A stretch of DNA of 64,000 bases from Dehalogenimonas lykanthroporepellens BL-DC-9. GTDB taxonomy: Bacteria > Chloroflexota > Dehalococcoidia > Dehalococcoidales > Dehalococcoidaceae. The position numbers and the translations under genes were made by a program. This document shows positions 1 to 64,000 of the stretch, piece after piece (positions within the stretch are counted from its first letter, which is position 1; each line of letters opens with the position of its first letter). The notes under the pieces are model-generated. The model did not search any database, was not told where the DNA came from, and saw only the letters and a program-made list of their open reading frames with translations. The DNA is taken from the NCBI GenBank assembly GCA_000143165.1, contig CP002084.1, positions 1,302,001 to 1,366,000 of the forward strand, in the 5' to 3' direction.

Positions 1-181
1 ACTGCCGGGGTCACCCTTCGACCGTTTCATGGCCCTGCCCTATCATCTGTACACCGTCTCCGCCCATGTGCCGGGGATGCCGAAGGAAGTAATGTGGGGC
101 GTAGCCCTGGTGCTGGTGGCCATGGTGCTGTTCTTCAACATCCTGGTGACCATCGTCCGAATCAAAACCCGCAAGAGGTAA
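1..181 (+). CDS. pstA: PstA, phosphate ABC transporter permease (3' end only)
   Basis: The frame is open from the window edge to a TAA at 179-181. It encodes a last transmembrane segment (about VALVLVAMVLFFNILVTI) followed by a basic tail ending in KTRKR, as in the C-terminus of the PstA inner-membrane permease. The stop lies three bases before the ATG of pstB, which fixes the identity by operon context. PstA pairs with PstC to form the channel of the high-affinity phosphate importer. The N-terminal part lies outside the window, so the start and length cannot be judged. Confidence 0.8.
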   Translation, partial: LPGSPFDRFMALPYHLYTVSAHVPGMPKEVMWGVALVLVAMVLFFNILVTIVRIKTRKR

Positions 182-184
182 ACA

Positions 185-1009
185 ATGGATATCAGACCCA
201 CAATTGAGATAACCAGGCCGGATACCGAACGTGTCTGTACTGAGAACAAACTCCGACTGGAAAAAGTGAACATGTATTACGGCAGTTTTCAGGCGCTCAA
301 GGATATTTCGCTGGACATCCCGTCCTGCGGCATCACCGCCCTGATCGGACCGTCAGGGTGCGGCAAATCAACCGCCCTGCGCATTTTCAACCGGATGAAC
401 GACCTCATACCCATCGCCCGGGTGGAAGGACTGGCCGAGTTCGACGGCATAAACATCTACGACAAAAGCGTCGACGTGGTGGAACTGCGCAAACGGGTGG
501 GCATGGTCTTTCAGAAACCCAACCCCTTTCCCATGTCCATCTTCGACAATATCGCCTACGGGCCGCGGCGACACGGCATCCGTAAGCGACAGGTGCTGGA
601 GGAGATTGTGGAGCGGAGCCTGCGCCAAGCGGCGCTGTGGGACGAGGTCAAGGATAAGCTGGGGCAGTCAGGGCTGTCCATCTCCGGCGGCCAGCAACAG
701 CGTTTGTGTATCGCCCGGGTGCTGGCAGTGGAACCGGAAGTCATCCTGATGGATGAACCCTGCTCGGCGCTGGACCCCATCGCCACGCTGAAAATTGAAG
801 ACCTGATGCGCCAGCTGGCGCCGCAATATACCATCGTCATCGTCACTCACAACATGCAACAGGCGGCCCGGGTGTCCGACCAGACGGCTTTTTTCATGGT
901 GGACGACAACCGCTCCGGACACCTGGTGGAATACGGCCCCACCGGCGAACTGTTCACCAACCCCCGCGACAAGCGCACCGAAGACTACATCACCGGCCGG
1001 TTCGGCTAG
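185..1009 (+). CDS. pstB: PstB, phosphate ABC transporter ATPase
   Basis: This 274-residue protein energises phosphate import through PstCA at the inner face of the membrane. The Walker A loop GPSGCGKST lies at residues 55-63, the Q-loop region is VFQKPNPFP, the signature is [10 protein letters not shown] near residue 164, Walker B is VILMDEP and the H-loop is VTHNM. The C-terminal [10 protein letters not shown] resembles the usual PstB ending. The protein has a somewhat long N-terminal leader of about 20 residues before the ABC fold. It follows pstA by three bases and precedes phoU by 13 bases, so the three are co-transcribed. Expression is probably set by phosphate supply through a Pho system outside this window. 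Confidence 0.96.
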
Positions 1010-1022
1010 AGAGGGAAAAGAC

Positions 1023-1682
1023 ATGAGAATCGATTACGAACGCAGTTTGAAACAACTCCAGGACAAGGTGCTGGGCATGGGCAGTATGGTGGAACAAGCC
1101 CTCATCCTGTCCATGGACGCCATGAAAAACCGCGACCTGGCGCTGGCCGAACAAGTGGTAGCCAACGACCAGAAGATCAACGCCCGACGTTTCGAGATTG
1201 AGGAAGACTGTATCCACCTGATAGCCACCCAGGCACCGATGGCCAGCGATCTGCGAATCATCGTGGCGGTGCTCAATATCATCATCGACCTGGAGCGTAT
1301 CGGCGACCATGCCGCCGGCAACGCCAAGATAGCCGTCATGCTGGGTGAAGAACCGCCGCTCAAGCCGCTCATCGATTTGCCGCGCATGGCCGAGAAAACA
1401 GCCGACATGCTGAGGCGGTCGCTGGATGCCTTCGTCAAGCGAGACGCCGACGCCGCCCGGAAGGTGACCGAGGATGACGATGAAATTGACGCGCTGTACG
1501 ACCAGATTTTCCGCGAACTGGTACTGTTCATGGCCGAGGATACCAAGACAGTCGGCCGGGCCACCCGGCTTATCTGGGCGGGGCACAACCTGGAACGTTC
1601 CGCCGACCGGGTGACCAATATCTGCGAGCGGGTGGTCTTTGTAATTACCGGCAAGCAGGAAGAGATAGGCGGTAAATACTGA
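1023..1682 (+). CDS. phoU: PhoU, phosphate-signalling regulator
   Basis: The 219-residue product has the two three-helix PhoU repeats. The metal-binding E-x3-D type motifs are visible as LERIGDHAAGNA (near residue 83) and LERSADRVTNI (near residue 185). PhoU links the Pst transporter to the phosphate-sensing histidine kinase and limits phosphate uptake. The gene starts 13 bases after pstB behind a GAGGGAAAAG ribosome site, and its stop abuts the next start directly. Length and position are typical. Confidence 0.95.
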   Translation: MRIDYERSLKQLQDKVLGMGSMVEQALILSMDAMKNRDLALAEQVVANDQKINARRFEIEEDCIHLIATQAPMASDLRIIVAVLNIIIDLERIGDHAAGNAKIAVMLGEEPPLKPLIDLPRMAEKTADMLRRSLDAFVKRDADAARKVTEDDDEIDALYDQIFRELVLFMAEDTKTVGRATRLIWAGHNLERSADRVTNICERVVFVITGKQEEIGGKY

Positions 1683-2081
1683 TTGCAGAAGATACTGTTT
1701 GTCTGCATTCACAACTCCGGGCGAAGCCGGATGGCCGAGGAATTCCTGAACGCCTATGGCGCCGACAAGGCGACGGCCGATTCCGCCGGCACCGCCCCGG
1801 GCAGTGACGTCAACCCGACGGTGGCCGAAGCCATGGCCGAACTGGGTTTCGACCTGCGCCGCAAGAAACCGCAGTTACTGACCCCGGAGATGATTGCCGC
1901 GGCGGACAGGGTAATCACCATGGGCTGTCTGAAGGACGAAGGCGTCTGCCCGGTGACCTTCACCCCGTCTGAGGACTGGGGCCTGCCAGACCCCAAGGGA
2001 AAGGACATCGCCGCCGTCAGACAGATACGGGACGACATCCGGCGACGGGTGATGGAGCTGGTGGCGGACATCAGGGATTAG
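1683..2081 (+). CDS. arsC: Arsenate reductase, thioredoxin-coupled type (LMW-phosphatase fold)
   Basis: This 132-residue protein begins with the P-loop CIHNSGRS (Cys8, Arg14) of the low-molecular-weight tyrosine phosphatase fold. Cysteines at 82 and 89 match the spacing of the three redox cysteines in thioredoxin-coupled ArsC (10, 82 and 89 in the pI258 enzyme). LPDPKG carries the general acid Asp. It should reduce arsenate to arsenite in the cytoplasm. The start is a TTG directly after the phoU stop with no spacer, which implies translational coupling to the pst operon. Arsenate enters through phosphate transporters, so the pairing makes sense. A pure phosphatase role is less likely given the cysteine triad. 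Confidence 0.85.
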   Translation: MQKILFVCIHNSGRSRMAEEFLNAYGADKATADSAGTAPGSDVNPTVAEAMAELGFDLRRKKPQLLTPEMIAAADRVITMGCLKDEGVCPVTFTPSEDWGLPDPKGKDIAAVRQIRDDIRRRVMELVADIRD

Positions 2082-2344
2082 TCAGCGTAAATACGCCGGT
2101 GGTGCTCCCGGTATAATTCGGGTGGCACCAGCCTGAGCGCCAGCCACACCAGGCCGGGAATGATTATGATATCGTCCAGCTGACCCAGTACCGGGATGAA
2201 GTCCGGGATGAGATCAAAGGGCAGGAAGAAATAACCCAGCGCCAGCCATATGAGCCAGCGAGCCGGCCGGGGTGTCCGGCGGTCAGCGTAGAGCGCTTGA
2301 TAAAGACTGACCCGGCGCTTGAAAGAACGACGGATTTCAGCCAT
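2078..2344 (-). CDS. DUF1232 (YkvA-like) small membrane protein
   Basis: The 88-residue product has a basic N-terminus and a hydrophobic core with YFFLPFDLIPDFIPVLGQLDD, the signature of the YkvA/DUF1232 family. Two membrane segments are likely (about residues 32-50 and 58-77). The ATG at 2344 is preferred over upstream in-frame codons because the conserved part begins there and it lies just after the stop of the hydrolase gene. The 3' end overlaps the end of arsC by four bases on the opposite strand. The function of the family is unknown. Confidence 0.8.
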   Translation of the reverse strand: MAEIRRSFKRRVSLYQALYADRRTPRPARWLIWLALGYFFLPFDLIPDFIPVLGQLDDIIIIPGLVWLALRLVPPELYREHHRRIYAD

Positions 2345-2346
2345 TT

Positions 2347-3276
2347 TCACACCACCAGCGTCTTGCGGAACATCTCCACCACCCGGTTGCGGATGAGCGG
2401 ATAGAAAAGCCAGGCGGAAGCGTGTCCGGCCGGTAGCCATACCTGAGTCGGCCGGCCGCAGGCGCGGTGGAACTCCTTCACCGCTTCCCGGGGGAAATAC
2501 TCGTCCCAGCGGGCATTCATCATCAGCAGGGGGCGCGTCTTGAGCTCCGGCGTGAAGGTATAAGGGTCGAAGAGATAGCTGAGCTGAGGCGGCTGTACGT
2601 TGTCGAAGCCCCGGGCTTCGACCTCGGCGACGTAAGCATGATAGCGGCTCTGGTTGCGGCGAAAGGTATCGTCACTGATGTCGTAACGACCGTACTTCCC
2701 TGAAGACCGGGTACGGGCCAGTTTTTCCAGGTTGCCTCCGGTGAAAAGCAAAGCCCCGGCGCGCAGTCGGGAGTCCACGCCCATGGCAATGCCCGAAACA
2801 TAACCGCCGAAGCTGATGCCGGTAACGCCGATGCGCCGGGAATCCAGTTCCGGCCTGGTTTCGGCCCAGTCCAGCGCCTGGCGGATGTTGACCACCGAGA
2901 TGCGGTACAGGCTGTACCAGTCCTGGGCGGACAACCGATAAAAATCCTTCCGGAGCGGTTCGGGCAGACGGCTGGAATGGATAGGCATATACAAGGTGAG
3001 ACTGGCGATGCCGGACCGGGCCAGCGCCCCGGCCAGCCCCCGGCAGGGAATAGTGCTGGTATCGCCGACGCCATGAATCAGAAGCACCAGCGGGGGCTTT
3101 TTACCGGTACCGGTCGGCAGAAGATACTCACCGGTGACAGTATCCAGTTCCGGATACTCCGAAGGGCAGGCGGAAGGGAAGGTGAGGGAATATTTCCTGA
3201 AATGCCGCCCGACGCCGGCCGGCTCGACCTGAAACTCTTCCCGTCCCCGGTAGATATAGGGGTTGAAATCAGACAT
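2347..3276 (-). CDS. Alpha/beta hydrolase family protein
   Basis: This 309-residue cytoplasmic protein carries an alpha/beta-hydrolase core. LVLLIHGVGDT gives the oxyanion strand, GISFGGY is the nucleophile elbow (Ser near residue 155), ARWDEYFP carries a probable catalytic Asp and PAGHAS the catalytic His. This resembles dienelactone-hydrolase or acetyl-xylan-esterase-like enzymes, but the substrate cannot be told. No signal peptide is seen. It is followed two bases later by the DUF1232 gene on the same strand, so the two are probably one transcript. Confidence 0.75.
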   Translation of the reverse strand: MSDFNPYIYRGREEFQVEPAGVGRHFRKYSLTFPSACPSEYPELDTVTGEYLLPTGTGKKPPLVLLIHGVGDTSTIPCRGLAGALARSGIASLTLYMPIHSSRLPEPLRKDFYRLSAQDWYSLYRISVVNIRQALDWAETRPELDSRRIGVTGISFGGYVSGIAMGVDSRLRAGALLFTGGNLEKLARTRSSGKYGRYDISDDTFRRNQSRYHAYVAEVEARGFDNVQPPQLSYLFDPYTFTPELKTRPLLMMNARWDEYFPREAVKEFHRACGRPTQVWLPAGHASAWLFYPLIRNRVVEMFRKTLVV

Positions 3277-3309
3277 GCGCGATGATTGTACCCCGGCCCC
3301 GGTGATGTT

Positions 3310-3774
3310 TCAACCGCGGCGGGGTGCCAGCCGGTCACGCGAATCCAGCATGATGGTGACCGGGCCGTCGTTGACCAGCTCCACCATCATGTGCGCCTGA
3401 AAGCGGCCGTAAGCCACCCGGACGCCGGCTTCAGCGACGGCATCACCCAGGCGGGAAATCATTGCCTCGGCCTGTTCCGGCGGCGCGGCTTCGGTGAAAG
3501 AAGGCCGGCGACCCTTGCGGGTATCGGCGATGAGGGTGAACTGACTGACCAGCAGTATCGCGCCGCCGGTTTCCAGCACCGAAAGGTCGAACCGCCCGGC
3601 GTCATCGGCAAAAATCCGGAGATTGACCAGTTTGGCGGCCAGGTAATCCAGGTCGGCTGTGTCATCGCCAGCGGCCACGCCGACCAGCACCGCCAGCCCG
3701 GCATCAATGCTGCCCACAATCTCATCATCTACCGTTACGTGTGCCCGACTAACCCGCTGGATTAAAGCTTTCAT
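3310..3774 (-). CDS. dtd: D-aminoacyl-tRNA deacylase
   Basis: This 154-residue enzyme removes D-amino acids (and mischarged glycine) from tRNA. The two active-site motifs are present: LLVSQFTL near residue 75 and ELVNDGPVT near residue 133. The N-terminus MKALIQRVSRAHVTVDD is canonical. The gene lies alone upstream of the hydrolase pair and diverges from rdhA across a 214-bp AT-rich gap. Its length matches the family. Confidence 0.95.
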   Translation of the reverse strand: MKALIQRVSRAHVTVDDEIVGSIDAGLAVLVGVAAGDDTADLDYLAAKLVNLRIFADDAGRFDLSVLETGGAILLVSQFTLIADTRKGRRPSFTEAAPPEQAEAMISRLGDAVAEAGVRVAYGRFQAHMMVELVNDGPVTIMLDSRDRLAPRRG

Positions 3775-3876
3775 GGCGTTATTGTAGGGGATTTTGTTTG
3801 TTTTGTGCGAATGAAAAAACAGTGGAGGTATTTGTTTAACTTTTCAAAAAAATAACTGGTGTACAATCGGTTTTGG

Positions 3877-3889
3877 TGTTATGATAACA
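3877..3889. promoter_or_regulatory. 13-bp perfect palindrome upstream of rdhA number 1, possible operator
   Basis: TGTTATGATAACA is a perfect odd-length palindrome about 100 bp before the rdhA start. Nine bases upstream is TACAAT (3862-3867), a plausible -10 box; the -35 is unclear. A palindrome just after a -10 is where a repressor would bind. No regulator gene lies adjacent. The rest of the 214-bp gap between dtd and rdhA is AT-rich with no ORF, and AAAAGGAGT just before the ATG is the ribosome site. Confidence 0.5.
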
Positions 3890-3988
3890 AACAGCGTGGT
3901 TACTTTTTGTGCTTAATGGGAGGCAGCCTATGGAATGAATGTTCAGAAAATCTTCCCAGATAACATTCAATACTAAAAGGAGTAGACA

Positions 3989-5419
3989 ATGGTCAAATTT
4001 CATACAACTCTAAGCAGGCGCGATTTTATGAAGTCGCTTGGTCTGGCCGGTGTGGGTTTGGGAGCTGCAGGAGCCGCCGGGCCTGTATTCCATGACCTTG
4101 ATGAAATGAGTAGCGCCGCATCCGATTTCAAGAATCACTGGTGGGTAAAGGACGTTGAAAAACCAACCACCGAAGTTGACTGGACCCAGATGCCCTATTT
4201 TGATAATAGGGAAACTATGTTTGATAATAACGCTTTCATCAAAGTTATCGGCTTTGAAAAGCTGATGCAGATTGCTCAACTCAACGAAACGAATACAAAA
4301 AGTTGGATTAAAGAAAGCAAACCTGGGGCTACCCTCCGCGATGTCGCCATGAACAACGCTACTGGTTTCGGCTTTGCTTATGGGCTGAAGGGGCACTTCG
4401 TACCGCCACCGATTGTTTCGACACCCGAGGAATACGGTGCGGCTAAATGGCAAGGTAACCCTGAAGAGAACCTGAGAATGATACAAACAGCCGCACGCTT
4501 TTATGGGGCCAAAGATGTCCGAGTTTTTGAACTCGATCAGAATACACGAAAAACGGTGTACTCGCATGAAGCCGACGGTAAAGCCTATACGTTCGAGAAC
4601 GTGGATCAAGCAGTAGAAACAGAAACCAAAAGGGTGATACCGGAAAAAGCCAAATATGTAGTCATGTTCTCCATCCTGGAATCCCAGGAAATGCTAAAAC
4701 GGGCGCCTGACAACATCAATTCAGCCACAACTTCACTTGCCTATAACCAAGGGGCCCTGGTAGGAAACCGGATGCAACAGTTTTTGCGCGGTATCGGCTA
4801 TCAAGGTCTGGCTGAAATGATGTCCAACGCAATTGTGCAAAGCTCCGGCGGTAATGCCCTTTCCGGAATGGCGGAAATGGGCCGAATGAGTTTGTCCACA
4901 TTAAATCCAGAATTCGGCCCGGCAATGCGGACTTTCAAATTTATTACCGACCTGCCCTTGGCGGTGACCAAACCAATCGATGCCGGGATGTTCCGCTTCT
5001 GCCGTACCTGTAAACTATGCGCCGAAACTTGTCCTTCCGGTTCGATAAGCTTTGAAACCGAACCGTACTGGGAGATACAAGGACCATACAACAAGCCGGG
5101 TATCAAGAATTACTACTACAATGGAGCTACTTGCCTCACCTACTGGTTTGAAGGCGTTTTCGGCTGTAGTATCTGCCGGGCTTCCTGCCCGTTCACTCAG
5201 AAGGATAAAGCCAGTATACATGACTGGGTGATAAAACCTGTGGCTTCATTTACCCATGTCTTTGATGGTTTTTTCACCAATATGGATAAAGCTTTTGGCT
5301 ATGATCCGCGTGGAGTTGATGGATTTTCTCTTCGCGAAGAACGCCATACATGGTGGGATATCCAGAACGCACCGGTTTACGGTTTTGACACCACACGTTA
5401 CACGCGAAAATTGGAATAG
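3989..5419 (+). CDS. rdhA: Reductive dehalogenase catalytic subunit (orphan, no rdhB)
   Basis: This 476-residue protein is the corrinoid/Fe-S terminal reductase of organohalide respiration, exported to the outer face of the membrane. A Tat signal lies at the N-terminus (SRRDFMKSLGLAGVG, Arg10-Arg11). Two ferredoxin-type clusters follow: Cys338-x2-Cys341-x2-Cys344-x3-Cys348 and Cys382-x10-Cys393-x2-Cys396-x3-Cys400. The C-terminus HTWWDIQNAPVYG is typical of RdhA. As in most RdhA there is no obvious DxHxxG cobalamin motif. The start has a good AAAAGGAG ribosome site. A sampled stretch is about 42% GC by hand count, well below the neighbours, which suggests transfer. No rdhB-like membrane ORF lies on either side; a strong terminator follows at once. 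The chlorinated substrate cannot be predicted. Confidence 0.97.
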   Translation: MVKFHTTLSRRDFMKSLGLAGVGLGAAGAAGPVFHDLDEMSSAASDFKNHWWVKDVEKPTTEVDWTQMPYFDNRETMFDNNAFIKVIGFEKLMQIAQLNETNTKSWIKESKPGATLRDVAMNNATGFGFAYGLKGHFVPPPIVSTPEEYGAAKWQGNPEENLRMIQTAARFYGAKDVRVFELDQNTRKTVYSHEADGKAYTFENVDQAVETETKRVIPEKAKYVVMFSILESQEMLKRAPDNINSATTSLAYNQGALVGNRMQQFLRGIGYQGLAEMMSNAIVQSSGGNALSGMAEMGRMSLSTLNPEFGPAMRTFKFITDLPLAVTKPIDAGMFRFCRTCKLCAETCPSGSISFETEPYWEIQGPYNKPGIKNYYYNGATCLTYWFEGVFGCSICRASCPFTQKDKASIHDWVIKPVASFTHVFDGFFTNMDKAFGYDPRGVDGFSLREERHTWWDIQNAPVYGFDTTRYTRKLE

Positions 5420-5426
5420 TAAAAAC

Positions 5427-5480
5427 ACGGCGGGTTATGATGTGTATATACACATCATAACCCGCCGTTAAATTTTTTTT
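5427..5480. terminator. Very strong hairpin terminator after rdhA
   Basis: A perfect 21-bp inverted repeat (5427-5447 with 5448-5468, no unpaired loop bases in the sequence) is followed by TAAATTTTTTTT. It ends the rdhA transcript about seven bases after the stop and argues that rdhA is monocistronic. Confidence 0.9.
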
Positions 5481-5654
5481 CCAAACCCCTAGACTTAGAT
5501 TCTGCAGAGGGGTAAAATGAGGGGGTGAAAAGCGTACTGAGGTATCCGCAGATATGCGAATAGTCAGCTCTGGGCCGACCAGGTGCTGAAGCACTGGCGC
5601 GTTTGATGCGGCGGTGCTTTTTAATTTCAGACCAAAACAAACAGGAGGCGAAAG

Positions 5655-5906
5655 ATGCAATCCAGCTTAATCGGCAAAATCGAGAAAGCCACCCGTTACG
5701 CCCAGGAGCCGGACCGCATTTCCTTTACCGATCTGAGCGTCAAGTTCCGCGGCGAGAATGATATTCATGATACCCAGCTCAAGGACGGGCAGTGGTACTG
5801 CAACTGTGACTTCTTCGTCACCTGGGGTCGTTGCTGTCACACCATGGCGCTGGAAAAACTGCTGGGACCGATGCTGGTCGAGGAAGCCAGAATCACCGAA
5901 TTCTAG
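5655..5906 (+). CDS. Small SWIM-type zinc-finger protein
   Basis: The product has 83 residues and a strong AGGAGG ribosome site. Its C-terminal half contains WYCNCDFFVTWGRCCHTMA, which fits the SWIM metal-binding pattern C-x-C-xn-C-x-H. SWIM domains bind DNA or proteins, but this one has no partner domain, so no specific role is given. It sits between the rdhA terminator and a flavoprotein gene. The 174 bp before it hold a short imperfect hairpin (near 5578-5600) and no other ORF. Confidence 0.7.
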   Translation: MQSSLIGKIEKATRYAQEPDRISFTDLSVKFRGENDIHDTQLKDGQWYCNCDFFVTWGRCCHTMALEKLLGPMLVEEARITEF

Positions 5907-5961
5907 TTCGCGCGGGCCGGGCCGGGATTGTCCCGGCGAGCCCGCGCGTCTAAAATAAGGC

Positions 5962-7143
5962 ATGTCCCAATACACCACTGTCATCATTGGCGGCGGCGCC
6001 GCAGGCATCTGCGCCGCCATCATGCTGGCCCGTGCCGGCCGCCAGGCTGTCATCTGCGAAAAAACCGACCGCCTGGGCCGGAAACTGGCGGCTAGCGGCA
6101 ACGGCCGGTGCAACCTGCTCAACGACCGGTTGGGACCCGAATTCTATAACGCCGAAGCCCGGGTACTGACCGACGCCGTCTTCAGCCGTTTCGACCATGA
6201 CCGTATCCTGGAATTCTTCCATAGCCTGGGCGTGGCCACCTGGTCCCAGGACGGCCGGGTCTTTCCCCGCACCAACCAGGCGGCTACGGTCATCAAGGCC
6301 CTGGAACTGGAACTGAGGCGACTGGCGGTGCCGGTGCGTACCGGCTTCGACTGCCGGAGCGTCGAGGGACACTCCGGTGATTTTCAGGCGCGCTCCGCTG
6401 ACGGCCAAACCGTCAGGGGCGACCGGGTCATCATCGCCGGCGGCGGCCGTACCTACCCGGCCTTCGGGGCTGACGGCTCGGCCTTCTCCCTGGCGGCGTC
6501 GCTGGGTCATACCATCAACGAACCGGCGCCATCGGCGGTGCCGCTGACCAGCCGCGACCCCCTGTGCCACGCCCTGCAAGGCCAGCGCATCAACATCACT
6601 GCCCGCGCCGTCATCGACGGCAGATACGGACAGCCGGTGGCCGGGGAACTGCTGTTCACCAAGTACGGCCTGTCCGGCACCGCGGTGCTGGATGTCAGCC
6701 GGGAGCTTTCAATAGCCATCCATCGACGGGGCCGAAGCGACGTGGCGCTGGAAGCCGACCTGGTACCGTTTCTGAACACCGAAGAATTGACGGCTGAACT
6801 GACGCGACGCCGCCGGCTGGGTCTGGCCCCGGCCGACCTGCTGACCGGGCTGTTGCCCAACAAGTTCGGCCCGGTCCTGGCGGAAACCGTCGTCGGCCGA
6901 CCGGCTGATATGGCCTCAGCGCTCAAGGCCCGGCGCTTCGCCGTGACCGGCACCCGCGGCTGGAACGAGGCCGAATTCACCGCCGGCGGGGTGCGGACGG
7001 ACGAAGTGGCACCGGAAACCCTGGAGTCGCGGCGGACGCAGGGGGTATTCCTGGCCGGGGAAGTACTGGATGTTGATGGACAGCGCGGCGGCTACAATCT
7101 GGCCTGGGCCTGGGCTTCGGGTATGGCAGTAGCGCTGTCGTGA
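5962..7143 (+). CDS. BaiN/HI0933-family FAD-dependent oxidoreductase
   Basis: This 393-residue flavoprotein starts with the dinucleotide-binding loop IIGGGAAGICAAIMLA (GxGxxG variant) and the family motif GRKLAASGNGRCNL near residue 42. It ends with GVFLAGEVLDVDG followed by GYNLAWAWASG, the C-terminal FAD contact typical of the HI0933/YhiN/BaiN group. Members include a bile-acid dehydroxylation reductase, but most have no known substrate. The enzyme should be soluble. It lies on the same strand as the SWIM gene before it and the citrate-synthase-like gene after it, with short gaps. Confidence 0.85.
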   Translation: MSQYTTVIIGGGAAGICAAIMLARAGRQAVICEKTDRLGRKLAASGNGRCNLLNDRLGPEFYNAEARVLTDAVFSRFDHDRILEFFHSLGVATWSQDGRVFPRTNQAATVIKALELELRRLAVPVRTGFDCRSVEGHSGDFQARSADGQTVRGDRVIIAGGGRTYPAFGADGSAFSLAASLGHTINEPAPSAVPLTSRDPLCHALQGQRINITARAVIDGRYGQPVAGELLFTKYGLSGTAVLDVSRELSIAIHRRGRSDVALEADLVPFLNTEELTAELTRRRRLGLAPADLLTGLLPNKFGPVLAETVVGRPADMASALKARRFAVTGTRGWNEAEFTAGGVRTDEVAPETLESRRTQGVFLAGEVLDVDGQRGGYNLAWAWASGMAVALS

Positions 7144-7222
7144 CCTTTACCCGTTCCTGCTTTCGTGATACTATGATTATTTGGCGCCGCAGGGCGCCAA
7201 ATTCCCGTACAGAGGTGAAACA

Positions 7223-8512
7223 ATGCCCAAGATATACTTCATAGACGTAACCAACCGGGACGGCGTTCAGACCGCCCGCCTGGGCCTGTCCAAGCTGGAA
7301 AAGACGATGATAAACATCTATCTTTCCGAGATGGGGGTTTTTCAATCGGAGTTCGGTTTCCCGACTACCAATCACGAAACCAACTATCTCCGGGCCAACC
7401 TGCGTCTGGCCGAACTGGATGTCATCTCCCCGCTCCGGCTGGAAGGCTGGCTGAGGGCTATTCCGGGTGACGTGGAGCTGGCCTTCAAGATGGTGCCGGA
7501 ACTCAAGCACGTCAACCTGTCCATTTCCACTTCCGACCAGATGATAAACGGCAAGTTCAAGGGCAAGAAAACCCGCCAGGACGTGGTCAATGACATGACC
7601 GCGGCGGTGGACAGGGCCTACGAACTGGGCGCCGAAACGGTCGGCGTCAACGCCGAGGATGGTTCCCGGACCGATATCGATTTCCTGGTCGAGTACGGTC
7701 TGGCGGCCAAAAAGCACGGCGCAGTCCGCCTGCGCTACTGCGATACGCTGGGTTACGACGACCCGTTCTCCATCTACGAAACCGGCAAGACGCTGGCGGA
7801 ACAGGTGGGTATGCCCATCGAACTGCACTGTCACGGCGACCTGGGCATGGCGGTGGCCTGTTCGGTGGCCGGGGCCAAGGGCGTGGTCGACGGCGGCCAG
7901 GACGCCTACATCAACACCACCCTGAACGGCATCGGTGAACGAGCCGGCAACGCCGACCTCATCGCCACGGTGCTGGCGCTGACCAAGAGCAAGGGTTTTG
8001 CCGGCCGATACGAGCTGGGCACGCCCATCGACCTGAAGAAAAGTTATAAGATAGCCAAGTTCGCCTCCTACGCCTTCGGGGTGGATATTCCCATCAACCA
8101 GCCGGGCGTCGGCAAGAACGCCTTCGCCCACGAATCCGGTATCCACGCCGACGGCATCCTCAAGGACCCGCATAACTACGAACTCTACGGCTGTGAGGAG
8201 CTGGGGCGCGGCGAACCGGAATATGTGGAGACCGGCCGCGAAATCTGCGCCGGCGAGTACTCCGGGATTTCCGGTTTCTCCCACATCATGGGGGAGCGCA
8301 TGTCCTGGAACTTCAAGAGCAAGGAAGAAGCGCAGAATGTGCTGGAACTGGTACGCTTCGCCAATGTGCTGTCACACAAGCCGCTGGTGGAGGACGAACT
8401 GCTGTTCATCGCCCGCTACCCGCACACCGCCCGACGTTTGCTGACGCTGACGCCGCTGGAAAACAGCGAGCCGGACCGTATTCTCAACCCGCAGACCGAA
8501 GCCGGTACCTAG
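7223..8512 (+). CDS. Homocitrate-synthase-like acyltransferase, probable Re-citrate synthase
   Basis: The 429-residue protein belongs to the isopropylmalate/homocitrate synthase (DRE-TIM) family: the N-terminal VTNRDGVQTA stands for the DRExQ motif, ELHCHGDLGMA holds the metal-binding His pair, and NTTLNGIGERAGNA is the G-x-GERxGN motif. In Dehalococcoides strain CBDB1 a gene annotated as homocitrate synthase was shown to be Re-citrate synthase, filling the missing first step of the citrate route to glutamate; I infer the same here. The ATG at 7223 follows an AGAGGTG ribosome site and starts at the conserved MPKIYFIDV; an upstream in-frame start at 7181 looks spurious. Its 3' end overlaps that of the next gene by four bases on the opposite strand. 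Confidence 0.8.
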   Translation: MPKIYFIDVTNRDGVQTARLGLSKLEKTMINIYLSEMGVFQSEFGFPTTNHETNYLRANLRLAELDVISPLRLEGWLRAIPGDVELAFKMVPELKHVNLSISTSDQMINGKFKGKKTRQDVVNDMTAAVDRAYELGAETVGVNAEDGSRTDIDFLVEYGLAAKKHGAVRLRYCDTLGYDDPFSIYETGKTLAEQVGMPIELHCHGDLGMAVACSVAGAKGVVDGGQDAYINTTLNGIGERAGNADLIATVLALTKSKGFAGRYELGTPIDLKKSYKIAKFASYAFGVDIPINQPGVGKNAFAHESGIHADGILKDPHNYELYGCEELGRGEPEYVETGREICAGEYSGISGFSHIMGERMSWNFKSKEEAQNVLELVRFANVLSHKPLVEDELLFIARYPHTARRLLTLTPLENSEPDRILNPQTEAGT

Positions 8513-9294
8513 GAACCAGCCTCGACCACGGCTGATGGCCGTTCCTGGAAGGGATGCGTCCGCAGGAGCAGGGAATAGAAGTAAGGATAATGCTGTTTCA
8601 GGTGCTCGGCGTATGACAGCCATTCGGCCACCAGCCGGTCATAGAAACGGTTGATATCCCCGGCCAGATGACGCTGGTCGGCTGAGGGCAGGTCAACCAG
8701 ATTCGGCCGGGCTTCCAGTTCCTCCGCCAGGTGAGTGATGGCCCACAGAAGGTCGGTGAAAGCCTCGCGCTCCAGCAGATTCGGGTTTTCCATCAGCGTC
8801 ATCAGAAACTGACGGTTGTCGGACAGAAAGACTCGCAGACCTTCAAGATCCAAACGGGAGAAATCTACTTCCATTTCCAACTCCAGAGCACGCTGTCGGG
8901 CGCGGCGGAAGTCGGCCGGTTGCCAGTCCTGCGTTATCCGGAAATGTTCGTAAAGCTCACCCCGCTCGCAGAAATCGGTCAACAGTTCCCGCATAAGCCG
9001 GTTGCCGACCACCATAAAGAAGGTGCCGACCACCATGTTGAGCTTGGAGTTGAGGGCTTTTTTCTCGCGCTGGGCCAGTAGTCTTTCGATAACTACCACC
9101 ACCAGAAAGACCTCTATCGGCAGGAAAGCGATATCGTGCAGGGCAAAGATGCCGATATGGTGGGCATCCTGGAAAACGAAATAATGGAGCGCATAGAGAA
9201 CGGCCGACAGACCGAGAGCGATAAGGCCGGTGGTGATGATGAAACGACGCTCGTTCACGGCTACCTCGTCAGACAGATTGTTTGTATTTATCAT
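8509..9294 (-). CDS. Conserved-looking membrane protein of unknown function
   Basis: This 261-residue protein was not recognised. Two membrane segments are predicted by eye: about residues 19-41 (TTGLIALGLSAVLYALHYFVF) and 51-69 (AFLPIEVFLVVVVIERLL). The remaining 190 residues are soluble, helical and rich in Glu, Arg and Leu, with many aromatic residues near the C-terminus. It is convergent with the Re-citrate-synthase-like gene and divergent from the metallo-hydrolase gene. The long intact frame and an antisense frame that is poor make it a likely real gene. No function is claimed. Confidence 0.65.
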   Translation of the reverse strand: MINTNNLSDEVAVNERRFIITTGLIALGLSAVLYALHYFVFQDAHHIGIFALHDIAFLPIEVFLVVVVIERLLAQREKKALNSKLNMVVGTFFMVVGNRLMRELLTDFCERGELYEHFRITQDWQPADFRRARQRALELEMEVDFSRLDLEGLRVFLSDNRQFLMTLMENPNLLEREAFTDLLWAITHLAEELEARPNLVDLPSADQRHLAGDINRFYDRLVAEWLSYAEHLKQHYPYFYSLLLRTHPFQERPSAVVEAGS

Positions 9295-9357
9295 AACACG
9301 CCCGGGGGCGGGAGCGAATAGCGCCGGGGAAAATTTCCGGTTATACTGGGGACGTTG

Positions 9358-10185
9358 ATGGCCGAAGCTGAAAATTCAGACGATAAGATAATCTTTCTTG
9401 GTACCGGCGGGGCGCGCTTCATGGTGGCCCACCAGGTGCTGGCCTCCGGGGGCATCTGGCTGAGGCTGAGCGGTAAAAATCTGCTCCTGGACCCGGGGCC
9501 GGGCTGTATAGTCCAGGTCAACAAGCGGGGTCTGGCGCCGGAAACACTGGACGCAGTGATACTGTCGCACCGCCACCTGGATCACTCCGGTGATACCAAT
9601 GTGATGATAGAAGCCATGACCGACGGCGGTTTCCGCGGCCATGGGGAGTTCTTCGCGCCTGCCGACGCCTTCGGGCCGGAACCGGTGATATTTTCCTACC
9701 TGCGCCGCTTCCTGAGCCGGGTTACGGTGCTGGCAGAAGGCGGCCGCTACGACCTGGACGGGCTGAAGTTCGAGACGCCGCTCAGGCACCGGCACCCGGT
9801 GGACACCTTCGGCCTGGTCTTTCATTCGGACGGCCGGTCTCTGGCCTACATCACCGACAGCCGGTATTTTGATGAACTGAGCCGGGCTTACCGGGCGGAC
9901 CTGTTGATAATCAACGTGGTGCTGACCGAACCCCGGCCGACCATCGATCACCTGACGCTGAAGGACGCCGAAAACATCATCGCCGACGTCCGGCCGAAAG
10001 CGGCCATCCTGACCCATTTCGGCATGAATGTCTGGCGCGCCCGCCCGGCGGAAGCGGCGGCGCAGATGACCGAACGGACCGGTATTCCGGTCATCGCCGC
10101 CCAGGACGGCATGACGCTGAACCCGGCGACGCTGGACGACCCGGCCGGCATCAGGGCATCCATTAAGATAACAGGAGCAGAATAG
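9358..10185 (+). CDS. Metallo-beta-lactamase-fold hydrolase
   Basis: The 275-residue product carries the metal motif SHRHLDHSGD (residues near 79-88), a later Asp in ITDSRY and a C-terminal His in ILTHFG, which together form the two-metal site of the MBL fold. It resembles ribonuclease Z-type or AHL-lactonase-like hydrolases; the substrate is not known. A TTG three bases upstream could also serve as start; ATG at 9358 is favoured by its spacing to GGGGA. It ends one base before the TTG of the radical SAM gene, so the two are coupled. Confidence 0.8.
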   Translation: MAEAENSDDKIIFLGTGGARFMVAHQVLASGGIWLRLSGKNLLLDPGPGCIVQVNKRGLAPETLDAVILSHRHLDHSGDTNVMIEAMTDGGFRGHGEFFAPADAFGPEPVIFSYLRRFLSRVTVLAEGGRYDLDGLKFETPLRHRHPVDTFGLVFHSDGRSLAYITDSRYFDELSRAYRADLLIINVVLTEPRPTIDHLTLKDAENIIADVRPKAAILTHFGMNVWRARPAEAAAQMTERTGIPVIAAQDGMTLNPATLDDPAGIRASIKITGAE

Positions 10186-12024
10186 TTGGGCTATCCCGAT
10201 ACCATACTGAACAATGTACAGAAACCGGCTCGTTACACCGGCGGCGAATGGAACGCCATAACAAGGGACTTCGACCGGATACCGGTCAGACTGGCGCTGG
10301 CCTTCCCCGACACCTATGAGGTCGGCATGGCCAACCTGGGCCTGCCGATACTGTATGACATAGTCAACCGGCGGGAGGACGCTCTGGCCGAGCGCGTCTT
10401 CATGCCCTGGACGGACATGGCCGCCGCCATCCGGGCCAACCGGTTGCGACTCCTGTCGCTGGAGAACCAGCGGCCGCTGGGAGAATTCGACATCGTCGGT
10501 TTCTCGCTGGGCGCCGAACTGGCCTACACCACCGTGCTGGAGATGCTGGACCTGGCCGGACTGCCGGTCAGAGCGGCTGAGCGTGACGACCGCCATCCGC
10601 TGATTATCGCCGGCGGCACTTCAGCCTTCAATCCGGAACCGATGGCTGATTTCGTGGATGTCTTCGTCATCGGCGACGCCGAGGAAGCCATTGAAGAACT
10701 GCTGGACATCGCGGTCGCCTGGAAAACGGGCGGCCGGAACGGGGGCCGGGAGGGGCTGTTGGACCGCCTGGCGGCGGTCGAAGGCCTGTATATCCCCGCT
10801 TTCTACCAACCGGAGTACACCAGCGACGGCCGGCTGAACCGGCTGACGCCGGTCAGGGACGGAGCACCGCCGGTCATCCGCCGGCGGATACTGGAACAAC
10901 TGCCGCCGCCGGTGACCCGACCGGTTGTCCCCTATCTGGAAGCAGTTCAGGACCGAGGGGTCGTCGAGATTTCACGCGGCTGTGTCCGCGGCTGTCGTTT
11001 CTGCCATGCCGGCACCGTTTACCGACCGGTGCGTCAGCGACCGGCCCGGGAAGTACTGGCGGCCGCCGACGCCATCATCGACAACTGCGGTTACGACGAA
11101 ATCTCCCTGCTGTCGCTTTCCACTTCCGACTATGAAGGCATCGATCTCCTGGTGAGAGAGCTGGCCGAGCGTTATCGCGACCGCCACCTGGCGATATCAC
11201 TGCCCAGCCTGCGGGTGACGCCCGGCTCCGTAGGCCTGGTAGACAGCCTGCCCGACCGGCGGCGAAGCGGTTTGACCTTCGCCCCCGAAGCGGCCAGCCC
11301 CCGGCTGGGGCGAGTCATCAACAAGGTCATTCCCGAAGAGGAACTGCTGGCCACCGCCGGGGCCGCCTTCGACAAAGGCTGGACCACCTTGAAGCTGTAT
11401 TACATGCTGGGTCTGCCGACCGAGACCCTGGACGACCTGACGGCCATGGCCGAAACACTGCACCGGGTGTACAACCTGGGACGGCAGTCCCCGGGCCGGC
11501 GGCCGAGCCTGCGGGTCAGCCTGGCCACCTTCATTCCCAAGGCGCATACGCCGTTCCAGTGGGTGGGCCAGGACGAAGAAGCGGTCATCAAGGCCAAACA
11601 GCGACACCTGCTGGACCGGGTCAAGACCAGGGGTATCCGCCTGTCCTGGAGCGACACCAACATGAGCCTGCTGGAAGCGGCGTTATCGCGCGGCGACCGG
11701 CGACTGGGCAGGGTCATTCACGGCGCCTGGCGGCGAGGCAGTGTGCTGGACGGCTGGAGCGAAGGCTTTGCCTGGGAACGCTGGGCGAAGGCTTTTGCCG
11801 AGGCCGGGCTGGACCCGGATTTCTACGCCCGACGGGAACGGCCCCTGGACGAGCTGTTGCCGTGGGCTCACATCGATACGGGCGTCAGCCAGGCGCATCT
11901 GCGGCGGGAATACCGACAGGCGCTGGCCGGTGAGGCTTCCGGTGATTGCCTGGAGGGCGGCTGTCTGACCTGCGGTCTGCAGGCGGCCATACCCGCCTGC
12001 ACCGATAAACTGCAACATCGCTGA
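10186..12024 (+). CDS. B12-binding-type radical SAM protein (TIGR03960-like)
   Basis: The product has 612 residues. An N-terminal region resembling a cobalamin-type Rossmann domain (FPDTYEVGMANLGLPILYDIVN and DIVGFSLGAELAY) precedes a radical SAM core with SRGCVRGCRFCHAG, the CxxxCxxC cluster motif near residue 266. The C-terminus has a further cysteine group (CLEGGCLTCG and PACTD). This matches the uncharacterised TIGR03960 family, often found near ribosomal and obg genes, and obg lies 2.5 kb downstream here. The start is a TTG directly after the stop of the MBL gene. The reaction is unknown; methyl- or thio-transfer on RNA is only a guess. Confidence 0.8.
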   Translation: MGYPDTILNNVQKPARYTGGEWNAITRDFDRIPVRLALAFPDTYEVGMANLGLPILYDIVNRREDALAERVFMPWTDMAAAIRANRLRLLSLENQRPLGEFDIVGFSLGAELAYTTVLEMLDLAGLPVRAAERDDRHPLIIAGGTSAFNPEPMADFVDVFVIGDAEEAIEELLDIAVAWKTGGRNGGREGLLDRLAAVEGLYIPAFYQPEYTSDGRLNRLTPVRDGAPPVIRRRILEQLPPPVTRPVVPYLEAVQDRGVVEISRGCVRGCRFCHAGTVYRPVRQRPAREVLAAADAIIDNCGYDEISLLSLSTSDYEGIDLLVRELAERYRDRHLAISLPSLRVTPGSVGLVDSLPDRRRSGLTFAPEAASPRLGRVINKVIPEEELLATAGAAFDKGWTTLKLYYMLGLPTETLDDLTAMAETLHRVYNLGRQSPGRRPSLRVSLATFIPKAHTPFQWVGQDEEAVIKAKQRHLLDRVKTRGIRLSWSDTNMSLLEAALSRGDRRLGRVIHGAWRRGSVLDGWSEGFAWERWAKAFAEAGLDPDFYARRERPLDELLPWAHIDTGVSQAHLRREYRQALAGEASGDCLEGGCLTCGLQAAIPACTDKLQHR

Positions 12025-12043
12025 ACGCACCGCCGGAGTTCCT

Positions 12044-12083
12044 TTGGCCGGGTCCGTGTTTTCTGGTATAATTCCGGTATAAT
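12044..12083 (+). promoter_or_regulatory. Probable sigma70-type promoter for the YugP-like gene
   Basis: TTGGCC (12044-12049) and TATAAT (12067-12072) are 17 bp apart. A second TATAAT lies at 12078-12083. The ATG of the peptidase gene follows at 12107 behind AGGAGGAAG. Confidence 0.65.
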
Positions 12084-12106
12084 GTTATGTCTAACAGGAG
12101 GAAGAA

Positions 12107-12799
12107 ATGGGGCTTTACCTGGCGCTTATCATTCCCCCGCTGTTGCTGATGCTTTACGCCCAGTGGCGGGTTTCTTCTACCTTCGGTAAATACAACAAGG
12201 TAGCCAACGAACGCGGCATGACCGGCCTTGAAGCCGCCCGCTGGTTGCTTGATCAGCATAACCTGCAGGACGTCCGGTTGGAAATGTCCAAGGGCAAGCT
12301 GTCGGACCATTACGACCCGCGCGGTCGGGTGCTGAGGCTGTCACCGGATGTGGCCAACAAGGCCTCGGTGGCCTCACTGGGTATCGTTGCCCATGAGGTC
12401 GGCCATGCTGTCCAGCACGCCACCGCCTACGGCCCGCTCCGGTTGCGCAACTCCCTGTACCCCGTGGCCAACCTGGGTTCCAACTTCGGGTTCATCCTGG
12501 TGCTGGTCGGTTTCCTGCTGTATGCCTTCGGTGCCTCCTTCGGCCTCAACATCGCCTGGGCGGGGGTAGCCCTTTTCGGCGCGGCGGTGGTTTTTACCGT
12601 CATCACCCTGCCGGTGGAGTTCAATGCCTCCACCCGCGCCCGGACGATGCTCCGGTCCACCGGACTGGCTTCAGTGGCCGAGATGAACGGCGCTTCGGCG
12701 GTGCTGTCGGCGGCGGCGCTGACCTATGTAGCCGCCATGCTTCAGGCGGTAGCCCAACTGATGTACTTCGTCATGCTGTTGATGGGTGGAAGACGCTGA
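12107..12799 (+). CDS. YugP-like membrane zinc metallopeptidase
   Basis: The 230-residue protein has an N-terminal membrane segment, the zinc-binding HEVGHAVQHA (HExxH) near residue 96, and two further membrane pairs (FGFILVLVGFLLYAFGASF and GVALFGAAVVFTVITLPVEF), ending with a hydrophobic helix. This is the layout of the YugP/DUF2268-like neutral zinc metallopeptidases. LPVEFNASTRA in the second half is typical. It should act at the membrane; its substrate is unknown. It is followed four bases later by a Crp/Fnr regulator. Confidence 0.85.
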   Translation: MGLYLALIIPPLLLMLYAQWRVSSTFGKYNKVANERGMTGLEAARWLLDQHNLQDVRLEMSKGKLSDHYDPRGRVLRLSPDVANKASVASLGIVAHEVGHAVQHATAYGPLRLRNSLYPVANLGSNFGFILVLVGFLLYAFGASFGLNIAWAGVALFGAAVVFTVITLPVEFNASTRARTMLRSTGLASVAEMNGASAVLSAAALTYVAAMLQAVAQLMYFVMLLMGGRR

Positions 12800-12803
12800 C
12801 GTG

Positions 12804-13544
12804 ATGACCCGTCTGGGTTGTATGACCGACATGTGCCTCTTTTCGGCGCTGGCCGATGAAGAGAAGGCGGAATTGCAGAGGACTGCGGTACGGCGACTGA
12901 ACTATCGCCGTAACGAAACGCTGTTTCGGGAAGGCGACGTCGCCGAAGCAGTTTTTATGGTCACCGCCGGGCGTATCCGGTTATACAAGCTGTCTGAAGA
13001 CGGCCGGGAAATCACCCTAGGCTACCTGGGTGTTCATGACCTGTTCGGCGAGGAAATTCTGTTTGCCGACAATATCCGGACCTTCAATGCTTCTGCGGTG
13101 GAAGACACCCGGGTCTGCGCCTGTTTCAAGACCGATATGGAGACCATGCTCTCCAGCCATCCGGCGGTGGCCGCCCGGGTCATCAAGGTAATGGCCAACC
13201 GGCTGTCGCAACTGACCGAACAACTGGCCGACGTGGCCATCTATGATGCCCGGCATCGCATGATGCGCACCCTGGGCCGGCTGGCCCGCACCGGCGGTGA
13301 AAGAACCGAAGACGGCGGCGTCCGGCTGGCTTTCCGGCTGACTCACGACGACCTGGCGGCCCTCATCGGCACCTCCCGGGTCATGGTCACCAACGTCCTC
13401 AAGTCACTGAGGGAGGAAGGCCTGGTTTCGACCGACCCCGAACTGCGACGTCTGGTGGTGGCGCCACGTCTCCTTACCGAAGACAATGAGACAGCGCCGG
13501 ACGTTCCCGCCCGGCGCTGTCTGTGTTTCGCCGAAACGACCTGA
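12804..13544 (+). CDS. Crp/Fnr-family transcription regulator
   Basis: The product has 246 residues from the ATG at 12804. An N-terminal cyclic-nucleotide-binding-type beta barrel (LFREGDVAEAVFMVTAGRIRLYKLSEDGREITLGYL) is followed by a dimer helix and a winged helix-turn-helix with ALIGTSRVMVTNVLKSLREEGLV. No N-terminal Fe-S cysteine cluster of the Fnr type is apparent (only Cys6 and Cys11 near the start), so the effector is unclear. It is four bases after the YugP gene, so probably co-transcribed. A GTG at 12786 overlapping the peptidase gene is a less likely start. Confidence 0.85.
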   Translation: MTRLGCMTDMCLFSALADEEKAELQRTAVRRLNYRRNETLFREGDVAEAVFMVTAGRIRLYKLSEDGREITLGYLGVHDLFGEEILFADNIRTFNASAVEDTRVCACFKTDMETMLSSHPAVAARVIKVMANRLSQLTEQLADVAIYDARHRMMRTLGRLARTGGERTEDGGVRLAFRLTHDDLAALIGTSRVMVTNVLKSLREEGLVSTDPELRRLVVAPRLLTEDNETAPDVPARRCLCFAETT

Positions 13545-13550
13545 GCGGCG

Positions 13551-13958
13551 TCAGCGGCCGTCCAGCATGGACGGGGTGACGTCGCACGGCACCTGCAGGC
13601 TGTCAGCGATAGCATTGAAACTGGAGAACAGCTCGACAACCTTCTTGAGCTCGATGATTTCCTCCCGAGTGGCGCCGGTCATCAGCGCCATGGTTTCATG
13701 AGCCAACGAGCAGTACTGACAACGATTCGTCAGCGATACGGTCAGGGCGATGAGTTCCCTGGTTTTGCGATCCAGCGCTCCCGGCGCCAGCATGATGGCC
13801 TTTTCCCGTTTCCAGTTCAGCTCCAGCCATGCCGGGTCAGCATCGGCCTGGGCTTGAAAGAAATTGGGTACCATGCCGAGAGCTTGCCGTATTTCCTCCA
13901 GCAGAGGCCCGGCCTCGACCCGGGATTCAGATTGTTCCTGATTCAAGTTATCTATCAT
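13551..13958 (-). CDS. Carboxymuconolactone decarboxylase / AhpD-like protein
   Basis: The 135-residue product contains NRCQYCSLAHETMAL, the Cys-x2-Cys-x3-His redox motif of the CMD/AhpD fold, and LDRKTRELIALTVSL just before it. Such proteins are small trimeric or hexameric disulfide reductases or decarboxylases. The start at MIDNLNQE is chosen because the frame further upstream, toward 14201, encodes low-quality sequence that overlaps a separate small membrane gene. It converges with the Crp/Fnr gene across six bases. Confidence 0.8.
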   Translation of the reverse strand: MIDNLNQEQSESRVEAGPLLEEIRQALGMVPNFFQAQADADPAWLELNWKREKAIMLAPGALDRKTRELIALTVSLTNRCQYCSLAHETMALMTGATREEIIELKKVVELFSSFNAIADSLQVPCDVTPSMLDGR

Positions 13959-14002
13959 GTTATCTAATGCCTGCAAAAATCCTTTCGATGAATTTTCGAT
14001 AA

Positions 14003-14173
14003 CTATAGTGCGGCGGCGATAGCCAGTACCGCGGCGGTCAGTCCCAGCAGGATGTGTACGAAGAAAAGGCGAGGCGTAATGAAACCCTTGAGCGGGTTGT
14101 TGGGTACCTTGAGCGTAAAGGCGCACACTCCGGCGGCTACAATGAATATGGCGCTCCAGACTGCCAGTGACAT
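14003..14173 (-). CDS. Small two-helix membrane protein, 56 residues
   Basis: Reading the minus strand from ATG at 14173 gives MSLAVWSAIFIVAAGVCAF, then a short polar loop (TLKVPNNPLKG) and a second hydrophobic helix (LFFVHILLGLTAAVLAIAAAL), ending with TAG at 14003. A GGAGGG ribosome site lies six bases before the start. It lies upstream of the AhpD-like gene on the same strand with a 44-bp gap, so co-transcription is likely. No family was recognised. Confidence 0.7.
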   Translation of the reverse strand: MSLAVWSAIFIVAAGVCAFTLKVPNNPLKGFITPRLFFVHILLGLTAAVLAIAAAL

Positions 14174-14370
14174 GGTCGAACCCTCCTCGAGTATTTTTCA
14201 ACCATCATACCGGACGGAACCAGGCCTGGCGGTAAAGTATTTTACAAACCAAGGCGGTTTTCGATAAAAAGAGCGGGATATTAGAATAAAATTGGATAGA
14301 AATTAGATAAGCGGCGTGGGTGTTAGATAAGTAGTTGGGGCGTCAATCGCGGGGAAGGAGGTTTTTGCCG

Positions 14371-14415
14371 ATGTCAGGTTCGACAGGAAGCAGGCCCTAT
14401 AAATACTACTGTTAA
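14371..14415 (+). CDS. Possible 14-residue leader peptide ahead of obg
   Basis: In the 306-bp gap between the small membrane gene and obg, an AAGGAGG ribosome site lies nine bases before ATG, which opens MSGSTGSRPYKYYC and stops with TAA. The ribosome site is stronger than that of obg itself. The peptide could be a leader or chance; no attenuator hairpin was seen behind it. The rest of the gap is AT-rich with repeated TTAGATAAG-like words (14305, 14332). Confidence 0.3.
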   Translation: MSGSTGSRPYKYYC

Positions 14416-14479
14416 ACATATACTATTCTGATATACTGATTTTGGTTATTTTAATATAATTGACGACAGGAAAAAGGAT

Positions 14480-15733
14480 TTGATAGATCAGGCGGAAATT
14501 GAAGTCAAAAGCGGTAATGGCGGCCGGGGTGTAACCGGATTCCGGCGAGAGAAATTTGTTCCGCGGGGCGGTCCGGACGGCGGCGATGGCGGCCGGGGTG
14601 GCAACGTAATCATTCAGGCTGACAAGGATATGACTACCCTGATGAAGTACCGGCACCAGCGTCATTTCAAGGCCGGCAACGGTTCGGCCGGGGCCGGTCA
14701 GCGATGTTCCGGCAAGAGCGGGGCTGACGTGGTCGTCAAGGTGCCGGTCGGCACGGTGGTCAAGGACAGGGAAACCGGGGAGATAGTGGGCGACCTGACG
14801 GCTCACCGGGAGAAGGTTGTGGCGGCCTGTGGTGGCAAAGGAGGGCTGGGTAATACGCACTTTGCCTCATCCACCAACCAGGCTCCGAAACTGGCTCAGA
14901 CGGGGGTTGCCGGGCAGACCAGGACACTGGTGCTGGAGCTGAAACTCATCGCCGATGCCGGCATTGTCGGCCTGCCCAACGCCGGTAAGTCATCCCTGCT
15001 TCAGGCGGTATCGGCGGCCAGGCCGAAGGTGGGGGCTTATCCCTTCACGACGCTGGAGCCGGCGCTGGGGGTGGTGGAGGCGGCCGGACACCGCTGGGTC
15101 ATGGCCGATGTGCCGGGAATTATAGAAGACGCTCATCTGGGCAAGGGGCTGGGCTATCAGTTTCTGCGCCATGTCGCCCGGACCCGAGTTCTGGTACACC
15201 TCATCGACGGATCAGCTCAGGAACCGGTCAACGACATGGTCATGATAAATACCGAGTTGAGTCTGTATGACCCGCTGGTAGGCCGGAAACCTCAGATAGT
15301 GGCAGTCAACAAGATAGACCTGCCCGAAGTGAAGGCGCGCGTGGCTGAACTGCGGCGCTTTTTCAAGCAGTCAGGCATTGAGCCGCTTTTTGTATCAGCC
15401 CTCACCAGCGAGGGCATGGACCAACTGCTGACCGAGTTGGACCGGGTGCTTCAGGCTGAGTCAGCCAGAGAAGCCGAGGAGAGCGACGAGGTCAAGATCT
15501 TCCGCCCGGAACCGGAAAAGGAAAAGGTTAGTCTGACTCAGGATGAAGAAGGCTGGCGGGTGGAATCCGATGAATTCGAACGCCTGGTGGCCGGTTCCGA
15601 AACCGCCGACCCGGAGGTCAGGCGGCAGTTATTCGCCGAACTGTGGCGCTGGGGTGTCGGTAAAGCCCTGCGGTCAGCCAAGCTCAAACCCGGCGAGAAG
15701 TTCTTCATCGGCAATCAGGAGTTTTATTGGTGA
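14480..15733 (+). CDS. obg: Obg GTPase, ribosome assembly
   Basis: This 417-residue protein has the glycine-rich Obg domain (SGNGGRGVTGFRREKF, PDGGDGGRGGNV), the G domain with GLPNAGKSS (G1, near residue 160), DVPGI (G3) and NKID (G4), and a C-terminal OCT domain ending in PGEKFFIGNQEFYW. It helps late 50S assembly and the stress response. The start is a TTG after AAAAAGGA. The 3' end overlaps the start of nadD. Confidence 0.96.
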   Translation: MIDQAEIEVKSGNGGRGVTGFRREKFVPRGGPDGGDGGRGGNVIIQADKDMTTLMKYRHQRHFKAGNGSAGAGQRCSGKSGADVVVKVPVGTVVKDRETGEIVGDLTAHREKVVAACGGKGGLGNTHFASSTNQAPKLAQTGVAGQTRTLVLELKLIADAGIVGLPNAGKSSLLQAVSAARPKVGAYPFTTLEPALGVVEAAGHRWVMADVPGIIEDAHLGKGLGYQFLRHVARTRVLVHLIDGSAQEPVNDMVMINTELSLYDPLVGRKPQIVAVNKIDLPEVKARVAELRRFFKQSGIEPLFVSALTSEGMDQLLTELDRVLQAESAREAEESDEVKIFRPEPEKEKVSLTQDEEGWRVESDEFERLVAGSETADPEVRRQLFAELWRWGVGKALRSAKLKPGEKFFIGNQEFYW

Positions 15734-16326
15734 AAAGAGGCATACTGGGCGGAACCTTCGACCCACCTCACGCCGGCCACCTGCTGCTGGCCAAGGCCGC
15801 CTGCCGGGAACTGGGTCTGGACGAGGTGATTTTCATTCCTGCCGGTGAACCCTGGGTGAAAGCGGCGCTCAAGGTCAGCCCGGCGGCCGATCGGCTGGAG
15901 ATGGTTCGTCTGGCGGTGGCCGGGCTAACCTGTTTCCAGGTCAGTGACTTGGAGGTGAAACGGCCTGGCCCTTCCTATACCTGGGAAACGCTGGAGGCGC
16001 TGAAACGGGAATATCCCGGGGACGAACTCTGGTTCATTCTGGGCTGGGACAACCTGGCGGCTCTGCCGGGCTGGCACCGCGCCGACCGGATAGTGGCCAA
16101 CGCCCGCCTGGCCGCGGCGCCGCGGGAAGGGTTTGCCCGTCCCGATCTGAAAAAACTGGAAGAAGTGATACCGGGCATCGGTGAGGCGGCCGTTATCATG
16201 GAGGGGCCCAGGGTGGAGATTTCCGCCTCTGAAATTCGGCGGCGGCTCCGGCGGGGCGAAGCCACCGATGAACTGTTACCCCCGGCGGTGGCCGATTATG
16301 TCAAAGCCGCTGGACTCTATCGCTGA
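15730..16326 (+). CDS. nadD: Nicotinate-nucleotide adenylyltransferase
   Basis: This 198-residue enzyme makes deamido-NAD from nicotinate mononucleotide and ATP. The N-terminus GILGGTFDPPHAGHLLLA contains the nucleotidyltransferase motif GTFDPxHxGH, and the C-terminal ISASEIRRRLRRGE carries the ISxTxIR motif. The GTG at 15730 overlaps the obg stop (GTGA), giving translational coupling; a TTG three bases upstream is also possible. The 3' end overlaps the convergent nitroreductase gene by ten bases. Confidence 0.95.
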   Translation: MKRGILGGTFDPPHAGHLLLAKAACRELGLDEVIFIPAGEPWVKAALKVSPAADRLEMVRLAVAGLTCFQVSDLEVKRPGPSYTWETLEALKREYPGDELWFILGWDNLAALPGWHRADRIVANARLAAAPREGFARPDLKKLEEVIPGIGEAAVIMEGPRVEISASEIRRRLRRGEATDELLPPAVADYVKAAGLYR

Positions 16327-16898
16327 CCTTCCCCGGATGCCCCCGGCTGATAGCTTTCAAACGACGACATCTCTTCCAGCGATTTCCGGGGGTGGGCCTG
16401 CCGGTGCCAGTCTTCGGCGGCGTATCCCAGGGCCAGCATGACGTCGATGCGTCTGCCTCGGGGGACGTCCAGCGCTTTCTTGACTTCCTTTTCGTCGAAC
16501 CAGCCAAGCCAGCAGGTAGCTAACCCCAGCTCATCCGCCCTGAGGGCGAAATGCTCCCCGGCGATGCCGATATCGATGAGGTGATACCGGGTGTCCCGGG
16601 CCTGAGAACCGGCGGCCGCCCAGAAGCGCATCTTTTCCGAGACGATGGCTACCAGCACCGGCGCCTGGCGGCAGAAGGCATTCATTCGGTACAAACCGGT
16701 ACACAATGCCCGGTCACAGATTAGTTGACGGATAGCCGGGTCGGTGACCACGACGAAGTGCCACGGCTGGGAATTGCAGGCCGAAGGCGCCAGGCGGGCG
16801 GCTTCCAGACACTGTGTAATCAATTCCGGTGAGACGGTACGGTCAGGGTCAAAGCGGCGGCAACTCAGGCGGTGCCGGATGATATCCATTAACTCCAT
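16317..16898 (-). CDS. Nitroreductase-family FMN oxidoreductase
   Basis: The product has 193 residues. RLSCRRFDPDRTVS is the FMN-contact R-x-S-x-R-x-F region, LAPSACNSQPWHFVVV the second flavin contact, and HFALRADELGLATCWLGWF the third. Such dimeric flavoproteins reduce nitro groups, quinones or other acceptors with NAD(P)H; the natural substrate is unknown. It is convergent with nadD. The 150 bp between it and the Fur-family gene hold no ORF with support. Confidence 0.85.
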   Translation of the reverse strand: MELMDIIRHRLSCRRFDPDRTVSPELITQCLEAARLAPSACNSQPWHFVVVTDPAIRQLICDRALCTGLYRMNAFCRQAPVLVAIVSEKMRFWAAAGSQARDTRYHLIDIGIAGEHFALRADELGLATCWLGWFDEKEVKKALDVPRGRRIDVMLALGYAAEDWHRQAHPRKSLEEMSSFESYQPGASGEGQR

Positions 16899-17048
16899 GG
16901 CATCAGTATAAACGATACCGCCTTGTTAGCCTAACGCCGGGCGGCGGGTATCGGTTGCTCGGAACAAATGATGCTAAGCCAGCCATTTATCAGCCGTCCA
17001 AGCTCGACGTTCTTTCTTTGGTGTTGGGTGAGTTGTTCCGGATTACTG

Positions 17049-17456
17049 TCAGAGGCGGCAGGTACGGCACAAGCCGGTGAAGACGTGGTGATTGAGTTCT
17101 GCGGCGAACCCCCGCTGTTCCAGCAGGTGCTGGCACAGGGAAGACAACGCTTCTTCCGGTACCTCCTCGATACCGCCACACCGGCGGCAACGCAAGTGAT
17201 GGTGGTGGCCTTCCTCTGAGTGGTGGTACACATGGGAGCCATTTAACTCCGCCTTGACCGCCAGGCCGAGGCTTTCCATGAGTTCCAGGGTTCGATAGAC
17301 GGTTGAGCGGTTGACTCCGGCCACCTTCCGGCTGACCATTTCGTAGATTTCATCGGCGGTCAGGTGCGCTCCTTCGCCGTGGAGAATATCCAGTATGACC
17401 TGGCGCTGGGGCGTCAGACGGTAACCTTTGGCTTTCAGGATAGCATTGCAAGTCAT
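17049..17456 (-). CDS. Fur-family metal-dependent repressor
   Basis: The 135-residue product has a winged helix (KGYRLTPQRQVILDIL to NRSTVYRTLELMESLGL), the metal-binding EGHHHHLRCRRCGG and a second CxxC near the C-terminus (LCRTCRL). The cysteine pairs are the structural zinc site of Fur, Zur and PerR. The metal sensed cannot be told. ATG at 17456 is chosen over 17477 because the latter lies inside an operator-like palindrome. The nearest neighbours give no hint on metal. Confidence 0.88.
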   Translation of the reverse strand: MTCNAILKAKGYRLTPQRQVILDILHGEGAHLTADEIYEMVSRKVAGVNRSTVYRTLELMESLGLAVKAELNGSHVYHHSEEGHHHHLRCRRCGGIEEVPEEALSSLCQHLLEQRGFAAELNHHVFTGLCRTCRL

Positions 17457-17458
17457 AG

Positions 17459-17480
17459 TTATTGCGATTCTTTGCAATAA
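17459..17480. promoter_or_regulatory. Fur-type palindrome at the start of the Fur-family gene
   Basis: TTATTGC (17459-17465) and GCAATAA (17474-17480) form a perfect 7-bp inverted repeat with an 8-bp spacer, three bases before the chosen start codon. This is the size and placement of an autoregulatory Fur/Zur-family box. Confidence 0.65.
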
Positions 17481-17744
17481 AGCGTATCAAACGGTATCCG
17501 GGAAGTCAAGAGGTGGTGGAGATCCTTCAGGGGAACGGTGAAGTGGCTGGTTATGCCGGATAACGAGCAGTATTAGTTGATGGTTGACGGGTAAGAAGTT
17601 GAACAAAGATATAAAATCGGTAGACCGACAGCCTGAGCCCGTCGAAGGGCTCCGGTCCAGGTATCGAGCGGGAGAAGACTGATCCGGTAGAGGGTGTCGG
17701 GATGAGCTGGATTTCGCGTCAGGAGTATCTGTGGGGAGCCACAG
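17481..17744. other. Intergenic stretch between the Fur-family gene and the rny terminator
   Basis: No ORF is supported here. The stretch contains AGCCTGAGCCCGTCGAAGGG near 17631-17650, a short word with inverted-repeat character that resembles the dispersed GTTCGACAGGCTCA-type repeat seen at 62070. Nothing else was recognised. Confidence 0.5.
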
Positions 17745-17782
17745 AAAAAAGGGGAGAAGCCTTTTCGGCCTCTCCCCTTTTT
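17745..17782. terminator. Hairpin terminator of rny
   Basis: A 16-bp stem with one G-T pair (AAAAAGGGGAGAAGCC with GGCCTCTCCCCTTTTT) and a five-base loop is flanked by A and T runs, so it can work in both directions. It lies 20 bases beyond the rny stop. Confidence 0.9.
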
Positions 17783-17801
17783 GTCGTTCTGACTGCCGGA
17801 T

Positions 17802-19340
17802 TTAGCGGGCGTAGTCGGTGGCCCGGGTTTCCCGGAGTACCGTCACCTTGATCTGGCCGGGGTAGTCCAGGCCGTCCTCGATCTTCTTGACGATATCGCG
17901 GGCCAGACGCATGGCGCCGAGGTCATCAATCTCTTCCGGGTTGACCATGATGCGGACCTCGCGGCCAGCCTGGATGGCGAAGGAACGCTCCACGCCGGAG
18001 AATGAGTTGGCGATTTCCTCCAGAGCCTTGAGGCGCTTGATGTAGTTTTCCAGTGATTCGCGGCGGGCGCCGGGACGGGCTGAAGAGATGGCGTCGGCGG
18101 CCGAGATGACGAAGCCCCAGATGGAGGTTTCCTGCATATCCAGGTGGTGCTCGGCGACGCCGCGGTAGACGTCGTTGGATTTATCCCACTGCTTGACCAG
18201 GTCGGCCCCCAGCGCGGCATGGGTGCCTTCGACTTCGCGGTCGATGGCCTTCCCGATATCGTGCAGGAAGCCGGCCCGCTTGGCGATGGTGACGTTGATG
18301 CCCAGTTCGGTGGCGATGAGGCCGGCCAGCTGGGCTACTTCCACACAGTGCTGAAGGACGTTCTGGCCGTAGCTGGTGCGATACTTGAGCCGGCCCATGA
18401 TCTTGACCAGTTCCGTGCGCAGGCCGTGAACGCCAGCGGCATAGGCCGCCTGCTCACCTGCGGTCATAATGGCGGCATCCACCTCTTCCCTGGCTTTGGT
18501 CACCACTTCTTCGATGCGGGCGGGGTGAATGCGGCCGTCCAGCACCAGTTTGGACAGAGACAGCCGGGCGATTTCCCGACGGACCGGGTCGAAACTGCTG
18601 ACGGTGACCGCTTCCGGAGTGTCGTCGATAATCAGGTCGACACCGGTGGCCTGCTCCAGCGCACGGATATTGCGGCCTTCGCGGCCGATGAGACGGCCCT
18701 TCATTTCGTCGCTGGGGATGGGGACGATGCTGACGGTGGTTTCGGCCACCACGTCGGAAGCGCAACGCTGGATGGCCTGAATGATGACTTCACGGGCCTT
18801 CTCGTCAGCTTCTTCCTTGATTTTCTGTTCCCACTGCCGGATGCGACGCGAGGTTTCCTGCTGCATTTCGGCTTCGACCATTTCCAGGAGCTGATCCTTG
18901 GCTTCCTGAGTGGTCAGGCCGGCGACGGCCTCCAGTTTCTGCTGTTCCTGGGAGCGGAGCCCTTCCACCTTTTCCAGTTCTTCTTCGATGGACTTCTCGC
19001 GGTTGAGGAGGGCGCGTTCCCGCTGGTCCAGGTTATCCAGTTTGCGTTCCAGTGTTTCCACCTTCTGGGTTACGCGATTTTCCTGCTTGGCCAGTTCCGT
19101 GCGCCGTTCCCGGAGTTCTCCTTCAGCGGTCTGGCGGAGTTTGTCGGCCTCGTCACGGGCTTCCTGAATGATATTGCGGGCTTCGGAGCGGGACTCGGCG
19201 ATGGTGTGGGACGCCTTGCGCTGGGCGATTTTCAATTGCCGGGAAATCATGGTGCCCCGGGAGATGAAGATGGCCATGCCGCCGAAAATGGCGCCGATTA
19301 CAAAACTGAAAAAAATGGCCAGTACGTTGTCAAGACCCAT
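17802..19340 (-). CDS. rny: Ribonuclease Y
   Basis: This 512-residue membrane-anchored endoribonuclease starts mRNA decay. The N-terminal membrane helix ([21 protein letters not shown]) is followed by a long coiled coil (residues about 35-190, rich in E, K, R and Q), a KH domain ([20 protein letters not shown]) and an HD domain with [10 protein letters not shown] and EHHLD. The ending [17 protein letters not shown]-like sequence is canonical. It lies downstream of recX on the same strand with a 70-bp gap. Confidence 0.97.
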
Positions 19341-19410
19341 ATATAAAACCCCCGATTATATTAAAATTGGCTGCCGGTACTCTGGGGGTAGCCGGCTAAT
19401 ACTAAGGTGT

Positions 19411-19968
19411 TCAATCTGAAGTGTCAACCGGCTTCAGCGCGCCATCCGCTTCCAGCCGGTTCAGTGTCTGACGAGTCAGTTCCCAGGAAAAGCCCCGCCT
19501 TCTCAGAAAATCCGATAACTTGCGCCGTGCTTCTTCCGCCGGCAGGCGGCACAACCGGCCGGCCCGCGCCTCCGCGGCCTTTAGCGCGGCTTCGCTGTCG
19601 TCCAGCTCGGCGACCGCCTCAACGGCATCGTCTTCGGCGACCCCTTTCAGCCGCAGTTCCCGCCGAACGAGCATGGCGGAACGAGGACTGTTACGGATTC
19701 GATAGTCGCTCCAGTTTCGGGCGAAAGCGGCATCATCCAGCAGGCCGCTGGTTCTCAACCGTTCGACGACATTATCGACGGCATTTTCTTCAAAGCCTTT
19801 TCCCGAGAGATACCGGCGGGTTTCGGCCTCGGTGCGGGCGCGCCTGGACAGCCAGCGGAGAGCCGACTGATAACATTGGTTCTCCCGGTTTCGCCCCTCT
19901 ATTATGGTATCCGTATGAGTTCCGGTTGCCTCGGCCAGCGGCCGGGCGCCGGTGTGCCGTTTCGGCAT
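19411..19968 (-). CDS. recX: RecX, regulator of RecA
   Basis: The 185-residue product carries three tandem three-helix RecX repeats (ALRWLSRRARTEAETRRYL, LDDAAFARNWSDYRIRNSPRS, LSDFLRRRGFSWELTRQTL). RecX binds the RecA filament and limits its activity in the cytoplasm. It follows recA by 20 bases, the usual arrangement. The first 30 residues are less conserved, so the true start may lie slightly downstream. Confidence 0.9.
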   Translation of the reverse strand: MPKRHTGARPLAEATGTHTDTIIEGRNRENQCYQSALRWLSRRARTEAETRRYLSGKGFEENAVDNVVERLRTSGLLDDAAFARNWSDYRIRNSPRSAMLVRRELRLKGVAEDDAVEAVAELDDSEAALKAAEARAGRLCRLPAEEARRKLSDFLRRRGFSWELTRQTLNRLEADGALKPVDTSD

Positions 19969-19988
19969 GATTCCTACCGTCTTAAATC

Positions 19989-21017
19989 TTAGTCCGTTTC
20001 CTCGGGCGGTTGAGCGACGCCGGCATCCTGCCGGATGGCCTGCTCGATGGCGTCGGCGATATCGGGGTTCTGCGACAGGAAAGTCCGGGCCGCCTCCCGA
20101 CCCTGTCCCAGCCGGGTTTCGTCCCAGGAGAAGAAAGCACCGGCTTTCTTGATGATGCCGGTTTCAACGCCCAGGTCCAGCAGATTGCCCTCGCGGGAAA
20201 TGCCGGAATCGAACATGATGTCGAACTCGGCCACCCGGAAGGGGGGCGCCACCTTATTCTTGACGACCCTGGCCTTGACGTGGGAGCCGATGGCGATGTT
20301 GCCCGATTTAAGCGTTTCCACCCGACGGAGGTCGATGCGCACCGAAGAGTAGAACTTGAGCGCCCGGCCACCCGGGGTTACTTCCGGATTGCCGAACATG
20401 ATACCTACCTTTTCCCGGAGCTGGTTGATGAAGACGACGGCGGTGCCGGTGTTACCGATGGTGGCCGTCAGCTTGCGCAGGGCCTGACTCATCAGCCGGG
20501 CCTGAAGACCGACGTGGGAGTCGCCCATGTCGCCTTCCAGTTCCGCCTTGGGAACCAGAGCCGCCACGCTGTCAACGACCACCAGGTCGGCGCCGCCGGA
20601 GCGGACCAGTTTTTCACAGATGTCCAGGGCTTCCTCACCGGCGTCCGGCTGAGCGATGTAAAATTCATCCAGGTCGATGCCGCACAGCTTGGCGTATTTC
20701 GGGTCGAAGGCGTGCTCCACATCGATGTAGAACGCCTTGCCTCCCAGTTTCTGACACTGGGCGATGACATGCTGGGCCAGAGTGGTCTTGCCGGAACCCT
20801 CCGGACCGTAGATTTCGGTGACGCGCCCGCGCGGCAGGCCGCCGACGCCCAGCGCCAGATCCAGCGCCAGCGAACCGGTGGGGATGACATCTACGGCTAC
20901 GGTCGAAGCGGCATCCGTCAATTTCATGATGGAGCCCTTGCCGAACTGTTTCTCTATCAGACCGACGGCAATCTCCAGGGCTTTTTCCTTTTCTGCGCTC
21001 TGTTTATCCGTACTCAT
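19989..21017 (-). CDS. recA: RecA recombinase
   Basis: This 342-residue protein drives homologous recombination and LexA self-cleavage. It has Walker [10 protein letters not shown] near residue 70, [17 protein letters not shown] (Walker B) and the L2 loop region [20 protein letters not shown]. The C-terminus is short and acidic (PPEETD). An imperfect LexA-type box lies in its promoter at 21092-21103, so it is likely part of the SOS regulon with lexA at 52477. Confidence 0.98.
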
Positions 21018-21086
21018 AAAACAAACCGTTCCTTAATATAGTATCGTTGCGCTTCCGCGACTATGGGCATGATAGCACAGGCCGTC

Positions 21087-21103
21087 ATTATACACAAGTG
21101 TTC
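21087..21103 (-). promoter_or_regulatory. recA promoter -10 with imperfect SOS box
   Basis: On the minus strand GAACACTTGTGT (21103-21092) runs straight into TATAAT (21092-21087). The box matches the perfect GAAC-N4-GTTC palindrome at lexA in its left half and two bases of its right half. A LexA dimer here would cover the spacer upstream of the -10. The -35 is weak. Confidence 0.55.
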
Positions 21104-21220
21104 TGGTATAAAATACTTTCCGGCATTCCCCGATGCCGAGAACCGGCGGGGGAAATTAGCAAACAAAATAAGAGTTTGCTAATTAATGATTGTTTTTGCC
21201 GTTTTTATGTCCAGTAACGA

Positions 21221-21250
21221 TTGACAAGAAATGCGGTCAGGGAGTATCAT
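21221..21250 (+). promoter_or_regulatory. Promoter of the tat operon
   Basis: TTGACA (21221-21226) and TATCAT (21245-21250) are 18 bp apart. The tatA ATG follows at 21299 behind a strong AGGAGGT ribosome site. The AT-rich gap between recA and tatA (21018-21298) holds only these two promoters. Confidence 0.75.
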
Positions 21251-21298
21251 CTATTTTCAGTTAGCAGTAATTACCTGGTCTAACTCAGGAGGTTTGAA

Positions 21299-21565
21299 AT
21301 GCGTTTGGGACCCATGGAACTGGTCATTATTCTGGTGATCGTTCTGCTCATTTTCGGCGTCGGTAAACTGCCCCAGGTCGGTGAAGCGCTGGGTAAAGGC
21401 CTAAAGTCCTTCCAGAAAGCTTCTACCGGTGAGGACGAGGAAAAAGAAGAAGAGAAGAAGGAAGAGCCCAAGGCTGAGGCTCCGGCCGAAGCTCCCAAGG
21501 CCAAAGTTGTCGAAGCTGAACCGGAAACCGAGGCCCCTAAGACCGAGACTTCCGAGAAAGCCTGA
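21299..21565 (+). CDS. tatA: TatA, twin-arginine translocase pore subunit
   Basis: The 88-residue product has one N-terminal membrane helix ([33 protein letters not shown]) with the FGxxKLP hinge and amphipathic helix of TatA. A long tail from residue 44 is almost entirely Glu, Lys, Ala and Pro. TatA oligomers form the passage for folded proteins. It opens a four-gene tat operon; RdhA and ApbE in this window are probable cargo. Confidence 0.93.
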
Positions 21566-21626
21566 TTTCTGATTTCCACTTCCCGACCGACTCCGGACGG
21601 CGGGGTTAGCTGGAGGAAGGTGGCGT

Positions 21627-21866
21627 ATGCGATTCGGCGTTTTTGAAATCATTCTTATAGTGGTGGTCATTCTGCTGATTACCGGCGCGGCTTTCGCCCC
21701 CAAGCTGGGCAAGAACCTGGGTAAAGGGGTGAAGCAGTTGCGTCAGGCGGTGGGCGGTGAGGAGAAGGGTGACCAACCCGAGGTGATTACCAGGCTGGAA
21801 GACGGTGAGGCCGCCAGGGAAATAAACCGCCGGGCCCATAATCATGGTAAATCCAATTCGGGCTGA
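21627..21866 (+). CDS. Second TatA/E-family protein
   Basis: The 79-residue product has an N-terminal hydrophobic helix (FEIILIVVVILLITGAAFAPKLGKNLGKGVKQLRQA) followed by an amphipathic helix and a polar tail, as in TatA. The FGP hinge is replaced by AFAPKLG, a deviation from the canonical motif. It follows tatA by 61 bases and has a GGAGGAAGG ribosome site. It may be a specialised TatA for a subset of cargo. Confidence 0.85.
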   Translation: MRFGVFEIILIVVVILLITGAAFAPKLGKNLGKGVKQLRQAVGGEEKGDQPEVITRLEDGEAAREINRRAHNHGKSNSG

Positions 21867-21919
21867 CAAGCCGAGATTATGGTAAAATCTTATTTGAAAC
21901 AAGGCGCAAAGGCTTTTAG

Positions 21920-22192
21920 ATGAATTTTTTCGGCATGGGCACCTTCGAGATCGTCACTATTCTCGTGGTCGCCACGCTCATTTTCGGACCCAACAAGATA
22001 CCGGAGTTCGCCAAGAAAGCCGGGGAGTTCATGCGTGGTTTTCGTAAGGTGACCACGGATATGACTAAGGAGTTCACCAAGGCCATCGACAGTTCTCCGA
22101 CCAAGACCCCCGGGATCACCGGCAAGACTTCAAACTCAGTGACCGGTAGTAAGAATCTGGATGATTTCCTGAGTAGCAGTAACAAGAAATAA
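21920..22192 (+). CDS. TatB-like subunit (third TatA/B-family protein)
   Basis: This 90-residue protein has a membrane helix (FEIVTILVVATLIFGPNKIPEFAKKAGEFMRGFRK) with the FGPxKxPE hinge, a longer amphipathic helix than the two preceding paralogues and a Ser/Thr-rich tail. Position just before tatC is typical for TatB, which with TatC recognises the twin-arginine signal. The hinge alone cannot separate TatA from TatB, so the name is tentative. The start lies behind a weak ribosome site. Confidence 0.85.
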   Translation: MNFFGMGTFEIVTILVVATLIFGPNKIPEFAKKAGEFMRGFRKVTTDMTKEFTKAIDSSPTKTPGITGKTSNSVTGSKNLDDFLSSSNKK

Positions 22193-22222
22193 ACCTTTGA
22201 TAAAAAGGAACAATCCTGACGC

Positions 22223-22957
22223 ATGACCACTGAAGAAGAAAGTCGTTTGCCCATAACGCAACACTTCACCGAGATGCGGCAACGCTTTATTCGTGCTCTG
22301 GCGGGTGTCGGTGTCGGTACCGGTTTAGCCCTGTTTTTCGGTTTCGATATCATAGAGCTACTCGAAGGCCCTGCTGGCGACATGGCTGAACAGCTGGTCG
22401 CCATTGAGATGCTGGAGATGATCAGCCTCTACTTTCGGGTATCATTAACTGCAGGTTTCATTCTGGCGATGCCCTGGGTGCTTTATCAATTATTTGCTTT
22501 CCTGATGCCGGCGTTCACTTTGAAGGAAAAAAGGTTTATTTTTACCTTTTTCCCATTCATCGTCATCATGTTCCTGGGCGGTGTGGCCTTTGCTTACTGG
22601 GTGGCCATGCCCCCTGCGGTTCAGTTTCTCTTCGGTTTCGGCTCTGAAACCATCCAGGTGATGCCCTGTGTTTCCAATTACATCGACGTTGTTCTGAGGC
22701 TGTTGGTCGGCATAGGGCTGGCTTTCGAGTTGCCTATCATTCTGGCCGCGCTGTCGGCGGTGGGCATCGTCACTTCCAAGTGGCTGGCTTCCAAGCGCAA
22801 GATATGGTTCGTTCTGGCCTTCATTCTGGCGGCCTTCATCACGCCGACCATGGATCCCATCAACCAGATGATAGTAGCCGGGCCGCTGATTGTGTTATAC
22901 GAAGTCAGTATCTGGCTGACGAAGGTGGTACGCAAGCGGAAACCGGCGATACAATAA
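22223..22957 (+). CDS. tatC: TatC, twin-arginine signal receptor
   Basis: The 244-residue protein has the N-terminal ITQHFTEMRQRFIRAL (the conserved HL-E-LR-R region, here HFTEMRQR), six membrane segments, and FAYWVAMPPAVQFLFGFG in the third loop region, all usual for TatC. It binds the twin-arginine signal of RdhA and ApbE. It ends the tat operon 30 bases after the TatB-like gene; a terminator follows at 23032. Confidence 0.95.
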   Translation: MTTEEESRLPITQHFTEMRQRFIRALAGVGVGTGLALFFGFDIIELLEGPAGDMAEQLVAIEMLEMISLYFRVSLTAGFILAMPWVLYQLFAFLMPAFTLKEKRFIFTFFPFIVIMFLGGVAFAYWVAMPPAVQFLFGFGSETIQVMPCVSNYIDVVLRLLVGIGLAFELPIILAALSAVGIVTSKWLASKRKIWFVLAFILAAFITPTMDPINQMIVAGPLIVLYEVSIWLTKVVRKRKPAIQ

Positions 22958-23031
22958 CGACCGCCTGACCGGACGGTGACCGTCAAACAGATTTGTCTGC
23001 GGTTAATTGCGGGCCTTTAATACTCCCGTCC

Positions 23032-23063
23032 ATCCCGGCTGAGCTGTGTCGGCAGGCCGGGAT
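23032..23063 (+). terminator. Terminator of the tat operon
   Basis: ATCCCGGC (23032-23039) pairs with GCCGGGAT (23056-23063) and is followed by TTTCGTT. It isolates the tat operon from the NosR/RdhC-like gene. The remaining gap to 23187 is AT-rich (near 23085-23125) and may hold the promoter of that gene. Confidence 0.65.
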
Positions 23064-23187
23064 TTTCGTTGCCGGCAGGGCAACGTTACATTAATAATTT
23101 AACAACGGTTCATAATATCAATGTGTGAAGTTGCTGTCATAAGAGCGAAACCGCCGGGCGTGACCCTAACGGAAAGTTGCGGTCGGC

Positions 23188-24411
23188 TTGTTTAATTACT
23201 TCAGGAAACATAAGTCCAGGGCGGTATTCGGCCTGGCGGTGCTGGCACTGATCGGCGCCGGTATTTATGGACAGGCCAGCCGTGGCCTGTCCGGATACGA
23301 GTCTTATCTGCCCGAAGCCTTTCCTGAAGCCACCGACTTTACTGCGCTGCGTTCCAGTAGCGGCGCGACGCTGTTCCTGGCCGAGGATGACGAGGGGCAG
23401 GGTCTGGGTTATGTGACCGCCGCCGAGGGGCCTGGTTACGGCGGCCCGATGGTGGTTCTGGTGAGCTGGACGCTGGACGGCACCATCATGACCGTAGAGG
23501 TGCCTGAACATCACGAGGACCTGTCCTGGTGGCGGGCGCTGGAACGGGAAAATTTCTTCGAAAAGTATCAGGGGCGGAGTTTTACCCAGCCGCTCCGGTT
23601 GTTCGATGATGTCGATAATGTAACCGGCTCCACGGTTTCTTCCAACGGGGCGGCTGTCGGTGTTCGCATCGGGCGTGATGTGCTGGCGACCTATCTGGGT
23701 CAGCCATATACCGGGCCCAAAGACCCTATACAATTTGGGTGGCCGGAAATTGCGGCTCTGCTGGGTATCGCTTCCGTAGTGTTGTTGAGGATGACGCCCC
23801 GGCTCAAAAAGTTCCCCTGGCTCAGGAATTACAGCCTGGCCTATGGTTTCATCATTTTCGGCGTCTGGCTGTCGGTACCGCTCAGCCTGACTAACATAGC
23901 TTCCTGGCTGATAGGCTACTCCCCCCACCTGGAGACGTTTATCATCATCTATATTGTCGTCTTCGGTTTCCTGGGGCTGGCGGTTCTGCTGGGCAAGAAC
24001 TTCTACTGTTTCTGGCTGTGTCCGTATGTGGCGGTGCAGGAATTCATTCACCTGGTGTTCCGGGTCCGGATTCAGCCGGACGTAAAATGGTTTAAGATAT
24101 TGCGTAATATGCGATATGTACTGCTGTTCATCGCCCTGTTCCTGGTACTGGCCCTCAAGAATCCGTCGGTGTCGGTCTTCGAGCCATGGAATGTCCTGTT
24201 CAGTATGAAAGGGACCAGCGAGCAGTGGGTGCTGATGTTCTTCGCCCTGACCGGGGCGGTGTTCATTTACGATTTCTGGTGCCATTACCTGTGTCCGGTG
24301 GGCGCGGTGATGGATATCATACTCAAAGTCCGCCGAGGGGTCATCGACATATGGTCAAGAAACAGGAAACAGCCAAACCGCGTCACGCCGCCAACTTCTT
24401 CGTCGGGCTGA
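23188..24411 (+). CDS. NosR/RdhC-like FMN-binding, Fe-S membrane protein, copy 1
   Basis: The 407-residue protein has an N-terminal membrane anchor (residues 13-30), an external FMN-binding domain (about 75-170), and five C-terminal membrane segments with two NapH-type cysteine motifs, Cys274-FWL-Cys278-Pro and Cys365-HYL-Cys369-Pro. The flavin-attachment site is T-G-S-T-V-S at 146-151; canonical sites read SGAT, so Ala is replaced by Ser, and Thr149 would be the acceptor. PceC/RdhC proteins of this type carry covalent FMN and are proposed electron donors to reductive dehalogenases. The start is TTG at 23188. It runs into a 43-residue membrane peptide and faces a broken rdhA across a shared terminator. 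About 40% of residues look shared with the second copy at 29071 over the conserved parts. Confidence 0.9.
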   Translation: MFNYFRKHKSRAVFGLAVLALIGAGIYGQASRGLSGYESYLPEAFPEATDFTALRSSSGATLFLAEDDEGQGLGYVTAAEGPGYGGPMVVLVSWTLDGTIMTVEVPEHHEDLSWWRALERENFFEKYQGRSFTQPLRLFDDVDNVTGSTVSSNGAAVGVRIGRDVLATYLGQPYTGPKDPIQFGWPEIAALLGIASVVLLRMTPRLKKFPWLRNYSLAYGFIIFGVWLSVPLSLTNIASWLIGYSPHLETFIIIYIVVFGFLGLAVLLGKNFYCFWLCPYVAVQEFIHLVFRVRIQPDVKWFKILRNMRYVLLFIALFLVLALKNPSVSVFEPWNVLFSMKGTSEQWVLMFFALTGAVFIYDFWCHYLCPVGAVMDIILKVRRGVIDIWSRNRKQPNRVTPPTSSSG

Positions 24412-24482
24412 TGGTGCTGATCGGGGCCGTCATGGTTCTGGTGGTTATCGTCACCAAGATGGTTGAGGTGCTGGGCGCATAA
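24351..24482 (+). CDS. 43-residue single-helix membrane peptide overlapping the NosR/RdhC-like gene
   Basis: An ATG at 24351, inside the last 61 bases of the previous gene, opens MVKKQETAKPRHAAN, then a long hydrophobic helix (FFVGLMVLIGAVMVLVVIV) and the ending TKMVEVLGA. The ending resembles the C-terminal membrane tail of the FAD/Fe-S oxidoreductase at 30287 (SKLADILA after a similar helix), and its first ten residues resemble the start of that enzyme (MTKQKTADIR). It occupies the equivalent place behind a NosR/RdhC-like gene. It may be a membrane subunit or what is left after the catalytic body was lost. The stop lies at the foot of the terminator hairpin. Confidence 0.6.
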   Translation: MVKKQETAKPRHAANFFVGLMVLIGAVMVLVVIVTKMVEVLGA

Positions 24483-24520
24483 CAACACCGGGGTTATAAT
24501 ATCGTGACCCCGGTGTTGTT
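24481..24520. terminator. Bidirectional terminator between convergent NosR-like gene and rdhA stump
   Basis: A perfect 14-bp stem (AACAACACCGGGGT with ACCCCGGTGTTGTT) encloses a 12-base AT-rich loop. It serves the plus-strand genes and the convergent minus-strand rdhA remnant, which ends 18 bases further on. Confidence 0.85.
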
Positions 24521-24537
24521 ATGCCCGCCGAGCTGTT

Positions 24538-24700
24538 TTATCCTTTGTTGATGAATTCCGGAGCGACACCGTAGGTTGGTTCACTCTCCAGATCCCACCA
24601 TGTTTCTGGATCTTTGAAACCGTAACCCATTGTTTTTTCCATTGTTGTGAAGAAGCTATTGAACAACGGAGTAATAGCAGAGGTCGCCCTGACTATTCCA
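24538..24700 (-). pseudogene. rdhA: C-terminal stump of a third rdhA, cut by an IS256-family element
   Basis: The minus strand encodes a 53-residue tail (from GIVRATSAITPLFNSFF to APEFINKG, TAA at 24538). The segments FFTTMEKTMGYG and TWWDLESEPTYGV line up with the C-termini of both intact RdhA proteins here (for example FFTNMDKAFGYD and TWWDIQNAPVYG). Upstream coding sequence stops exactly at the IS256 end at 24701, so the Tat signal, corrinoid domain and Fe-S motifs are gone. The piece cannot make an active enzyme. It shows that a dehalogenase gene once faced the NosR/RdhC-like gene. Confidence 0.88.
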
Positions 24701-26075
24701 AGTAGAATCCCCGTACGTGGTGTAAATTCCTGGAATTGAAAAAGCAGGCCATTGTGTGGTTTCTTGAAAGAAAATAACAACAAAGACTTTCAGGAGGTAA
24801 CCACGACAATGGCCAAAGACAGGATGACACTTTTGGAATTGCTACGCAAGTCAGGAAGTGACAGCGAGCTTGATTTTCTAAAAGCAGGGGTGAAAATGCT
24901 GGCCGAAGCGGTCATGGAGCTTGAGGTTAAGCAGAAGACCGGAGCTGAGAAACATGAGCGCAGTAACGGTCGTTTAACCTACCGTAACGGCTACCGGGGG
25001 CGTATCTGGGACACCCGGGCCGGCACGATACCCTTGGCGATTCCCCGGTTGCGGGACGGCAGTTATTTCCCCAGCTTGCTCGAGCCCCGGCGCCGGGCGG
25101 AACATGCCTTGCTGGCGGTAATCCAGGAAGCCTATGTATTGGGCATCAGCACCCGCAAGGTGGAATCTCTGGTTCAGTCACTGGGGCTTAACGGTATCAG
25201 TAAGAGCGAGGTATCGCGAATATGCGGGGCTCTGGACGATGAAGTGGAACGCTGGCGCCACCGGCCTTTGTTATGGCGTTATCCCTATCTGTGGCTGGAC
25301 GCGACCTACGTCAAGGTCAGGGATTCAGGTCGGGTGGTCAGTCAGGCAGTAATTATCGCCTACGGCGTCCGGGAAACCGGGGAACGCGAGATCGTCGGGC
25401 TTGAGGTCGGCCCCAGTGAAGACGGTGTATTCTGGAAAGAGTTTCTGCGGGGGCTGGTTAGCCGTGGTTTGAGCGGGGTGATGCTGGTAATCAGTGATGC
25501 CCATCTGGGGCTGAAGGAAGCCATCAGCACGGTACTCACCGGGGTATCGTGGCAACGCTGCCGGGTGCACTTCATGCGCAATGCGCTGGCCAGAGTGCCA
25601 CGGGGCGCCCAGGCTATGGTATCTGCCGCTATCCGGACTATCTTCGCTCAACCTGACCGCGATAGCGCTTGTATCCAGCTCCGCCAGGTAGCCGATAACC
25701 TCAGACTCCGATTCGGTACTGTTGCCGACCAATTGGAAGAGGCAGAACCGGATATCCTGGCCTATACCGCCTTCCCTCGGGAACACTGGCGGCAACTTTA
25801 CTCAACCAATCCCCTGGAGAGACTGAATAAGGAAATCAAGCGCCGCAGTAATGTGGTCGGCATCTTTCCCAATAGCAAAGCGGTAATCAGGCTGATTGGG
25901 GCGGTGCTAATGGAACAGCAGGACGAATGGGAGATCGGACGTCGCTACTTTTCTTTGGATTCGATGAAGAAAACGCTGGAAGGGGCGCAGGAGGAACCCC
26001 TTATCATGGCTTTACAACCTTAATGATTCGGGAAACCACCAATCATGAATTTACACCACTTGACGGGACACTACC
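24701..26075 (+). mobile_element. IS256-family insertion sequence, copy 1 (1375 bp)
   Basis: Both ends are defined by comparison with the copy at 54623, which has the same length. The terminal inverted repeats match at about 22 of 28 positions (left begins GTAGAATCCCCGTACGTGG, right GTAGTGTCCCGTCAAGTGG, after one outer base). The left flank CTATTCCA and right flank AGCTTGGT do not match, so no target duplication is present. That points to a deletion or recombination after insertion. The right end carries an outward TTGACG. Confidence 0.9.
24809..26023 (+). CDS. IS256-family transposase, copy 1
   Basis: This 404-residue DDE transposase appears intact. The catalytic residues are in WLDATYVKV (first Asp), VISDAHLGL (second Asp) and TNPLERLNKEIKRR (Glu), with the family CxxH-like WQRCRVHFMRN between. 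The ATG at 24809 follows CAGGAGGT. It differs from the copy at 54731 at only a few residues, so the two elements are recent relatives. Confidence 0.95.
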   Translation: MAKDRMTLLELLRKSGSDSELDFLKAGVKMLAEAVMELEVKQKTGAEKHERSNGRLTYRNGYRGRIWDTRAGTIPLAIPRLRDGSYFPSLLEPRRRAEHALLAVIQEAYVLGISTRKVESLVQSLGLNGISKSEVSRICGALDDEVERWRHRPLLWRYPYLWLDATYVKVRDSGRVVSQAVIIAYGVRETGEREIVGLEVGPSEDGVFWKEFLRGLVSRGLSGVMLVISDAHLGLKEAISTVLTGVSWQRCRVHFMRNALARVPRGAQAMVSAAIRTIFAQPDRDSACIQLRQVADNLRLRFGTVADQLEEAEPDILAYTAFPREHWRQLYSTNPLERLNKEIKRRSNVVGIFPNSKAVIRLIGAVLMEQQDEWEIGRRYFSLDSMKKTLEGAQEEPLIMALQP

Positions 26076-26088
26076 AGCTTGGTACAAT
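26060..26088 (+). promoter_or_regulatory. Hybrid promoter made by the right end of IS256 copy 1
   Basis: TTGACG (26060-26065) inside the right inverted repeat stands 17 bp before TACAAT (26083-26088) in the flanking DNA, an almost ideal sigma70-type promoter directed at rdhA number 2. The TACAAT lies eight bases before the IS3-family element that now separates it from rdhA. IS256 ends are known to supply outward -35 boxes. Confidence 0.65.
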
Positions 26089-26129
26089 ACCTCTATGAGG
26101 TCGGATGTCAAATTCAGACACCAAACCTT

Positions 26130-26990
26130 TCATGCCGCCACCAGTCCTGCGTAGAATTGTTGAGCATAAGCCGCCGGCGACAAGAATCCCAGCCTGGCTT
26201 GCCGGCGTTGCCGGTTGTAGAAGATTTCGATATACTCCGTGATCTCCCGGATGGCTTCTTGTCTGGTTCTATAGCGCCGATGATTCACCAGTTCCTGTTT
26301 TAGCGTTCCCCAGAAGCTCTCCATAGGTGCGTTGTCGTAGCAGTTCCCTTTCCGGCTCATGGAAGCTCTCAAGCCAAATCGTTCCAGTAGTCGCCGGTAC
26401 TCGAGGGAGCAATACTGGCTGCCCCGGTCAGAGTGGTGCAACAGCCCCTCGGCCGGGTGTTTAGCGGCCACCGCCCGAAGCAAAGACTCATTGACCAGGT
26501 TTCTGGTCAAGCGCTTACCCATGGCATATCCGACAATTTCGCCATTCCACAGGTCCTTGTGGCCTGCCAGATACAGCCAACCTTCATCGGTAGAAATATA
26601 GGTGATATCGGTGAGCCATACCTCATTCGGCCTGGAGGTTACAAACTTCTGCGCCAACAGGTTTCCGGCTACCGGCAACCTGTGCCTGGAATCCGTGGTA
26701 ACCTTGAACTTACGCTTCTGTTTGCAACGTATCCCCAGCTTTTTCCGGATGCGCTTGATACGGCAAATACCCACCCTCACGCCGTGCGCCGCCAAATCCC
26801 GCTGTAGTCGCTCCGGCCCATAGGTCTGGCGCGTCCGCTTATCCGCTGCCTTGATCTCCAACTCAAGCCGCGCTTCCTCCTGACCCCGCTTCGATAAAGG
26901 CCTATCCATCCAGGCATAAAAGCCGCTACCGGAGACACCAAGCATTCGCCGGAGAATAGGGACTGGATATTTGAGCCGCAGTTCTTTCAT
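26130..26990 (-). CDS. IS3-family transposase OrfB (catalytic part)
   Basis: The 286-residue frame has the DDE integrase core: WLTDITYIS, HHSDRGSQYCS and NAPMESFWGTLKQEL, with the HTH_21-like QTYGPERLQRDL upstream. It overlaps orfA by ATGA and lies in the -1 frame relative to it. An A-AAA-AAG slippery heptamer at 27040-27034 can give the fused OrfAB transposase; the -1 frame is open from there to the orfB ATG. Confidence 0.94.
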   Translation of the reverse strand: MKELRLKYPVPILRRMLGVSGSGFYAWMDRPLSKRGQEEARLELEIKAADKRTRQTYGPERLQRDLAAHGVRVGICRIKRIRKKLGIRCKQKRKFKVTTDSRHRLPVAGNLLAQKFVTSRPNEVWLTDITYISTDEGWLYLAGHKDLWNGEIVGYAMGKRLTRNLVNESLLRAVAAKHPAEGLLHHSDRGSQYCSLEYRRLLERFGLRASMSRKGNCYDNAPMESFWGTLKQELVNHRRYRTRQEAIREITEYIEIFYNRQRRQARLGFLSPAAYAQQFYAGLVAA

Positions 26991-27304
26991 CGCCGCGTAC
27001 CGGGCAGCGACTCCCTGGCAAAGTACGCGGCTGCTTTTTTTAATATTTCCCGCTCCATTTTGAGTTCGGCATTTTCCTTCTTTACCCGGGCCAGCTCCAT
27101 CTCTACTTCTGTCAGCGGCCGGTATGACTTGCCCACTTCTTCAAGCTTGCCGGCTCTGTGTTTCCTGAGCCAGTTGTCCAAGGTGTTTGACGGCAGTGCC
27201 AGCCGCCTGGCAGCTTCCGCCACAGACAACTTATCCTCTGTCACCAGCTTCACCGCTTCCAGCCTGAACTCCCTCGTATACTTCCCGTGTGGAATCCTTT
27301 CCAT
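26987..27304 (-). CDS. IS3-family transposase OrfA
   Basis: This 105-residue protein has the helix-turn-helix (EFRLEAVKLVTEDKLSVAEA to ALPSNTLDNWLRKH) and a leucine-zipper-like coiled coil (MELARVKKENAELKMEREILKKA). It binds the element ends. The slippery A7G run encodes LKKA near residue 90 and is where frameshifting to orfB would occur. Confidence 0.92.
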   Translation of the reverse strand: MERIPHGKYTREFRLEAVKLVTEDKLSVAEAARRLALPSNTLDNWLRKHRAGKLEEVGKSYRPLTEVEMELARVKKENAELKMEREILKKAAAYFARESLPGTRR

Positions 27305-27394
27305 CCTGACACCTCCGTCTGTCTTATTTTACCTGACTTTGGTGTCCGTTTTATCCATCCTACCCCACTATATATTTATTTGGGAGGTTTATTC

Positions 27395-28819
27395 ATGTCC
27401 AAATTCCACAACACTCTATCCAGGCGGGATTTCATGAAAGCGCTGGGGGTGGCCGGCGCCGGACTCGGAGTTGGGATGGCAGTCAACCCGGCGTTCCACG
27501 ATGTGGATGACTTGATGTCTGATGAAAAAGCCGGGCATAAGCTTCCATGGTATGTTAAACAAAAAGACCACCCAACAGCAGAAATAGATTGGAGCGCAAT
27601 GGCTAGATACGACATGAGAAATCAGTATAATCCAGGCTTGGATCACGAAGGGGCTGATGGGTATCCGAATGTCGCGGCCAAATGGGCGTCTGAACAGCGT
27701 GCCAAAATGGTCGATTACGCCAGCTCCGGGAAAAAAGGAGCCGAATTAAAGGATTTGGGTATAGCATTGGGTTCCCAATGGGGATGGATTCATGAGGCTC
27801 GTCCGTACTTTAATTTCTTCCCCGATTCCAATTTCCCGGTAATATTACCTGGCGGATTTCAAACTCCGGAAGAAGTCGGTATTCCTAAGTATCAGGGTAC
27901 TAAGGAGGAAAACGCACGGATGATTCGGGCGGCGTTCCATTATTTTGGAGCGGCGCATGTTTCATTTCAGGAATTGAACGATGACACCTTGAAACTGATA
28001 TATGCTAATGATGATAGTGGCCGTCCATATGTCTTCGAGGATGTCGATCAGCCGTATGTGACCCCGGAAAAATATGTTATACCCAGGAAATGTAAGTATG
28101 TAATCAGTTATCTGGTGGTTCAAAATCTGTATTCCAACAAAGTAGGGCAAAGTTGGGACAGTTATATCGGTGGCGCGGCTGTCGCAAAGGCTTACTCCGA
28201 ACTGAATTTCTTACAAGGCCGGGTAATGACATTCGTTAGGACGCTAGGTTACACAGGAGTAGGCAGTAATCCCGGGCATGTTAATGGCTTTGCGGTGCTG
28301 GGCGGCCAAGGGGAACTTGGGAGAGCGAATATAATGATTCACCCGGTTTACGGCATGGTAGGCCGTGTCCCTAATATGCTAATTACCGACCTGCCAGTTC
28401 CTACCGAAAAACCAATTGATTTCGGAGCTTTTGAATTCTGTAAAACCTGTATGAAATGTGCCGATACATGTCCCAGTGGGTCTATCAGCTTTGAAAATGA
28501 ACCCAGTTGGGACGTTGCCGGGTCATGGAATGCAGGTGGTGTACGTACCTGGTATGCCAATTGGAAGACTTGTCTTCCCTATCGCAATATGCGTTATCCA
28601 GGTCTATGTGGAAATTGCCAGAGCATATGCGTATTCTCAAAATTAGATGCCGCCAGTGTCCATGAAGTAGTTAAAGGGGTTGTCGGTACTACCAATATCT
28701 TCAGTGGATTCTTCCGTAATATGGACGATGCCTTTGGGTACAATCACTACGATACAGATGATTGGTGGAATAGGGAAATACCTTTCAAGTACGATGCTAC
28801 CAATGGAAGATGGTGGTAA
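27395..28819 (+). CDS. rdhA: Reductive dehalogenase catalytic subunit, number 2
   Basis: The 474-residue protein is a paralogue of the one at 3989. The Tat signal is SRRDFMKALGVAGAGLG (Arg10-Arg11). Cluster one is Cys349-x2-Cys352-x2-Cys355-x3-Cys359 and cluster two Cys393-x11-Cys405-x2-Cys408-x3-Cys412, with Val rather than the usual Pro after the last Cys. The C-terminus ends in NGRWW. ATG at 27395 follows TGGGAGGT; upstream in-frame codons lie inside the IS3 element and are not used. A sampled stretch is about 43% GC by hand count. No rdhB follows; the next gene is a NosR/RdhC-like protein. The native promoter was pushed away by IS3. Confidence 0.97.
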   Translation: MSKFHNTLSRRDFMKALGVAGAGLGVGMAVNPAFHDVDDLMSDEKAGHKLPWYVKQKDHPTAEIDWSAMARYDMRNQYNPGLDHEGADGYPNVAAKWASEQRAKMVDYASSGKKGAELKDLGIALGSQWGWIHEARPYFNFFPDSNFPVILPGGFQTPEEVGIPKYQGTKEENARMIRAAFHYFGAAHVSFQELNDDTLKLIYANDDSGRPYVFEDVDQPYVTPEKYVIPRKCKYVISYLVVQNLYSNKVGQSWDSYIGGAAVAKAYSELNFLQGRVMTFVRTLGYTGVGSNPGHVNGFAVLGGQGELGRANIMIHPVYGMVGRVPNMLITDLPVPTEKPIDFGAFEFCKTCMKCADTCPSGSISFENEPSWDVAGSWNAGGVRTWYANWKTCLPYRNMRYPGLCGNCQSICVFSKLDAASVHEVVKGVVGTTNIFSGFFRNMDDAFGYNHYDTDDWWNREIPFKYDATNGRWW

Positions 28820-28833
28820 TAGGTTAACCAGAA

Positions 28834-28870
28834 AAGACTTAAGGGCGGGGAATTCCCGCCCTTAAGTCTT
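28834..28870 (+). terminator. Hairpin terminator after rdhA number 2
   Basis: A perfect 16-bp stem (28834-28849 with 28855-28870) with the loop GAATT lies 14 bases after the stop. The T-run behind it is weak (TGTAAG). It suggests the next genes use their own promoter. Confidence 0.8.
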
Positions 28871-28945
28871 TGTAAGCGCATTTGAAATACCAATAAATTT
28901 GAATTTCTGGCTATTTATAAAAAATAATCTAAAGATAAGGTTGTA

Positions 28946-28974
28946 TTGACTAAATACCGGATCGGTGCTATCCT
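28946..28974 (+). promoter_or_regulatory. Promoter for the NosR/RdhC-like - FAD oxidoreductase - apbE operon
   Basis: TTGACT (28946-28951) and TATCCT (28969-28974) are 17 bp apart, about 97 bp before the TTG start at 29071. The AT-rich gap 28871-29070 holds nothing else that I can support. Confidence 0.6.
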
Positions 28975-29070
28975 TCCTCATCAAGTAGTTTATAAGCTTA
29001 ACGTCTTTTTCCGGTCTGTACTAACATTCAATCTGTTGTGCATCGCCAGATAAGGAAGAGAGGTTTTGAA

Positions 29071-30264
29071 TTGTCGCGTATCGGCTTTTGGGCTCTTCAC
29101 GGGAAAAAAGTCCTTATCACAGCAGTTATTTTAAGTATTATCGGCGCCTGGGTATATGGTCAATTAAACATCAGTACGGATGCAGAGCAGTATTTTACGG
29201 AACTGGTTCCGGACATCGTTCAAACAGAACTTGTTGCCAGTAATCCAGCTGAGAACCAGTATTTATATTCCGTATCGGCTGACAACTCGGAGGTAGCTTA
29301 TATCAGTACGGGTCAAGGGCAGGGTTACGGGGGCCCGGTATTGGTTGAAGTTGCCTGGAGTGAAGGCGGCACGATACTCGATATTTTAGTACCGGAACAC
29401 AATGAAACCGAAGCCTGGTATTCCAAACTTGCTGAAAATGAATACTTTGCCCAGTATGAGGGGCGTACTTTTTCAGACCCTTTCTCGTTGGGGGAGGATA
29501 TCGACGCCGCGTCCGGAGCAACCAGATCTTCAACCGGTGTTGCGCAGGGTGTTTATAATTCACGTATGCTCCTGGCCGAGCACCTGGGGCAACCCTATGT
29601 CGGCCCCGAACAAACCATTAAATTTGGAACACCGGAAATCCTGTTGTTAGTCGGATTGGCCCTGGTACTTCTATTCAGGCTCGTCCCCAAGCTACGCCTA
29701 TTGCGATGGACTCGGGCTTTTGCACTGGCCTATGGCTTTATAGTTATCGGCATTGCACTCACAGGCATGCTTTCCCTAATCAATTTCATCGTCTTTCCCA
29801 TCGGTTTCGCCCCTTCTATCTTTAACAACCTCTATCTGTATATCATCGTCTTCGGCATCATTGGGTTGGCGCTCATCTTCGCCAAGAACTTCTGGTGCTT
29901 CTGGCTATGCCCCTTCTGCGCTGTCCAGGAGGGGGCTCATTTCATCGGTGGCAGTCGCAACCGCCCGGTCACCCGACGCCAGCTCATGCTGAGAAATACC
30001 CGCTACTTCGTGCTGTGGGCGGTGGTACTGCTGGCGCTGTTGTTCCGCCAGCCGCAACTGGCGGTGTTCGAACCGTGGAACACGCTGTTCAGCCTGGAGG
30101 GTAGCCAGCTTCAATGGTTGCTCGTTTTTACCATGATAGGGATAGCCATGTTTATCCATGATTTCTGGTGCCATTATCTATGTCCGGTAGGCGCCACCAT
30201 GGACATCGTTTTGAAAATAAGGGCCTGGTTTGCCGGCTTGTTCGGGCGGCTGAGTTCCCGTTAG
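29071..30264 (+). CDS. NosR/RdhC-like FMN-binding, Fe-S membrane protein, copy 2
   Basis: The 397-residue protein repeats the layout of the copy at 23188: membrane anchor (residues 13-30), external FMN domain, five C-terminal membrane helices. The flavin site is canonical, S148-G-A-T151 in DAASGATRSS, so Thr151 should carry FMN bound by ApbE. Cysteine motifs are Cys276-FWL-Cys280-Pro-Phe-Cys283 and Cys367-HYL-Cys371-Pro. The TTG at 29071 is chosen for its GAGAGG ribosome site; a GTG at 29038 would add 11 residues. Base composition changes inside the gene: about 46% GC over 29101-29460 and 62% over 29881-30060 by hand count. It is followed 22 bases later by the FAD enzyme. Confidence 0.9.
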   Translation: MSRIGFWALHGKKVLITAVILSIIGAWVYGQLNISTDAEQYFTELVPDIVQTELVASNPAENQYLYSVSADNSEVAYISTGQGQGYGGPVLVEVAWSEGGTILDILVPEHNETEAWYSKLAENEYFAQYEGRTFSDPFSLGEDIDAASGATRSSTGVAQGVYNSRMLLAEHLGQPYVGPEQTIKFGTPEILLLVGLALVLLFRLVPKLRLLRWTRAFALAYGFIVIGIALTGMLSLINFIVFPIGFAPSIFNNLYLYIIVFGIIGLALIFAKNFWCFWLCPFCAVQEGAHFIGGSRNRPVTRRQLMLRNTRYFVLWAVVLLALLFRQPQLAVFEPWNTLFSLEGSQLQWLLVFTMIGIAMFIHDFWCHYLCPVGATMDIVLKIRAWFAGLFGRLSSR

Positions 30265-30286
30265 CCACAAGACAGGAGATTTTGAG

Positions 30287-32074
30287 ATGACCAAGCAGAA
30301 AACCGCAGATATCAGAGTAATCCCCGAAGAAAAGGTCAGCCGTCGGACCAGGTTCTTTGGCCGTCGGGAAGAATTCAAGTGGGTGGAAAGCCATTGCACC
30401 GCCTGTGGCCGGTGCAGTCGGGTCTGTCCGGTGGATGCCATCAATATTGACCGGACAAACGAACTGACCAAACGCATGCGTTCCGCGCCTTGCTCACAAG
30501 CCTGCCCCGCCGGTCTTGACGGTTCACGCTACGCTCGTTTTATCGGTGAGGGCAAGTTCGCAGAAGCGGCGGCGGTGATTAGAGAAAGGGCGCCGTTTCC
30601 GCTGGTGCTGGGCCATGTCTGCAAACGGCCCTGTGAGGCTGAATGTCAGCGGGGCAAATATGAAGGCACCCTGCAGTTACGGGCGTTGAAACGCTTCGCC
30701 GCCGCCAAGGATGACGGGGAGTGGCGGAAACGGCTGAAGATAGCCCCGGATACCGGTAAAAAAGTAGCTGTGGTCGGTTCCGGGCCGGCCGGGATGTCGA
30801 TAGCCTGGTTCCTGCGCATCCTGGGACATCAGGTAACGGTGTTCGAAGCCCTGCCCGACAAGGGCGGCAAAATGCTGTCATCCATTCCCGATTACCAGTT
30901 GCCCAAGGATGTGGTGGCCGGTGAGATTGAAATCATAGAAAGCCTGGGCGTGGAAGTCAGAACGAATACCAGCGTCGAGTCAACCCAGAGTTTGCTGACG
31001 GATGGTTACGACGCAGTAGCACTGGCCATCGGCGTCAAGGGCTGGGGCAAGTCCATCAAATTGCCGATATCCGGCGCCGGGGACACGGGGGTGGTGTCCG
31101 GTGCCGAGATGATGAAAAAGATAGAAGCCGGCTGGCCGCTGGAGCTGGGACAAAGAGTCATTGTCCTTGGCGGTGGCGCGCAGGCATTCCGAATCGCCCT
31201 GACGGCGGCCCGGGAGGGGGCCACCGATGTTCACATCTTCGGCCAGGAACACACCGGTGGCGTCGATCCCGATGCCTGGGAAGTGGATTCAGCTCTGGCC
31301 GAAGGGGTGATAGTCCATTCCTCGTCCATGTTCTACCGGGTAATTCGGGAGGACGGCCAGGTCAGGGGTGTCAGCGCCCTCAAGATTCGGGCGCTGGGAT
31401 ACGACAGCGAGGGCCAGGTCTGCTTCGACGCCCTGCCCGGCGACGAAGAGATTTACGAAGCTGACAGCGTGGTATCCACTTTCGACGAAAAAGATATTGA
31501 AAGCGATCCGATGGGCGTCAGCCCGGGCGTTTTTGCCGCCGGCGACGCGGTCAATGAACAGCGTTCGGTGATTGAATCCATCGCCGCCGCCCGCTGGGTG
31601 GCCGCCGCGGTGGATCGTTATCTGGGGGGCGCGGGTGACCTGACCATGGATCTGGCCGCTTCGGAATCAGCGGCGGCGCTGACCCCGATTAAGGGTGTGA
31701 AGACCAAGTTTCCCTCGCCGGTGCCGGTCCGGTACGTCAAAGCCAGCGACGGTTCTCAAGCGGCTTCGGAACAGACTCTGCCGGATACGGCGGCGGTGGC
31801 TGACGCCAGGCGATGCCTCAAATGTGATTTGAGCTATGAACTGAAAGACTATCAACTGGATACCGGCGTGTGCGTTTTCTGCGGCCGTTGTATCGAAGCC
31901 TGCTACTGGAAGGCCATAACCCCGGGCGCCGGATATGAAAAAGCCCGACAGGCCGCTGAAGTAGTGGAAGCCCGGGACAAGCGCTTTTCCAACGTACTGA
32001 CGGTGCTGGTGGCCGTCGGAGTGCTACTTATCGTTGCCGTTACTTTTTCCAAGCTTGCTGATATACTTGCCTGA
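30287..32074 (+). CDS. Membrane-anchored GltD-like FAD/Fe-S oxidoreductase
   Basis: The 595-residue protein combines an N-terminal ferredoxin motif (Cys37, 40, 43, 47), the GltD-type cysteine region (Cys69, 73, 112, 116, 120), an FAD loop VVGSGPAGM near residue 162, a second nucleotide loop VLGGGAQAFRIAL near residue 290, GVFAAGDAVN closing the FAD site, another ferredoxin motif near the end (CVFCGRCIEAC), and a final membrane helix (VLTVLVAVGVLLIVAVTFS). It has no export signal, so it should sit on the cytoplasmic face. It may oxidise NAD(P)H or ferredoxin and feed electrons to the NosR/RdhC-like protein. The Rossmann loop does not decide between NADH and NADPH. It is 15 bases from apbE. Confidence 0.9.
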   Translation: MTKQKTADIRVIPEEKVSRRTRFFGRREEFKWVESHCTACGRCSRVCPVDAINIDRTNELTKRMRSAPCSQACPAGLDGSRYARFIGEGKFAEAAAVIRERAPFPLVLGHVCKRPCEAECQRGKYEGTLQLRALKRFAAAKDDGEWRKRLKIAPDTGKKVAVVGSGPAGMSIAWFLRILGHQVTVFEALPDKGGKMLSSIPDYQLPKDVVAGEIEIIESLGVEVRTNTSVESTQSLLTDGYDAVALAIGVKGWGKSIKLPISGAGDTGVVSGAEMMKKIEAGWPLELGQRVIVLGGGAQAFRIALTAAREGATDVHIFGQEHTGGVDPDAWEVDSALAEGVIVHSSSMFYRVIREDGQVRGVSALKIRALGYDSEGQVCFDALPGDEEIYEADSVVSTFDEKDIESDPMGVSPGVFAAGDAVNEQRSVIESIAAARWVAAAVDRYLGGAGDLTMDLAASESAAALTPIKGVKTKFPSPVPVRYVKASDGSQAASEQTLPDTAAVADARRCLKCDLSYELKDYQLDTGVCVFCGRCIEACYWKAITPGAGYEKARQAAEVVEARDKRFSNVLTVLVAVGVLLIVAVTFSKLADILA

Positions 32075-32089
32075 ACCGGAGTTCACGAT

Positions 32090-33112
32090 ATGAAAAACAA
32101 CATCAATCGCAGAGATTTCGTTAGAATCACCGCTGTCAGCGCCGGAGTGCTGGCGCTGGGCGGCATGGGCATCAGGGAACTGGTGGAATCCGGGAACGCC
32201 CGGGAGTTTACCGAGACCCGTTCTCTGCTGGGGACGTTCATCACTATCAAGCTGATAGATACCGAGCCGTCCCGAGCCACCGGCGCCATCGAAGACGGCT
32301 TTGCCGAAATCGAAAGACTGTCACGGCTGTTGTCCCGGCACGACCCGGCCAGTGAACTATCCATCCTGAACCGGACCGGACATATCGCCAATGCCTCCCC
32401 AGAACTGACCGGCGTCATTCAGAAGGCCCAAACCTATTCCGAGCTGACTTCAGGCGCCTTCGACGTCAGTGTTCTGCCCCTGCTGGAACTTTTTAGCCGT
32501 AGTTTTGCCGAGGGCGGCGAGCCGCCGACCGAACGTGACATCCGGGCGGCCCGGGAAATGGTGAATTACCATGCCATCGAAGTGGTTGACCGGGATATCC
32601 GTCTGGCGGCGCCGGGCATGGGTTTGACCCTGGATGGCATTGCCAAGGGTTATGTGGTCGACCAGGCGGCTATCCTGCTCCGGGCGAGAGGCCTGACCCA
32701 GGTGATGGTCGAAGCCGGCGGTGATATGTCTCTGAGAGGGATGAGAGAGGATGGTCAGGCCTGGAAAATCGGTCTGACTCATCCGCGGGCGCTGGCCGGT
32801 TATTATGAAGTACTGCAGACATCCAATGACAGTCTGGCGACGTCGGGGGATTACGAAAATGCCTTCACCGCCGACTACTCCTGGCACCATATCATCGATC
32901 CGCGAATAGGCCATTCACCGCGTGAACTGGCCTCAGCCACGGTTGTCGCTCCGGATACCGCCTATGCCGATGCTCTGGCTACCGCGGCCATGGTCATGGG
33001 GGTTACCGAGTCCCTGGCGCTGTTCGAAAAACTGCCGGGGGTGCAGGCGCTACTCATCGACAAGGGCATGAAGCGGCACACTACTGCCGATTACGCAGTC
33101 GCTTCCGCCTGA
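32090..33112 (+). CDS. apbE: ApbE, FAD:protein FMN transferase, Tat-exported
   Basis: This 340-residue enzyme attaches FMN to Thr in SGAT-type sites outside the membrane. An N-terminal Tat signal is visible (NRRDFVRITAVSAGVLAL), while many ApbE are lipoproteins; no lipobox Cys is seen here. Family motifs are GLTLDGIAKGYVVDQA near residue 182, VEAGGDMSLRG, HHIIDPRIGHSP and YADALATAAMVMG. It ends the operon that begins with the FMN-binding membrane protein, so its target is very likely encoded beside it. It converges with rel across 15 bases. Confidence 0.94.
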   Translation: MKNNINRRDFVRITAVSAGVLALGGMGIRELVESGNAREFTETRSLLGTFITIKLIDTEPSRATGAIEDGFAEIERLSRLLSRHDPASELSILNRTGHIANASPELTGVIQKAQTYSELTSGAFDVSVLPLLELFSRSFAEGGEPPTERDIRAAREMVNYHAIEVVDRDIRLAAPGMGLTLDGIAKGYVVDQAAILLRARGLTQVMVEAGGDMSLRGMREDGQAWKIGLTHPRALAGYYEVLQTSNDSLATSGDYENAFTADYSWHHIIDPRIGHSPRELASATVVAPDTAYADALATAAMVMGVTESLALFEKLPGVQALLIDKGMKRHTTADYAVASA

Positions 33113-33127
33113 TTCTCGACGGCTGGT

Positions 33128-35329
33128 TCAACCGCCGGCGTGAGTTTTGATGTCGTCACCCAGCCGGATGACGCTGGTCACGCCCTTGATGCTTTCGGTC
33201 TTGGAAATAAGCCTGGCCAGTTGCGACAGACTGCGGGTTTCAATGAAAAGCACGATGGTGGTCACCTTTTCCGGACTTTCCGAAACCGACATGCTGGTAA
33301 TGTTGACCTTCTCATCGGCGATAAGGGTGGAGACATCCCGTACCAGCCCTACCCGGTCCCAGGCGGTTACCTGCAGGCGGGCTGGATAAAGCCGATCGTT
33401 CTGTCCCCAGGCGACCTGTACCAGGCGTTCCGGCTCATCTTCCTTGGTTACGTTATGGCAGTCCGCCCGGTGGATGGTGACTCCCTGAGCGCGGGTGACG
33501 TAGCCGATGATGTCGTCCCCTGGCAGGGGCTGACAACATCCGGCAATCTTGGTCAAAATGTCGCCGATACCCATGACTGAAATGCCGGTGTTTACCACCT
33601 TGCCCGGACTCTGGGATAAGGCAACCGTCGGCTCGACACTGGCGGCTTTGGGCGCTTCCACCACCGGCACCTGGGTCAGGGCTACCGAATGCGCTGACAG
33701 TCCCCCGTAGCCGATGGCGGCCAGGAAGTCGTCAACGCTGTCATAATTATAATTGGCGGTCAGATTCTTGATTTCCGGGAACTTAAGCCCCATATGGCGG
33801 AACTCTTTCTCCAGTATCTCCCGGCCTTTTTCGATGTTCTCGGTGCGTTCCTGCTTCTTGAACCACTGTCGGATCTTGGTGATGGCATGGGAGGTTTTGA
33901 CGTAGCCGAGGTTGGGGTTGAGCCAGTCCCGGGACGGGCCTTTGTTCTTCCGGGTAGTGACGATTTCCACCACTTCTGCGTTTTTCAGCTGATAGTCCAA
34001 GCTGACCAGCTTGCCGTTGACCTTGGCGCCGACACACCGGTGTCCCAGTTCGGTATGCACCCGGTAGGCGAAGTCCAGCGGGGTGGCGCCCTTGGGCAGG
34101 TCCTTGATTTCGCCGCCGGGGGTGAAGACGAATACCTGGTCGTTGAAGATGTCGGTCTTGACCGATTCCAGGAACTCCTCGGCGCCGGCCAGGTCGCGAT
34201 GCCAGTCCACCAGTTGACGCAACCATGAAATCCGGTCTTCATTATGGCTGGTTGAGCGCTCGTTTTCCTTGTAACGCCAGTGGGCGGCGACGCCGTATTC
34301 CGCCAGTCGGTGCATGTCGTAGGTGCGTATCTGTATCTCCAGCGGGGTACCGTTAAGGGACAGCACGGCGGTATGCAGGGACTGGTAGCCGTTGGGCTTG
34401 GGGTTGGCGATATAGTCGTCGAAGGAACCAGGAATGGGGTGCCAGAGGTTATGAACGGCGCCGAGGGCGGTGTAACATTCGTTGACCGTGTTGACCAGTA
34501 CCCGGATGGCCAGCAGGTCGTAAATCTCGTCGAAATGCCGCCCCTGGGCTGAATATTTTTCCGCCTTCTGGTGCAGTGAAAAGATATGCTTGGCGCGGCC
34601 GTTGACTTCCGGCTTCAGCCCGGCGTTTTCGAACTCCGATTTCAGGATATTGATGACTTTGGTGATGAATTCCTCGCGCTGGGCGCGCTTGCCGGCGATC
34701 AACCGGGCCAGTTGCTTGTAGCGCACTGGCTCCAGGAAGCGGAAGGACAGGTCTTCCAGTTGCCACTTGATTTCCCAGATGCCCAGCCGGTGGGCCAGCG
34801 GGGCGTAGATTTCCATGGTTTCCCGCGCGATGTCCTTCTGTTTTTCGGACGGCATGGCGTCCAGGGTACGCATGTTATGCAGGCGGTCCGAGAGTTTGAT
34901 GAAGACGACGCGGAGGTCTTCGGCCATGGCCACCAGCATCTTGCGCAGGTTTTCCGCCTGCCGTTCGTAGGTGGTGTTGCCGGAAAACCGGGTCTCACCG
35001 GGGGCGGCCAGGGACAGTTTGGCCAGTTTGGTGACTCCGTCGACCAGCCGGGCGACGTCGGGTCCGAATTTTTCCTCGATGCCGGCCAGGGGGATGTCGG
35101 AGTCTTCCGGAACATCGTGAAGCAATGCCGCGGCGATGGCGGTGGTATCCAGCTGAAGGTCGGCCAGTTCCATGGCTACCGCCAAAGGGTGCTCAATGTA
35201 AGGCTCGCCAGAGCGTCGGGTCTGTCCCTGGTGGGCTTCGGCCGCAAAGTCATAGGCCGCCTGAATGATATTCAGCTTTTCCGGCGGCAGGTAACGGGAG
35301 CAGACCTCTAAGAGAACGGAAATTTCCAT
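33128..35329 (-). CDS. rel: Bifunctional (p)ppGpp synthetase/hydrolase Rel
   Basis: The 733-residue protein has all domains of long RSH proteins: HD hydrolase (YIEHPLAVAMELA, AALLHDVPEDSD), synthetase (YDLLAIRVLVNTVNECY, PKPNGYQSLHTAV), TGS (VFVFTPGGEIKDLPKGATPLDFAY), a Cys-rich region (IAGCCQPLPGDDIIGY) and a C-terminal ACT domain. The HD motif is intact, so hydrolysis is expected. It is the stringent-response enzyme of the cytoplasm. Confidence 0.97.
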   Translation of the reverse strand: MEISVLLEVCSRYLPPEKLNIIQAAYDFAAEAHQGQTRRSGEPYIEHPLAVAMELADLQLDTTAIAAALLHDVPEDSDIPLAGIEEKFGPDVARLVDGVTKLAKLSLAAPGETRFSGNTTYERQAENLRKMLVAMAEDLRVVFIKLSDRLHNMRTLDAMPSEKQKDIARETMEIYAPLAHRLGIWEIKWQLEDLSFRFLEPVRYKQLARLIAGKRAQREEFITKVINILKSEFENAGLKPEVNGRAKHIFSLHQKAEKYSAQGRHFDEIYDLLAIRVLVNTVNECYTALGAVHNLWHPIPGSFDDYIANPKPNGYQSLHTAVLSLNGTPLEIQIRTYDMHRLAEYGVAAHWRYKENERSTSHNEDRISWLRQLVDWHRDLAGAEEFLESVKTDIFNDQVFVFTPGGEIKDLPKGATPLDFAYRVHTELGHRCVGAKVNGKLVSLDYQLKNAEVVEIVTTRKNKGPSRDWLNPNLGYVKTSHAITKIRQWFKKQERTENIEKGREILEKEFRHMGLKFPEIKNLTANYNYDSVDDFLAAIGYGGLSAHSVALTQVPVVEAPKAASVEPTVALSQSPGKVVNTGISVMGIGDILTKIAGCCQPLPGDDIIGYVTRAQGVTIHRADCHNVTKEDEPERLVQVAWGQNDRLYPARLQVTAWDRVGLVRDVSTLIADEKVNITSMSVSESPEKVTTIVLFIETRSLSQLARLISKTESIKGVTSVIRLGDDIKTHAGG

Positions 35330-35414
35330 TGATTTACCATAAAATGGCTGATGTTCAAGTATAGCAAAACGGCTGAACTCTGTCAGCCGTTCTGTGACAG
35401 CTCATAGCCGTGTT

Positions 35415-35660
35415 TTATTCAGCGCTGTCTTCTGCCTGGTCGCCGGTGTCTTCGGTTTCTTCCTGATGGGCGACTTCGACGATTCGTTCTTCCGGGGGCG
35501 CCGAATCGGCCTCCTGCAGAGGGCTGAAAAGGCGGGGGTCGAGTTCGTCGGGGTTGTCGGTTTCGGGATGAATCTCTCCGTCAGTTCCAGGGGCCTCAAC
35601 CTCTTTTTCCGGCTCTGCCGGCTGGTTTTCGGTGTCTTTTAATTCTTTGTCGTCAACCAT
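35415..35660 (-). CDS. Small acidic, Glu/Pro-rich protein
   Basis: From ATG at 35660 the 81-residue product is highly acidic and low in complexity (KDTENQPAEPEKEVEAPG and similar), with no hydrophobic core, so it is probably disordered. A GGAG lies before the start, which comes one base after the stop of the upstream membrane protein gene, implying coupling. No family was recognised. The function is unknown. Confidence 0.55.
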   Translation of the reverse strand: MVDDKELKDTENQPAEPEKEVEAPGTDGEIHPETDNPDELDPRLFSPLQEADSAPPEERIVEVAHQEETEDTGDQAEDSAE

Positions 35661-35661
35661 T

Positions 35662-36228
35662 TCAGTCTCCAAAGATCTGACTTAGCCAGGGCCGACTGGC
35701 CAGTACCAGGGTCAGGGAAATCACCTCGAGCAGAAAGAACCAGACGGCGATGTGCAGTTCATTGACCTTCTTCTTCATGACTACGGCGTTCCATTCATAG
35801 GACGAGATGAAGTGAGTGGTCAGCCGCCGCTTGGTGAACTGGTACGGCTGAGCGATATAGTAGTCCCTCAGCGGCCGTGGTTCCGGGTCCCGGAAATACG
35901 GCCGGCGCACCCAGGAACGCATGGCCAGGATGACCGCCATCACATAGAACAGGATGGGGATGGAAAACATGACCATGGGCAGGGTTTCGTTGATGGTGCC
36001 CAGTATGGCCGCCTGGGCGGCGGCGCCCATACCGATGACGACGCTGGAAACGAACATCAGAGTGCCGGACTTGCCGTCCAGAGAGTCGATCTGGCGTAAC
36101 TGCACCTCCAGCCGTTCTTTGACTTCATTATAAACCAGTTCCAGGCTGGGCAGTTCCGGCTCTTCCTTTTCGGTTTCCGGTGTTTTCGATTCGGTCTCGG
36201 CGCTGTTCATGATACTGATTTTCAGCAT
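35662..36228 (-). CDS. Membrane protein of unknown function, three helices
   Basis: The product has about 188 residues. An acidic N-terminus and a short helical stretch (LELVYNEVKERLEVQLRQID) precede two close membrane helices (LMFVSSVVIGMGAAAQAAIL and LPMVMFSIPILFYVMAVILA), then a soluble loop with RRPYFRDPEPRP and a C-terminal helix (IAVWFFLLEVISLTLVLA). The start is uncertain: ATG at 36228 has GAGGAG only one base away, ATG at 36210 has no ribosome site. It lies downstream of gyrB on the same strand... in transcription order gyrB is upstream by position 36324, leaving a 95-bp gap. Confidence 0.65.
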   Translation of the reverse strand: MLKISIMNSAETESKTPETEKEEPELPSLELVYNEVKERLEVQLRQIDSLDGKSGTLMFVSSVVIGMGAAAQAAILGTINETLPMVMFSIPILFYVMAVILAMRSWVRRPYFRDPEPRPLRDYYIAQPYQFTKRRLTTHFISSYEWNAVVMKKKVNELHIAVWFFLLEVISLTLVLASRPWLSQIFGD

Positions 36229-36323
36229 ACTCCTCGGCGGCTGGATTAGCAATGGCCCGGCGGTCCGGGGCGCCGGCAGGCGCCGAGTACTTCGCACCCT
36301 TGAAACTAAACGGGAGTCCCGTT

Positions 36324-38249
<1,926 letters not shown>

Positions 38250-38392
38250 AAACGTACCTTGAAATGTTATTTAGCGGGGATCGGCGCGGTTCGACGAAGG
38301 ACGATAAAATCAGGGTCAGCGGAAATCGGTTCGTAATTCATGCGCTCGATACCTTTCAATTATAACATTTCAAGATTGAAGGGGGCAAAGAT

Positions 38393-38422
38393 TAAAGCCG
38401 GTATTGGTTAAAACCGGCTTTA
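38393..38422. terminator. Hairpin terminator
   Basis: TAAAGCCGGT (38393-38402) pairs with ACCGGCTTTA (38413-38422) around a ten-base loop. It lies downstream of the minus-strand membrane gene that ends at 38452 and upstream of gyrB. Confidence 0.65.
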
Positions 38423-38451
38423 ATAAGCTATTTGTGTCCGGGCGGAAGGCT

Positions 38452-38811
38452 TTAAATTCGGTTCGGTTCAATCTGCTGTTGACGATAGCCATGAATCAGC
38501 GGTAGCCAGAAGATGGCCAGCAGGAAGACGATATTAATGGTGGAAATATCCTGCTCAATGGGGAGAACCGGTTCCAACAGCATCGCGGAGAGCCAGGCGA
38601 TGCCCAGTATTACCCAGCGCCAGACTCGCAACCTGTGGGGAATCAGGGCGGTTACCCAGGCGAGGGCAATGATGACAGCAGTAGCTACCCAGAAAGCAAA
38701 AAGCAGATATTGCCCGCTCACGGCGATGATAGCGATGAACACCAGACTGGCGAGGATATTTACTATCAGCAGGGACTCGAGGCCTCCTTTGGTGGGTTTG
38801 CTGTGAGACAT
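38452..38811 (-). CDS. Small four-helix membrane protein
   Basis: From ATG at 38811 (AGGAGGGTCAG upstream) the 119-residue product has a polar start and four hydrophobic segments (LLIVNILASLVFIAIIAV, LLFAFWVATAVIIALAWVTAL, WRWVILGIAWLSAMLLEPVL, STINIVFLLAIFWLPLIHGY). No family was recognised. The longer frame upstream to 38946 is low-quality sequence and is not included. Confidence 0.65.
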   Translation of the reverse strand: MSHSKPTKGGLESLLIVNILASLVFIAIIAVSGQYLLFAFWVATAVIIALAWVTALIPHRLRVWRWVILGIAWLSAMLLEPVLPIEQDISTINIVFLLAIFWLPLIHGYRQQQIEPNRI

Positions 38812-38876
38812 TCTGACCCTCCTGTGTGGCTTGCGGTGAGATAATTCTTTCCCCCCACAAAAAGCAATGGTTAATT

Positions 38877-40019
38877 CTACCAGGCCATGCGGTAGAGTCG
38901 CTCCAGGTCGGCCTGGGTGACCTCGGTCGGGTTGCCGGTGATCCACGGCGACGATACCGGCGCCAGGCGGGCCAGTTCCGGTATGGCGCTTGAGGTGACA
39001 CCCAGGGTTTTCAGCCGCAGACGCATGCCAATGGATTTGAGCCAGCCTTCCACTGCCGACAGCCCGTCGGCAGTGCCGAAAACACGTTCGCCCAGCAGGG
39101 CTATCCGTTCCGCCCTGGCCCGTGAGACGTCGGCCAGCCAGGCCGGTAGCATGGCGGCCAGACCGTCGCCGTGGGCGATATCGAACAGGCCGGAGACCGG
39201 GTGCTCCATGCCGTGGAGGGTCATGGCGCCGTTACCGCCGCCCAGCCCGGAAAAAGCCGAACAGGCCATGGTGGAAGCCCAGCTCAGGGCGCGGCGGGCC
39301 GGCATATCGCTCAGGTTATCCCGGAGGCTCGGCAGGCAACTGACGACGGTACGCATGATGGCTTCCCGCCAGCCGTCGTTGAGGGGTTCCGGGTGACCGG
39401 CGGTGATGTAGGGCTCGAGAGCGTGGCAGAAAATGTCCACCCCGCCCTGGAGGGTCGGCGCCAGCGGCAGGGAGGCGGTCAGTTCCGGGTCGATGATGGC
39501 TGTGACCGGCTGGACCGACGGCCGCGACAGCACCCGCTTCTGATGGCTGTCCCAGTCGGTGATGACAGCGCCGGAATTGACCTCGGAGCCGGAAGCGGCC
39601 ACGGTCGGCACTGTAATGATGGGCGGCACGCGTCCGGCGGGGTCGTCACCGGTGGTGATATAGTGCCAGACAGGCTGGTCGCCGGCTGAGGCTAAGGCTA
39701 TCCCCTTGGCGGCATCCATTGACGAACCGCCGCCGAGGGCTATCACCAGGTCGATATTCTCCCGGCGCACCAGAGCCGAGCCTTCGTCGACGGTGGAAGC
39801 CCTGGGGTTGGGTTCCACCCGGTCGAAAAGAAACGCTTGAACGCCGGCTTTTTCCAGAAGGTCGGCGGCGCGGTCCAGCAGTCCCAGCCGCCTAAGGTTA
39901 TGACGGCCGGAGACGATGATGGCGCGTTGCCCCGCTACCGCGGCTTCCTGACCTAGGCGGGCGAAAACGCCTTCCCCGACGATGATTCTGGTGGGCATGT
40001 CGAACACGGTAGATGTCAT
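38877..40019 (-). CDS. Iron-containing (group III) alcohol dehydrogenase
   Basis: This 380-residue enzyme has the nucleotide loop VIALGGGSSMDAAKGIAL near residue 95 and the metal-binding residues of group III alcohol dehydrogenases (Asp and His in DIFCHALEPYI, MEHPVSGLFDIAHGDGLA). It should interconvert alcohols and aldehydes with NAD(P)H; the substrate is unknown. It diverges from the ROK kinase gene. Confidence 0.9.
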   Translation of the reverse strand: MTSTVFDMPTRIIVGEGVFARLGQEAAVAGQRAIIVSGRHNLRRLGLLDRAADLLEKAGVQAFLFDRVEPNPRASTVDEGSALVRRENIDLVIALGGGSSMDAAKGIALASAGDQPVWHYITTGDDPAGRVPPIITVPTVAASGSEVNSGAVITDWDSHQKRVLSRPSVQPVTAIIDPELTASLPLAPTLQGGVDIFCHALEPYITAGHPEPLNDGWREAIMRTVVSCLPSLRDNLSDMPARRALSWASTMACSAFSGLGGGNGAMTLHGMEHPVSGLFDIAHGDGLAAMLPAWLADVSRARAERIALLGERVFGTADGLSAVEGWLKSIGMRLRLKTLGVTSSAIPELARLAPVSSPWITGNPTEVTQADLERLYRMAW

Positions 40020-40132
40020 GATGGGTGATTTCTCCTTTTTCGAGACTCGCCTCCACTATATGCCCGCCTTCCGGGATGAGTCAAACCCGTTCGTTTGCGC
40101 CCTGAACGAAGCGGGGCATATAATTTCAGGGT

Positions 40133-41083
40133 ATGAAAAATGCGGCACCGATACTGGTAGCCGACCTGGGCGGCACCAAGGTTCTGGCCGGGGCGGTGGG
40201 CGAAGGCAATCGCCTGGAATATCGCGTCCGGCGCGGGTCGGCCGGTGCCGGCAGTCAGGACGAAATCCTGACCAACCTTTACGGTGCGCTGACAGAGGTG
40301 GCGGCGGCCATGCCGGAGCCGCCGCAGGCTGTAGCTGTTGCCTCGGCCGGGGCCATCGACCTGGCCGCCGGAGTCGTCACCCATTCCCCGAACATGATGG
40401 CGGTTAACGGTTTGCCGCTCCGCACCATGATTTCAGAAAAATATGGCTTGCCGACGGTACTGCTTAACGACGCCTCCGCCGCGGCGCTGGCCGAGCACCG
40501 GCTGGGTGCCGGCCGGGGGTGCCGCGACATGATTTTCCTGACCGTATCCACCGGCATCGGCGGGGGCATCATCATCGACGGGCGCCTCTATCAGGGAATC
40601 GACGGTACGGCCGGTGAATTCGGGCATACCGTCATCGACCGGCACGGAGAGCCGGACACCTGTGGCGCCCGCGGTTGTCTGGAGCAGTATGCCTCCGGGA
40701 CGGCCATTGCCCGCCGGGCGAAGCAACTGCTGGACGCCGGACGACGTTCGGAACTGGAAGCCGGGCGCGACCGGTTGAGCGCCGCCGATGTGGCTGACGC
40801 GGCGGCCCGGGGCGATGCGCTGGCTACCGAAGTCTTCGATGAAGCTCTGCAGGCGCTGGGGTTGGGACTGGTCAGTATAGTCAATGTCTTCAATCCCGAA
40901 GTCATTGTCATCGGCGGCGGTGTCAGCGGAACCGGATCACAACTTTTCGAGCCGGTACGCCGGATGGTGGCCGAACACGCTTACCAACTGCCGGCCCGGC
41001 GAGTCAGCATAGTGCCCGCCGAACTGGGCGATGAAGCCGGGGTCATCGGCGCGGCGCTGTACGCCAGGGAGGAACTGAGTTAA
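40133..41083 (+). CDS. ROK-family sugar kinase, probable glucokinase
   Basis: The 316-residue protein starts with the phosphate loop VADLGGTKVLAGAV, has LLNDASAAALAEHRLGAGRG and TVSTGIGGGIIIDG, and the ROK zinc motif CGARGCLEQYASG. Glucokinase is the likely activity; other hexoses cannot be excluded. Its stop TAA shares a base with the ATG of galU, so they are coupled. Together they give glucose-6-phosphate and UDP-glucose. Confidence 0.9.
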   Translation: MKNAAPILVADLGGTKVLAGAVGEGNRLEYRVRRGSAGAGSQDEILTNLYGALTEVAAAMPEPPQAVAVASAGAIDLAAGVVTHSPNMMAVNGLPLRTMISEKYGLPTVLLNDASAAALAEHRLGAGRGCRDMIFLTVSTGIGGGIIIDGRLYQGIDGTAGEFGHTVIDRHGEPDTCGARGCLEQYASGTAIARRAKQLLDAGRRSELEAGRDRLSAADVADAAARGDALATEVFDEALQALGLGLVSIVNVFNPEVIVIGGGVSGTGSQLFEPVRRMVAEHAYQLPARRVSIVPAELGDEAGVIGAALYAREELS

Positions 41084-41907
41084 TGAGTATTTTCAAGAAG
41101 GCGGTCATCGCCGCCGGCGGCGCCGGCACGCGTCTGCTACCGATAACCAAGAGCGTGCCCAAGGAGATGTTACCGCTGGGGGTCAAACCGGTTGTTCAGT
41201 ACTCGGTGGAGGAAATCACCGCCGCCGGTATCAAGGATATCACTTTCGTCATCGCCCACGGCAAGGAATCCATCGTGGATTACTTCAGTCCCGACCCGGG
41301 GCTGGAGACGTTTCTGGTGGCCCGCGGCGACGCCGCCAGTCTGCGCAAGGTGCGGGCGTTATCGCGAATGGCCCACTTCAACCGGGTGTACCAGTCAGCG
41401 CCGCTGGGTCTGGGCCACGCCGTCAAGATGGCCCGGGAGTCGGTCGGCGATGAGCCGTTCGCCCTGGTACTGCCCGATGACGTCATTGACGCGCCGGAAC
41501 CGGCGCTCAAGCAGATGCAGGAAGTATACAAGAAGCACCCCGGCAACATTCTGCTGGTGGCCGCCTGCCAGCCGGAAGACACGGCCAGTTACGGCATCGT
41601 CGATGCCGAGACGATATCGCCGGGGGTGTACCGGGTCAGGGACATCGTCGAAAAACCGCGCCCGGGCGAAGCCCCTTCCAATCTGGCGGTCATCGGCCGT
41701 TACCTGCTGTTGCCTGAAGTGTTTGATGCCGTGGAACAACTGAAACCCGGCAAGGGCGGGGAGTTCCAGCTGACCGACGCCATCCGCGCCCTGCTGGACG
41801 CCCAGCCGGTCTATGCCTGCGAACTGGACGGCCGGCATTACGATATGGGTACGCCCGAAGGCCGCCAGGCGGCGGTCGAAGCCTGGGCGCTTCGTCCGGC
41901 TCATTGA
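41083..41907 (+). CDS. galU: UTP-glucose-1-phosphate uridylyltransferase
   Basis: The 274-residue enzyme makes UDP-glucose. The nucleotide motif is AAGGAGTRLLPITKSVPKEM, followed by LPLGVKPVVQYSVEE, then VLPDDVIDA and the C-terminal GGEFQLTDAIRALL and GRHYDMGTPEG. Its start overlaps the ROK kinase stop. UDP-glucose could feed glycolipids or protein glycosylation; no cell-wall gene is seen nearby. Confidence 0.94.
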   Translation: MSIFKKAVIAAGGAGTRLLPITKSVPKEMLPLGVKPVVQYSVEEITAAGIKDITFVIAHGKESIVDYFSPDPGLETFLVARGDAASLRKVRALSRMAHFNRVYQSAPLGLGHAVKMARESVGDEPFALVLPDDVIDAPEPALKQMQEVYKKHPGNILLVAACQPEDTASYGIVDAETISPGVYRVRDIVEKPRPGEAPSNLAVIGRYLLLPEVFDAVEQLKPGKGGEFQLTDAIRALLDAQPVYACELDGRHYDMGTPEGRQAAVEAWALRPAH

Positions 41908-41992
41908 ATCACGCCTCCGCTGTCGATTGACATCCCCATACCCCTCGCCTACAATCTAAAATTATTACTCAGAGGATTGGTACGATACGATT

Positions 41993-44563
41993 ATGCCCAT
42001 GACCGGTGACCAGTTGCGCACGCTTTTCCTGGACTATTTCGCGGAAAAAGGCCACAAGGTTATGCCCTCCGCTTCCCTGATACCCCACGGCGACCCGACC
42101 CTGCTGTTGACCACCGCCGGCATGGTACAGTTCAAGCCCTATTTCCTGGGCCGGGAAAAACCGCCGGCCACCCGGCTGACCAGCACTCAGAAATGCTTCC
42201 GTACCACCGATATCGACGCCGTCGGCGACGCTTCGCACCTGACCTTCTTCGAGATGCTGGGCAACTTTTCGGTCGGCGACTATTTCAAGAAAGAAGCTAT
42301 CGACCTGGCCTGGGAATTCGTCACCGAACGGCTCGGGTTGCCGATGGAACGCCTGTGGGTGACCGTTTTTCTGGACGATGACGAAGCCATCCGCTTCTGG
42401 CGGGACAAGGGCCTACCGGCCGAACGCATCGTGCGACTGGGCGAAAAGGACAATTTCTGGGGCCCGGCCGGGGATTCCGGCCCCTGCGGTCCCTGCTCCG
42501 AAATACACTATGATTTTGGCGAAGCCGCCGGTTGCGGTAAGCCAGACTGCGGCCCGGCCTGTTCCTGCGGACGTTTCTGCGAGATCTGGAACCTGGTGTT
42601 CATGCAGTTCAACCAGGATACCGCTGGCACCCGCACTCCCCTGCCCCGGCCCAACATCGACACCGGCATGGGACTGGAGAGGCTGTCGGCCATCATGCAG
42701 GGGGTGCCATCGGTGTATCAGACCGACCGTTTCGACTACCTGCTGGACAGGGTGGCCGAGGTTTCCGGCAGGGAATACGGCCGGGACGCCGAAACCGACC
42801 GGGCGATGCGTATCGTGGCCGAACATTCCCGCGGCATCACCTTTCTCATCGCCGACGGCGTCATCCCGTCCAACGAGAGCCGGGGTTATGTCCTGCGGCG
42901 ACTGCTGAGGCGTACCGCCCTTTTCGGCCGTATGCTGGGACTCGACCAGCCGTTCATGGTGCCGCTGGTCGAAGCGGTCATCGAGCGAATGAGCCCGGCC
43001 TATCCGGAACTGACCGGCCGACGGGAGTTTATCATCGAACTGGTGGCCCGGGAGGAATCCCGTTTCGCCGAAACGCTGTTGACCGGCATGCAACTCCTGG
43101 AGGACATGATGGCCGGGGCCGGAGAGGGCCGGATGATTACCGGCGAACAGGCCTTCCGGCTCTATGATACCTACGGCTTCCCGCTGGATTTGACGATGGA
43201 AATCGCCTCCGGTAAAGGTTTTGGCGTCGATGAAGCCGGCTTTGACCGGGAGATGGGGCGACAGCGGGAGAAAGCCCGCGCCGGCGCCCGGTTTGGCACC
43301 GACAAGGCTGTCCCTCTGGATCACACTTTTCAGCACACCTGCTTTACCGGCTACGATACCCTGTCGCAATACGGCACCATCGACGGCATCATCAGGAACA
43401 ACGCCCAGACTGACGTTATCAGCGAGGGCGAGCACGGCGGGCTGGTGCTGGATAAAACAGCCTTTTACGCCGAGATGGGTGGTCAGGCCGGCGATATCGG
43501 CCGGATTACCGCCGGCGACAGCGTCTTCGAGGTGACCGGCACCGTTCTGCTTTCCCCCGGCGTCACCATCCACCAGGGTTATGTCGCCCGGGGCGCTTTC
43601 CGTATCGGTGATGAAGCCCTGACGGCCGTCGACCCGACAACTCGTTACGACACCGCTCGCAATCACACCGCCACCCATCTGCTCCAGGCGGCGCTCATCG
43701 AGGTGCTGGGCGAACACATCCAGCAAAGGGGTTCGGTAGTGGCTCCCGACCGATTGCGCTTCGACTTTTCCCACCTGAAGGCGGTCACGCCCGAAGAACT
43801 GATCCGGGTGGAAGCCATCGTCAATGAGCGCATCCGGGAAAACCACCCGGTGACGGCGGCCGAAACCGGCTATCGGGACGCCCTCAAGTCCGGGGTGACC
43901 GCCCTCTTCGGCGAAAAATACGGCGAGACGGTGCGGGTACTGTCCATCGGAAGTGACCGCCGCGTGTCCGCCGAGCTGTGCGGCGGCACCCATATCCGGG
44001 CTACCGGTGAAATAGGTTATTTCAAGATTATCAGCGAGTCCAGCGTCGGCGCCGGCCTGCGGCGCATCGAGGCCGTCACCGGCCGGGGAGCTGAGGCCTG
44101 GCTGAGCGAGCAGTTCACTAACAGCCGCGAAAAGCTTGAGCGGCTTCAGACCGAGCTCGACGACGAGCGCCGCTCAGCGGCCGAACTCAAGCGGGAACTG
44201 GCCCGGCAGAGAGCGCTGTCGCTGACCGCAGGGGCTCGGGATATAGACGGCGGCAAACTGCTGGCTGTCGAGGTGCCCGATACCGACATGGAAACCCTGC
44301 GCGACATGGCCGATGAACTGCGCGGCCGCCTAGGCTCGGCGGTCATCGTCCTGGCTTCGGTTCAGGGTGACAAACCGGTGTTTCTGGCGGCGGTCACCGA
44401 TGACCTGGTGGCCCGCGGCTATCATGCCGGCAATATCATCAAACGGCTGTCGCAAATAGCTGGCGGTGGTGGCGGCGGCAAGCCGCATCTGGCCCAGGGC
44501 GGCGGCCGTGACAAGTCCAGACTGGCCGAAGCCCTGGCCGCGGTCAATGAGTTCATCAGGTAG
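41993..44563 (+). CDS. alaS: Alanyl-tRNA synthetase
   Basis: The 856-residue enzyme has the class II core (LTTAGMVQFKPYFLG, TFFEMLGNFSVGDYFK, NIDTGMGLERL), the editing domain with NHTATHLLQAAL and CGGTHIRATGEIG, and the C-terminal glycine-rich GGGGGGKPHLAQGGG. A cysteine group CGKPDCGPACSCGRFC near residue 180 is a zinc-binding insertion in the catalytic half. The first ATG is used; a second lies two codons further. Confidence 0.97.
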   Translation: MPMTGDQLRTLFLDYFAEKGHKVMPSASLIPHGDPTLLLTTAGMVQFKPYFLGREKPPATRLTSTQKCFRTTDIDAVGDASHLTFFEMLGNFSVGDYFKKEAIDLAWEFVTERLGLPMERLWVTVFLDDDEAIRFWRDKGLPAERIVRLGEKDNFWGPAGDSGPCGPCSEIHYDFGEAAGCGKPDCGPACSCGRFCEIWNLVFMQFNQDTAGTRTPLPRPNIDTGMGLERLSAIMQGVPSVYQTDRFDYLLDRVAEVSGREYGRDAETDRAMRIVAEHSRGITFLIADGVIPSNESRGYVLRRLLRRTALFGRMLGLDQPFMVPLVEAVIERMSPAYPELTGRREFIIELVAREESRFAETLLTGMQLLEDMMAGAGEGRMITGEQAFRLYDTYGFPLDLTMEIASGKGFGVDEAGFDREMGRQREKARAGARFGTDKAVPLDHTFQHTCFTGYDTLSQYGTIDGIIRNNAQTDVISEGEHGGLVLDKTAFYAEMGGQAGDIGRITAGDSVFEVTGTVLLSPGVTIHQGYVARGAFRIGDEALTAVDPTTRYDTARNHTATHLLQAALIEVLGEHIQQRGSVVAPDRLRFDFSHLKAVTPEELIRVEAIVNERIRENHPVTAAETGYRDALKSGVTALFGEKYGETVRVLSIGSDRRVSAELCGGTHIRATGEIGYFKIISESSVGAGLRRIEAVTGRGAEAWLSEQFTNSREKLERLQTELDDERRSAAELKRELARQRALSLTAGARDIDGGKLLAVEVPDTDMETLRDMADELRGRLGSAVIVLASVQGDKPVFLAAVTDDLVARGYHAGNIIKRLSQIAGGGGGGKPHLAQGGGRDKSRLAEALAAVNEFIR

Positions 44564-44569
44564 GGTGCC

Positions 44570-45001
44570 GTGTTCGAACGAGTCATCGGCCTCGATGTCG
44601 GCGATAAATGGGTCGGCGTCGCCCTGTCCGACCCCATGGGAGTCATCGCCCGCCCGCTGACCATACTGGAGCGGTGCGATGAAATCACCGATGCCGAAGC
44701 TGTTGTCCGGCTGGTCGGCGAGCATGACGCCGCCCGGGTGGTCATCGGCCTGCCGCGGCTCCTGAACGGGGTGGTCGGTACCCAGGCCGAGAGGGTTCAG
44801 TATTTCGCCCGGCGGCTGGCCTCACTGACCGACGTGCCGGTCATCTTTCAGGATGAGCGCTTTTCCACCGCCAGCGCCAAGGACATCATGAAATCCAACC
44901 GCCGCTACCGCAAGGGTTTTTATTCCCGGGAGCGGGATGACGCGGTGGCCGCCGCTGTCATCCTCCAGGACTGGCTGGACGAGAATCGGCCGCCGGCCTG
45001 A
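44570..45001 (+). CDS. ruvX: RuvX/YqgF, pre-16S rRNA nuclease
   Basis: This 143-residue protein has the RNase-H-like core: IGLDVGDKWVGVALSDPMG at the start, VVIGLPRLLNGVVG and a late FQDERFSTASA with the catalytic Asp and Glu. It trims the 5' end of 16S rRNA. The start is GTG, seven bases after the alaS stop, the common alaS-ruvX order. Confidence 0.93.
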   Translation: MFERVIGLDVGDKWVGVALSDPMGVIARPLTILERCDEITDAEAVVRLVGEHDAARVVIGLPRLLNGVVGTQAERVQYFARRLASLTDVPVIFQDERFSTASAKDIMKSNRRYRKGFYSRERDDAVAAAVILQDWLDENRPPA

Positions 45002-45037
45002 AGATACGATATTTTTCATCAAGGACAAATTACCATC

Positions 45038-46216
45038 ATGTCTGCAATATCATTCGAACTGGAAACAGCCGGCGCCGCCCGCGCCGGCATGCTGACCACG
45101 CCTCACGCTAAGGTGGAAACGCCCTGTTTCATGCCGGTCGGCTCCCAGGCGACCATCAAGACACTGACGCCCGATGAAGTCCGGGACCTGGGTTACCGGC
45201 TGATACTGGCCAATAACTATCACCTCTACCTGCGGCCGGGCACCGCGGTCGTCTCCGGTTACGGCGGACTTCACCGGTTCATGGGCTGGGACGGCGCTCT
45301 GCTGACCGATTCGGGCGGCTACCAGGTTTTTTCTCTGTCGCCGCTCCGGAAAGTCACCGACGAGGGCGTCACCTTCCGTTCCCATATCGACGGCTCGGAG
45401 CATTTCTTCTCCCCGGAACTGGCTGTCGGCTATCAGGAAGCCTTCGGCGCCGATATCATCATGGCGCTGGACGAATGCCCGCCCGTGGACGGCTCCCGGG
45501 AGGTCATCTCTGCGGCGGTAGCCCGCACTCATGACTGGGCTGAGCGCTGTCTGTCAGCCAAAACCCGCGACGACCAGGCGCTGTTCCCCATCGTCCAGGG
45601 CGGGCTGTTTGCCGACCTCAGGCGACGCTCGGCTGAAGGCCTGGTGGAGCTGGATTTCCCCGGCTACGCCATCGGCGGACTGGCCATAGGCGAGAGCAAG
45701 GACCAGACCGTAGAAATTACCGCGGCGACCACCGAGATACTGCCGGCCGACAAGCCCCGCTACCTGATGGGGGTGGGTTCGCCGGAGGACATCGTTCGGG
45801 CGGTGGGCGTCGGCATCGACATGTTCGACTCGGCCCTGCCCACCCGGGTTGCCCGCAACGGCGCCATCTTCACCCGTCAGGGGCGGATAGACATCGCCAA
45901 CGCCCGGTACCAGGGCGATACGGTCCCCATCGAAGATGACTGCGCCTGTCCCGCCTGTCGCCGTTTTTCCGCCGGTTATATCCATCACCTGTTCCGGGCC
46001 AAGGAACTGCTGGGCCACCGGCTGGCGACGCTTCACAACCTGTTCTTCATGAACCGGCTGATGGTTGACCTGCGCCGGGCCGTCAAGGAAGGCCGGTATG
46101 ACGACTTCGTCCGGGATTTCCTGGCCGGATACCGCCCGACTGATGAACAGGTGCGCCTGTCGCAGAAGCGGCAGTGGCTGGCCGACCGCAACCGGCCGGG
46201 TACGGAAAAGGGATGA
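45038..46216 (+). CDS. tgt: tRNA-guanine transglycosylase
   Basis: The 392-residue enzyme exchanges guanine-34 for preQ1 in queuosine-type tRNAs. TDSGGYQVFSL holds one catalytic Asp, FDSALPTRVARNG the nucleophilic Asp, and the zinc site is CACPACRRFSAGYIHHLF with a His in ATLHN. The rest of the queuosine pathway is not in this window. Confidence 0.97.
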   Translation: MSAISFELETAGAARAGMLTTPHAKVETPCFMPVGSQATIKTLTPDEVRDLGYRLILANNYHLYLRPGTAVVSGYGGLHRFMGWDGALLTDSGGYQVFSLSPLRKVTDEGVTFRSHIDGSEHFFSPELAVGYQEAFGADIIMALDECPPVDGSREVISAAVARTHDWAERCLSAKTRDDQALFPIVQGGLFADLRRRSAEGLVELDFPGYAIGGLAIGESKDQTVEITAATTEILPADKPRYLMGVGSPEDIVRAVGVGIDMFDSALPTRVARNGAIFTRQGRIDIANARYQGDTVPIEDDCACPACRRFSAGYIHHLFRAKELLGHRLATLHNLFFMNRLMVDLRRAVKEGRYDDFVRDFLAGYRPTDEQVRLSQKRQWLADRNRPGTEKG

Positions 46217-46279
46217 GGAACTATTGAACTCCCGGCAGGGTTGTGTAACAATAACTGCAGTAACTCAAGGAGGCCGGTC

Positions 46280-46504
46280 ATGGCGGAAACTTTCAGCCCG
46301 GAACTGAAGAAACTGATGAACATCGCCCGTGACGCCGCGTTTTCCGCCGGAATGCGTTCCCAGGCCATCGCCGACATTGCCCGCCTGGGCAGTCGTCAGG
46401 CCTTCCTGGCGCTGTTGGATATCGCCGCCGATAAGGACATCGAAGCCGACATCCGGGATCAGGCCCTGGTCAGCGCCCGCGACATTCTCAAGAACGAAAA
46501 ATAA
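46280..46504 (+). CDS. Small helical (HEAT-like) protein
   Basis: From ATG at 46280, behind AAGGAGG, the 74-residue product forms about four amphipathic helices (ELKKLMNIARDAAFS, MRSQAIADIARLG, QAFLALLDIAADK, DIRDQALVSARDIL), like one to two HEAT repeats. No membrane segment or catalytic motif is seen. The role is unknown; it lies between tgt and ychF on the same strand. Confidence 0.65.
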   Translation: MAETFSPELKKLMNIARDAAFSAGMRSQAIADIARLGSRQAFLALLDIAADKDIEADIRDQALVSARDILKNEK

Positions 46505-46570
46505 CCCGTCCTCCGGTCTGCCGGCCTGTACTGCCGCAATCATCATCGAACGTCTTGACAAGGGGAAATC

Positions 46571-47656
46571 ATGTCTTTAGATATAGGTATCATCGGTCTG
46601 GCCCAGAGCGGCCGGACGACCGTTTTCCAGGCGGCCACCGGCGGTACGCCCCGACCGGGTGAGGCCGCTCATGTCGGCGTGGCCCGGGTGCCGGATGAGC
46701 GCATCGACAAGCTGTCGGCCATGTTCAACCCGAAAAAGACCACCTTCGCCGAGGTCAAGTACCTGGATCTCGGCGCCTCGGTCAAGAGCCTGGCCCAGTC
46801 AGGAGTCGGCGGCGAGGCCCTGCGCGAACTGTCCAACATGGACGAGCTGATAAACGTGGTTCGGGCCTTTGAGGACGACACTGTGCCGCACTCGCAGGTG
46901 ACGGTGGATGCCGCCCGCGACATCGAAGCCATGAACCTGGAACTGACCTTCTCCGACCTGGCCATCCTGGAGCGGCGGCTGGGGCGCATCGAGCAGTCCA
47001 TGAAGAGTGCCAAAGCCATCGAACGCCCGAAATTCATCGCCGAGCAGGAACTCCTGGCCCGGCTGAAAACCGAACTGGAAAACGACACTCCCCTGCGCGA
47101 CGTCGCCCTGGATGACGAAGAACGAAAGGCCATCTCCGGCTATCAGTTCCTGTCGGCCAAGCCCCTGCTTATCGTGGTCAATGTCGGTGAGGAAGACCTC
47201 GGCCGGGCCGCGGAGATAGAAAAAGACCTGTCGGAGCGTTTCTCCGGCCGGGGTTGCCGCCTTATCGCCATGTGCGGCAAGCTGGAAGCCGAACTGGCGG
47301 CCATGGATGAAGCCTCGGCTGATGAGTTCCGGGCCGATTACAGCCTGACCGAAACCGGGCTGGCGCGCACCATCCGGGCTTCCTACGAACTGCTGGATTT
47401 GATATCCTTCTTCACCGTCGGCCCCGACGAAGTGCGCGCCTGGAGCATCACCGCCGGCACCCCCGCCCAGCAGGCGGCCGGCAAGATTCACTCCGACATC
47501 GAACGGGGTTTCATCCGCGCCGAGGTGGTTGCCTACGATGATCTTCTGCGTACCGGCTCCATGCCGGAGGCCAAGAAACAGGGCGTGCTGAGGCTGGAAG
47601 GCAAGACCTATATCGTCAAGGACGGCGATATCGCCCACTTCCTGTTCAACGTATGA
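46571..47656 (+). CDS. ychF: YchF-family (Obg-like) nucleotide-binding protein
   Basis: The product has 361 residues. G1 is GLAQSGRTTV (near residue 9), which departs from the usual GxPNVGKS of YchF. The coiled-coil helical insert follows (DLAILERRLGRIEQSMKSAK), then LSAKPLLIVVNVGEED in the G4 place and a TGS domain with IHSDIERGFIRAEVVAYDDL and a typical end GDIAHFLFNV. YchF hydrolyses ATP rather than GTP and takes part in translation and redox response. The G1 change may mark a DUF933-type divergent clade. Confidence 0.88.
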   Translation: MSLDIGIIGLAQSGRTTVFQAATGGTPRPGEAAHVGVARVPDERIDKLSAMFNPKKTTFAEVKYLDLGASVKSLAQSGVGGEALRELSNMDELINVVRAFEDDTVPHSQVTVDAARDIEAMNLELTFSDLAILERRLGRIEQSMKSAKAIERPKFIAEQELLARLKTELENDTPLRDVALDDEERKAISGYQFLSAKPLLIVVNVGEEDLGRAAEIEKDLSERFSGRGCRLIAMCGKLEAELAAMDEASADEFRADYSLTETGLARTIRASYELLDLISFFTVGPDEVRAWSITAGTPAQQAAGKIHSDIERGFIRAEVVAYDDLLRTGSMPEAKKQGVLRLEGKTYIVKDGDIAHFLFNV

Positions 47657-47715
47657 ACGCCCCGGTTTTACATCGGCCCGGCCGCAATAGTATTATCAGG
47701 CTTTAAAGGAGCCAT

Positions 47716-48972
47716 ATGGATTACCAGTCACCACGCGGCACCCAGGACATCCTGCCGGAAGAGCAGGCCTGGTGGGCCTATGTTCAGGACAGGGCGGTCG
47801 GCATCGCCGCCCGCTACGGCTATAGCCGCATCGACACCCCCACCTTCGAGGACGCCCGGCTGTTCGTGCGCACCGTGGGTGAGGAAACCGACATCGTGGG
47901 CAAGGAGATGTACACTTTCGCCGACCGCGGCGGCTCCGACCTGACGCTCCGGCCGGAAGGCACCGCGCCGGTCTGCCGCGCCTATATCCAGCACGGCATG
48001 GGCTCCCGCCCCAAGCCGGTGAAACTCTTTTACCTGGCCTCCATCTTCCGCTATGACCGACCCCAGGCCGGACGCTACCGGGAGCATCACCAGTTCGGTT
48101 TCGAGCTTATCGGTGACGGCGATGCCGCCGCTGATGCCGAGGTCATCGACCTGGCCTGGAACTTCTACCGGGAGCTTGGCCTGTCTACCCTGCCGGTTCA
48201 ACTCAATTCCATCGGCTGTCCCGACTGCCGCCATTCCTACCTGGCGGCGCTCAGGGAATATTACGCTACCGACATCGAGGCCCGTTGCGCTGATTGCCGG
48301 GTACGCTATGAAAAGAATCCGCTCCGCTTGCTGGACTGCAAGAGGCCGGAATGCGGCGCCGTCGCCGATGGCGCGCCCCATTCGGCCGATTACCTCTGTG
48401 ACGACTGCCGGACGCACTTCGAGCGTCTGCGCGACCTGCTGGCGGCGGTGGGCATTCCCTTCGAAATCAATCACCGGCTGGTGCGCGGCCTGGACTATTA
48501 TCGGCGCACCGTCTTCGAGATTCAGCCGCTGGAGGAGGGCGCTCAGTCCACCATCGGCGGCGGCGGCCGTTACGACGGGCTGATTGAACAGCTCGGCGGG
48601 GAACCGACCCCGGCGGTGGGTTTCGCCACCGGCATCGAGCGCGTCATCCTGAATCTCAAGCGGCAGAATATTGCGGTACCGGGTCTGCCCGCGCCCCGTT
48701 TCTTCCTGGCCTGGCTGGGGGCGGACGCCGCGACGCCGGCCTTTGCTCTGGGCGCCCGACTGCGCCGCGCCGGGTTGACGGTAAACTGGTCGCCGGGCCC
48801 CCGCAGTTTGAAAGCCCAGCTTCGTCTGGCGTCCTCGATGGGGGCCGCCTACACCCTGATTCTGGGAGAAAACGAGCTGGCCGAAGGCCGGGTGGTACTG
48901 CGCGACATGGCCGGTTCCGAACAGCGGTCGCTGTCGCTGGACGGCCTGGCTGAAGCACTGGCCGTCCTCTGA
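47716..48972 (+). CDS. hisS: Histidyl-tRNA synthetase
   Basis: This 418-residue class II enzyme has motif 2 (FRYDRPQAGRYREHHQFGFE), LRPEGTAPVCRAYI, the histidine loop RGLDYYRRTVFEI and GGGGRYDGLI (motif 3 region), and a C-terminal anticodon-binding domain. Cysteine pairs CPDC, CADC and CDDC in the insertion form a plausible zinc site. It starts behind AAAGGAG. Confidence 0.96.
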   Translation: MDYQSPRGTQDILPEEQAWWAYVQDRAVGIAARYGYSRIDTPTFEDARLFVRTVGEETDIVGKEMYTFADRGGSDLTLRPEGTAPVCRAYIQHGMGSRPKPVKLFYLASIFRYDRPQAGRYREHHQFGFELIGDGDAAADAEVIDLAWNFYRELGLSTLPVQLNSIGCPDCRHSYLAALREYYATDIEARCADCRVRYEKNPLRLLDCKRPECGAVADGAPHSADYLCDDCRTHFERLRDLLAAVGIPFEINHRLVRGLDYYRRTVFEIQPLEEGAQSTIGGGGRYDGLIEQLGGEPTPAVGFATGIERVILNLKRQNIAVPGLPAPRFFLAWLGADAATPAFALGARLRRAGLTVNWSPGPRSLKAQLRLASSMGAAYTLILGENELAEGRVVLRDMAGSEQRSLSLDGLAEALAVL

Positions 48973-49114
48973 TACCTCTTCTTCCGTCCGGCTGAAAACC
49001 ATTCCCCTTAAATGGTATAATACGATTATGTCCGGCATCGTCAGGCCGTCAATTTGCCCGTGTTGCCCCAATCAAGTAAAATCTCACTTCTAAATCTGGA
49101 AACAGGAGCTGTAG

Positions 49115-49936
49115 ATGGCTTATAACGATGACGACCAGGCTAAGCTCAAGAAGGGCAACGCGCAAGCGGCCATTGAGTTCGCCATGGCTGGCCGCTGGCA
49201 GGAGGCGGTTGAAGCCAACCGGGCTATACTGGATATTTTCCCCGAGGACATCGAAGCGCTCAACCGGCTGGGACGCGCCCTGATGGAACTGGGCGAATAC
49301 GAAAAGGCACGCCAGGCCTATACCCGTTCCATCGGTCTGGACCCCTATAACAGCATCGCTGAACGCAACCTGAAACGGCTGGAGGTGCTGGCCGCTTCCG
49401 GCGCCCGCCCGACGCAGGGCGACAGCCAGGGTGTCGGCCGGTCCTTCATCGAGGAGATCGGCAAGGCCGGGGTGGTGGTGTTGAACAAGCTGGCCGGACG
49501 GGAAGTTCTGGCCCATCTGGATGCGGGAGACAAGGTCAATCTGCGGCCAGGTCCCGGGGTGCTGTTCGTCGACAATGTCGGCGGCGAGTATCTGGGTACG
49601 GTGGAAACCCGCCATGCCCTGCGTCTGCTCAAGCTGATGAAGGGCGGCAACCGCTACTCAGCCGCCGTGGTCAGCGCCGATGACGACAAGCTGGCGGTGA
49701 TGATCCGGGAAATCTATCAGCACCCGTCCCAGGCCGGGCAGATTTCCTTCCCGCCCCGACCGGCCGGGCAGAAGCCCCGCCATGTGGAGCTGGAAGCTAC
49801 TGCCGGTGAAGATGAAGAGCCGGGTAACGAAAAGGATGAAAATGAGCGTCCCGCTGTCGATGACGCAGAGTCTTTCGATGAAGAAGATGACGACGACAGC
49901 GATGACGATGACGACGACGAGGAACTGGAGGTCTGA
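49115..49936 (+). CDS. TPR protein with transcript-factor-like core and poly-Asp tail
   Basis: The 273-residue protein has two TPR-type helix pairs ([20 protein letters not shown] and [22 protein letters not shown], residues 18-80), a middle domain (100-200) that I could not assign, and a tail from about 220 that is nearly all Asp and Glu. No signal peptide is seen. It ends two bases before gyrA, so both are in one transcript. TPRs bind protein partners; the partner is unknown. Confidence 0.75.
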
Positions 49937-49938
49937 CC

Positions 49939-52383
49939 ATGGTTATCGGTAATACCCGTCCCATCAATATCGAAGACGAGATGAAAAACTCCTATATGGA
50001 TTACGCCATGAGCGTAATCGTTTCCCGGGCACTGCCCGATGTCAGGGACGGGTTGAAGCCGGTTCACCGGCGTATTCTGTACGCCATGAGCGACCTTGGT
50101 ATGCACTATAACACCTCGTACAAGAAAAGCGCCCGCATCGTCGGTGAGGTTCTTGGTAAATATCATCCTCACGGCGACTCCTCCGTTTATGACGCCATGG
50201 TGCGCATGGCTCAGAATTTCTCCCTGCGTTACATGCTGGTGGATGGTCAGGGTAACTTCGGTTCGGTTGACGGCGACCCGCCGGCGGCCATGCGTTACAC
50301 CGAAGCCCGGCTGACGCGGCTGGCCGGCGAGCTGCTGGTGGACATTGACAAGGACACCGTCGAGTTCATGCCCAACTTCGACGACTCGCTGAAGGAGCCG
50401 ACGGTACTGCCGTCCCGTCTGCCGGTCCTGCTGATGAATGGCGCTTCCGGCATCGCCGTGGGTATGGCCACCAATATTCCGCCGCACAACCTGACCGAAC
50501 TGTGCGATGCCATCTCTTATTTGATTGACAATCCAGAGTGCGGTCTGGAAGACCTGATGCAGTTCGTCAAGGGGCCGGACTTTCCCACCGGCGGTCTCAT
50601 TCTGGGCCGTGACGGCATCAAGTCCGCCTATGCTACCGGCCACGGCAAGGTGGTGGTGCGCGCCCGGGCTCATGTAGCCGATGTGGCCGAGACCGGCGCC
50701 CGGCGCCAGATCATCATCAGTGAACTGCCCTACCAGGTCAACAAGGCCGACCTGGTCAAGCGCATCGCCATGTTGTCACGGGAGCGCAAGATTAACGGCA
50801 TCGCCGAAGTGCGCGACGAGTCCGACCGCCAGGGCCTGCGGGTGGTCATCGAGCTCAAGCGGGACGGCGAGCCCCAGCAGATTCTCAATAACCTCTACAA
50901 GCATACCAACCTCCAGACCAGTTTCTTCGTCAACATGCTGGCGCTGGTGAACAACCGCCCGGTAGTGCTTAACCTCAAGGAAGCGCTGAATCATTATGTC
51001 GCCTTCCGCCAGGAAATCATTACCCGGCGCTCCAAGTTCGAACTCAAGGCGGCCAGGGCCAGGGCTCACATCCTGGAAGGCCTCAAGATAGCCCTGGACA
51101 ACCTGGACGCCATTATCAACCTCATCCGCCATGCCGAGAACGCCGACACCGCCCGCCGGGAACTGATGTCCCGCTTCGAGCTGTCTCAGCTTCAGGCGCA
51201 GGCCATCCTGGACCTCCAGCTCCGGCGCCTGGCCAATCTGGAACGCCAGAAGATACTGGGCGAATATGCCGATATCCTCAAGCAGATTTCCTACCTGGAA
51301 GACCTGCTGGCCAACCCTCGTAAGGTGCTGTCGCTGGTCAAGGACGACCTGGCCGAGGTCAAGGCCAGGTACGGTGATGCCCGGCGCACCGAGATTCAGT
51401 CCCAGGGCGTCATCGAGTTTCGCGAGGAAGACCTCATCCCCCACCAGAGCATGGTGGTGACGCTGACCGAGCGCGGCTTCATCAAGCGGGTGCCGACTGA
51501 GGTCTACCGGCTCCAGCATCGCGCCGGCCGCGGCAAGAGCATCATTAAGACACGGGAAGCGGATTCGGTGCGCTTCATCATGGTAGCCGACACTCATGAC
51601 AGCGTTCTGCTGTTTACTAACCGGGGCAAGATATTCTCCATCAAGTGTCACGAGATACCCTGCGACCTGCTCCGGACGGCCAAGGGCATCGCCATCATCA
51701 ACCTGGTGCCGCTGGCCGAGAACGAGCGCATCACCTCGATGATAGCCGTTTCCCGCTTCGACGAGGAGACCTCGCTCATCATGGCGACCTCCGGCGGCGA
51801 GTGCAAGCGTACCAAACTGTCCGATTTCGCCGCGGTGCGCAGTAGCGGTCTCCTGGCCATGGACCTGCCCAAGAACGACGAACTCATCGGCGCGGTCATC
51901 GCCGGGGCCGATGAGAATATAATTCTCATCACCCACAACGGTCGGTCCATCCACTTCCCGGTGGCTGACCTGCGGGTCTCCCAACGGGCTTCCGGCGGCG
52001 TCCGGGGCATCACCCTGGAGGGGGATGACCGGGTGGCCGGCCTGGACGTGGCCCGGCCGGGCCACTTCGTGCTGGTGGTCACTACCGGCGGCTACGGCAA
52101 GCTGACCGCGGTGGAGGAGTACCCACTCCAGCGCCGCGCCGGCTCCGGTGTGCTGACTTTCAAGGTAGTGGACAAGACGGGCAAGGTGGCCGCTGGCAAG
52201 GTGGTTGACCGAGAGCACCAGGTGATGATCGCCACTGCCGAAGGCGTGGTTATCCGCACCCCGGTGGGCACCGAGGATCAGGAGAAGGGCATCATCGTCA
52301 TGGGGCGCTCCACCCAGGGGGTCATCGTCATCCGTCCGGATGAGAACGACCGGGTGGTCAACTTCGCCACCATGGTGGAATAG
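49939..52383 (+). CDS. gyrA: DNA gyrase subunit A
   Basis: The 814-residue protein has the N-terminal [29 protein letters not shown]-type region (split here: [11 protein letters not shown] then [16 protein letters not shown]), the catalytic Tyr in [10 protein letters not shown] and the C-terminal beta-pinwheel. The GyrA box appears as QHRAGRG, one His off the canonical QRRGGKG; a second QRRAGSG lies in a later blade. DNA wrapping is therefore expected. The gene follows the TPR gene directly. Confidence 0.97.
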
Positions 52384-52414
52384 TTCCCGGCGTTCGGAAT
52401 ACGTTAGAAACCCC

Positions 52415-52461
52415 TTGACATGGTTACCGGCATGGGGTAAAGTGATAAAGAACAATTGTTC
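52415..52461 (+). promoter_or_regulatory. lexA promoter with perfect SOS box
   Basis: TTGACA (52415-52420) and TAAAGT (52438-52443) are 17 bp apart. Six bases further lies GAACAATTGTTC (52450-52461), a perfect palindrome of GAAC-N4-GTTC type, at the probable transcription start. LexA would block its own promoter here. A weaker match sits at recA. Confidence 0.85.
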
Positions 52462-52476
52462 AGACAGGGGGGGGCT

Positions 52477-53130
52477 ATGCCTAGAACACCCAGAAAGACG
52501 ATGTCCGACCGCCAGCTCAAGATGCTGGAATACATCCGTAACTATTTCAACGATTACGGTATCCCCCCCAGCATCCGTGATATCGTGTCCGGCTGTAATA
52601 TCAGTTCTACTTCGGTGGCCGATTACAACCTGCGGCATCTGGAGCGCGCCGGCTATATCCGCCGCCACAAGGACGTGTCCCGCGGCATAGAACTGCTGGG
52701 TTCCGAAGGCCGTCCCCTCCAGCTGGTGCCGCTCCTGGGCAAGATAGCCGCCGGCCGACCGATACCGGTGCCCGACGTCGAAACCTGGAAGCCCGAACTG
52801 GCGGCCGAGAACGTGGACGTGCCGGAAACGATGATCGGTCACCACAAGAATCTCTTCGCCCTCAAGGTGCGGGGCAATTCCATGATAGACGCCCTGGTCA
52901 ATGACGGCGATATCGTCATCATGCAGGCGGCTGACGATGTAGAAAATGGCCAGATGGCCGCCGTCTGGCTCAAGAACGAGAAGGAAGCCACCCTCAAAAA
53001 GGTCTTCCGCGAAGCCAACGGCAAGGTGCGCCTTCAGCCGGCCAACGCGCTGATGACGCCGATGTATGAAAACGCCAAGAACGTGGTCATCCAGGGTCGG
53101 GTGATCGGAGTGATACGCAAAGTTGCGTAA
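52477..53130 (+). CDS. lexA: LexA, SOS repressor
   Basis: The 217-residue protein has an N-terminal winged helix (MLEYIRNYFNDYGIPPSIRDIVSG) and a C-terminal S24 peptidase domain with LGKIAAGRPIP (cleavage Ala-Gly), VRGNSMIDALVNDGD (nucleophile Ser) and ATLKKVFRE (general-base Lys). RecA-DNA filaments trigger its self-cleavage. The ATG at 52477 behind AGGGGGGG is preferred. The 3' end overlaps the next start. Confidence 0.95.
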   Translation: MPRTPRKTMSDRQLKMLEYIRNYFNDYGIPPSIRDIVSGCNISSTSVADYNLRHLERAGYIRRHKDVSRGIELLGSEGRPLQLVPLLGKIAAGRPIPVPDVETWKPELAAENVDVPETMIGHHKNLFALKVRGNSMIDALVNDGDIVIMQAADDVENGQMAAVWLKNEKEATLKKVFREANGKVRLQPANALMTPMYENAKNVVIQGRVIGVIRKVA

Positions 53131-53695
53131 TGTGCCGCCTGTCGCCCAGTTCAAGAAGACCGGCAAGACGCTCTTCGCCCACAGCCTGGTATCGTCCCAT
53201 TCCGGCAATCTGTCTGTCCGTCTGAGTGACGACCGGCTGGCCATCACCCGCCGCGGCTCCCAGCTGGGTACCATCCGTGAACAGGACATCATCATCACCG
53301 GCATTACCCACGATGACGACCAGACGAAACTGGCCTCCGTGGAACTGCCGGTTCACCGTGCCATCATGGCCGCCACCGGCGCCAAAGCTATCGTCCACGC
53401 CCACCCGCCCCACGCCATCGCCCTGTCGCTGACCGAACCGGAGATTGTCTCGGAGCAGGCGGAGCTTTATGAACTGGGTACCATCAAGGTGCTGGGATGG
53501 AATCAGAACGTTCACCCCGGCGCCATGGCCGAAGCCATCGCCGAAACGCTCAAGACCCAGAAGATAGCCCTGGTGTACGGCCACGGCACCTTCGCCATCG
53601 GCGACGACCTGGAAGAAGCCGGCAAGTACACCGCCGGTCTGGAAGAAGCCTGCCAGGTGCTGTGGCTGGTCAGGACGATAAAGAAGAACAGATAG
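53123..53695 (+). CDS. Class II aldolase/adducin-family protein
   Basis: The 190-residue protein has the zinc-site motif AKAIVHAHPPHAIAL near residue 90 and a later ALVYGHGTFAIGD that provides the third His, with SHSGNLSVRL at the substrate loop. Family members are fuculose-phosphate-type aldolases or dehydratases. Which sugar phosphate is used cannot be told. TTG at 53123 overlaps the end of lexA; GTG at 53132 is an alternative start. Confidence 0.85.
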   Translation: MRNVPPVAQFKKTGKTLFAHSLVSSHSGNLSVRLSDDRLAITRRGSQLGTIREQDIIITGITHDDDQTKLASVELPVHRAIMAATGAKAIVHAHPPHAIALSLTEPEIVSEQAELYELGTIKVLGWNQNVHPGAMAEAIAETLKTQKIALVYGHGTFAIGDDLEEAGKYTAGLEEACQVLWLVRTIKKNR

Positions 53696-53800
53696 CCGTC
53701 AGCTTCAAGCGTTGTAATTTCCCGTTATTTGCTCTTGACCCGGACTGCCGGGACGTATATTCTTATAACTGAAATAAAATCGAAAGGTGTGGGAGACGTC

Positions 53801-54136
53801 ATGGAGGAGAGTTCTACCGGTCTCAAAAGCAATGTCGCCGGTCTTTTATGCTATCTGGCCACGTGGGTCAGCGGGCTTATCCTGTATTTCATCGAAAAAA
53901 AGAGCAGTTTCGTACGCTTTCATGCCGCCCAGTCGGTTATCGTCTTCGGCGGCCTGACCATCCTCACGACCATCCTGAGCTTCATCCCCTTCATCGGCTG
54001 GGCTATAAATATCTTCCTGGGTATCGTCGCCTTCGTGCTGTGGCTGGTGCTGATGATAAAAGCCTGGAAGGGCGACCGCTATAAATTGCCGGTGGTCGGC
54101 GACTTGGCCGAGCAGTGGGCGGCGAAGAAGGTTTAG
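53801..54136 (+). CDS. DUF4870-type small membrane protein
   Basis: From ATG at 53801 the 111-residue product has three membrane helices with the family features CYLATWVSGLILYFIEKKSSFVRFHAAQS at the start (split at residues 17-45), VFGGLTILTTILSFIPFIG and IFLGIVAFVLWLVLMIKAW. The function is unknown; it is an integral membrane protein. Its last 41 bases have a degenerate copy at 57215-57254, which has a TGA in place of the Trp codon. Confidence 0.85.
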   Translation: MEESSTGLKSNVAGLLCYLATWVSGLILYFIEKKSSFVRFHAAQSVIVFGGLTILTTILSFIPFIGWAINIFLGIVAFVLWLVLMIKAWKGDRYKLPVVGDLAEQWAAKKV

Positions 54137-54175
54137 CTCACTCAGACAATCAATAAAATCAGCGATACCGTAATT

Positions 54176-54217
54176 AATACCCGGGTCGGGCTTGTTATCA
54201 GTCCCGATCCGGGTATT
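54176..54217 (+). terminator. Terminator of the DUF4870 gene
   Basis: AATACCCGGGTCGGG (54176-54190) pairs with CCCGATCCGGGTATT (54203-54217), with one mismatch, around a 12-base loop. A short T-rich stretch follows. Confidence 0.7.
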
Positions 54218-54256
54218 GTCGTATTCATTATTTAGATGGACTATCCCCTGCCGCTT

Positions 54257-54561
54257 TATTCGGTTATTAATGTGCCGGCTGTTTGATGAGGGCAGAGCGC
54301 CATGAAACTGGTAATTGTTTCGCCCGTTGGCTTGTTTTTTTCGGGAAACGAATACTTTTTTCAGCTTTGGCGGCGGATGCCTCAAACGTAGCGTCACCGA
54401 ATTAAAACAATTCGAAACAATGCAAACAATCCAGAGAAGTTTTTAGCAAACATGCCGTCAATGGCGTTACTGACTTTTGCTGAATAGTGTAAGGGTGTTC
54501 TCATAACAGCGGTTGATACTAGCGTTCCTGGGAACGTAATGTCAATGGGGAAATGGCACAG
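54257..54561. repeat. 305-bp direct repeat, copy 1 (upstream of the fic promoter)
   Basis: This stretch is repeated at 57934-58237 with scattered single-base changes and one- or two-base gaps. It begins TATTCGGTTATTAATGTG and ends AATGGGGAAATGGCACAG in both places. No ORF in it is supported. It sits between the DUF4870 terminator and the fic promoter, and may be an untranslated or decayed region. Together with the 57215 remnant it marks a local duplication. Confidence 0.9.
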
Positions 54562-54598
54562 ATTTGATATACCTGACGACCCACACCATGAAAAGGTA

Positions 54599-54614
54599 TT
54601 GACAAAGTAAAATA
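54599..54614 (+). promoter_or_regulatory. Native fic -35 box and left operator half, cut off by IS256
   Basis: TTGACA (54599-54604) and AGTAAAATA (54606-54614) lie just left of IS256 copy 2. Removing the element and one copy of its target duplication joins them to TATATT and TATTTTACT at 56006-56016, giving TTGACA-N18-TATATT with an AGTAAAATA-N10-TATTTTACT palindrome over the core promoter. Confidence 0.75.
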
Positions 54615-54622
54615 TGCGGGAG

Positions 54623-55997
54623 AGTAGAATCCCCGTACGTGGTGTAAATTCCTGGAATTGAAAAAGCAGGCCATTGTGTGGTTTCTTGAAAGAAAATAAC
54701 AACAAAGACTTTCAGGAGGTAACCACAACAATGGCCAAAGACAGGATGACACTTTTGGAACTGCTACGCAAGTCAGGAAGCGACGGTGATCTTGATTTTC
54801 TGAGAGAAGGGGTGAAAATGCTGGCCGAAGCGGTCATGGAGCTTGAGGTTAAGCAGAAGACCGGAGCTGAGAAACATGAGCGCAGTGACGGTCGTTTAAC
54901 CTACCGTAACGGCTACCGGGGGCGTATCTGGGACACCCGGGCCGGCACGATACCCTTGGCGATTCCCCGGTTGCGGGACGGCAGTTATTTCCCCAGCTTG
55001 CTCGAGCCCCGGCGCCGGGCGGAACATGCCTTGCTGGCGGTAATCCAGGAAGCCTATGTGTTGGGCGTCAGCACCCGCAAGGTGGAATCTCTGGTTCAGT
55101 CACTGGGTCTTAACGGGGTCAGTAAGAGCGAGGTATCGCGAATATGCGGGGCTCTGGACGATGAAGTGGAACGATGGCGTCACCGGCCTTTGTTATGGCG
55201 TTATCCCTATCTGTGGCTGGATGCGACCTACGTCAAGGTCAGGGATACCGGGCGGGTGGTCAGTCAGGCGGTAATTATCGCCTACGGCGTCCGGGAAACC
55301 GGAGAACGCGAGATCATCGGGCTTGAGGTCGGCCCCAGTGAAGACGGTGTATTCTGGAAAGAGTTTCTGCGGGGGCTGGTCAGCCGTGGTTTGAGCGGGG
55401 TGATGCTGGTAATCAGTGATGCTCATCTGGGGCTGAAGGAAGCCATCAGCACGGTACTCACCGGGGTATCGTGGCAACGTTGCCGGGTGCACTTCATGCG
55501 CAATGCGCTGGCCAGAGTGCCACGGGGCGCCCAGGCTATGGTATCTGCCGCTATCCGTACCATCTTCGCTCAACCTGACCGCGACAGCGCTTGCAGCCAG
55601 CTCCGCCGGGTAGCCGATAACCTCAGACTCCGATTCGGTCCTGTTGCCGACCAACTGGAAGAGGCAGAACCGGATATCCTGGCCTATACCGCTTTCCCCC
55701 GGGAACACTGGCGGCAACTGTACTCTACCAATCCCCTGGAGAGACTGAATAAGGAAATCAAGCGCCGCAGTAATGTGGTCGGCATCTTTCCCAACAGCCA
55801 ATCGGTAATCAGGCTGATTGGGGCGGTGTTAATGGAACAGCAGGACGAGTGGGAGGTCGGACGACGCTACTTTTCTTTGGATTCGATGAAGAAAACGCTG
55901 GAAGGGGCGCAGGAGGAACCCCTGATCATGGCTTTACCAGCTTGATTATTCGGGAAACCACCAATGATGAATTTACACCACTTGACGGGACACTACC
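54623..55997 (+). mobile_element. IS256-family insertion sequence, copy 2 (1375 bp) with 8-bp target duplication
   Basis: The element is as long as copy 1 at 24701 and has the same ends. It is flanked by TGCGGGAG on both sides (54615-54622 and 55998-56005), a clean 8-bp duplication of the IS256 type, so it is a simple insertion. It lies in the core promoter of the fic gene. Its right inverted repeat contains an outward TTGACG ten bases from the end. Confidence 0.95.
54731..55945 (+). CDS. IS256-family transposase, copy 2
   Basis: The 404-residue product is nearly the same as that at 24809. Differences include DGDLDFLREG for DSELDFLKAG near the start, ALPA for ALQP at the end, and a few single residues. 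The DDE residues in WLDATYVKV, VISDAHLGL and NPLERLNKE are all present, so it should be active. Confidence 0.95.
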   Translation: MAKDRMTLLELLRKSGSDGDLDFLREGVKMLAEAVMELEVKQKTGAEKHERSDGRLTYRNGYRGRIWDTRAGTIPLAIPRLRDGSYFPSLLEPRRRAEHALLAVIQEAYVLGVSTRKVESLVQSLGLNGVSKSEVSRICGALDDEVERWRHRPLLWRYPYLWLDATYVKVRDTGRVVSQAVIIAYGVRETGEREIIGLEVGPSEDGVFWKEFLRGLVSRGLSGVMLVISDAHLGLKEAISTVLTGVSWQRCRVHFMRNALARVPRGAQAMVSAAIRTIFAQPDRDSACSQLRRVADNLRLRFGPVADQLEEAEPDILAYTAFPREHWRQLYSTNPLERLNKEIKRRSNVVGIFPNSQSVIRLIGAVLMEQQDEWEVGRRYFSLDSMKKTLEGAQEEPLIMALPA

Positions 55998-56036
55998 TGC
56001 GGGAGTATATTTTACTTTAAAGCGTAAAAGTAAAAT
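55982..56036 (+). promoter_or_regulatory. Hybrid IS256-fic promoter and remaining operator
   Basis: TTGACG of the IS256 right end (55982-55987) is 18 bp from TATATT (56006-56011), matching the spacing of the native -35. Downstream, ATTTTACTTT (56009-56018) and AAAGTAAAAT (56027-56036) form a perfect 10-bp inverted repeat with an 8-bp spacer. The half-site word AGTAAAAT also occurs left of the element, which has lost its pairing. A repressor site partly separated from its promoter is the simplest reading. Confidence 0.75.
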
Positions 56037-56059
56037 AAGAATTTGCCAAGGATACTTTC

Positions 56060-57193
56060 ATGGATATTTCCGAATTCAAATCCGGTACGTGGCGACGAAC
56101 AACCGGATATAAATACTTCCTGCCGGAGAAGATAAACCATTCTTTCTTCTGGGAAGACGAGAGCATCAACGAAATGGTGGAAAAAGCGTCGTTGAGATTA
56201 GGGGAATTGAATTCTTTCGCCCGGTTCGTGCCTGACCCGGATATGTTCATAAAGATGCACGTATTCAAAGAGGCGGTCTTGTCCAGCCATATCGAAGGCA
56301 CCAGGACAAACATCGATGAAGCCGTGGTTCCACAGAAAGACCTTGCCCCTGAAAGAAGGGACGATTGGCAAGAGGTCAATAATTACGTCGAAGCCATGAA
56401 CTATGCCATCTCCGAACTGGACCGGCTGCCATTATCTAACAGAATGATAAAGAATGTTCATCGGATACTGCTGACCAGTGTCCGGGGGCAGAACAAAAAC
56501 CCGGGTGAGTTCAGGACCGGACAGAACTGGATTGGCGGGGCCACACTGGACGATGCCATGTTCGTTCCCCCCGCACCTCAGGAGTTACCGGAATTACTGG
56601 GCGATCTGGAAAGGTTCCTTCATAACGATGAAATCCGTCTGCCACATCTGATACGCATTGCAATTGCCCATTATCAATTCGAGACCATTCATCCGTTCGA
56701 CGACGGCAATGGTAGAACCGGACGCCTGCTGATAACACTGTATCTTGTCAGTAACGGCGTGCTGGATCTGCCCCTGCTATATCTGTCCGAATTCTTCGAT
56801 AAAAACCGGACTCTCTATTTCGACAATCTGGAACGGGTAAGGGTCAACAACGATCTTGGGCAATGGTTCAAGTTCTTTCTGGCAGGAGTCATCGCGACGG
56901 CCGAAAATGCCACCTCAACCCTGCATAAGATCATCGGCCTGAAGAACGAGATTGAACGTAACAAGATACCCAAAATGGGGAAAAGACAGAAAAACGCCGT
57001 CATTCTATTTTCGGCGCTGTTCTCACAGCCACGGATAACGATCAACGATGTCCGAACCATAACCGGTCTGTCGCCTAAAGCCGCCAATGACCTGGTCACA
57101 GCTTTCATGGAGGCGGGTATTCTATTCGAACAGACAGGCTACCAACGCAACCGTGTTTTCAGTTTTGAGGAATATCTGAAGCTGTTCAGGTGA
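56060..57193 (+). CDS. Fic-domain protein with C-terminal winged helix
   Basis: The 377-residue protein has an N-terminal Fic_N region, the inhibitory-helix motif SSHIEGTR (S-x3-E-G type, near residue 76), the catalytic HPFDDGNGRTGR near residue 213 and a C-terminal winged-helix-like domain (ITINDVRTITGLSPKAANDLV). Fic proteins transfer AMP to target hydroxyls. The inhibitory Glu before the core makes this a class II enzyme that is self-restrained. No separate antitoxin ORF lies beside it. The C-terminal DNA-binding part could bind the palindromes in its own promoter. Confidence 0.93.
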   Translation: MDISEFKSGTWRRTTGYKYFLPEKINHSFFWEDESINEMVEKASLRLGELNSFARFVPDPDMFIKMHVFKEAVLSSHIEGTRTNIDEAVVPQKDLAPERRDDWQEVNNYVEAMNYAISELDRLPLSNRMIKNVHRILLTSVRGQNKNPGEFRTGQNWIGGATLDDAMFVPPAPQELPELLGDLERFLHNDEIRLPHLIRIAIAHYQFETIHPFDDGNGRTGRLLITLYLVSNGVLDLPLLYLSEFFDKNRTLYFDNLERVRVNNDLGQWFKFFLAGVIATAENATSTLHKIIGLKNEIERNKIPKMGKRQKNAVILFSALFSQPRITINDVRTITGLSPKAANDLVTAFMEAGILFEQTGYQRNRVFSFEEYLKLFR

Positions 57194-57214
57194 TTTGGAT
57201 AACCCGGCGCGCCG

Positions 57215-57254
57215 GGGACCTGGCCGAGCAGTGAGCGGCCAAGGAGGTTTAGCT
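57215..57254 (+). pseudogene. Remnant of the 3' end of a DUF4870 gene
   Basis: The stretch matches the last 41 bases of the DUF4870 gene (54098-54138) at 36 positions, including the stop TAG, but a TGG codon has become TGA. No other part of the gene is present, since the fic stop lies 20 bases upstream. It supports a duplicated segment that was later eroded. Confidence 0.75.
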
Positions 57255-57265
57255 GTCAACTAGAA

Positions 57266-57886
57266 TCAGACAGGTTTCTGGTAAGCTAGACGTTTAAGTC
57301 CAACCTCATCTCCTACCAGGAATATTTTGCTCCTGTCCATTACAGTTTTCAGAAAATAATGATCCTGCTGTATCTTTTGCCGGAACTCCGCTTCCGGATA
57401 GACGACGGTGTTAATTTCTCTGCCCAATTCTGTTTCCACTGAGAAGAGCTGATCAACTACCTCATTATTGAAATGTATATTACCGATAACCATGACATCG
57501 ATGTCGCTGGCCCGGTCATCGGTTTTTCGGTCGATAGCCCCGAAGATAAATGAGGATTGGATATCGTTAGCTACGGGTTGCAAAGCACCACGAAGCACTT
57601 CGGCTATACCGAATGTTTTTCTGACAATACTTCTGATTTCCGGAAAGATAGGACTGCGATTGTCGGCAATATAGTATAATTGGCGACCTTCAAGTGCCCG
57701 AACGATAATCCCTAATTCAGTCAACTTTTTCAGTTCACGCTGAACTCTACCCCTTCCACATCCTGCCGCATAGACAATCTGACTGGTGTAATAGGCGTGG
57801 TCAGGTTGCCCGTAAAGCAAACTGAGTATTGCCTATCGCGTTTTGCCGAACAAACTGCTTCTGATCGTCATCTCCCTCATTGTCAT
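57266..57886 (-). pseudogene. wHTH-nucleotidyltransferase (MNT-type) gene with an in-frame amber stop
   Basis: The frame from 57835 to 57266 encodes AILSLLYGQPDHAYYTSQ, a winged helix (GRGRVQRELKKLTELGIIVR) and a minimal nucleotidyltransferase domain with FIFGAIDRKTDDRASDIDVMVIG, where the first motif reads GA instead of GS. The frame continues upstream without shift past a TAG (57835-57833) to MREMTIRSSLFGKTR, which matches the usual start of this family (SSLFGKTRQAIL), so a CAG to TAG change is likely. A TTG at 57820 could restart translation and give 184 residues. Whether the short product is made is not known. Operators lie just upstream. Confidence 0.75.
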
Positions 57887-57922
57887 ACCCAATTCGGGTG
57901 TGACAATACCCATTTTGGGTAT
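57887..57922. promoter_or_regulatory. Two palindromic operators, centres 21 bp apart
   Basis: ACCC-AATTC-GGGT (57887-57899) and ATACCC-ATTTT-GGGTAT (57906-57922) are inverted repeats with the same half-site. The centres are 21 bp apart, two helical turns, so two dimers would bind one face. They sit just before the wHTH-nucleotidyltransferase gene, which may bind them itself. Confidence 0.7.
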
Positions 57923-57933
57923 GTTAGTCAAAA

Positions 57934-58237
57934 TATTCGGTTATTAATGTGCCGGCTGTTTGATGAGGGCAGAGCGCCATGAAACTGGTAATTGTTTCGC
58001 CCGTTGGCTTGTTTTTTCGGGAAACGAATGCTTTTTTTCAGATTTGGCGGCGGATGCCTCAAACGTAGCGTCACCGAATTAAAACAATTCGAAACAATGC
58101 AAACAATCCAGAGAAGTTTTTGGCAAACATGCCGACAATGGCGTTACTGGCTTTTGCTGAATACGGAAGGGTGTTCTCATAACAGCGGTTGATAGTAGCG
58201 TTGCTGTGAAAATATTGTCAATGGGGAAATGGCACAG
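57934..58237. repeat. 305-bp direct repeat, copy 2
   Basis: The copy of 54257-54561 in the same orientation. About 22 bases after its end the 15-bp word TATATTTTACTTTAA (58260-58274) recurs, which is the -10/operator segment of the fic promoter at 56006-56020. The HNH gene ends inside this word. It therefore looks like a second fic upstream region that has lost its gene. Confidence 0.9.
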
Positions 58238-58270
58238 GGGTGGGTAAATTATAAAATTCTATATTTTACT

Positions 58271-59050
58271 TTAAGGGCGGAAAACGTGCTGTTGGTGGTA
58301 TTCCATGAACTCGGTGGCAGGGATGAATTTTTGAGGCAGTGTGATTTTCATTTCGTTGAATTTACTAAACCATTTATTTGAGGCTGGATCAGCATCGATC
58401 AAACTGGATATCACGATTTTGTAGTCGCTCGTAATCGTAAATAGTCCTTTATCGAAGGCTATATCGTGGAGAGCGTTCAGGCAGAGACCGTTATGTGGAT
58501 TCAGACGGTTAGTTTGATCGATAGACCAAGGAACGATATGACTTGCCACTAATAATTCAGGAATAGCAATACCTGTGATACAGCACCTGCCGTTATAGGA
58601 CGCGAGAATCATCAGGCGGAAGAATTTTTGATTTACCCTTGTTTTTACAATAGATTCCCGTTCTTTCCCTTGAGGCGGGATATCTTGCTTCGCGATGTCT
58701 AAAATATCTTCTATGTTTTGGTGTTGGATTTCAGCCAGGATTACTTCGCTTTGGAAAGCCATTTCCTCCCAATTATTGCTGAATTCTTCCCAAATCGCGA
58801 TTTCGCTTTTACTACCGTGGCTCATACCTGCGATGTTCCGTTGTTGTAAGGCTGGGTCGAGCCTCGCAAAATTTGAAAGCTTTAAGGCAACTGCTGAAGG
58901 GGAACGATGAATTATCGACGCTAACTCGATGATGTCCTTGTTATTATGATGAATTTTTGAAAATGGAGTTTTACAATAAAGATTAAAGGCCAAGATCAAC
59001 TCATCCCTTGACCAAAGCTGTTTAGGACTCTTGGATGGTAGTTTATTCAT
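58271..59050 (-). CDS. HNH endonuclease-family protein
   Basis: From ATG at 59050 the 259-residue product has an N-terminal region typical of stand-alone HNH nucleases (WSRDELILAFNLYCKTPFSK, RSPSAVALKLSNFARLDP) and a C-terminal HNH core, with CCITGIAIPELLVASHIVPW (the conserved Cys and His), NPHNGLCLNALHDIAFDKG (the Asn and final His). It probably cleaves foreign or modified DNA. It is AT-rich compared with neighbours. A start at 59107 would add 19 hydrophobic residues and looks less likely. Its stop lies at the repeated fic promoter word. Confidence 0.85.
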   Translation of the reverse strand: MNKLPSKSPKQLWSRDELILAFNLYCKTPFSKIHHNNKDIIELASIIHRSPSAVALKLSNFARLDPALQQRNIAGMSHGSKSEIAIWEEFSNNWEEMAFQSEVILAEIQHQNIEDILDIAKQDIPPQGKERESIVKTRVNQKFFRLMILASYNGRCCITGIAIPELLVASHIVPWSIDQTNRLNPHNGLCLNALHDIAFDKGLFTITSDYKIVISSLIDADPASNKWFSKFNEMKITLPQKFIPATEFMEYHQQHVFRP

Positions 59051-59186
59051 GTCTTCAAGTAAGTCTATTGATAAGTTTAATATTACTACCAACAACCAAG
59101 GTTTCACAAAATTGCGGCTCTTACCTGTTTCGTGTAATGAATAGGAAGTTACCCCCTATCAAATTGTTATTGGCATGAAACCAGAC

Positions 59187-59216
59187 TTGGCAATTCAGCC
59201 CCCATCGGTCTATAAT
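59187..59216 (+). promoter_or_regulatory. Promoter of ilvE
   Basis: TTGGCA (59187-59192) and TATAAT (59211-59216) are 18 bp apart, 34 bp before the start, with AAGGAGAG as ribosome site. No leader peptide or attenuator was seen. Confidence 0.75.
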
Positions 59217-59249
59217 CCATAGCTACACCATCGTTTAAGGAGAGCCGTC

Positions 59250-60161
59250 ATGCCTTCGTATTGCTATTTTGAGGGTCAGATCATTCCCCTGGAGGATGCC
59301 AAAATCAGTGTCATGACTCACGCTTTGCACTATGGCACCGCACTGTTCGAAGGCATCCGCGGCAACTGGAACGAAGAACACCAGCAACTGTATATCTTCC
59401 GTCTGCAAGAGCATATGGAGCGGATGAAGAACGGTGCCAAAGTACTGCGCATCAACATCCCCAAAACCGTCGCCGAACTGGCGCAAATCGCCGTCGAAGT
59501 GACTAAAAAATGCGGCTTCCAGGAAGATGCCTATATCCGGCCGCTGGCCTACAAGTCCTCCCAGGCGCTGGGCGTTCGGCTCCATGACCTGGATGCCGAC
59601 TTCCTGGTGTTTGCCATTCCCTGGGGTCGGTATCTGGATACCGACGCCTGCCGGGTGTCCGTTTCCACCTGGCGGCGTCCCGACGACAACGTCTTCCCGC
59701 CGTCGGTCAAGGCAACCGGCCTTTACATCAACAACGCGCTGACCAAGACCGAAGCCATCGAAAACGGCTTCGACGAGGGCATCATGCTGACACCCGACGG
59801 CCATGTGGCCGAAGGCTCCGGTGAGAACGTCTTCCTGATTCAGAACGGCAAGCTGGTGACGCCGGCCACCTATAACAACATCCTGAACGGCATCACCCGC
59901 GATACCGTCATCACCCTGGCCCGGCAGGAACTGGGGCTGGAGGTTATAGAGCGGCCGGTGGACCGATACGAACTTTACGTTTCTGATGAATGCTTCCTGA
60001 CCGGTACCGCGGCGCATCTGACCCCGGTGTGCGAGGTTGACCGGCACAAGCTGGGCAACGGCGGTGTCGGGCCGATAACCGCCAGGTTGAAGGACCTGTA
60101 TTTTGACGCCATCAAGGGTAATCTGCCGAAATATGCCGGGTGGTGCACGCCCGTTTTCTAG
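59250..60161 (+). CDS. ilvE: Branched-chain amino acid aminotransferase
   Basis: This 303-residue PLP enzyme transfers amino groups to make Val, Leu and Ile. HALHYGTALFEGIRGN at the start, the lysine in SVKATGLYINN (Schiff base, near residue 155), EGIMLTPDGHVAEGSGENVFLI and ITRDTVITLARQELGLEVIERPV are all class IV aminotransferase features. It is monocistronic, with its own promoter and a following hairpin. Confidence 0.95.
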   Translation: MPSYCYFEGQIIPLEDAKISVMTHALHYGTALFEGIRGNWNEEHQQLYIFRLQEHMERMKNGAKVLRINIPKTVAELAQIAVEVTKKCGFQEDAYIRPLAYKSSQALGVRLHDLDADFLVFAIPWGRYLDTDACRVSVSTWRRPDDNVFPPSVKATGLYINNALTKTEAIENGFDEGIMLTPDGHVAEGSGENVFLIQNGKLVTPATYNNILNGITRDTVITLARQELGLEVIERPVDRYELYVSDECFLTGTAAHLTPVCEVDRHKLGNGGVGPITARLKDLYFDAIKGNLPKYAGWCTPVF

Positions 60162-60239
60162 CGAAAACGGAAATTCCAAATCCCAAGCACCAAATAACAA
60201 ACAATATCAAAATTCAAATACAAAATGACCTAAAAGGGT

Positions 60240-60275
60240 TCCGAGCCGTTAGCGAACAGCTAACGGCTTTCGGTT
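60240..60275 (+). terminator. Terminator after ilvE
   Basis: AGCCGTTAGC and GCTAACGGCT (60244-60268) form a perfect 10-bp stem with the loop GAACA; CCGA and TTCGG extend it with mispairs. It follows the AT-rich 60162-60239, where nothing else is seen. Confidence 0.75.
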
Positions 60276-60280
60276 TGTGA

Positions 60281-60382
60281 TGGATTACCCGTTTTACGGG
60301 TAATGACAGATGAGTAGCGGGTGATAACGGGGGCGTGGGTACCGAGATTGCTTCGCGGCCTCTGGGCGGCTCGCAAGGACGT
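60281..60382. repeat. Dispersed intergenic repeats, first site
   Basis: Two repeat words are present. Word B (60281-60315, TGGATTACCCGTTTTACGGG then TAATGACAGATGAG) has an internal ACCCGTTTTACGGGT palindrome. Word A (60342-60382) begins ACCGAGATTGCTTCGCGGCC and ends GCTCGCAAGGACG. Both recur at 61978-62140 in the opposite order. The rest of the 424-bp gap to plsY (60383-60585) has no supported ORF. Confidence 0.75.
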
Positions 60383-60585
60383 TGAGGCTGTTGTATGCCC
60401 GAGATTACCACAGCCGTTGACGCGGCTTCGCAAAAAAGACGTAATTGCTGAGTGCTGAAAGCAGATGGCTTTTTATTACTGACAAAGGCCGTCAGCAGGT
60501 TTATACTGGTAATATTATCAGCGGGCGGGTGGTGACGGCTGAATCATTCGGCTGGCGGTAAGCGATAATCGACGGAGGTGGGGGG

Positions 60586-61209
60586 ATGGATTTTCTCGCG
60601 CTTCTACTGGGTTATCTCTGGGGCAGTATTCCCACTGCTTATCTGATTGCCCACAAAGTGACAGGCACGGCCGACGGGCTGGGCGGCGGCAATGTCGGCG
60701 GGCTCAATACCATCCGCCGGGTCGGGCTGAAGTCCGGGCTGGCGGTGGTCTGCTTCGATATCCTCAAGGGAGCGGCGGCGGTAGTTACTGCCTATTACCT
60801 GCTGGGGGCCGATAAGGCTTTCGTGCTGGGCGCCGGAGTGGCGGCGGTGGTCGGACACAACTGGATGGTATGGCTTCGCTTCCGCGGCGGCAAAGGCATG
60901 GCGGCGGCGGTAGGTGTCGTGGCCGCGGGCTCCTTCATCTATGGCTTTCCGGCGGTCTTGGCGGCGATGGCAGCTGTTATACTGGGTGTGTGGCTGGTTA
61001 GCCGTAATCTGGTGCTGGGTAACGGCGTCAGTCTGCTGATTCTCCCCTTTATCACCTGGTATTTTACCGATTCCGGCATGGCCGCCTGGCTGGCGGCGGC
61101 ACTCAGTGGTGTGATTGCCATTAAGTATTTCCCGGGGTTGCGGGAGGATTACCGGCGGCGGGGGCTGGCCGCACTGGGGCGGGACGACATCCGCGCCAAA
61201 CGCTCTTAG
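60586..61209 (+). CDS. plsY: PlsY-type glycerol-3-phosphate acyltransferase
   Basis: The 207-residue membrane protein makes lysophosphatidate from acyl-phosphate. GSIPTAYLI near residue 12, GGGNVGGLNTIRRVGLKSG near residue 33 (the GxGNxGxxN substrate motif) and GHNWMVWLRFRGGKGMA near residue 85 are the three PlsY motifs. Five membrane helices are likely. It starts behind GGAGGTGGGGG. Confidence 0.92.
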   Translation: MDFLALLLGYLWGSIPTAYLIAHKVTGTADGLGGGNVGGLNTIRRVGLKSGLAVVCFDILKGAAAVVTAYYLLGADKAFVLGAGVAAVVGHNWMVWLRFRGGKGMAAAVGVVAAGSFIYGFPAVLAAMAAVILGVWLVSRNLVLGNGVSLLILPFITWYFTDSGMAAWLAAALSGVIAIKYFPGLREDYRRRGLAALGRDDIRAKRS

Positions 61210-61244
61210 TCACCATACGCCGTGCGGTGCTATAATGCCGGATT

Positions 61245-61859
61245 ATGCTGGCTATACTGGCCTCCGTTTTCGTTATTTCCATGTCCGGCGCGCTCATGCC
61301 TGGGCCGATGTTCGCCACCGTGCTGGCCAAGAGCTATAAATCGCCCTGGGCCGGGGCACAGGTTTCGCTGGGTCATGCCGTTATCGAATTTCCCCTGATA
61401 ATCCTTATCTACCTCGGCGCCGCCACCTTCTTCGAAAATGAGGTAGTCCACCTGGTGCTGGGACTGGCCGGCGGTTCAATGATAGCCTGGATGGGCTGGG
61501 GGATGCTCCGGGCGCGCAAGGCTTATGCCGCCGGTGCCAAGGATACGCCGTACAGCGCCTTCACCGCCGGCATCATCCTCTCAGCCGGAAATCCGTTCTT
61601 CATCGTCTGGTGGGCGACTGTCGGGGCTCTCCTGGTACTGAAAATCGCTGATTATGGCTTAGGCGGGCTGACAGCGCTGGTCTTGACGCATTGGGCGGTG
61701 GACCTGCTATGGCTCTCCATAGTTTCCGGGCTGGTGTATAAAACGCACCGGTTGTGGTCGCCGCGGTTACACGAGGCGGTGTTTGTGGGATGCGGGTTGT
61801 TGCTGATGGGCTTCGGGGCGTGGTTTGTGGTTTCGGGGGTGGGGACGGTGATTGGGTAG
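61245..61859 (+). CDS. LysE-family amino acid exporter
   Basis: The 204-residue product has six hydrophobic segments and the LysE signature SGALMPGPMFATVLAKS near residue 11, with GHAVIEFPLI and SAGNPFFIVWWATVG later. Family members export amino acids. The substrate is not known. A TATAAT lies 14 bp upstream (61231), with a weak ribosome site, so the message may be nearly leaderless. Confidence 0.88.
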   Translation: MLAILASVFVISMSGALMPGPMFATVLAKSYKSPWAGAQVSLGHAVIEFPLIILIYLGAATFFENEVVHLVLGLAGGSMIAWMGWGMLRARKAYAAGAKDTPYSAFTAGIILSAGNPFFIVWWATVGALLVLKIADYGLGGLTALVLTHWAVDLLWLSIVSGLVYKTHRLWSPRLHEAVFVGCGLLLMGFGAWFVVSGVGTVIG

Positions 61860-61977
61860 TATGTCAATATCTAATGTCTAATATCGAAATCCTAAACAAT
61901 ACTGAAATTCAAATATCAAATGACCGAAACGGGGGGCGAGCTGTCAGCCTTCAGCAGTCAGCTATCAGCTACCGGAG

Positions 61978-62140
61978 ACCGAGATTGCTTCGCGGCCGGT
62001 GGCCGCTCGCAAAGACGTGATTAGAGCTTTCAGCCGTCAGCTTTCAGCTATCAGCTCTCCCGTTCATGGTTCGACAGGCTCACCACGAACGGGGGACACG
62101 GGGCATGGATTACCCATTTTCATGGGTAATGACAGATAAG
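61978..62140. repeat. Dispersed intergenic repeats, second site
   Basis: Word A (61978-62018) and word B (62105-62140) match the pair at 60281-60382 with a few changes. Between them, CCCGTTC and GAACGGG (near 62060-62092) flank ATGGTTCGACAGGCTCACCAC, a hairpin of a common bacterial dispersed type (arms split here). Short tandem CAGCTATCAGC-like words lie at 61940-62060. The 385-bp gap 61860-62244 has no supported gene. Confidence 0.7.
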
Positions 62141-62191
62141 AAGGGTCAGCTTTTGTCAGTCAGTAATCGGTTCAGATTTATCAGCATGATC

Positions 62192-62222
62192 AAACGGGGA
62201 GGCCTCAATGGCCTCCCCGTTT
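62192..62222. terminator. Terminator of the ABC exporter operon
   Basis: A perfect 13-bp stem (AAACGGGGAGGCC with GGCCTCCCCGTTT) has the loop TCAAT. It lies 23 bases after the minus-strand permease stop. Confidence 0.9.
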
Positions 62223-62244
62223 CCTGTTGTCAAGGGTTGGTTGT

Positions 62245-63471
62245 CTAGGCCTGCCGGATGAGGCGGATTATTTCACCCAGCTTCGGCATCTTGCCGTACA
62301 TCAGCAGGAAGGTGCGGAAGATCTTGGCGGCCAGGGCGAGCAGACCGACGATGGTCGCCGCCATGATGGCCATGCTGGCGGCAATCTGCCACGTCGGTAC
62401 ATCGGCAACACCGATGCGGACGATAGTGGTGATGGGCGCCGTGAAGGGGAATATGGTCAGGATGACGCTGAGGGTGTGGTGGGGGTTCTCAATGAGGAAC
62501 ACCATGAACCATAACGGCGAGACGGCCAGCAGGGTGAAAACGGTGGCCATCTGCTGGCTTTCCCGGGCGTTGGAGCCGATACTGCCGGCGGCGGCCATGA
62601 TGACGGCGAAAAGCAGGTAACCCAGGATGAAGTAGGCCAGACCCAGCAGGACGAAGGTCACGGAGACTTCGATGGAACCGAGTATATCCGAAAAGTTTTC
62701 TGAGGCCAGATCGGCCAGGAAACGGGCCGATACCAGCCAGACGGCCATCTGGAGCAGGCCGGCGGCGCCCAGACCCAGCACCTTGCCGGTGATGAGCTGG
62801 CGGGAGGAAACCGAGGACAGCAGTATCTCCATGATCCGGTTTTCCTTCTCCTCGGCCAAACCCTGAAGGAGGTAGCCGGAAGAAGTGAATATGGACATGA
62901 TGAGCAGAATGCTGAAGATATAGGGCAGGATGAACTGGGAGAAGCCACCCTGGGTATCGGCCGGCAGGCCGGTGGCCGGGTCGATGACTATGGTGGCCAG
63001 GTTGACCGGGTGGACAGCGCGGTCGATGACCTCCGGCTCGATTTCCGGGCCCAGCAGGTTGCGCAGGACGAAGTTACGGATGGCGTCATAGCGGTCGCCG
63101 GGGGTGTCCAGTTCCCGGGACACGGTGAAGCGGACGACGGTGCCGCTCTGGACATAGTCCGGTGAAATGTAGATATATTCGGCGATATCGCCGTCGACCA
63201 TGGCCTGGTTGGCGGATTCGACGGTGGCGAATTCCTCGAAGGTGAAATTCGGCCGTTCCTGGTAGCCGGTGACCAGGCCAGCGCCGTCGACGTAGCCGAT
63301 GGTGACTTCGGTCGGTTCCACCGGGTCGCTGCCGGTGACGCCGGAAAAGAGCTGACCGCCGCCGATGAGCAGAAGCGCCAGCAGGGGGAAAGCCACCGTC
63401 ATGATGATGAAGCCGGTGCGACGGATCAGGGTGCGGAACTCGTGCTTGAAAATGAGTAATGTCTTGTTCAT
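62245..63471 (-). CDS. ABC-2-type exporter permease (NatB-like)
   Basis: The 408-residue protein has one N-terminal membrane helix (IIMTVAFPLLALLLIGGGQLF), a large external domain (residues about 45-180), and five C-terminal helices. GLAEEKENRIMEILLSSVSSRQLITGKVLGLG is the conserved cytoplasmic loop of ABC-2/NatB permeases (read as two segments). It is coupled to the ATPase gene upstream, sharing the ATGA overlap at 63468-63471. The substrate is unknown; sodium or drug efflux is known in the family. Confidence 0.88.
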   Translation of the reverse strand: MNKTLLIFKHEFRTLIRRTGFIIMTVAFPLLALLLIGGGQLFSGVTGSDPVEPTEVTIGYVDGAGLVTGYQERPNFTFEEFATVESANQAMVDGDIAEYIYISPDYVQSGTVVRFTVSRELDTPGDRYDAIRNFVLRNLLGPEIEPEVIDRAVHPVNLATIVIDPATGLPADTQGGFSQFILPYIFSILLIMSIFTSSGYLLQGLAEEKENRIMEILLSSVSSRQLITGKVLGLGAAGLLQMAVWLVSARFLADLASENFSDILGSIEVSVTFVLLGLAYFILGYLLFAVIMAAAGSIGSNARESQQMATVFTLLAVSPLWFMVFLIENPHHTLSVILTIFPFTAPITTIVRIGVADVPTWQIAASMAIMAATIVGLLALAAKIFRTFLLMYGKMPKLGEIIRLIRQA

Positions 63472-64000
63472 GGCTGGTTCACCACCCGGACGAAGATTTC
63501 ATCCAGGCTGGGCGTCGCCACCTCGAAGCGTTCCACGGGATGTCCGGCGGCCACCAGGGAACTGAGCAGTTGCTGGGGCGAGGTGCCGGCATCGAGCTGG
63601 AGCTCGGTGACACGGCCGTTCACCTGTCGGCCGATGACGCCGGGAATATTGTCAGGCACCGGCTCGAGTGATTCCACCACGGCGGCATGGGCGCGGAAAC
63701 GGCGGCGGATGTCGTCCAGCCGGCCGTAAAGAACTTCCCGGCCCTTGTTGATCATGAACAGCCGGTCGCACATCTCTTCCACCTCGTTCATGCGGTGGGT
63801 GGACAGGATGACGGCTTTGCCTTCGGCCCGGAGTCCGCGGACGGTATCCTTGAGCAGTCTTGAATTGACCGGGTCCAGCCCGGCGAAGGGCTCATCCAGG
63901 ATGATGAGGTCGGGATTGTGGGCCACGGTGACCACGAACTGGGTCAGCTGGCCCATACCCTTGGACAGCTCCTCGATTTTCTTGTAGCGATGCTCGAACA
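63468..64000 (-). CDS. ABC exporter ATPase (C-terminal part, runs off the window)
   Basis: The frame is open to the window edge. The visible part has the signature LSKGMGQ (a variant of LSGGQ), Walker B LIILDEPFAGLDP, the H-loop STHRM and a C-terminal accessory domain ending VRVVNQP. Walker A lies beyond 64000. It overlaps the permease start by four bases. DUF4162-type tails like this one are common in NatA-like ATPases. Confidence 0.9.
   Translation of the reverse strand, partial: FEHRYKKIEELSKGMGQLTQFVVTVAHNPDLIILDEPFAGLDPVNSRLLKDTVRGLRAEGKAVILSTHRMNEVEEMCDRLFMINKGREVLYGRLDDIRRRFRAHAAVVESLEPVPDNIPGVIGRQVNGRVTELQLDAGTSPQQLLSSLVAAGHPVERFEVATPSLDEIFVRVVNQP

Follow-up and report, generated by a model that had tools for sequence, protein, structure and literature searches.

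The genome of Dehalogenimonas lykanthroporepellens BL-DC-9, a single contig of 1,686,510 bases, encodes in the window studied here (the whole 64-kb stretch of DNA that was analysed, along which positions are counted) a NosR/RdhC-type membrane flavoprotein of 397 aa, rdhC2 (29071-30264, forward strand), recognized by Pfam matches to FMN_bind and Fer4_5 and by its orthologues. The reading frame also opens earlier, at GTG 29038; by comparison, TTG 29071 is the more likely start, since this is where most orthologues begin, with a length of 397 aa.

The neighboring genes are encoded on the same strand. The conserved locus opens with tatA and tatC (21920-22957), identified from their translations and from synteny with orthologues, followed by rdhC1 (23188-24411), a paralogue of rdhC2 (43% at the amino acid level), and, beyond two insertion sequence (IS) elements, by the AT-leaning rdhA2 (27395-28819; GC3 of 0.46). 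Downstream of rdhC2 come a FAD/Fe-S GltD-like oxidoreductase with a C-terminal hydrophobic helix (30287-32074) and apbE, encoding a FAD:protein FMN transferase (32090-33112; Pfam ApbE, 7e-75). Between rdhA2 and rdhC2, a strong inverted repeat followed by TTTG (28836-28879, forward strand) reads as an intrinsic-terminator-like structure.

The conserved locus and its rdhA cargo

Full-length orthologues of rdhC2 are present in all 10 other genomes of the family, at 77% to 52% identity, i.e., in the seven other genomes of the genus (G001-G007, the genome studied being G000) and in the three of the sister genus Dehalococcoides, and the gene order tatA-tatC-rdhC1-rdhC2-(gltD-like)-apbE is conserved around it. 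In G006 and the three Dehalococcoides, rdhC1 and rdhC2 are adjacent, 3' of tatA-tatC and adjoining recA, with no rdhA between them. Three rdhA genes occupy this interval in G001 and two in G005, a single one on the opposite strand is found in both G002 and G007, G003 and G004 carry rdhC2 after tatC and rdhC1 elsewhere, and in G000 the gap holds two IS elements and rdhA2. Because the rdhA genes between rdhC1 and rdhC2 vary in this way among genomes, they are cargo in the locus, both halves of rdhC2 being resident. The original prediction that the downstream FAD enzyme and apbE form a resident operon agrees with this comparison, in which rdhA2 is cargo. An orthologue of rdhA2 (88% at the amino acid level) lies at the same place in G001, and none was found at the corresponding locus of G006 or Dehalococcoides; being common to G001 at the same place, rdhA2 is older than this species or was acquired on two occasions.

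The two elements between rdhC1 and rdhA2 (24702-27367, strand not assigned) are IS256-like and IS3-like, have imperfect terminal repeats at 24702-24732/26044-26074 and 26096-26125/27338-27367, and occur as many near-identical copies (96-99%) in the loci of the genome that were fetched. About 27 bases separate the end of the IS3-like element from the start codon of rdhA2 (27338-27395), so that this gene may no longer have a promoter of its own. On the reverse strand, 24538-24760 is the remnant of an rdhA 3' end that shares about 45-50% identity with rdhA genes of G001 and of this genome; cut by the IS256-like element, it records a previous cargo in the locus. Across the 3' end of rdhC1, in a different reading phase, runs a 43-aa frame with a single helix (24351-24482, forward strand) that is similar to the hydrophobic tail of the GltD-like protein. 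It is conserved behind rdhC1, in sequence as in length, in the other genomes inspected, among them Dehalococcoides.

RdhC proteins have been delimited by an FMN motif [S/T]G[A/S]TX[S/T], two CX3CP motifs and the presence of one or more rdhA in the genome (PMC5928378). The family is further characterized by six transmembrane helices with an extracytosolic FMN domain and by FMN bound covalently to the threonine; hydrophobic segments are visible in the sequence of rdhC2. In the alignment, the FMN motif reads SGATRS in rdhC2 and TGSTVS in rdhC1, the two CX3CP motifs of rdhC2 are CFWLCP and CHYLCP, and the genome has 28 rdhA matches, some of which are fragments; rdhC2 is thus similar to the RdhC family (CprC, VcrC, PceC; PMC5928378) in its FMN motif, its two CX3CP motifs and its rdhA-rich genome. 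However, unlike the RdhC of a one-to-one rdhABC operon, it is resident in a tat-rdhC1-rdhC2-gltD-apbE locus in which rdhA is inserted. It also resembles NosR/NapH in its FMN domain and NapH-like membrane part, but its NCBIfam matches are far under cut-off (47.9 bits for NosR, against an equivalog cut-off of 1000) and, unlike NosR, it has 397 aa and aligns with the NosR model in part only. Judging from motifs and neighboring genes, RdhC1 and RdhC2 would receive FMN from ApbE on their extracytosolic domain, and this domain, together with the CX3CP membrane part, may carry electrons through the membrane to serve dehalogenases exported by Tat or the maturation of these enzymes. Such an outward electron-carrier role seems likeliest for rdhC2 because ApbE and the GltD-like protein are encoded downstream and Tat genes upstream.

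A composition step within rdhC2

The GC content is 45.3% at 29101-29460 and 62.2% at 29881-30060, close to the 46% and 62% originally estimated; the latter stretch is a local peak, and 30101-30264 is back down to 49.4%. The signal is confined to third codon positions: from the 5' part (29071-29823) to the 3' part (29824-30264), GC1 goes from 0.56 to 0.51, GC2 from 0.41 to 0.40 and GC3 from 0.49 to 0.75, with a GC3 peak of 0.85 at 29842-30099. A single GC3 changepoint is supported by a likelihood ratio of 28.1 (p ≤ 0.002 against codon shuffles), and its best position is codon 252, i.e., 29824, with a profile-likelihood interval of 29743-29854. A step describes GC3 better than a linear trend by 4.3 AIC units (517.0 vs 521.3), which confirms that the predicted break inside the gene is real and abrupt. 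When rdhA2, rdhC2, gltD and apbE were joined, BIC preferred two segments with a sole border at 29785, so that the composition border falls within rdhC2 and not between genes.

Among 290 genes from 464 kb of this genome (400 kb of sampled sequence and the 64-kb window), rdhC2 ranks 4th for the strength of its in-gene changepoint, and some of the genes rivalling it look like reading frames extended wrongly. With a fixed 63/37 split, the difference between C- and N-terminal parts averages +0.003 (sd 0.055) over 154 sampled genes of 300-520 codons, with a top value of 0.248 and a next one of 0.143; the top value probably belongs to rdhC2, which would make it the most uneven of these genes of similar length. 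None of 13 orthologues shows a step as large. At another locus of the same genome (L107), two frames lying close together (7945-8808 and 12544-13872) have GC3 steps of 0.26.

Codon tables built from 13 rdhA genes and from 156 other genes divide rdhC2 likewise, codons 1-236 being rdhA-like (+17.9) and the remainder core-like (-14.6), in keeping with the original remark that rdhA2 is AT-rich like the first part. Position-wise constraint was ruled out as the cause of the step, because the conserved residues of rdhC2 differ in the same way, with a GC3 of 0.52 in the 5' part and 0.79 in the 3' part.

Relationships of the two parts

Trees were built from an alignment of 28 rdhC sequences for two stretches of residues, 12-260 and 261-400 in a numbering that starts at GTG 29038. 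In both trees G000 groups first with G001 and next with G006, the support for G000 with G001 being 100 in the 5' part and 65 in the 3' part. For the 5' part, AU tests rejected every alternative tried (p < 0.004), namely G000 with G006, G000 outside G001 and G006, G000 basal, G000 with G003/G004 and G000 with Dehalococcoides; for the 3' part, G000 with G001 is best and G000 with G006 is not rejected. No conflict between the trees of the two parts, the mark of a foreign-lineage chimera, was found. A search with the 5' part over 156 genomes of the order returned nothing nearer than G001 (74%), and its nearest relatives rank much like those of the whole gene.

The original prediction held that the 5' part had arrived with rdhA, and named a single tree for the two halves as a result that would speak against a foreign half. 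That single tree is what we obtained, and in G006, whose locus has no rdhA, the 5' part leans just as much toward AT (GC3 of 0.53). The proposed recombination therefore retains the break and the arrival of rdhA as cargo and loses the foreign 5' half, an exchange with a close relative being the only form of it that keeps some weight. By its orthology, its synteny and the common tree of its two parts, rdhC2 is an ordinary resident gene with a real composition step.

Origin of the step

Compared with its relatives, the 5' part lies at the level of the clade (GC3 of 0.49 in G000, 0.52 in G001, 0.53 in G006 and 0.46 in G005) and the 3' part is what moved in G000 (0.75, vs 0.62 in G001, 0.60 in G006 and 0.56 in G005). 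At recA, rny, relA, gyrB, tat, rdhC1, gltD and apbE, the GC3 of G000 exceeds that of G001 by 0.06-0.17, an excess shared by the 3' part of rdhC2 but not by its 5' part or by rdhA2. We consider it probable, with moderate confidence, that rdhC2 was inherited vertically as a resident gene and that the step reflects uneven silent-site evolution in this lineage. The 3' part would have followed the rise in GC of the genome, and the 5' part, together with the rdhA2 cargo upstream, would have kept a lower GC3 typical of the clade. The 5' GC3 is below the 3' GC3 in all 10 other orthologues of the family, none of them significantly when taken singly, including those with no rdhA upstream (G006 and Dehalococcoides); this common lean, also present where rdhA is not, favors silent sites that did not follow the trend over the import of a block. 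We thus infer that uneven silent-site evolution, and not exchange, is the cause, although vertical descent does not explain why the silent-site level changes within one gene, and the codon usage and composition that the 5' part shares with rdhA2, as a co-imported block would, count against it.

The main rival, which we hold possible but clearly less probable, is that homologous recombination with a close, unsampled and AT-richer Dehalogenimonas replaced a block from rdhA2 to about codon 250 of rdhC2; the donor having had the same gene order, trees would not reveal the exchange. It would account for a single AT-leaning block that runs from rdhA2 to 29785 and ends inside rdhC2, for rdhA-like codon usage through codon 236 and for the fact that the 5' part and rdhA2 alone missed the GC rise of the lineage. 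At fourfold sites, rdhA2 is 26% identical to its counterpart in G001, the 5' part 35% and the 3' part 58-60% (35 vs 58%, p = 0.012), as such an exchange would predict; however, species pairs without G000 show the same silent drop in the 5' part (23 vs 43% between G006 and G002), and lower 5' silent identity was therefore rejected as a proof of exchange. With G006 as outgroup, amino acid changes in the 5' part number 34 in G000 and 10 in G001 (p = 0.0004), a surplus confined to that part of rdhC2 and found in none of gltD (32:32), apbE, tatC, recA and recX. The changes cluster near residues 31-90, and the changepoint, loosely placed (64-340), is near residue 91, so that the acceleration does not stop at the GC step and was dismissed as a mark of the same block. 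Exchange is further weakened by the estimate that the 5' part is about as distant from G001 as vertical descent predicts, and by the lack of a donor among the 156 genomes. Along rdhC2, no tract of raised codon identity to the sampled relatives was found, silent sites being nearly saturated and sampling sparse, and a GC-rich donor such as G002 for the 3' peak was rejected for want of such a tract. Vertical silent-site lag and block import are poorly separated by these tests because silent sites are near saturation between species.

In G001, which also has rdhA2, the zone of low GC likewise reaches into rdhC2, to codon 66, and this too counts against vertical descent. It is conceivable, though rather unlikely, that Dehalogenimonas exchange rdhA cassettes by homologous recombination, with the rdhC genes on either side as anchors, in which case each swap would drag along a variable length of the 5' part of rdhC2 (to codon ~66 in G001 and ~250 here) and leave composition steps inside the gene. 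The rdhA exchange regions of Dehalococcoides, in which an apparently chimeric rdhA has been described, are similar in their variable rdhA content within conserved surroundings (PMC2764846), but at the present locus the cargo is flanked by a pair of fixed rdhC genes close to recA. If the step were an exchange border, it would show rdhA swapping at a fixed electron-transfer and export locus, which bears on how dehalogenating bacteria gain new substrates.

That an incoming rdhA, along with the 5' part of another NosR-like gene, was fused to the 3' part of a resident rdhC would fit the switch of composition and codon usage within rdhC2, but is very improbable given the identical trees of both parts, the rejection by AU tests of the alternative 5' origins tried, the AT-leaning 5' part without rdhA in G006 and Dehalococcoides, and the occurrence of rdhA2 at this position in G001 as well. 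Gene conversion between the paralogues rdhC1 and rdhC2, which lie 4.7 kb apart, could have produced a GC-rich 3' part (GC3 of rdhC1, 0.71), but was rejected as next to impossible, since no window of raised identity links them and third positions are 34-42% identical throughout the 3' part. A sharp in-gene composition step is not by itself the sign of a foreign half, even when it ranks near the top of a genome sample, and orthologues and separate trees are needed before it is read as such.

The tree of tatC (22223-22957) groups G006 with G002, away from G000 and G001, unlike those of rdhC2 and gltD, and tatC was possibly replaced in some species. In G000, this gene presents a weaker GC3 step, from 0.54 to 0.74 after codon 111.
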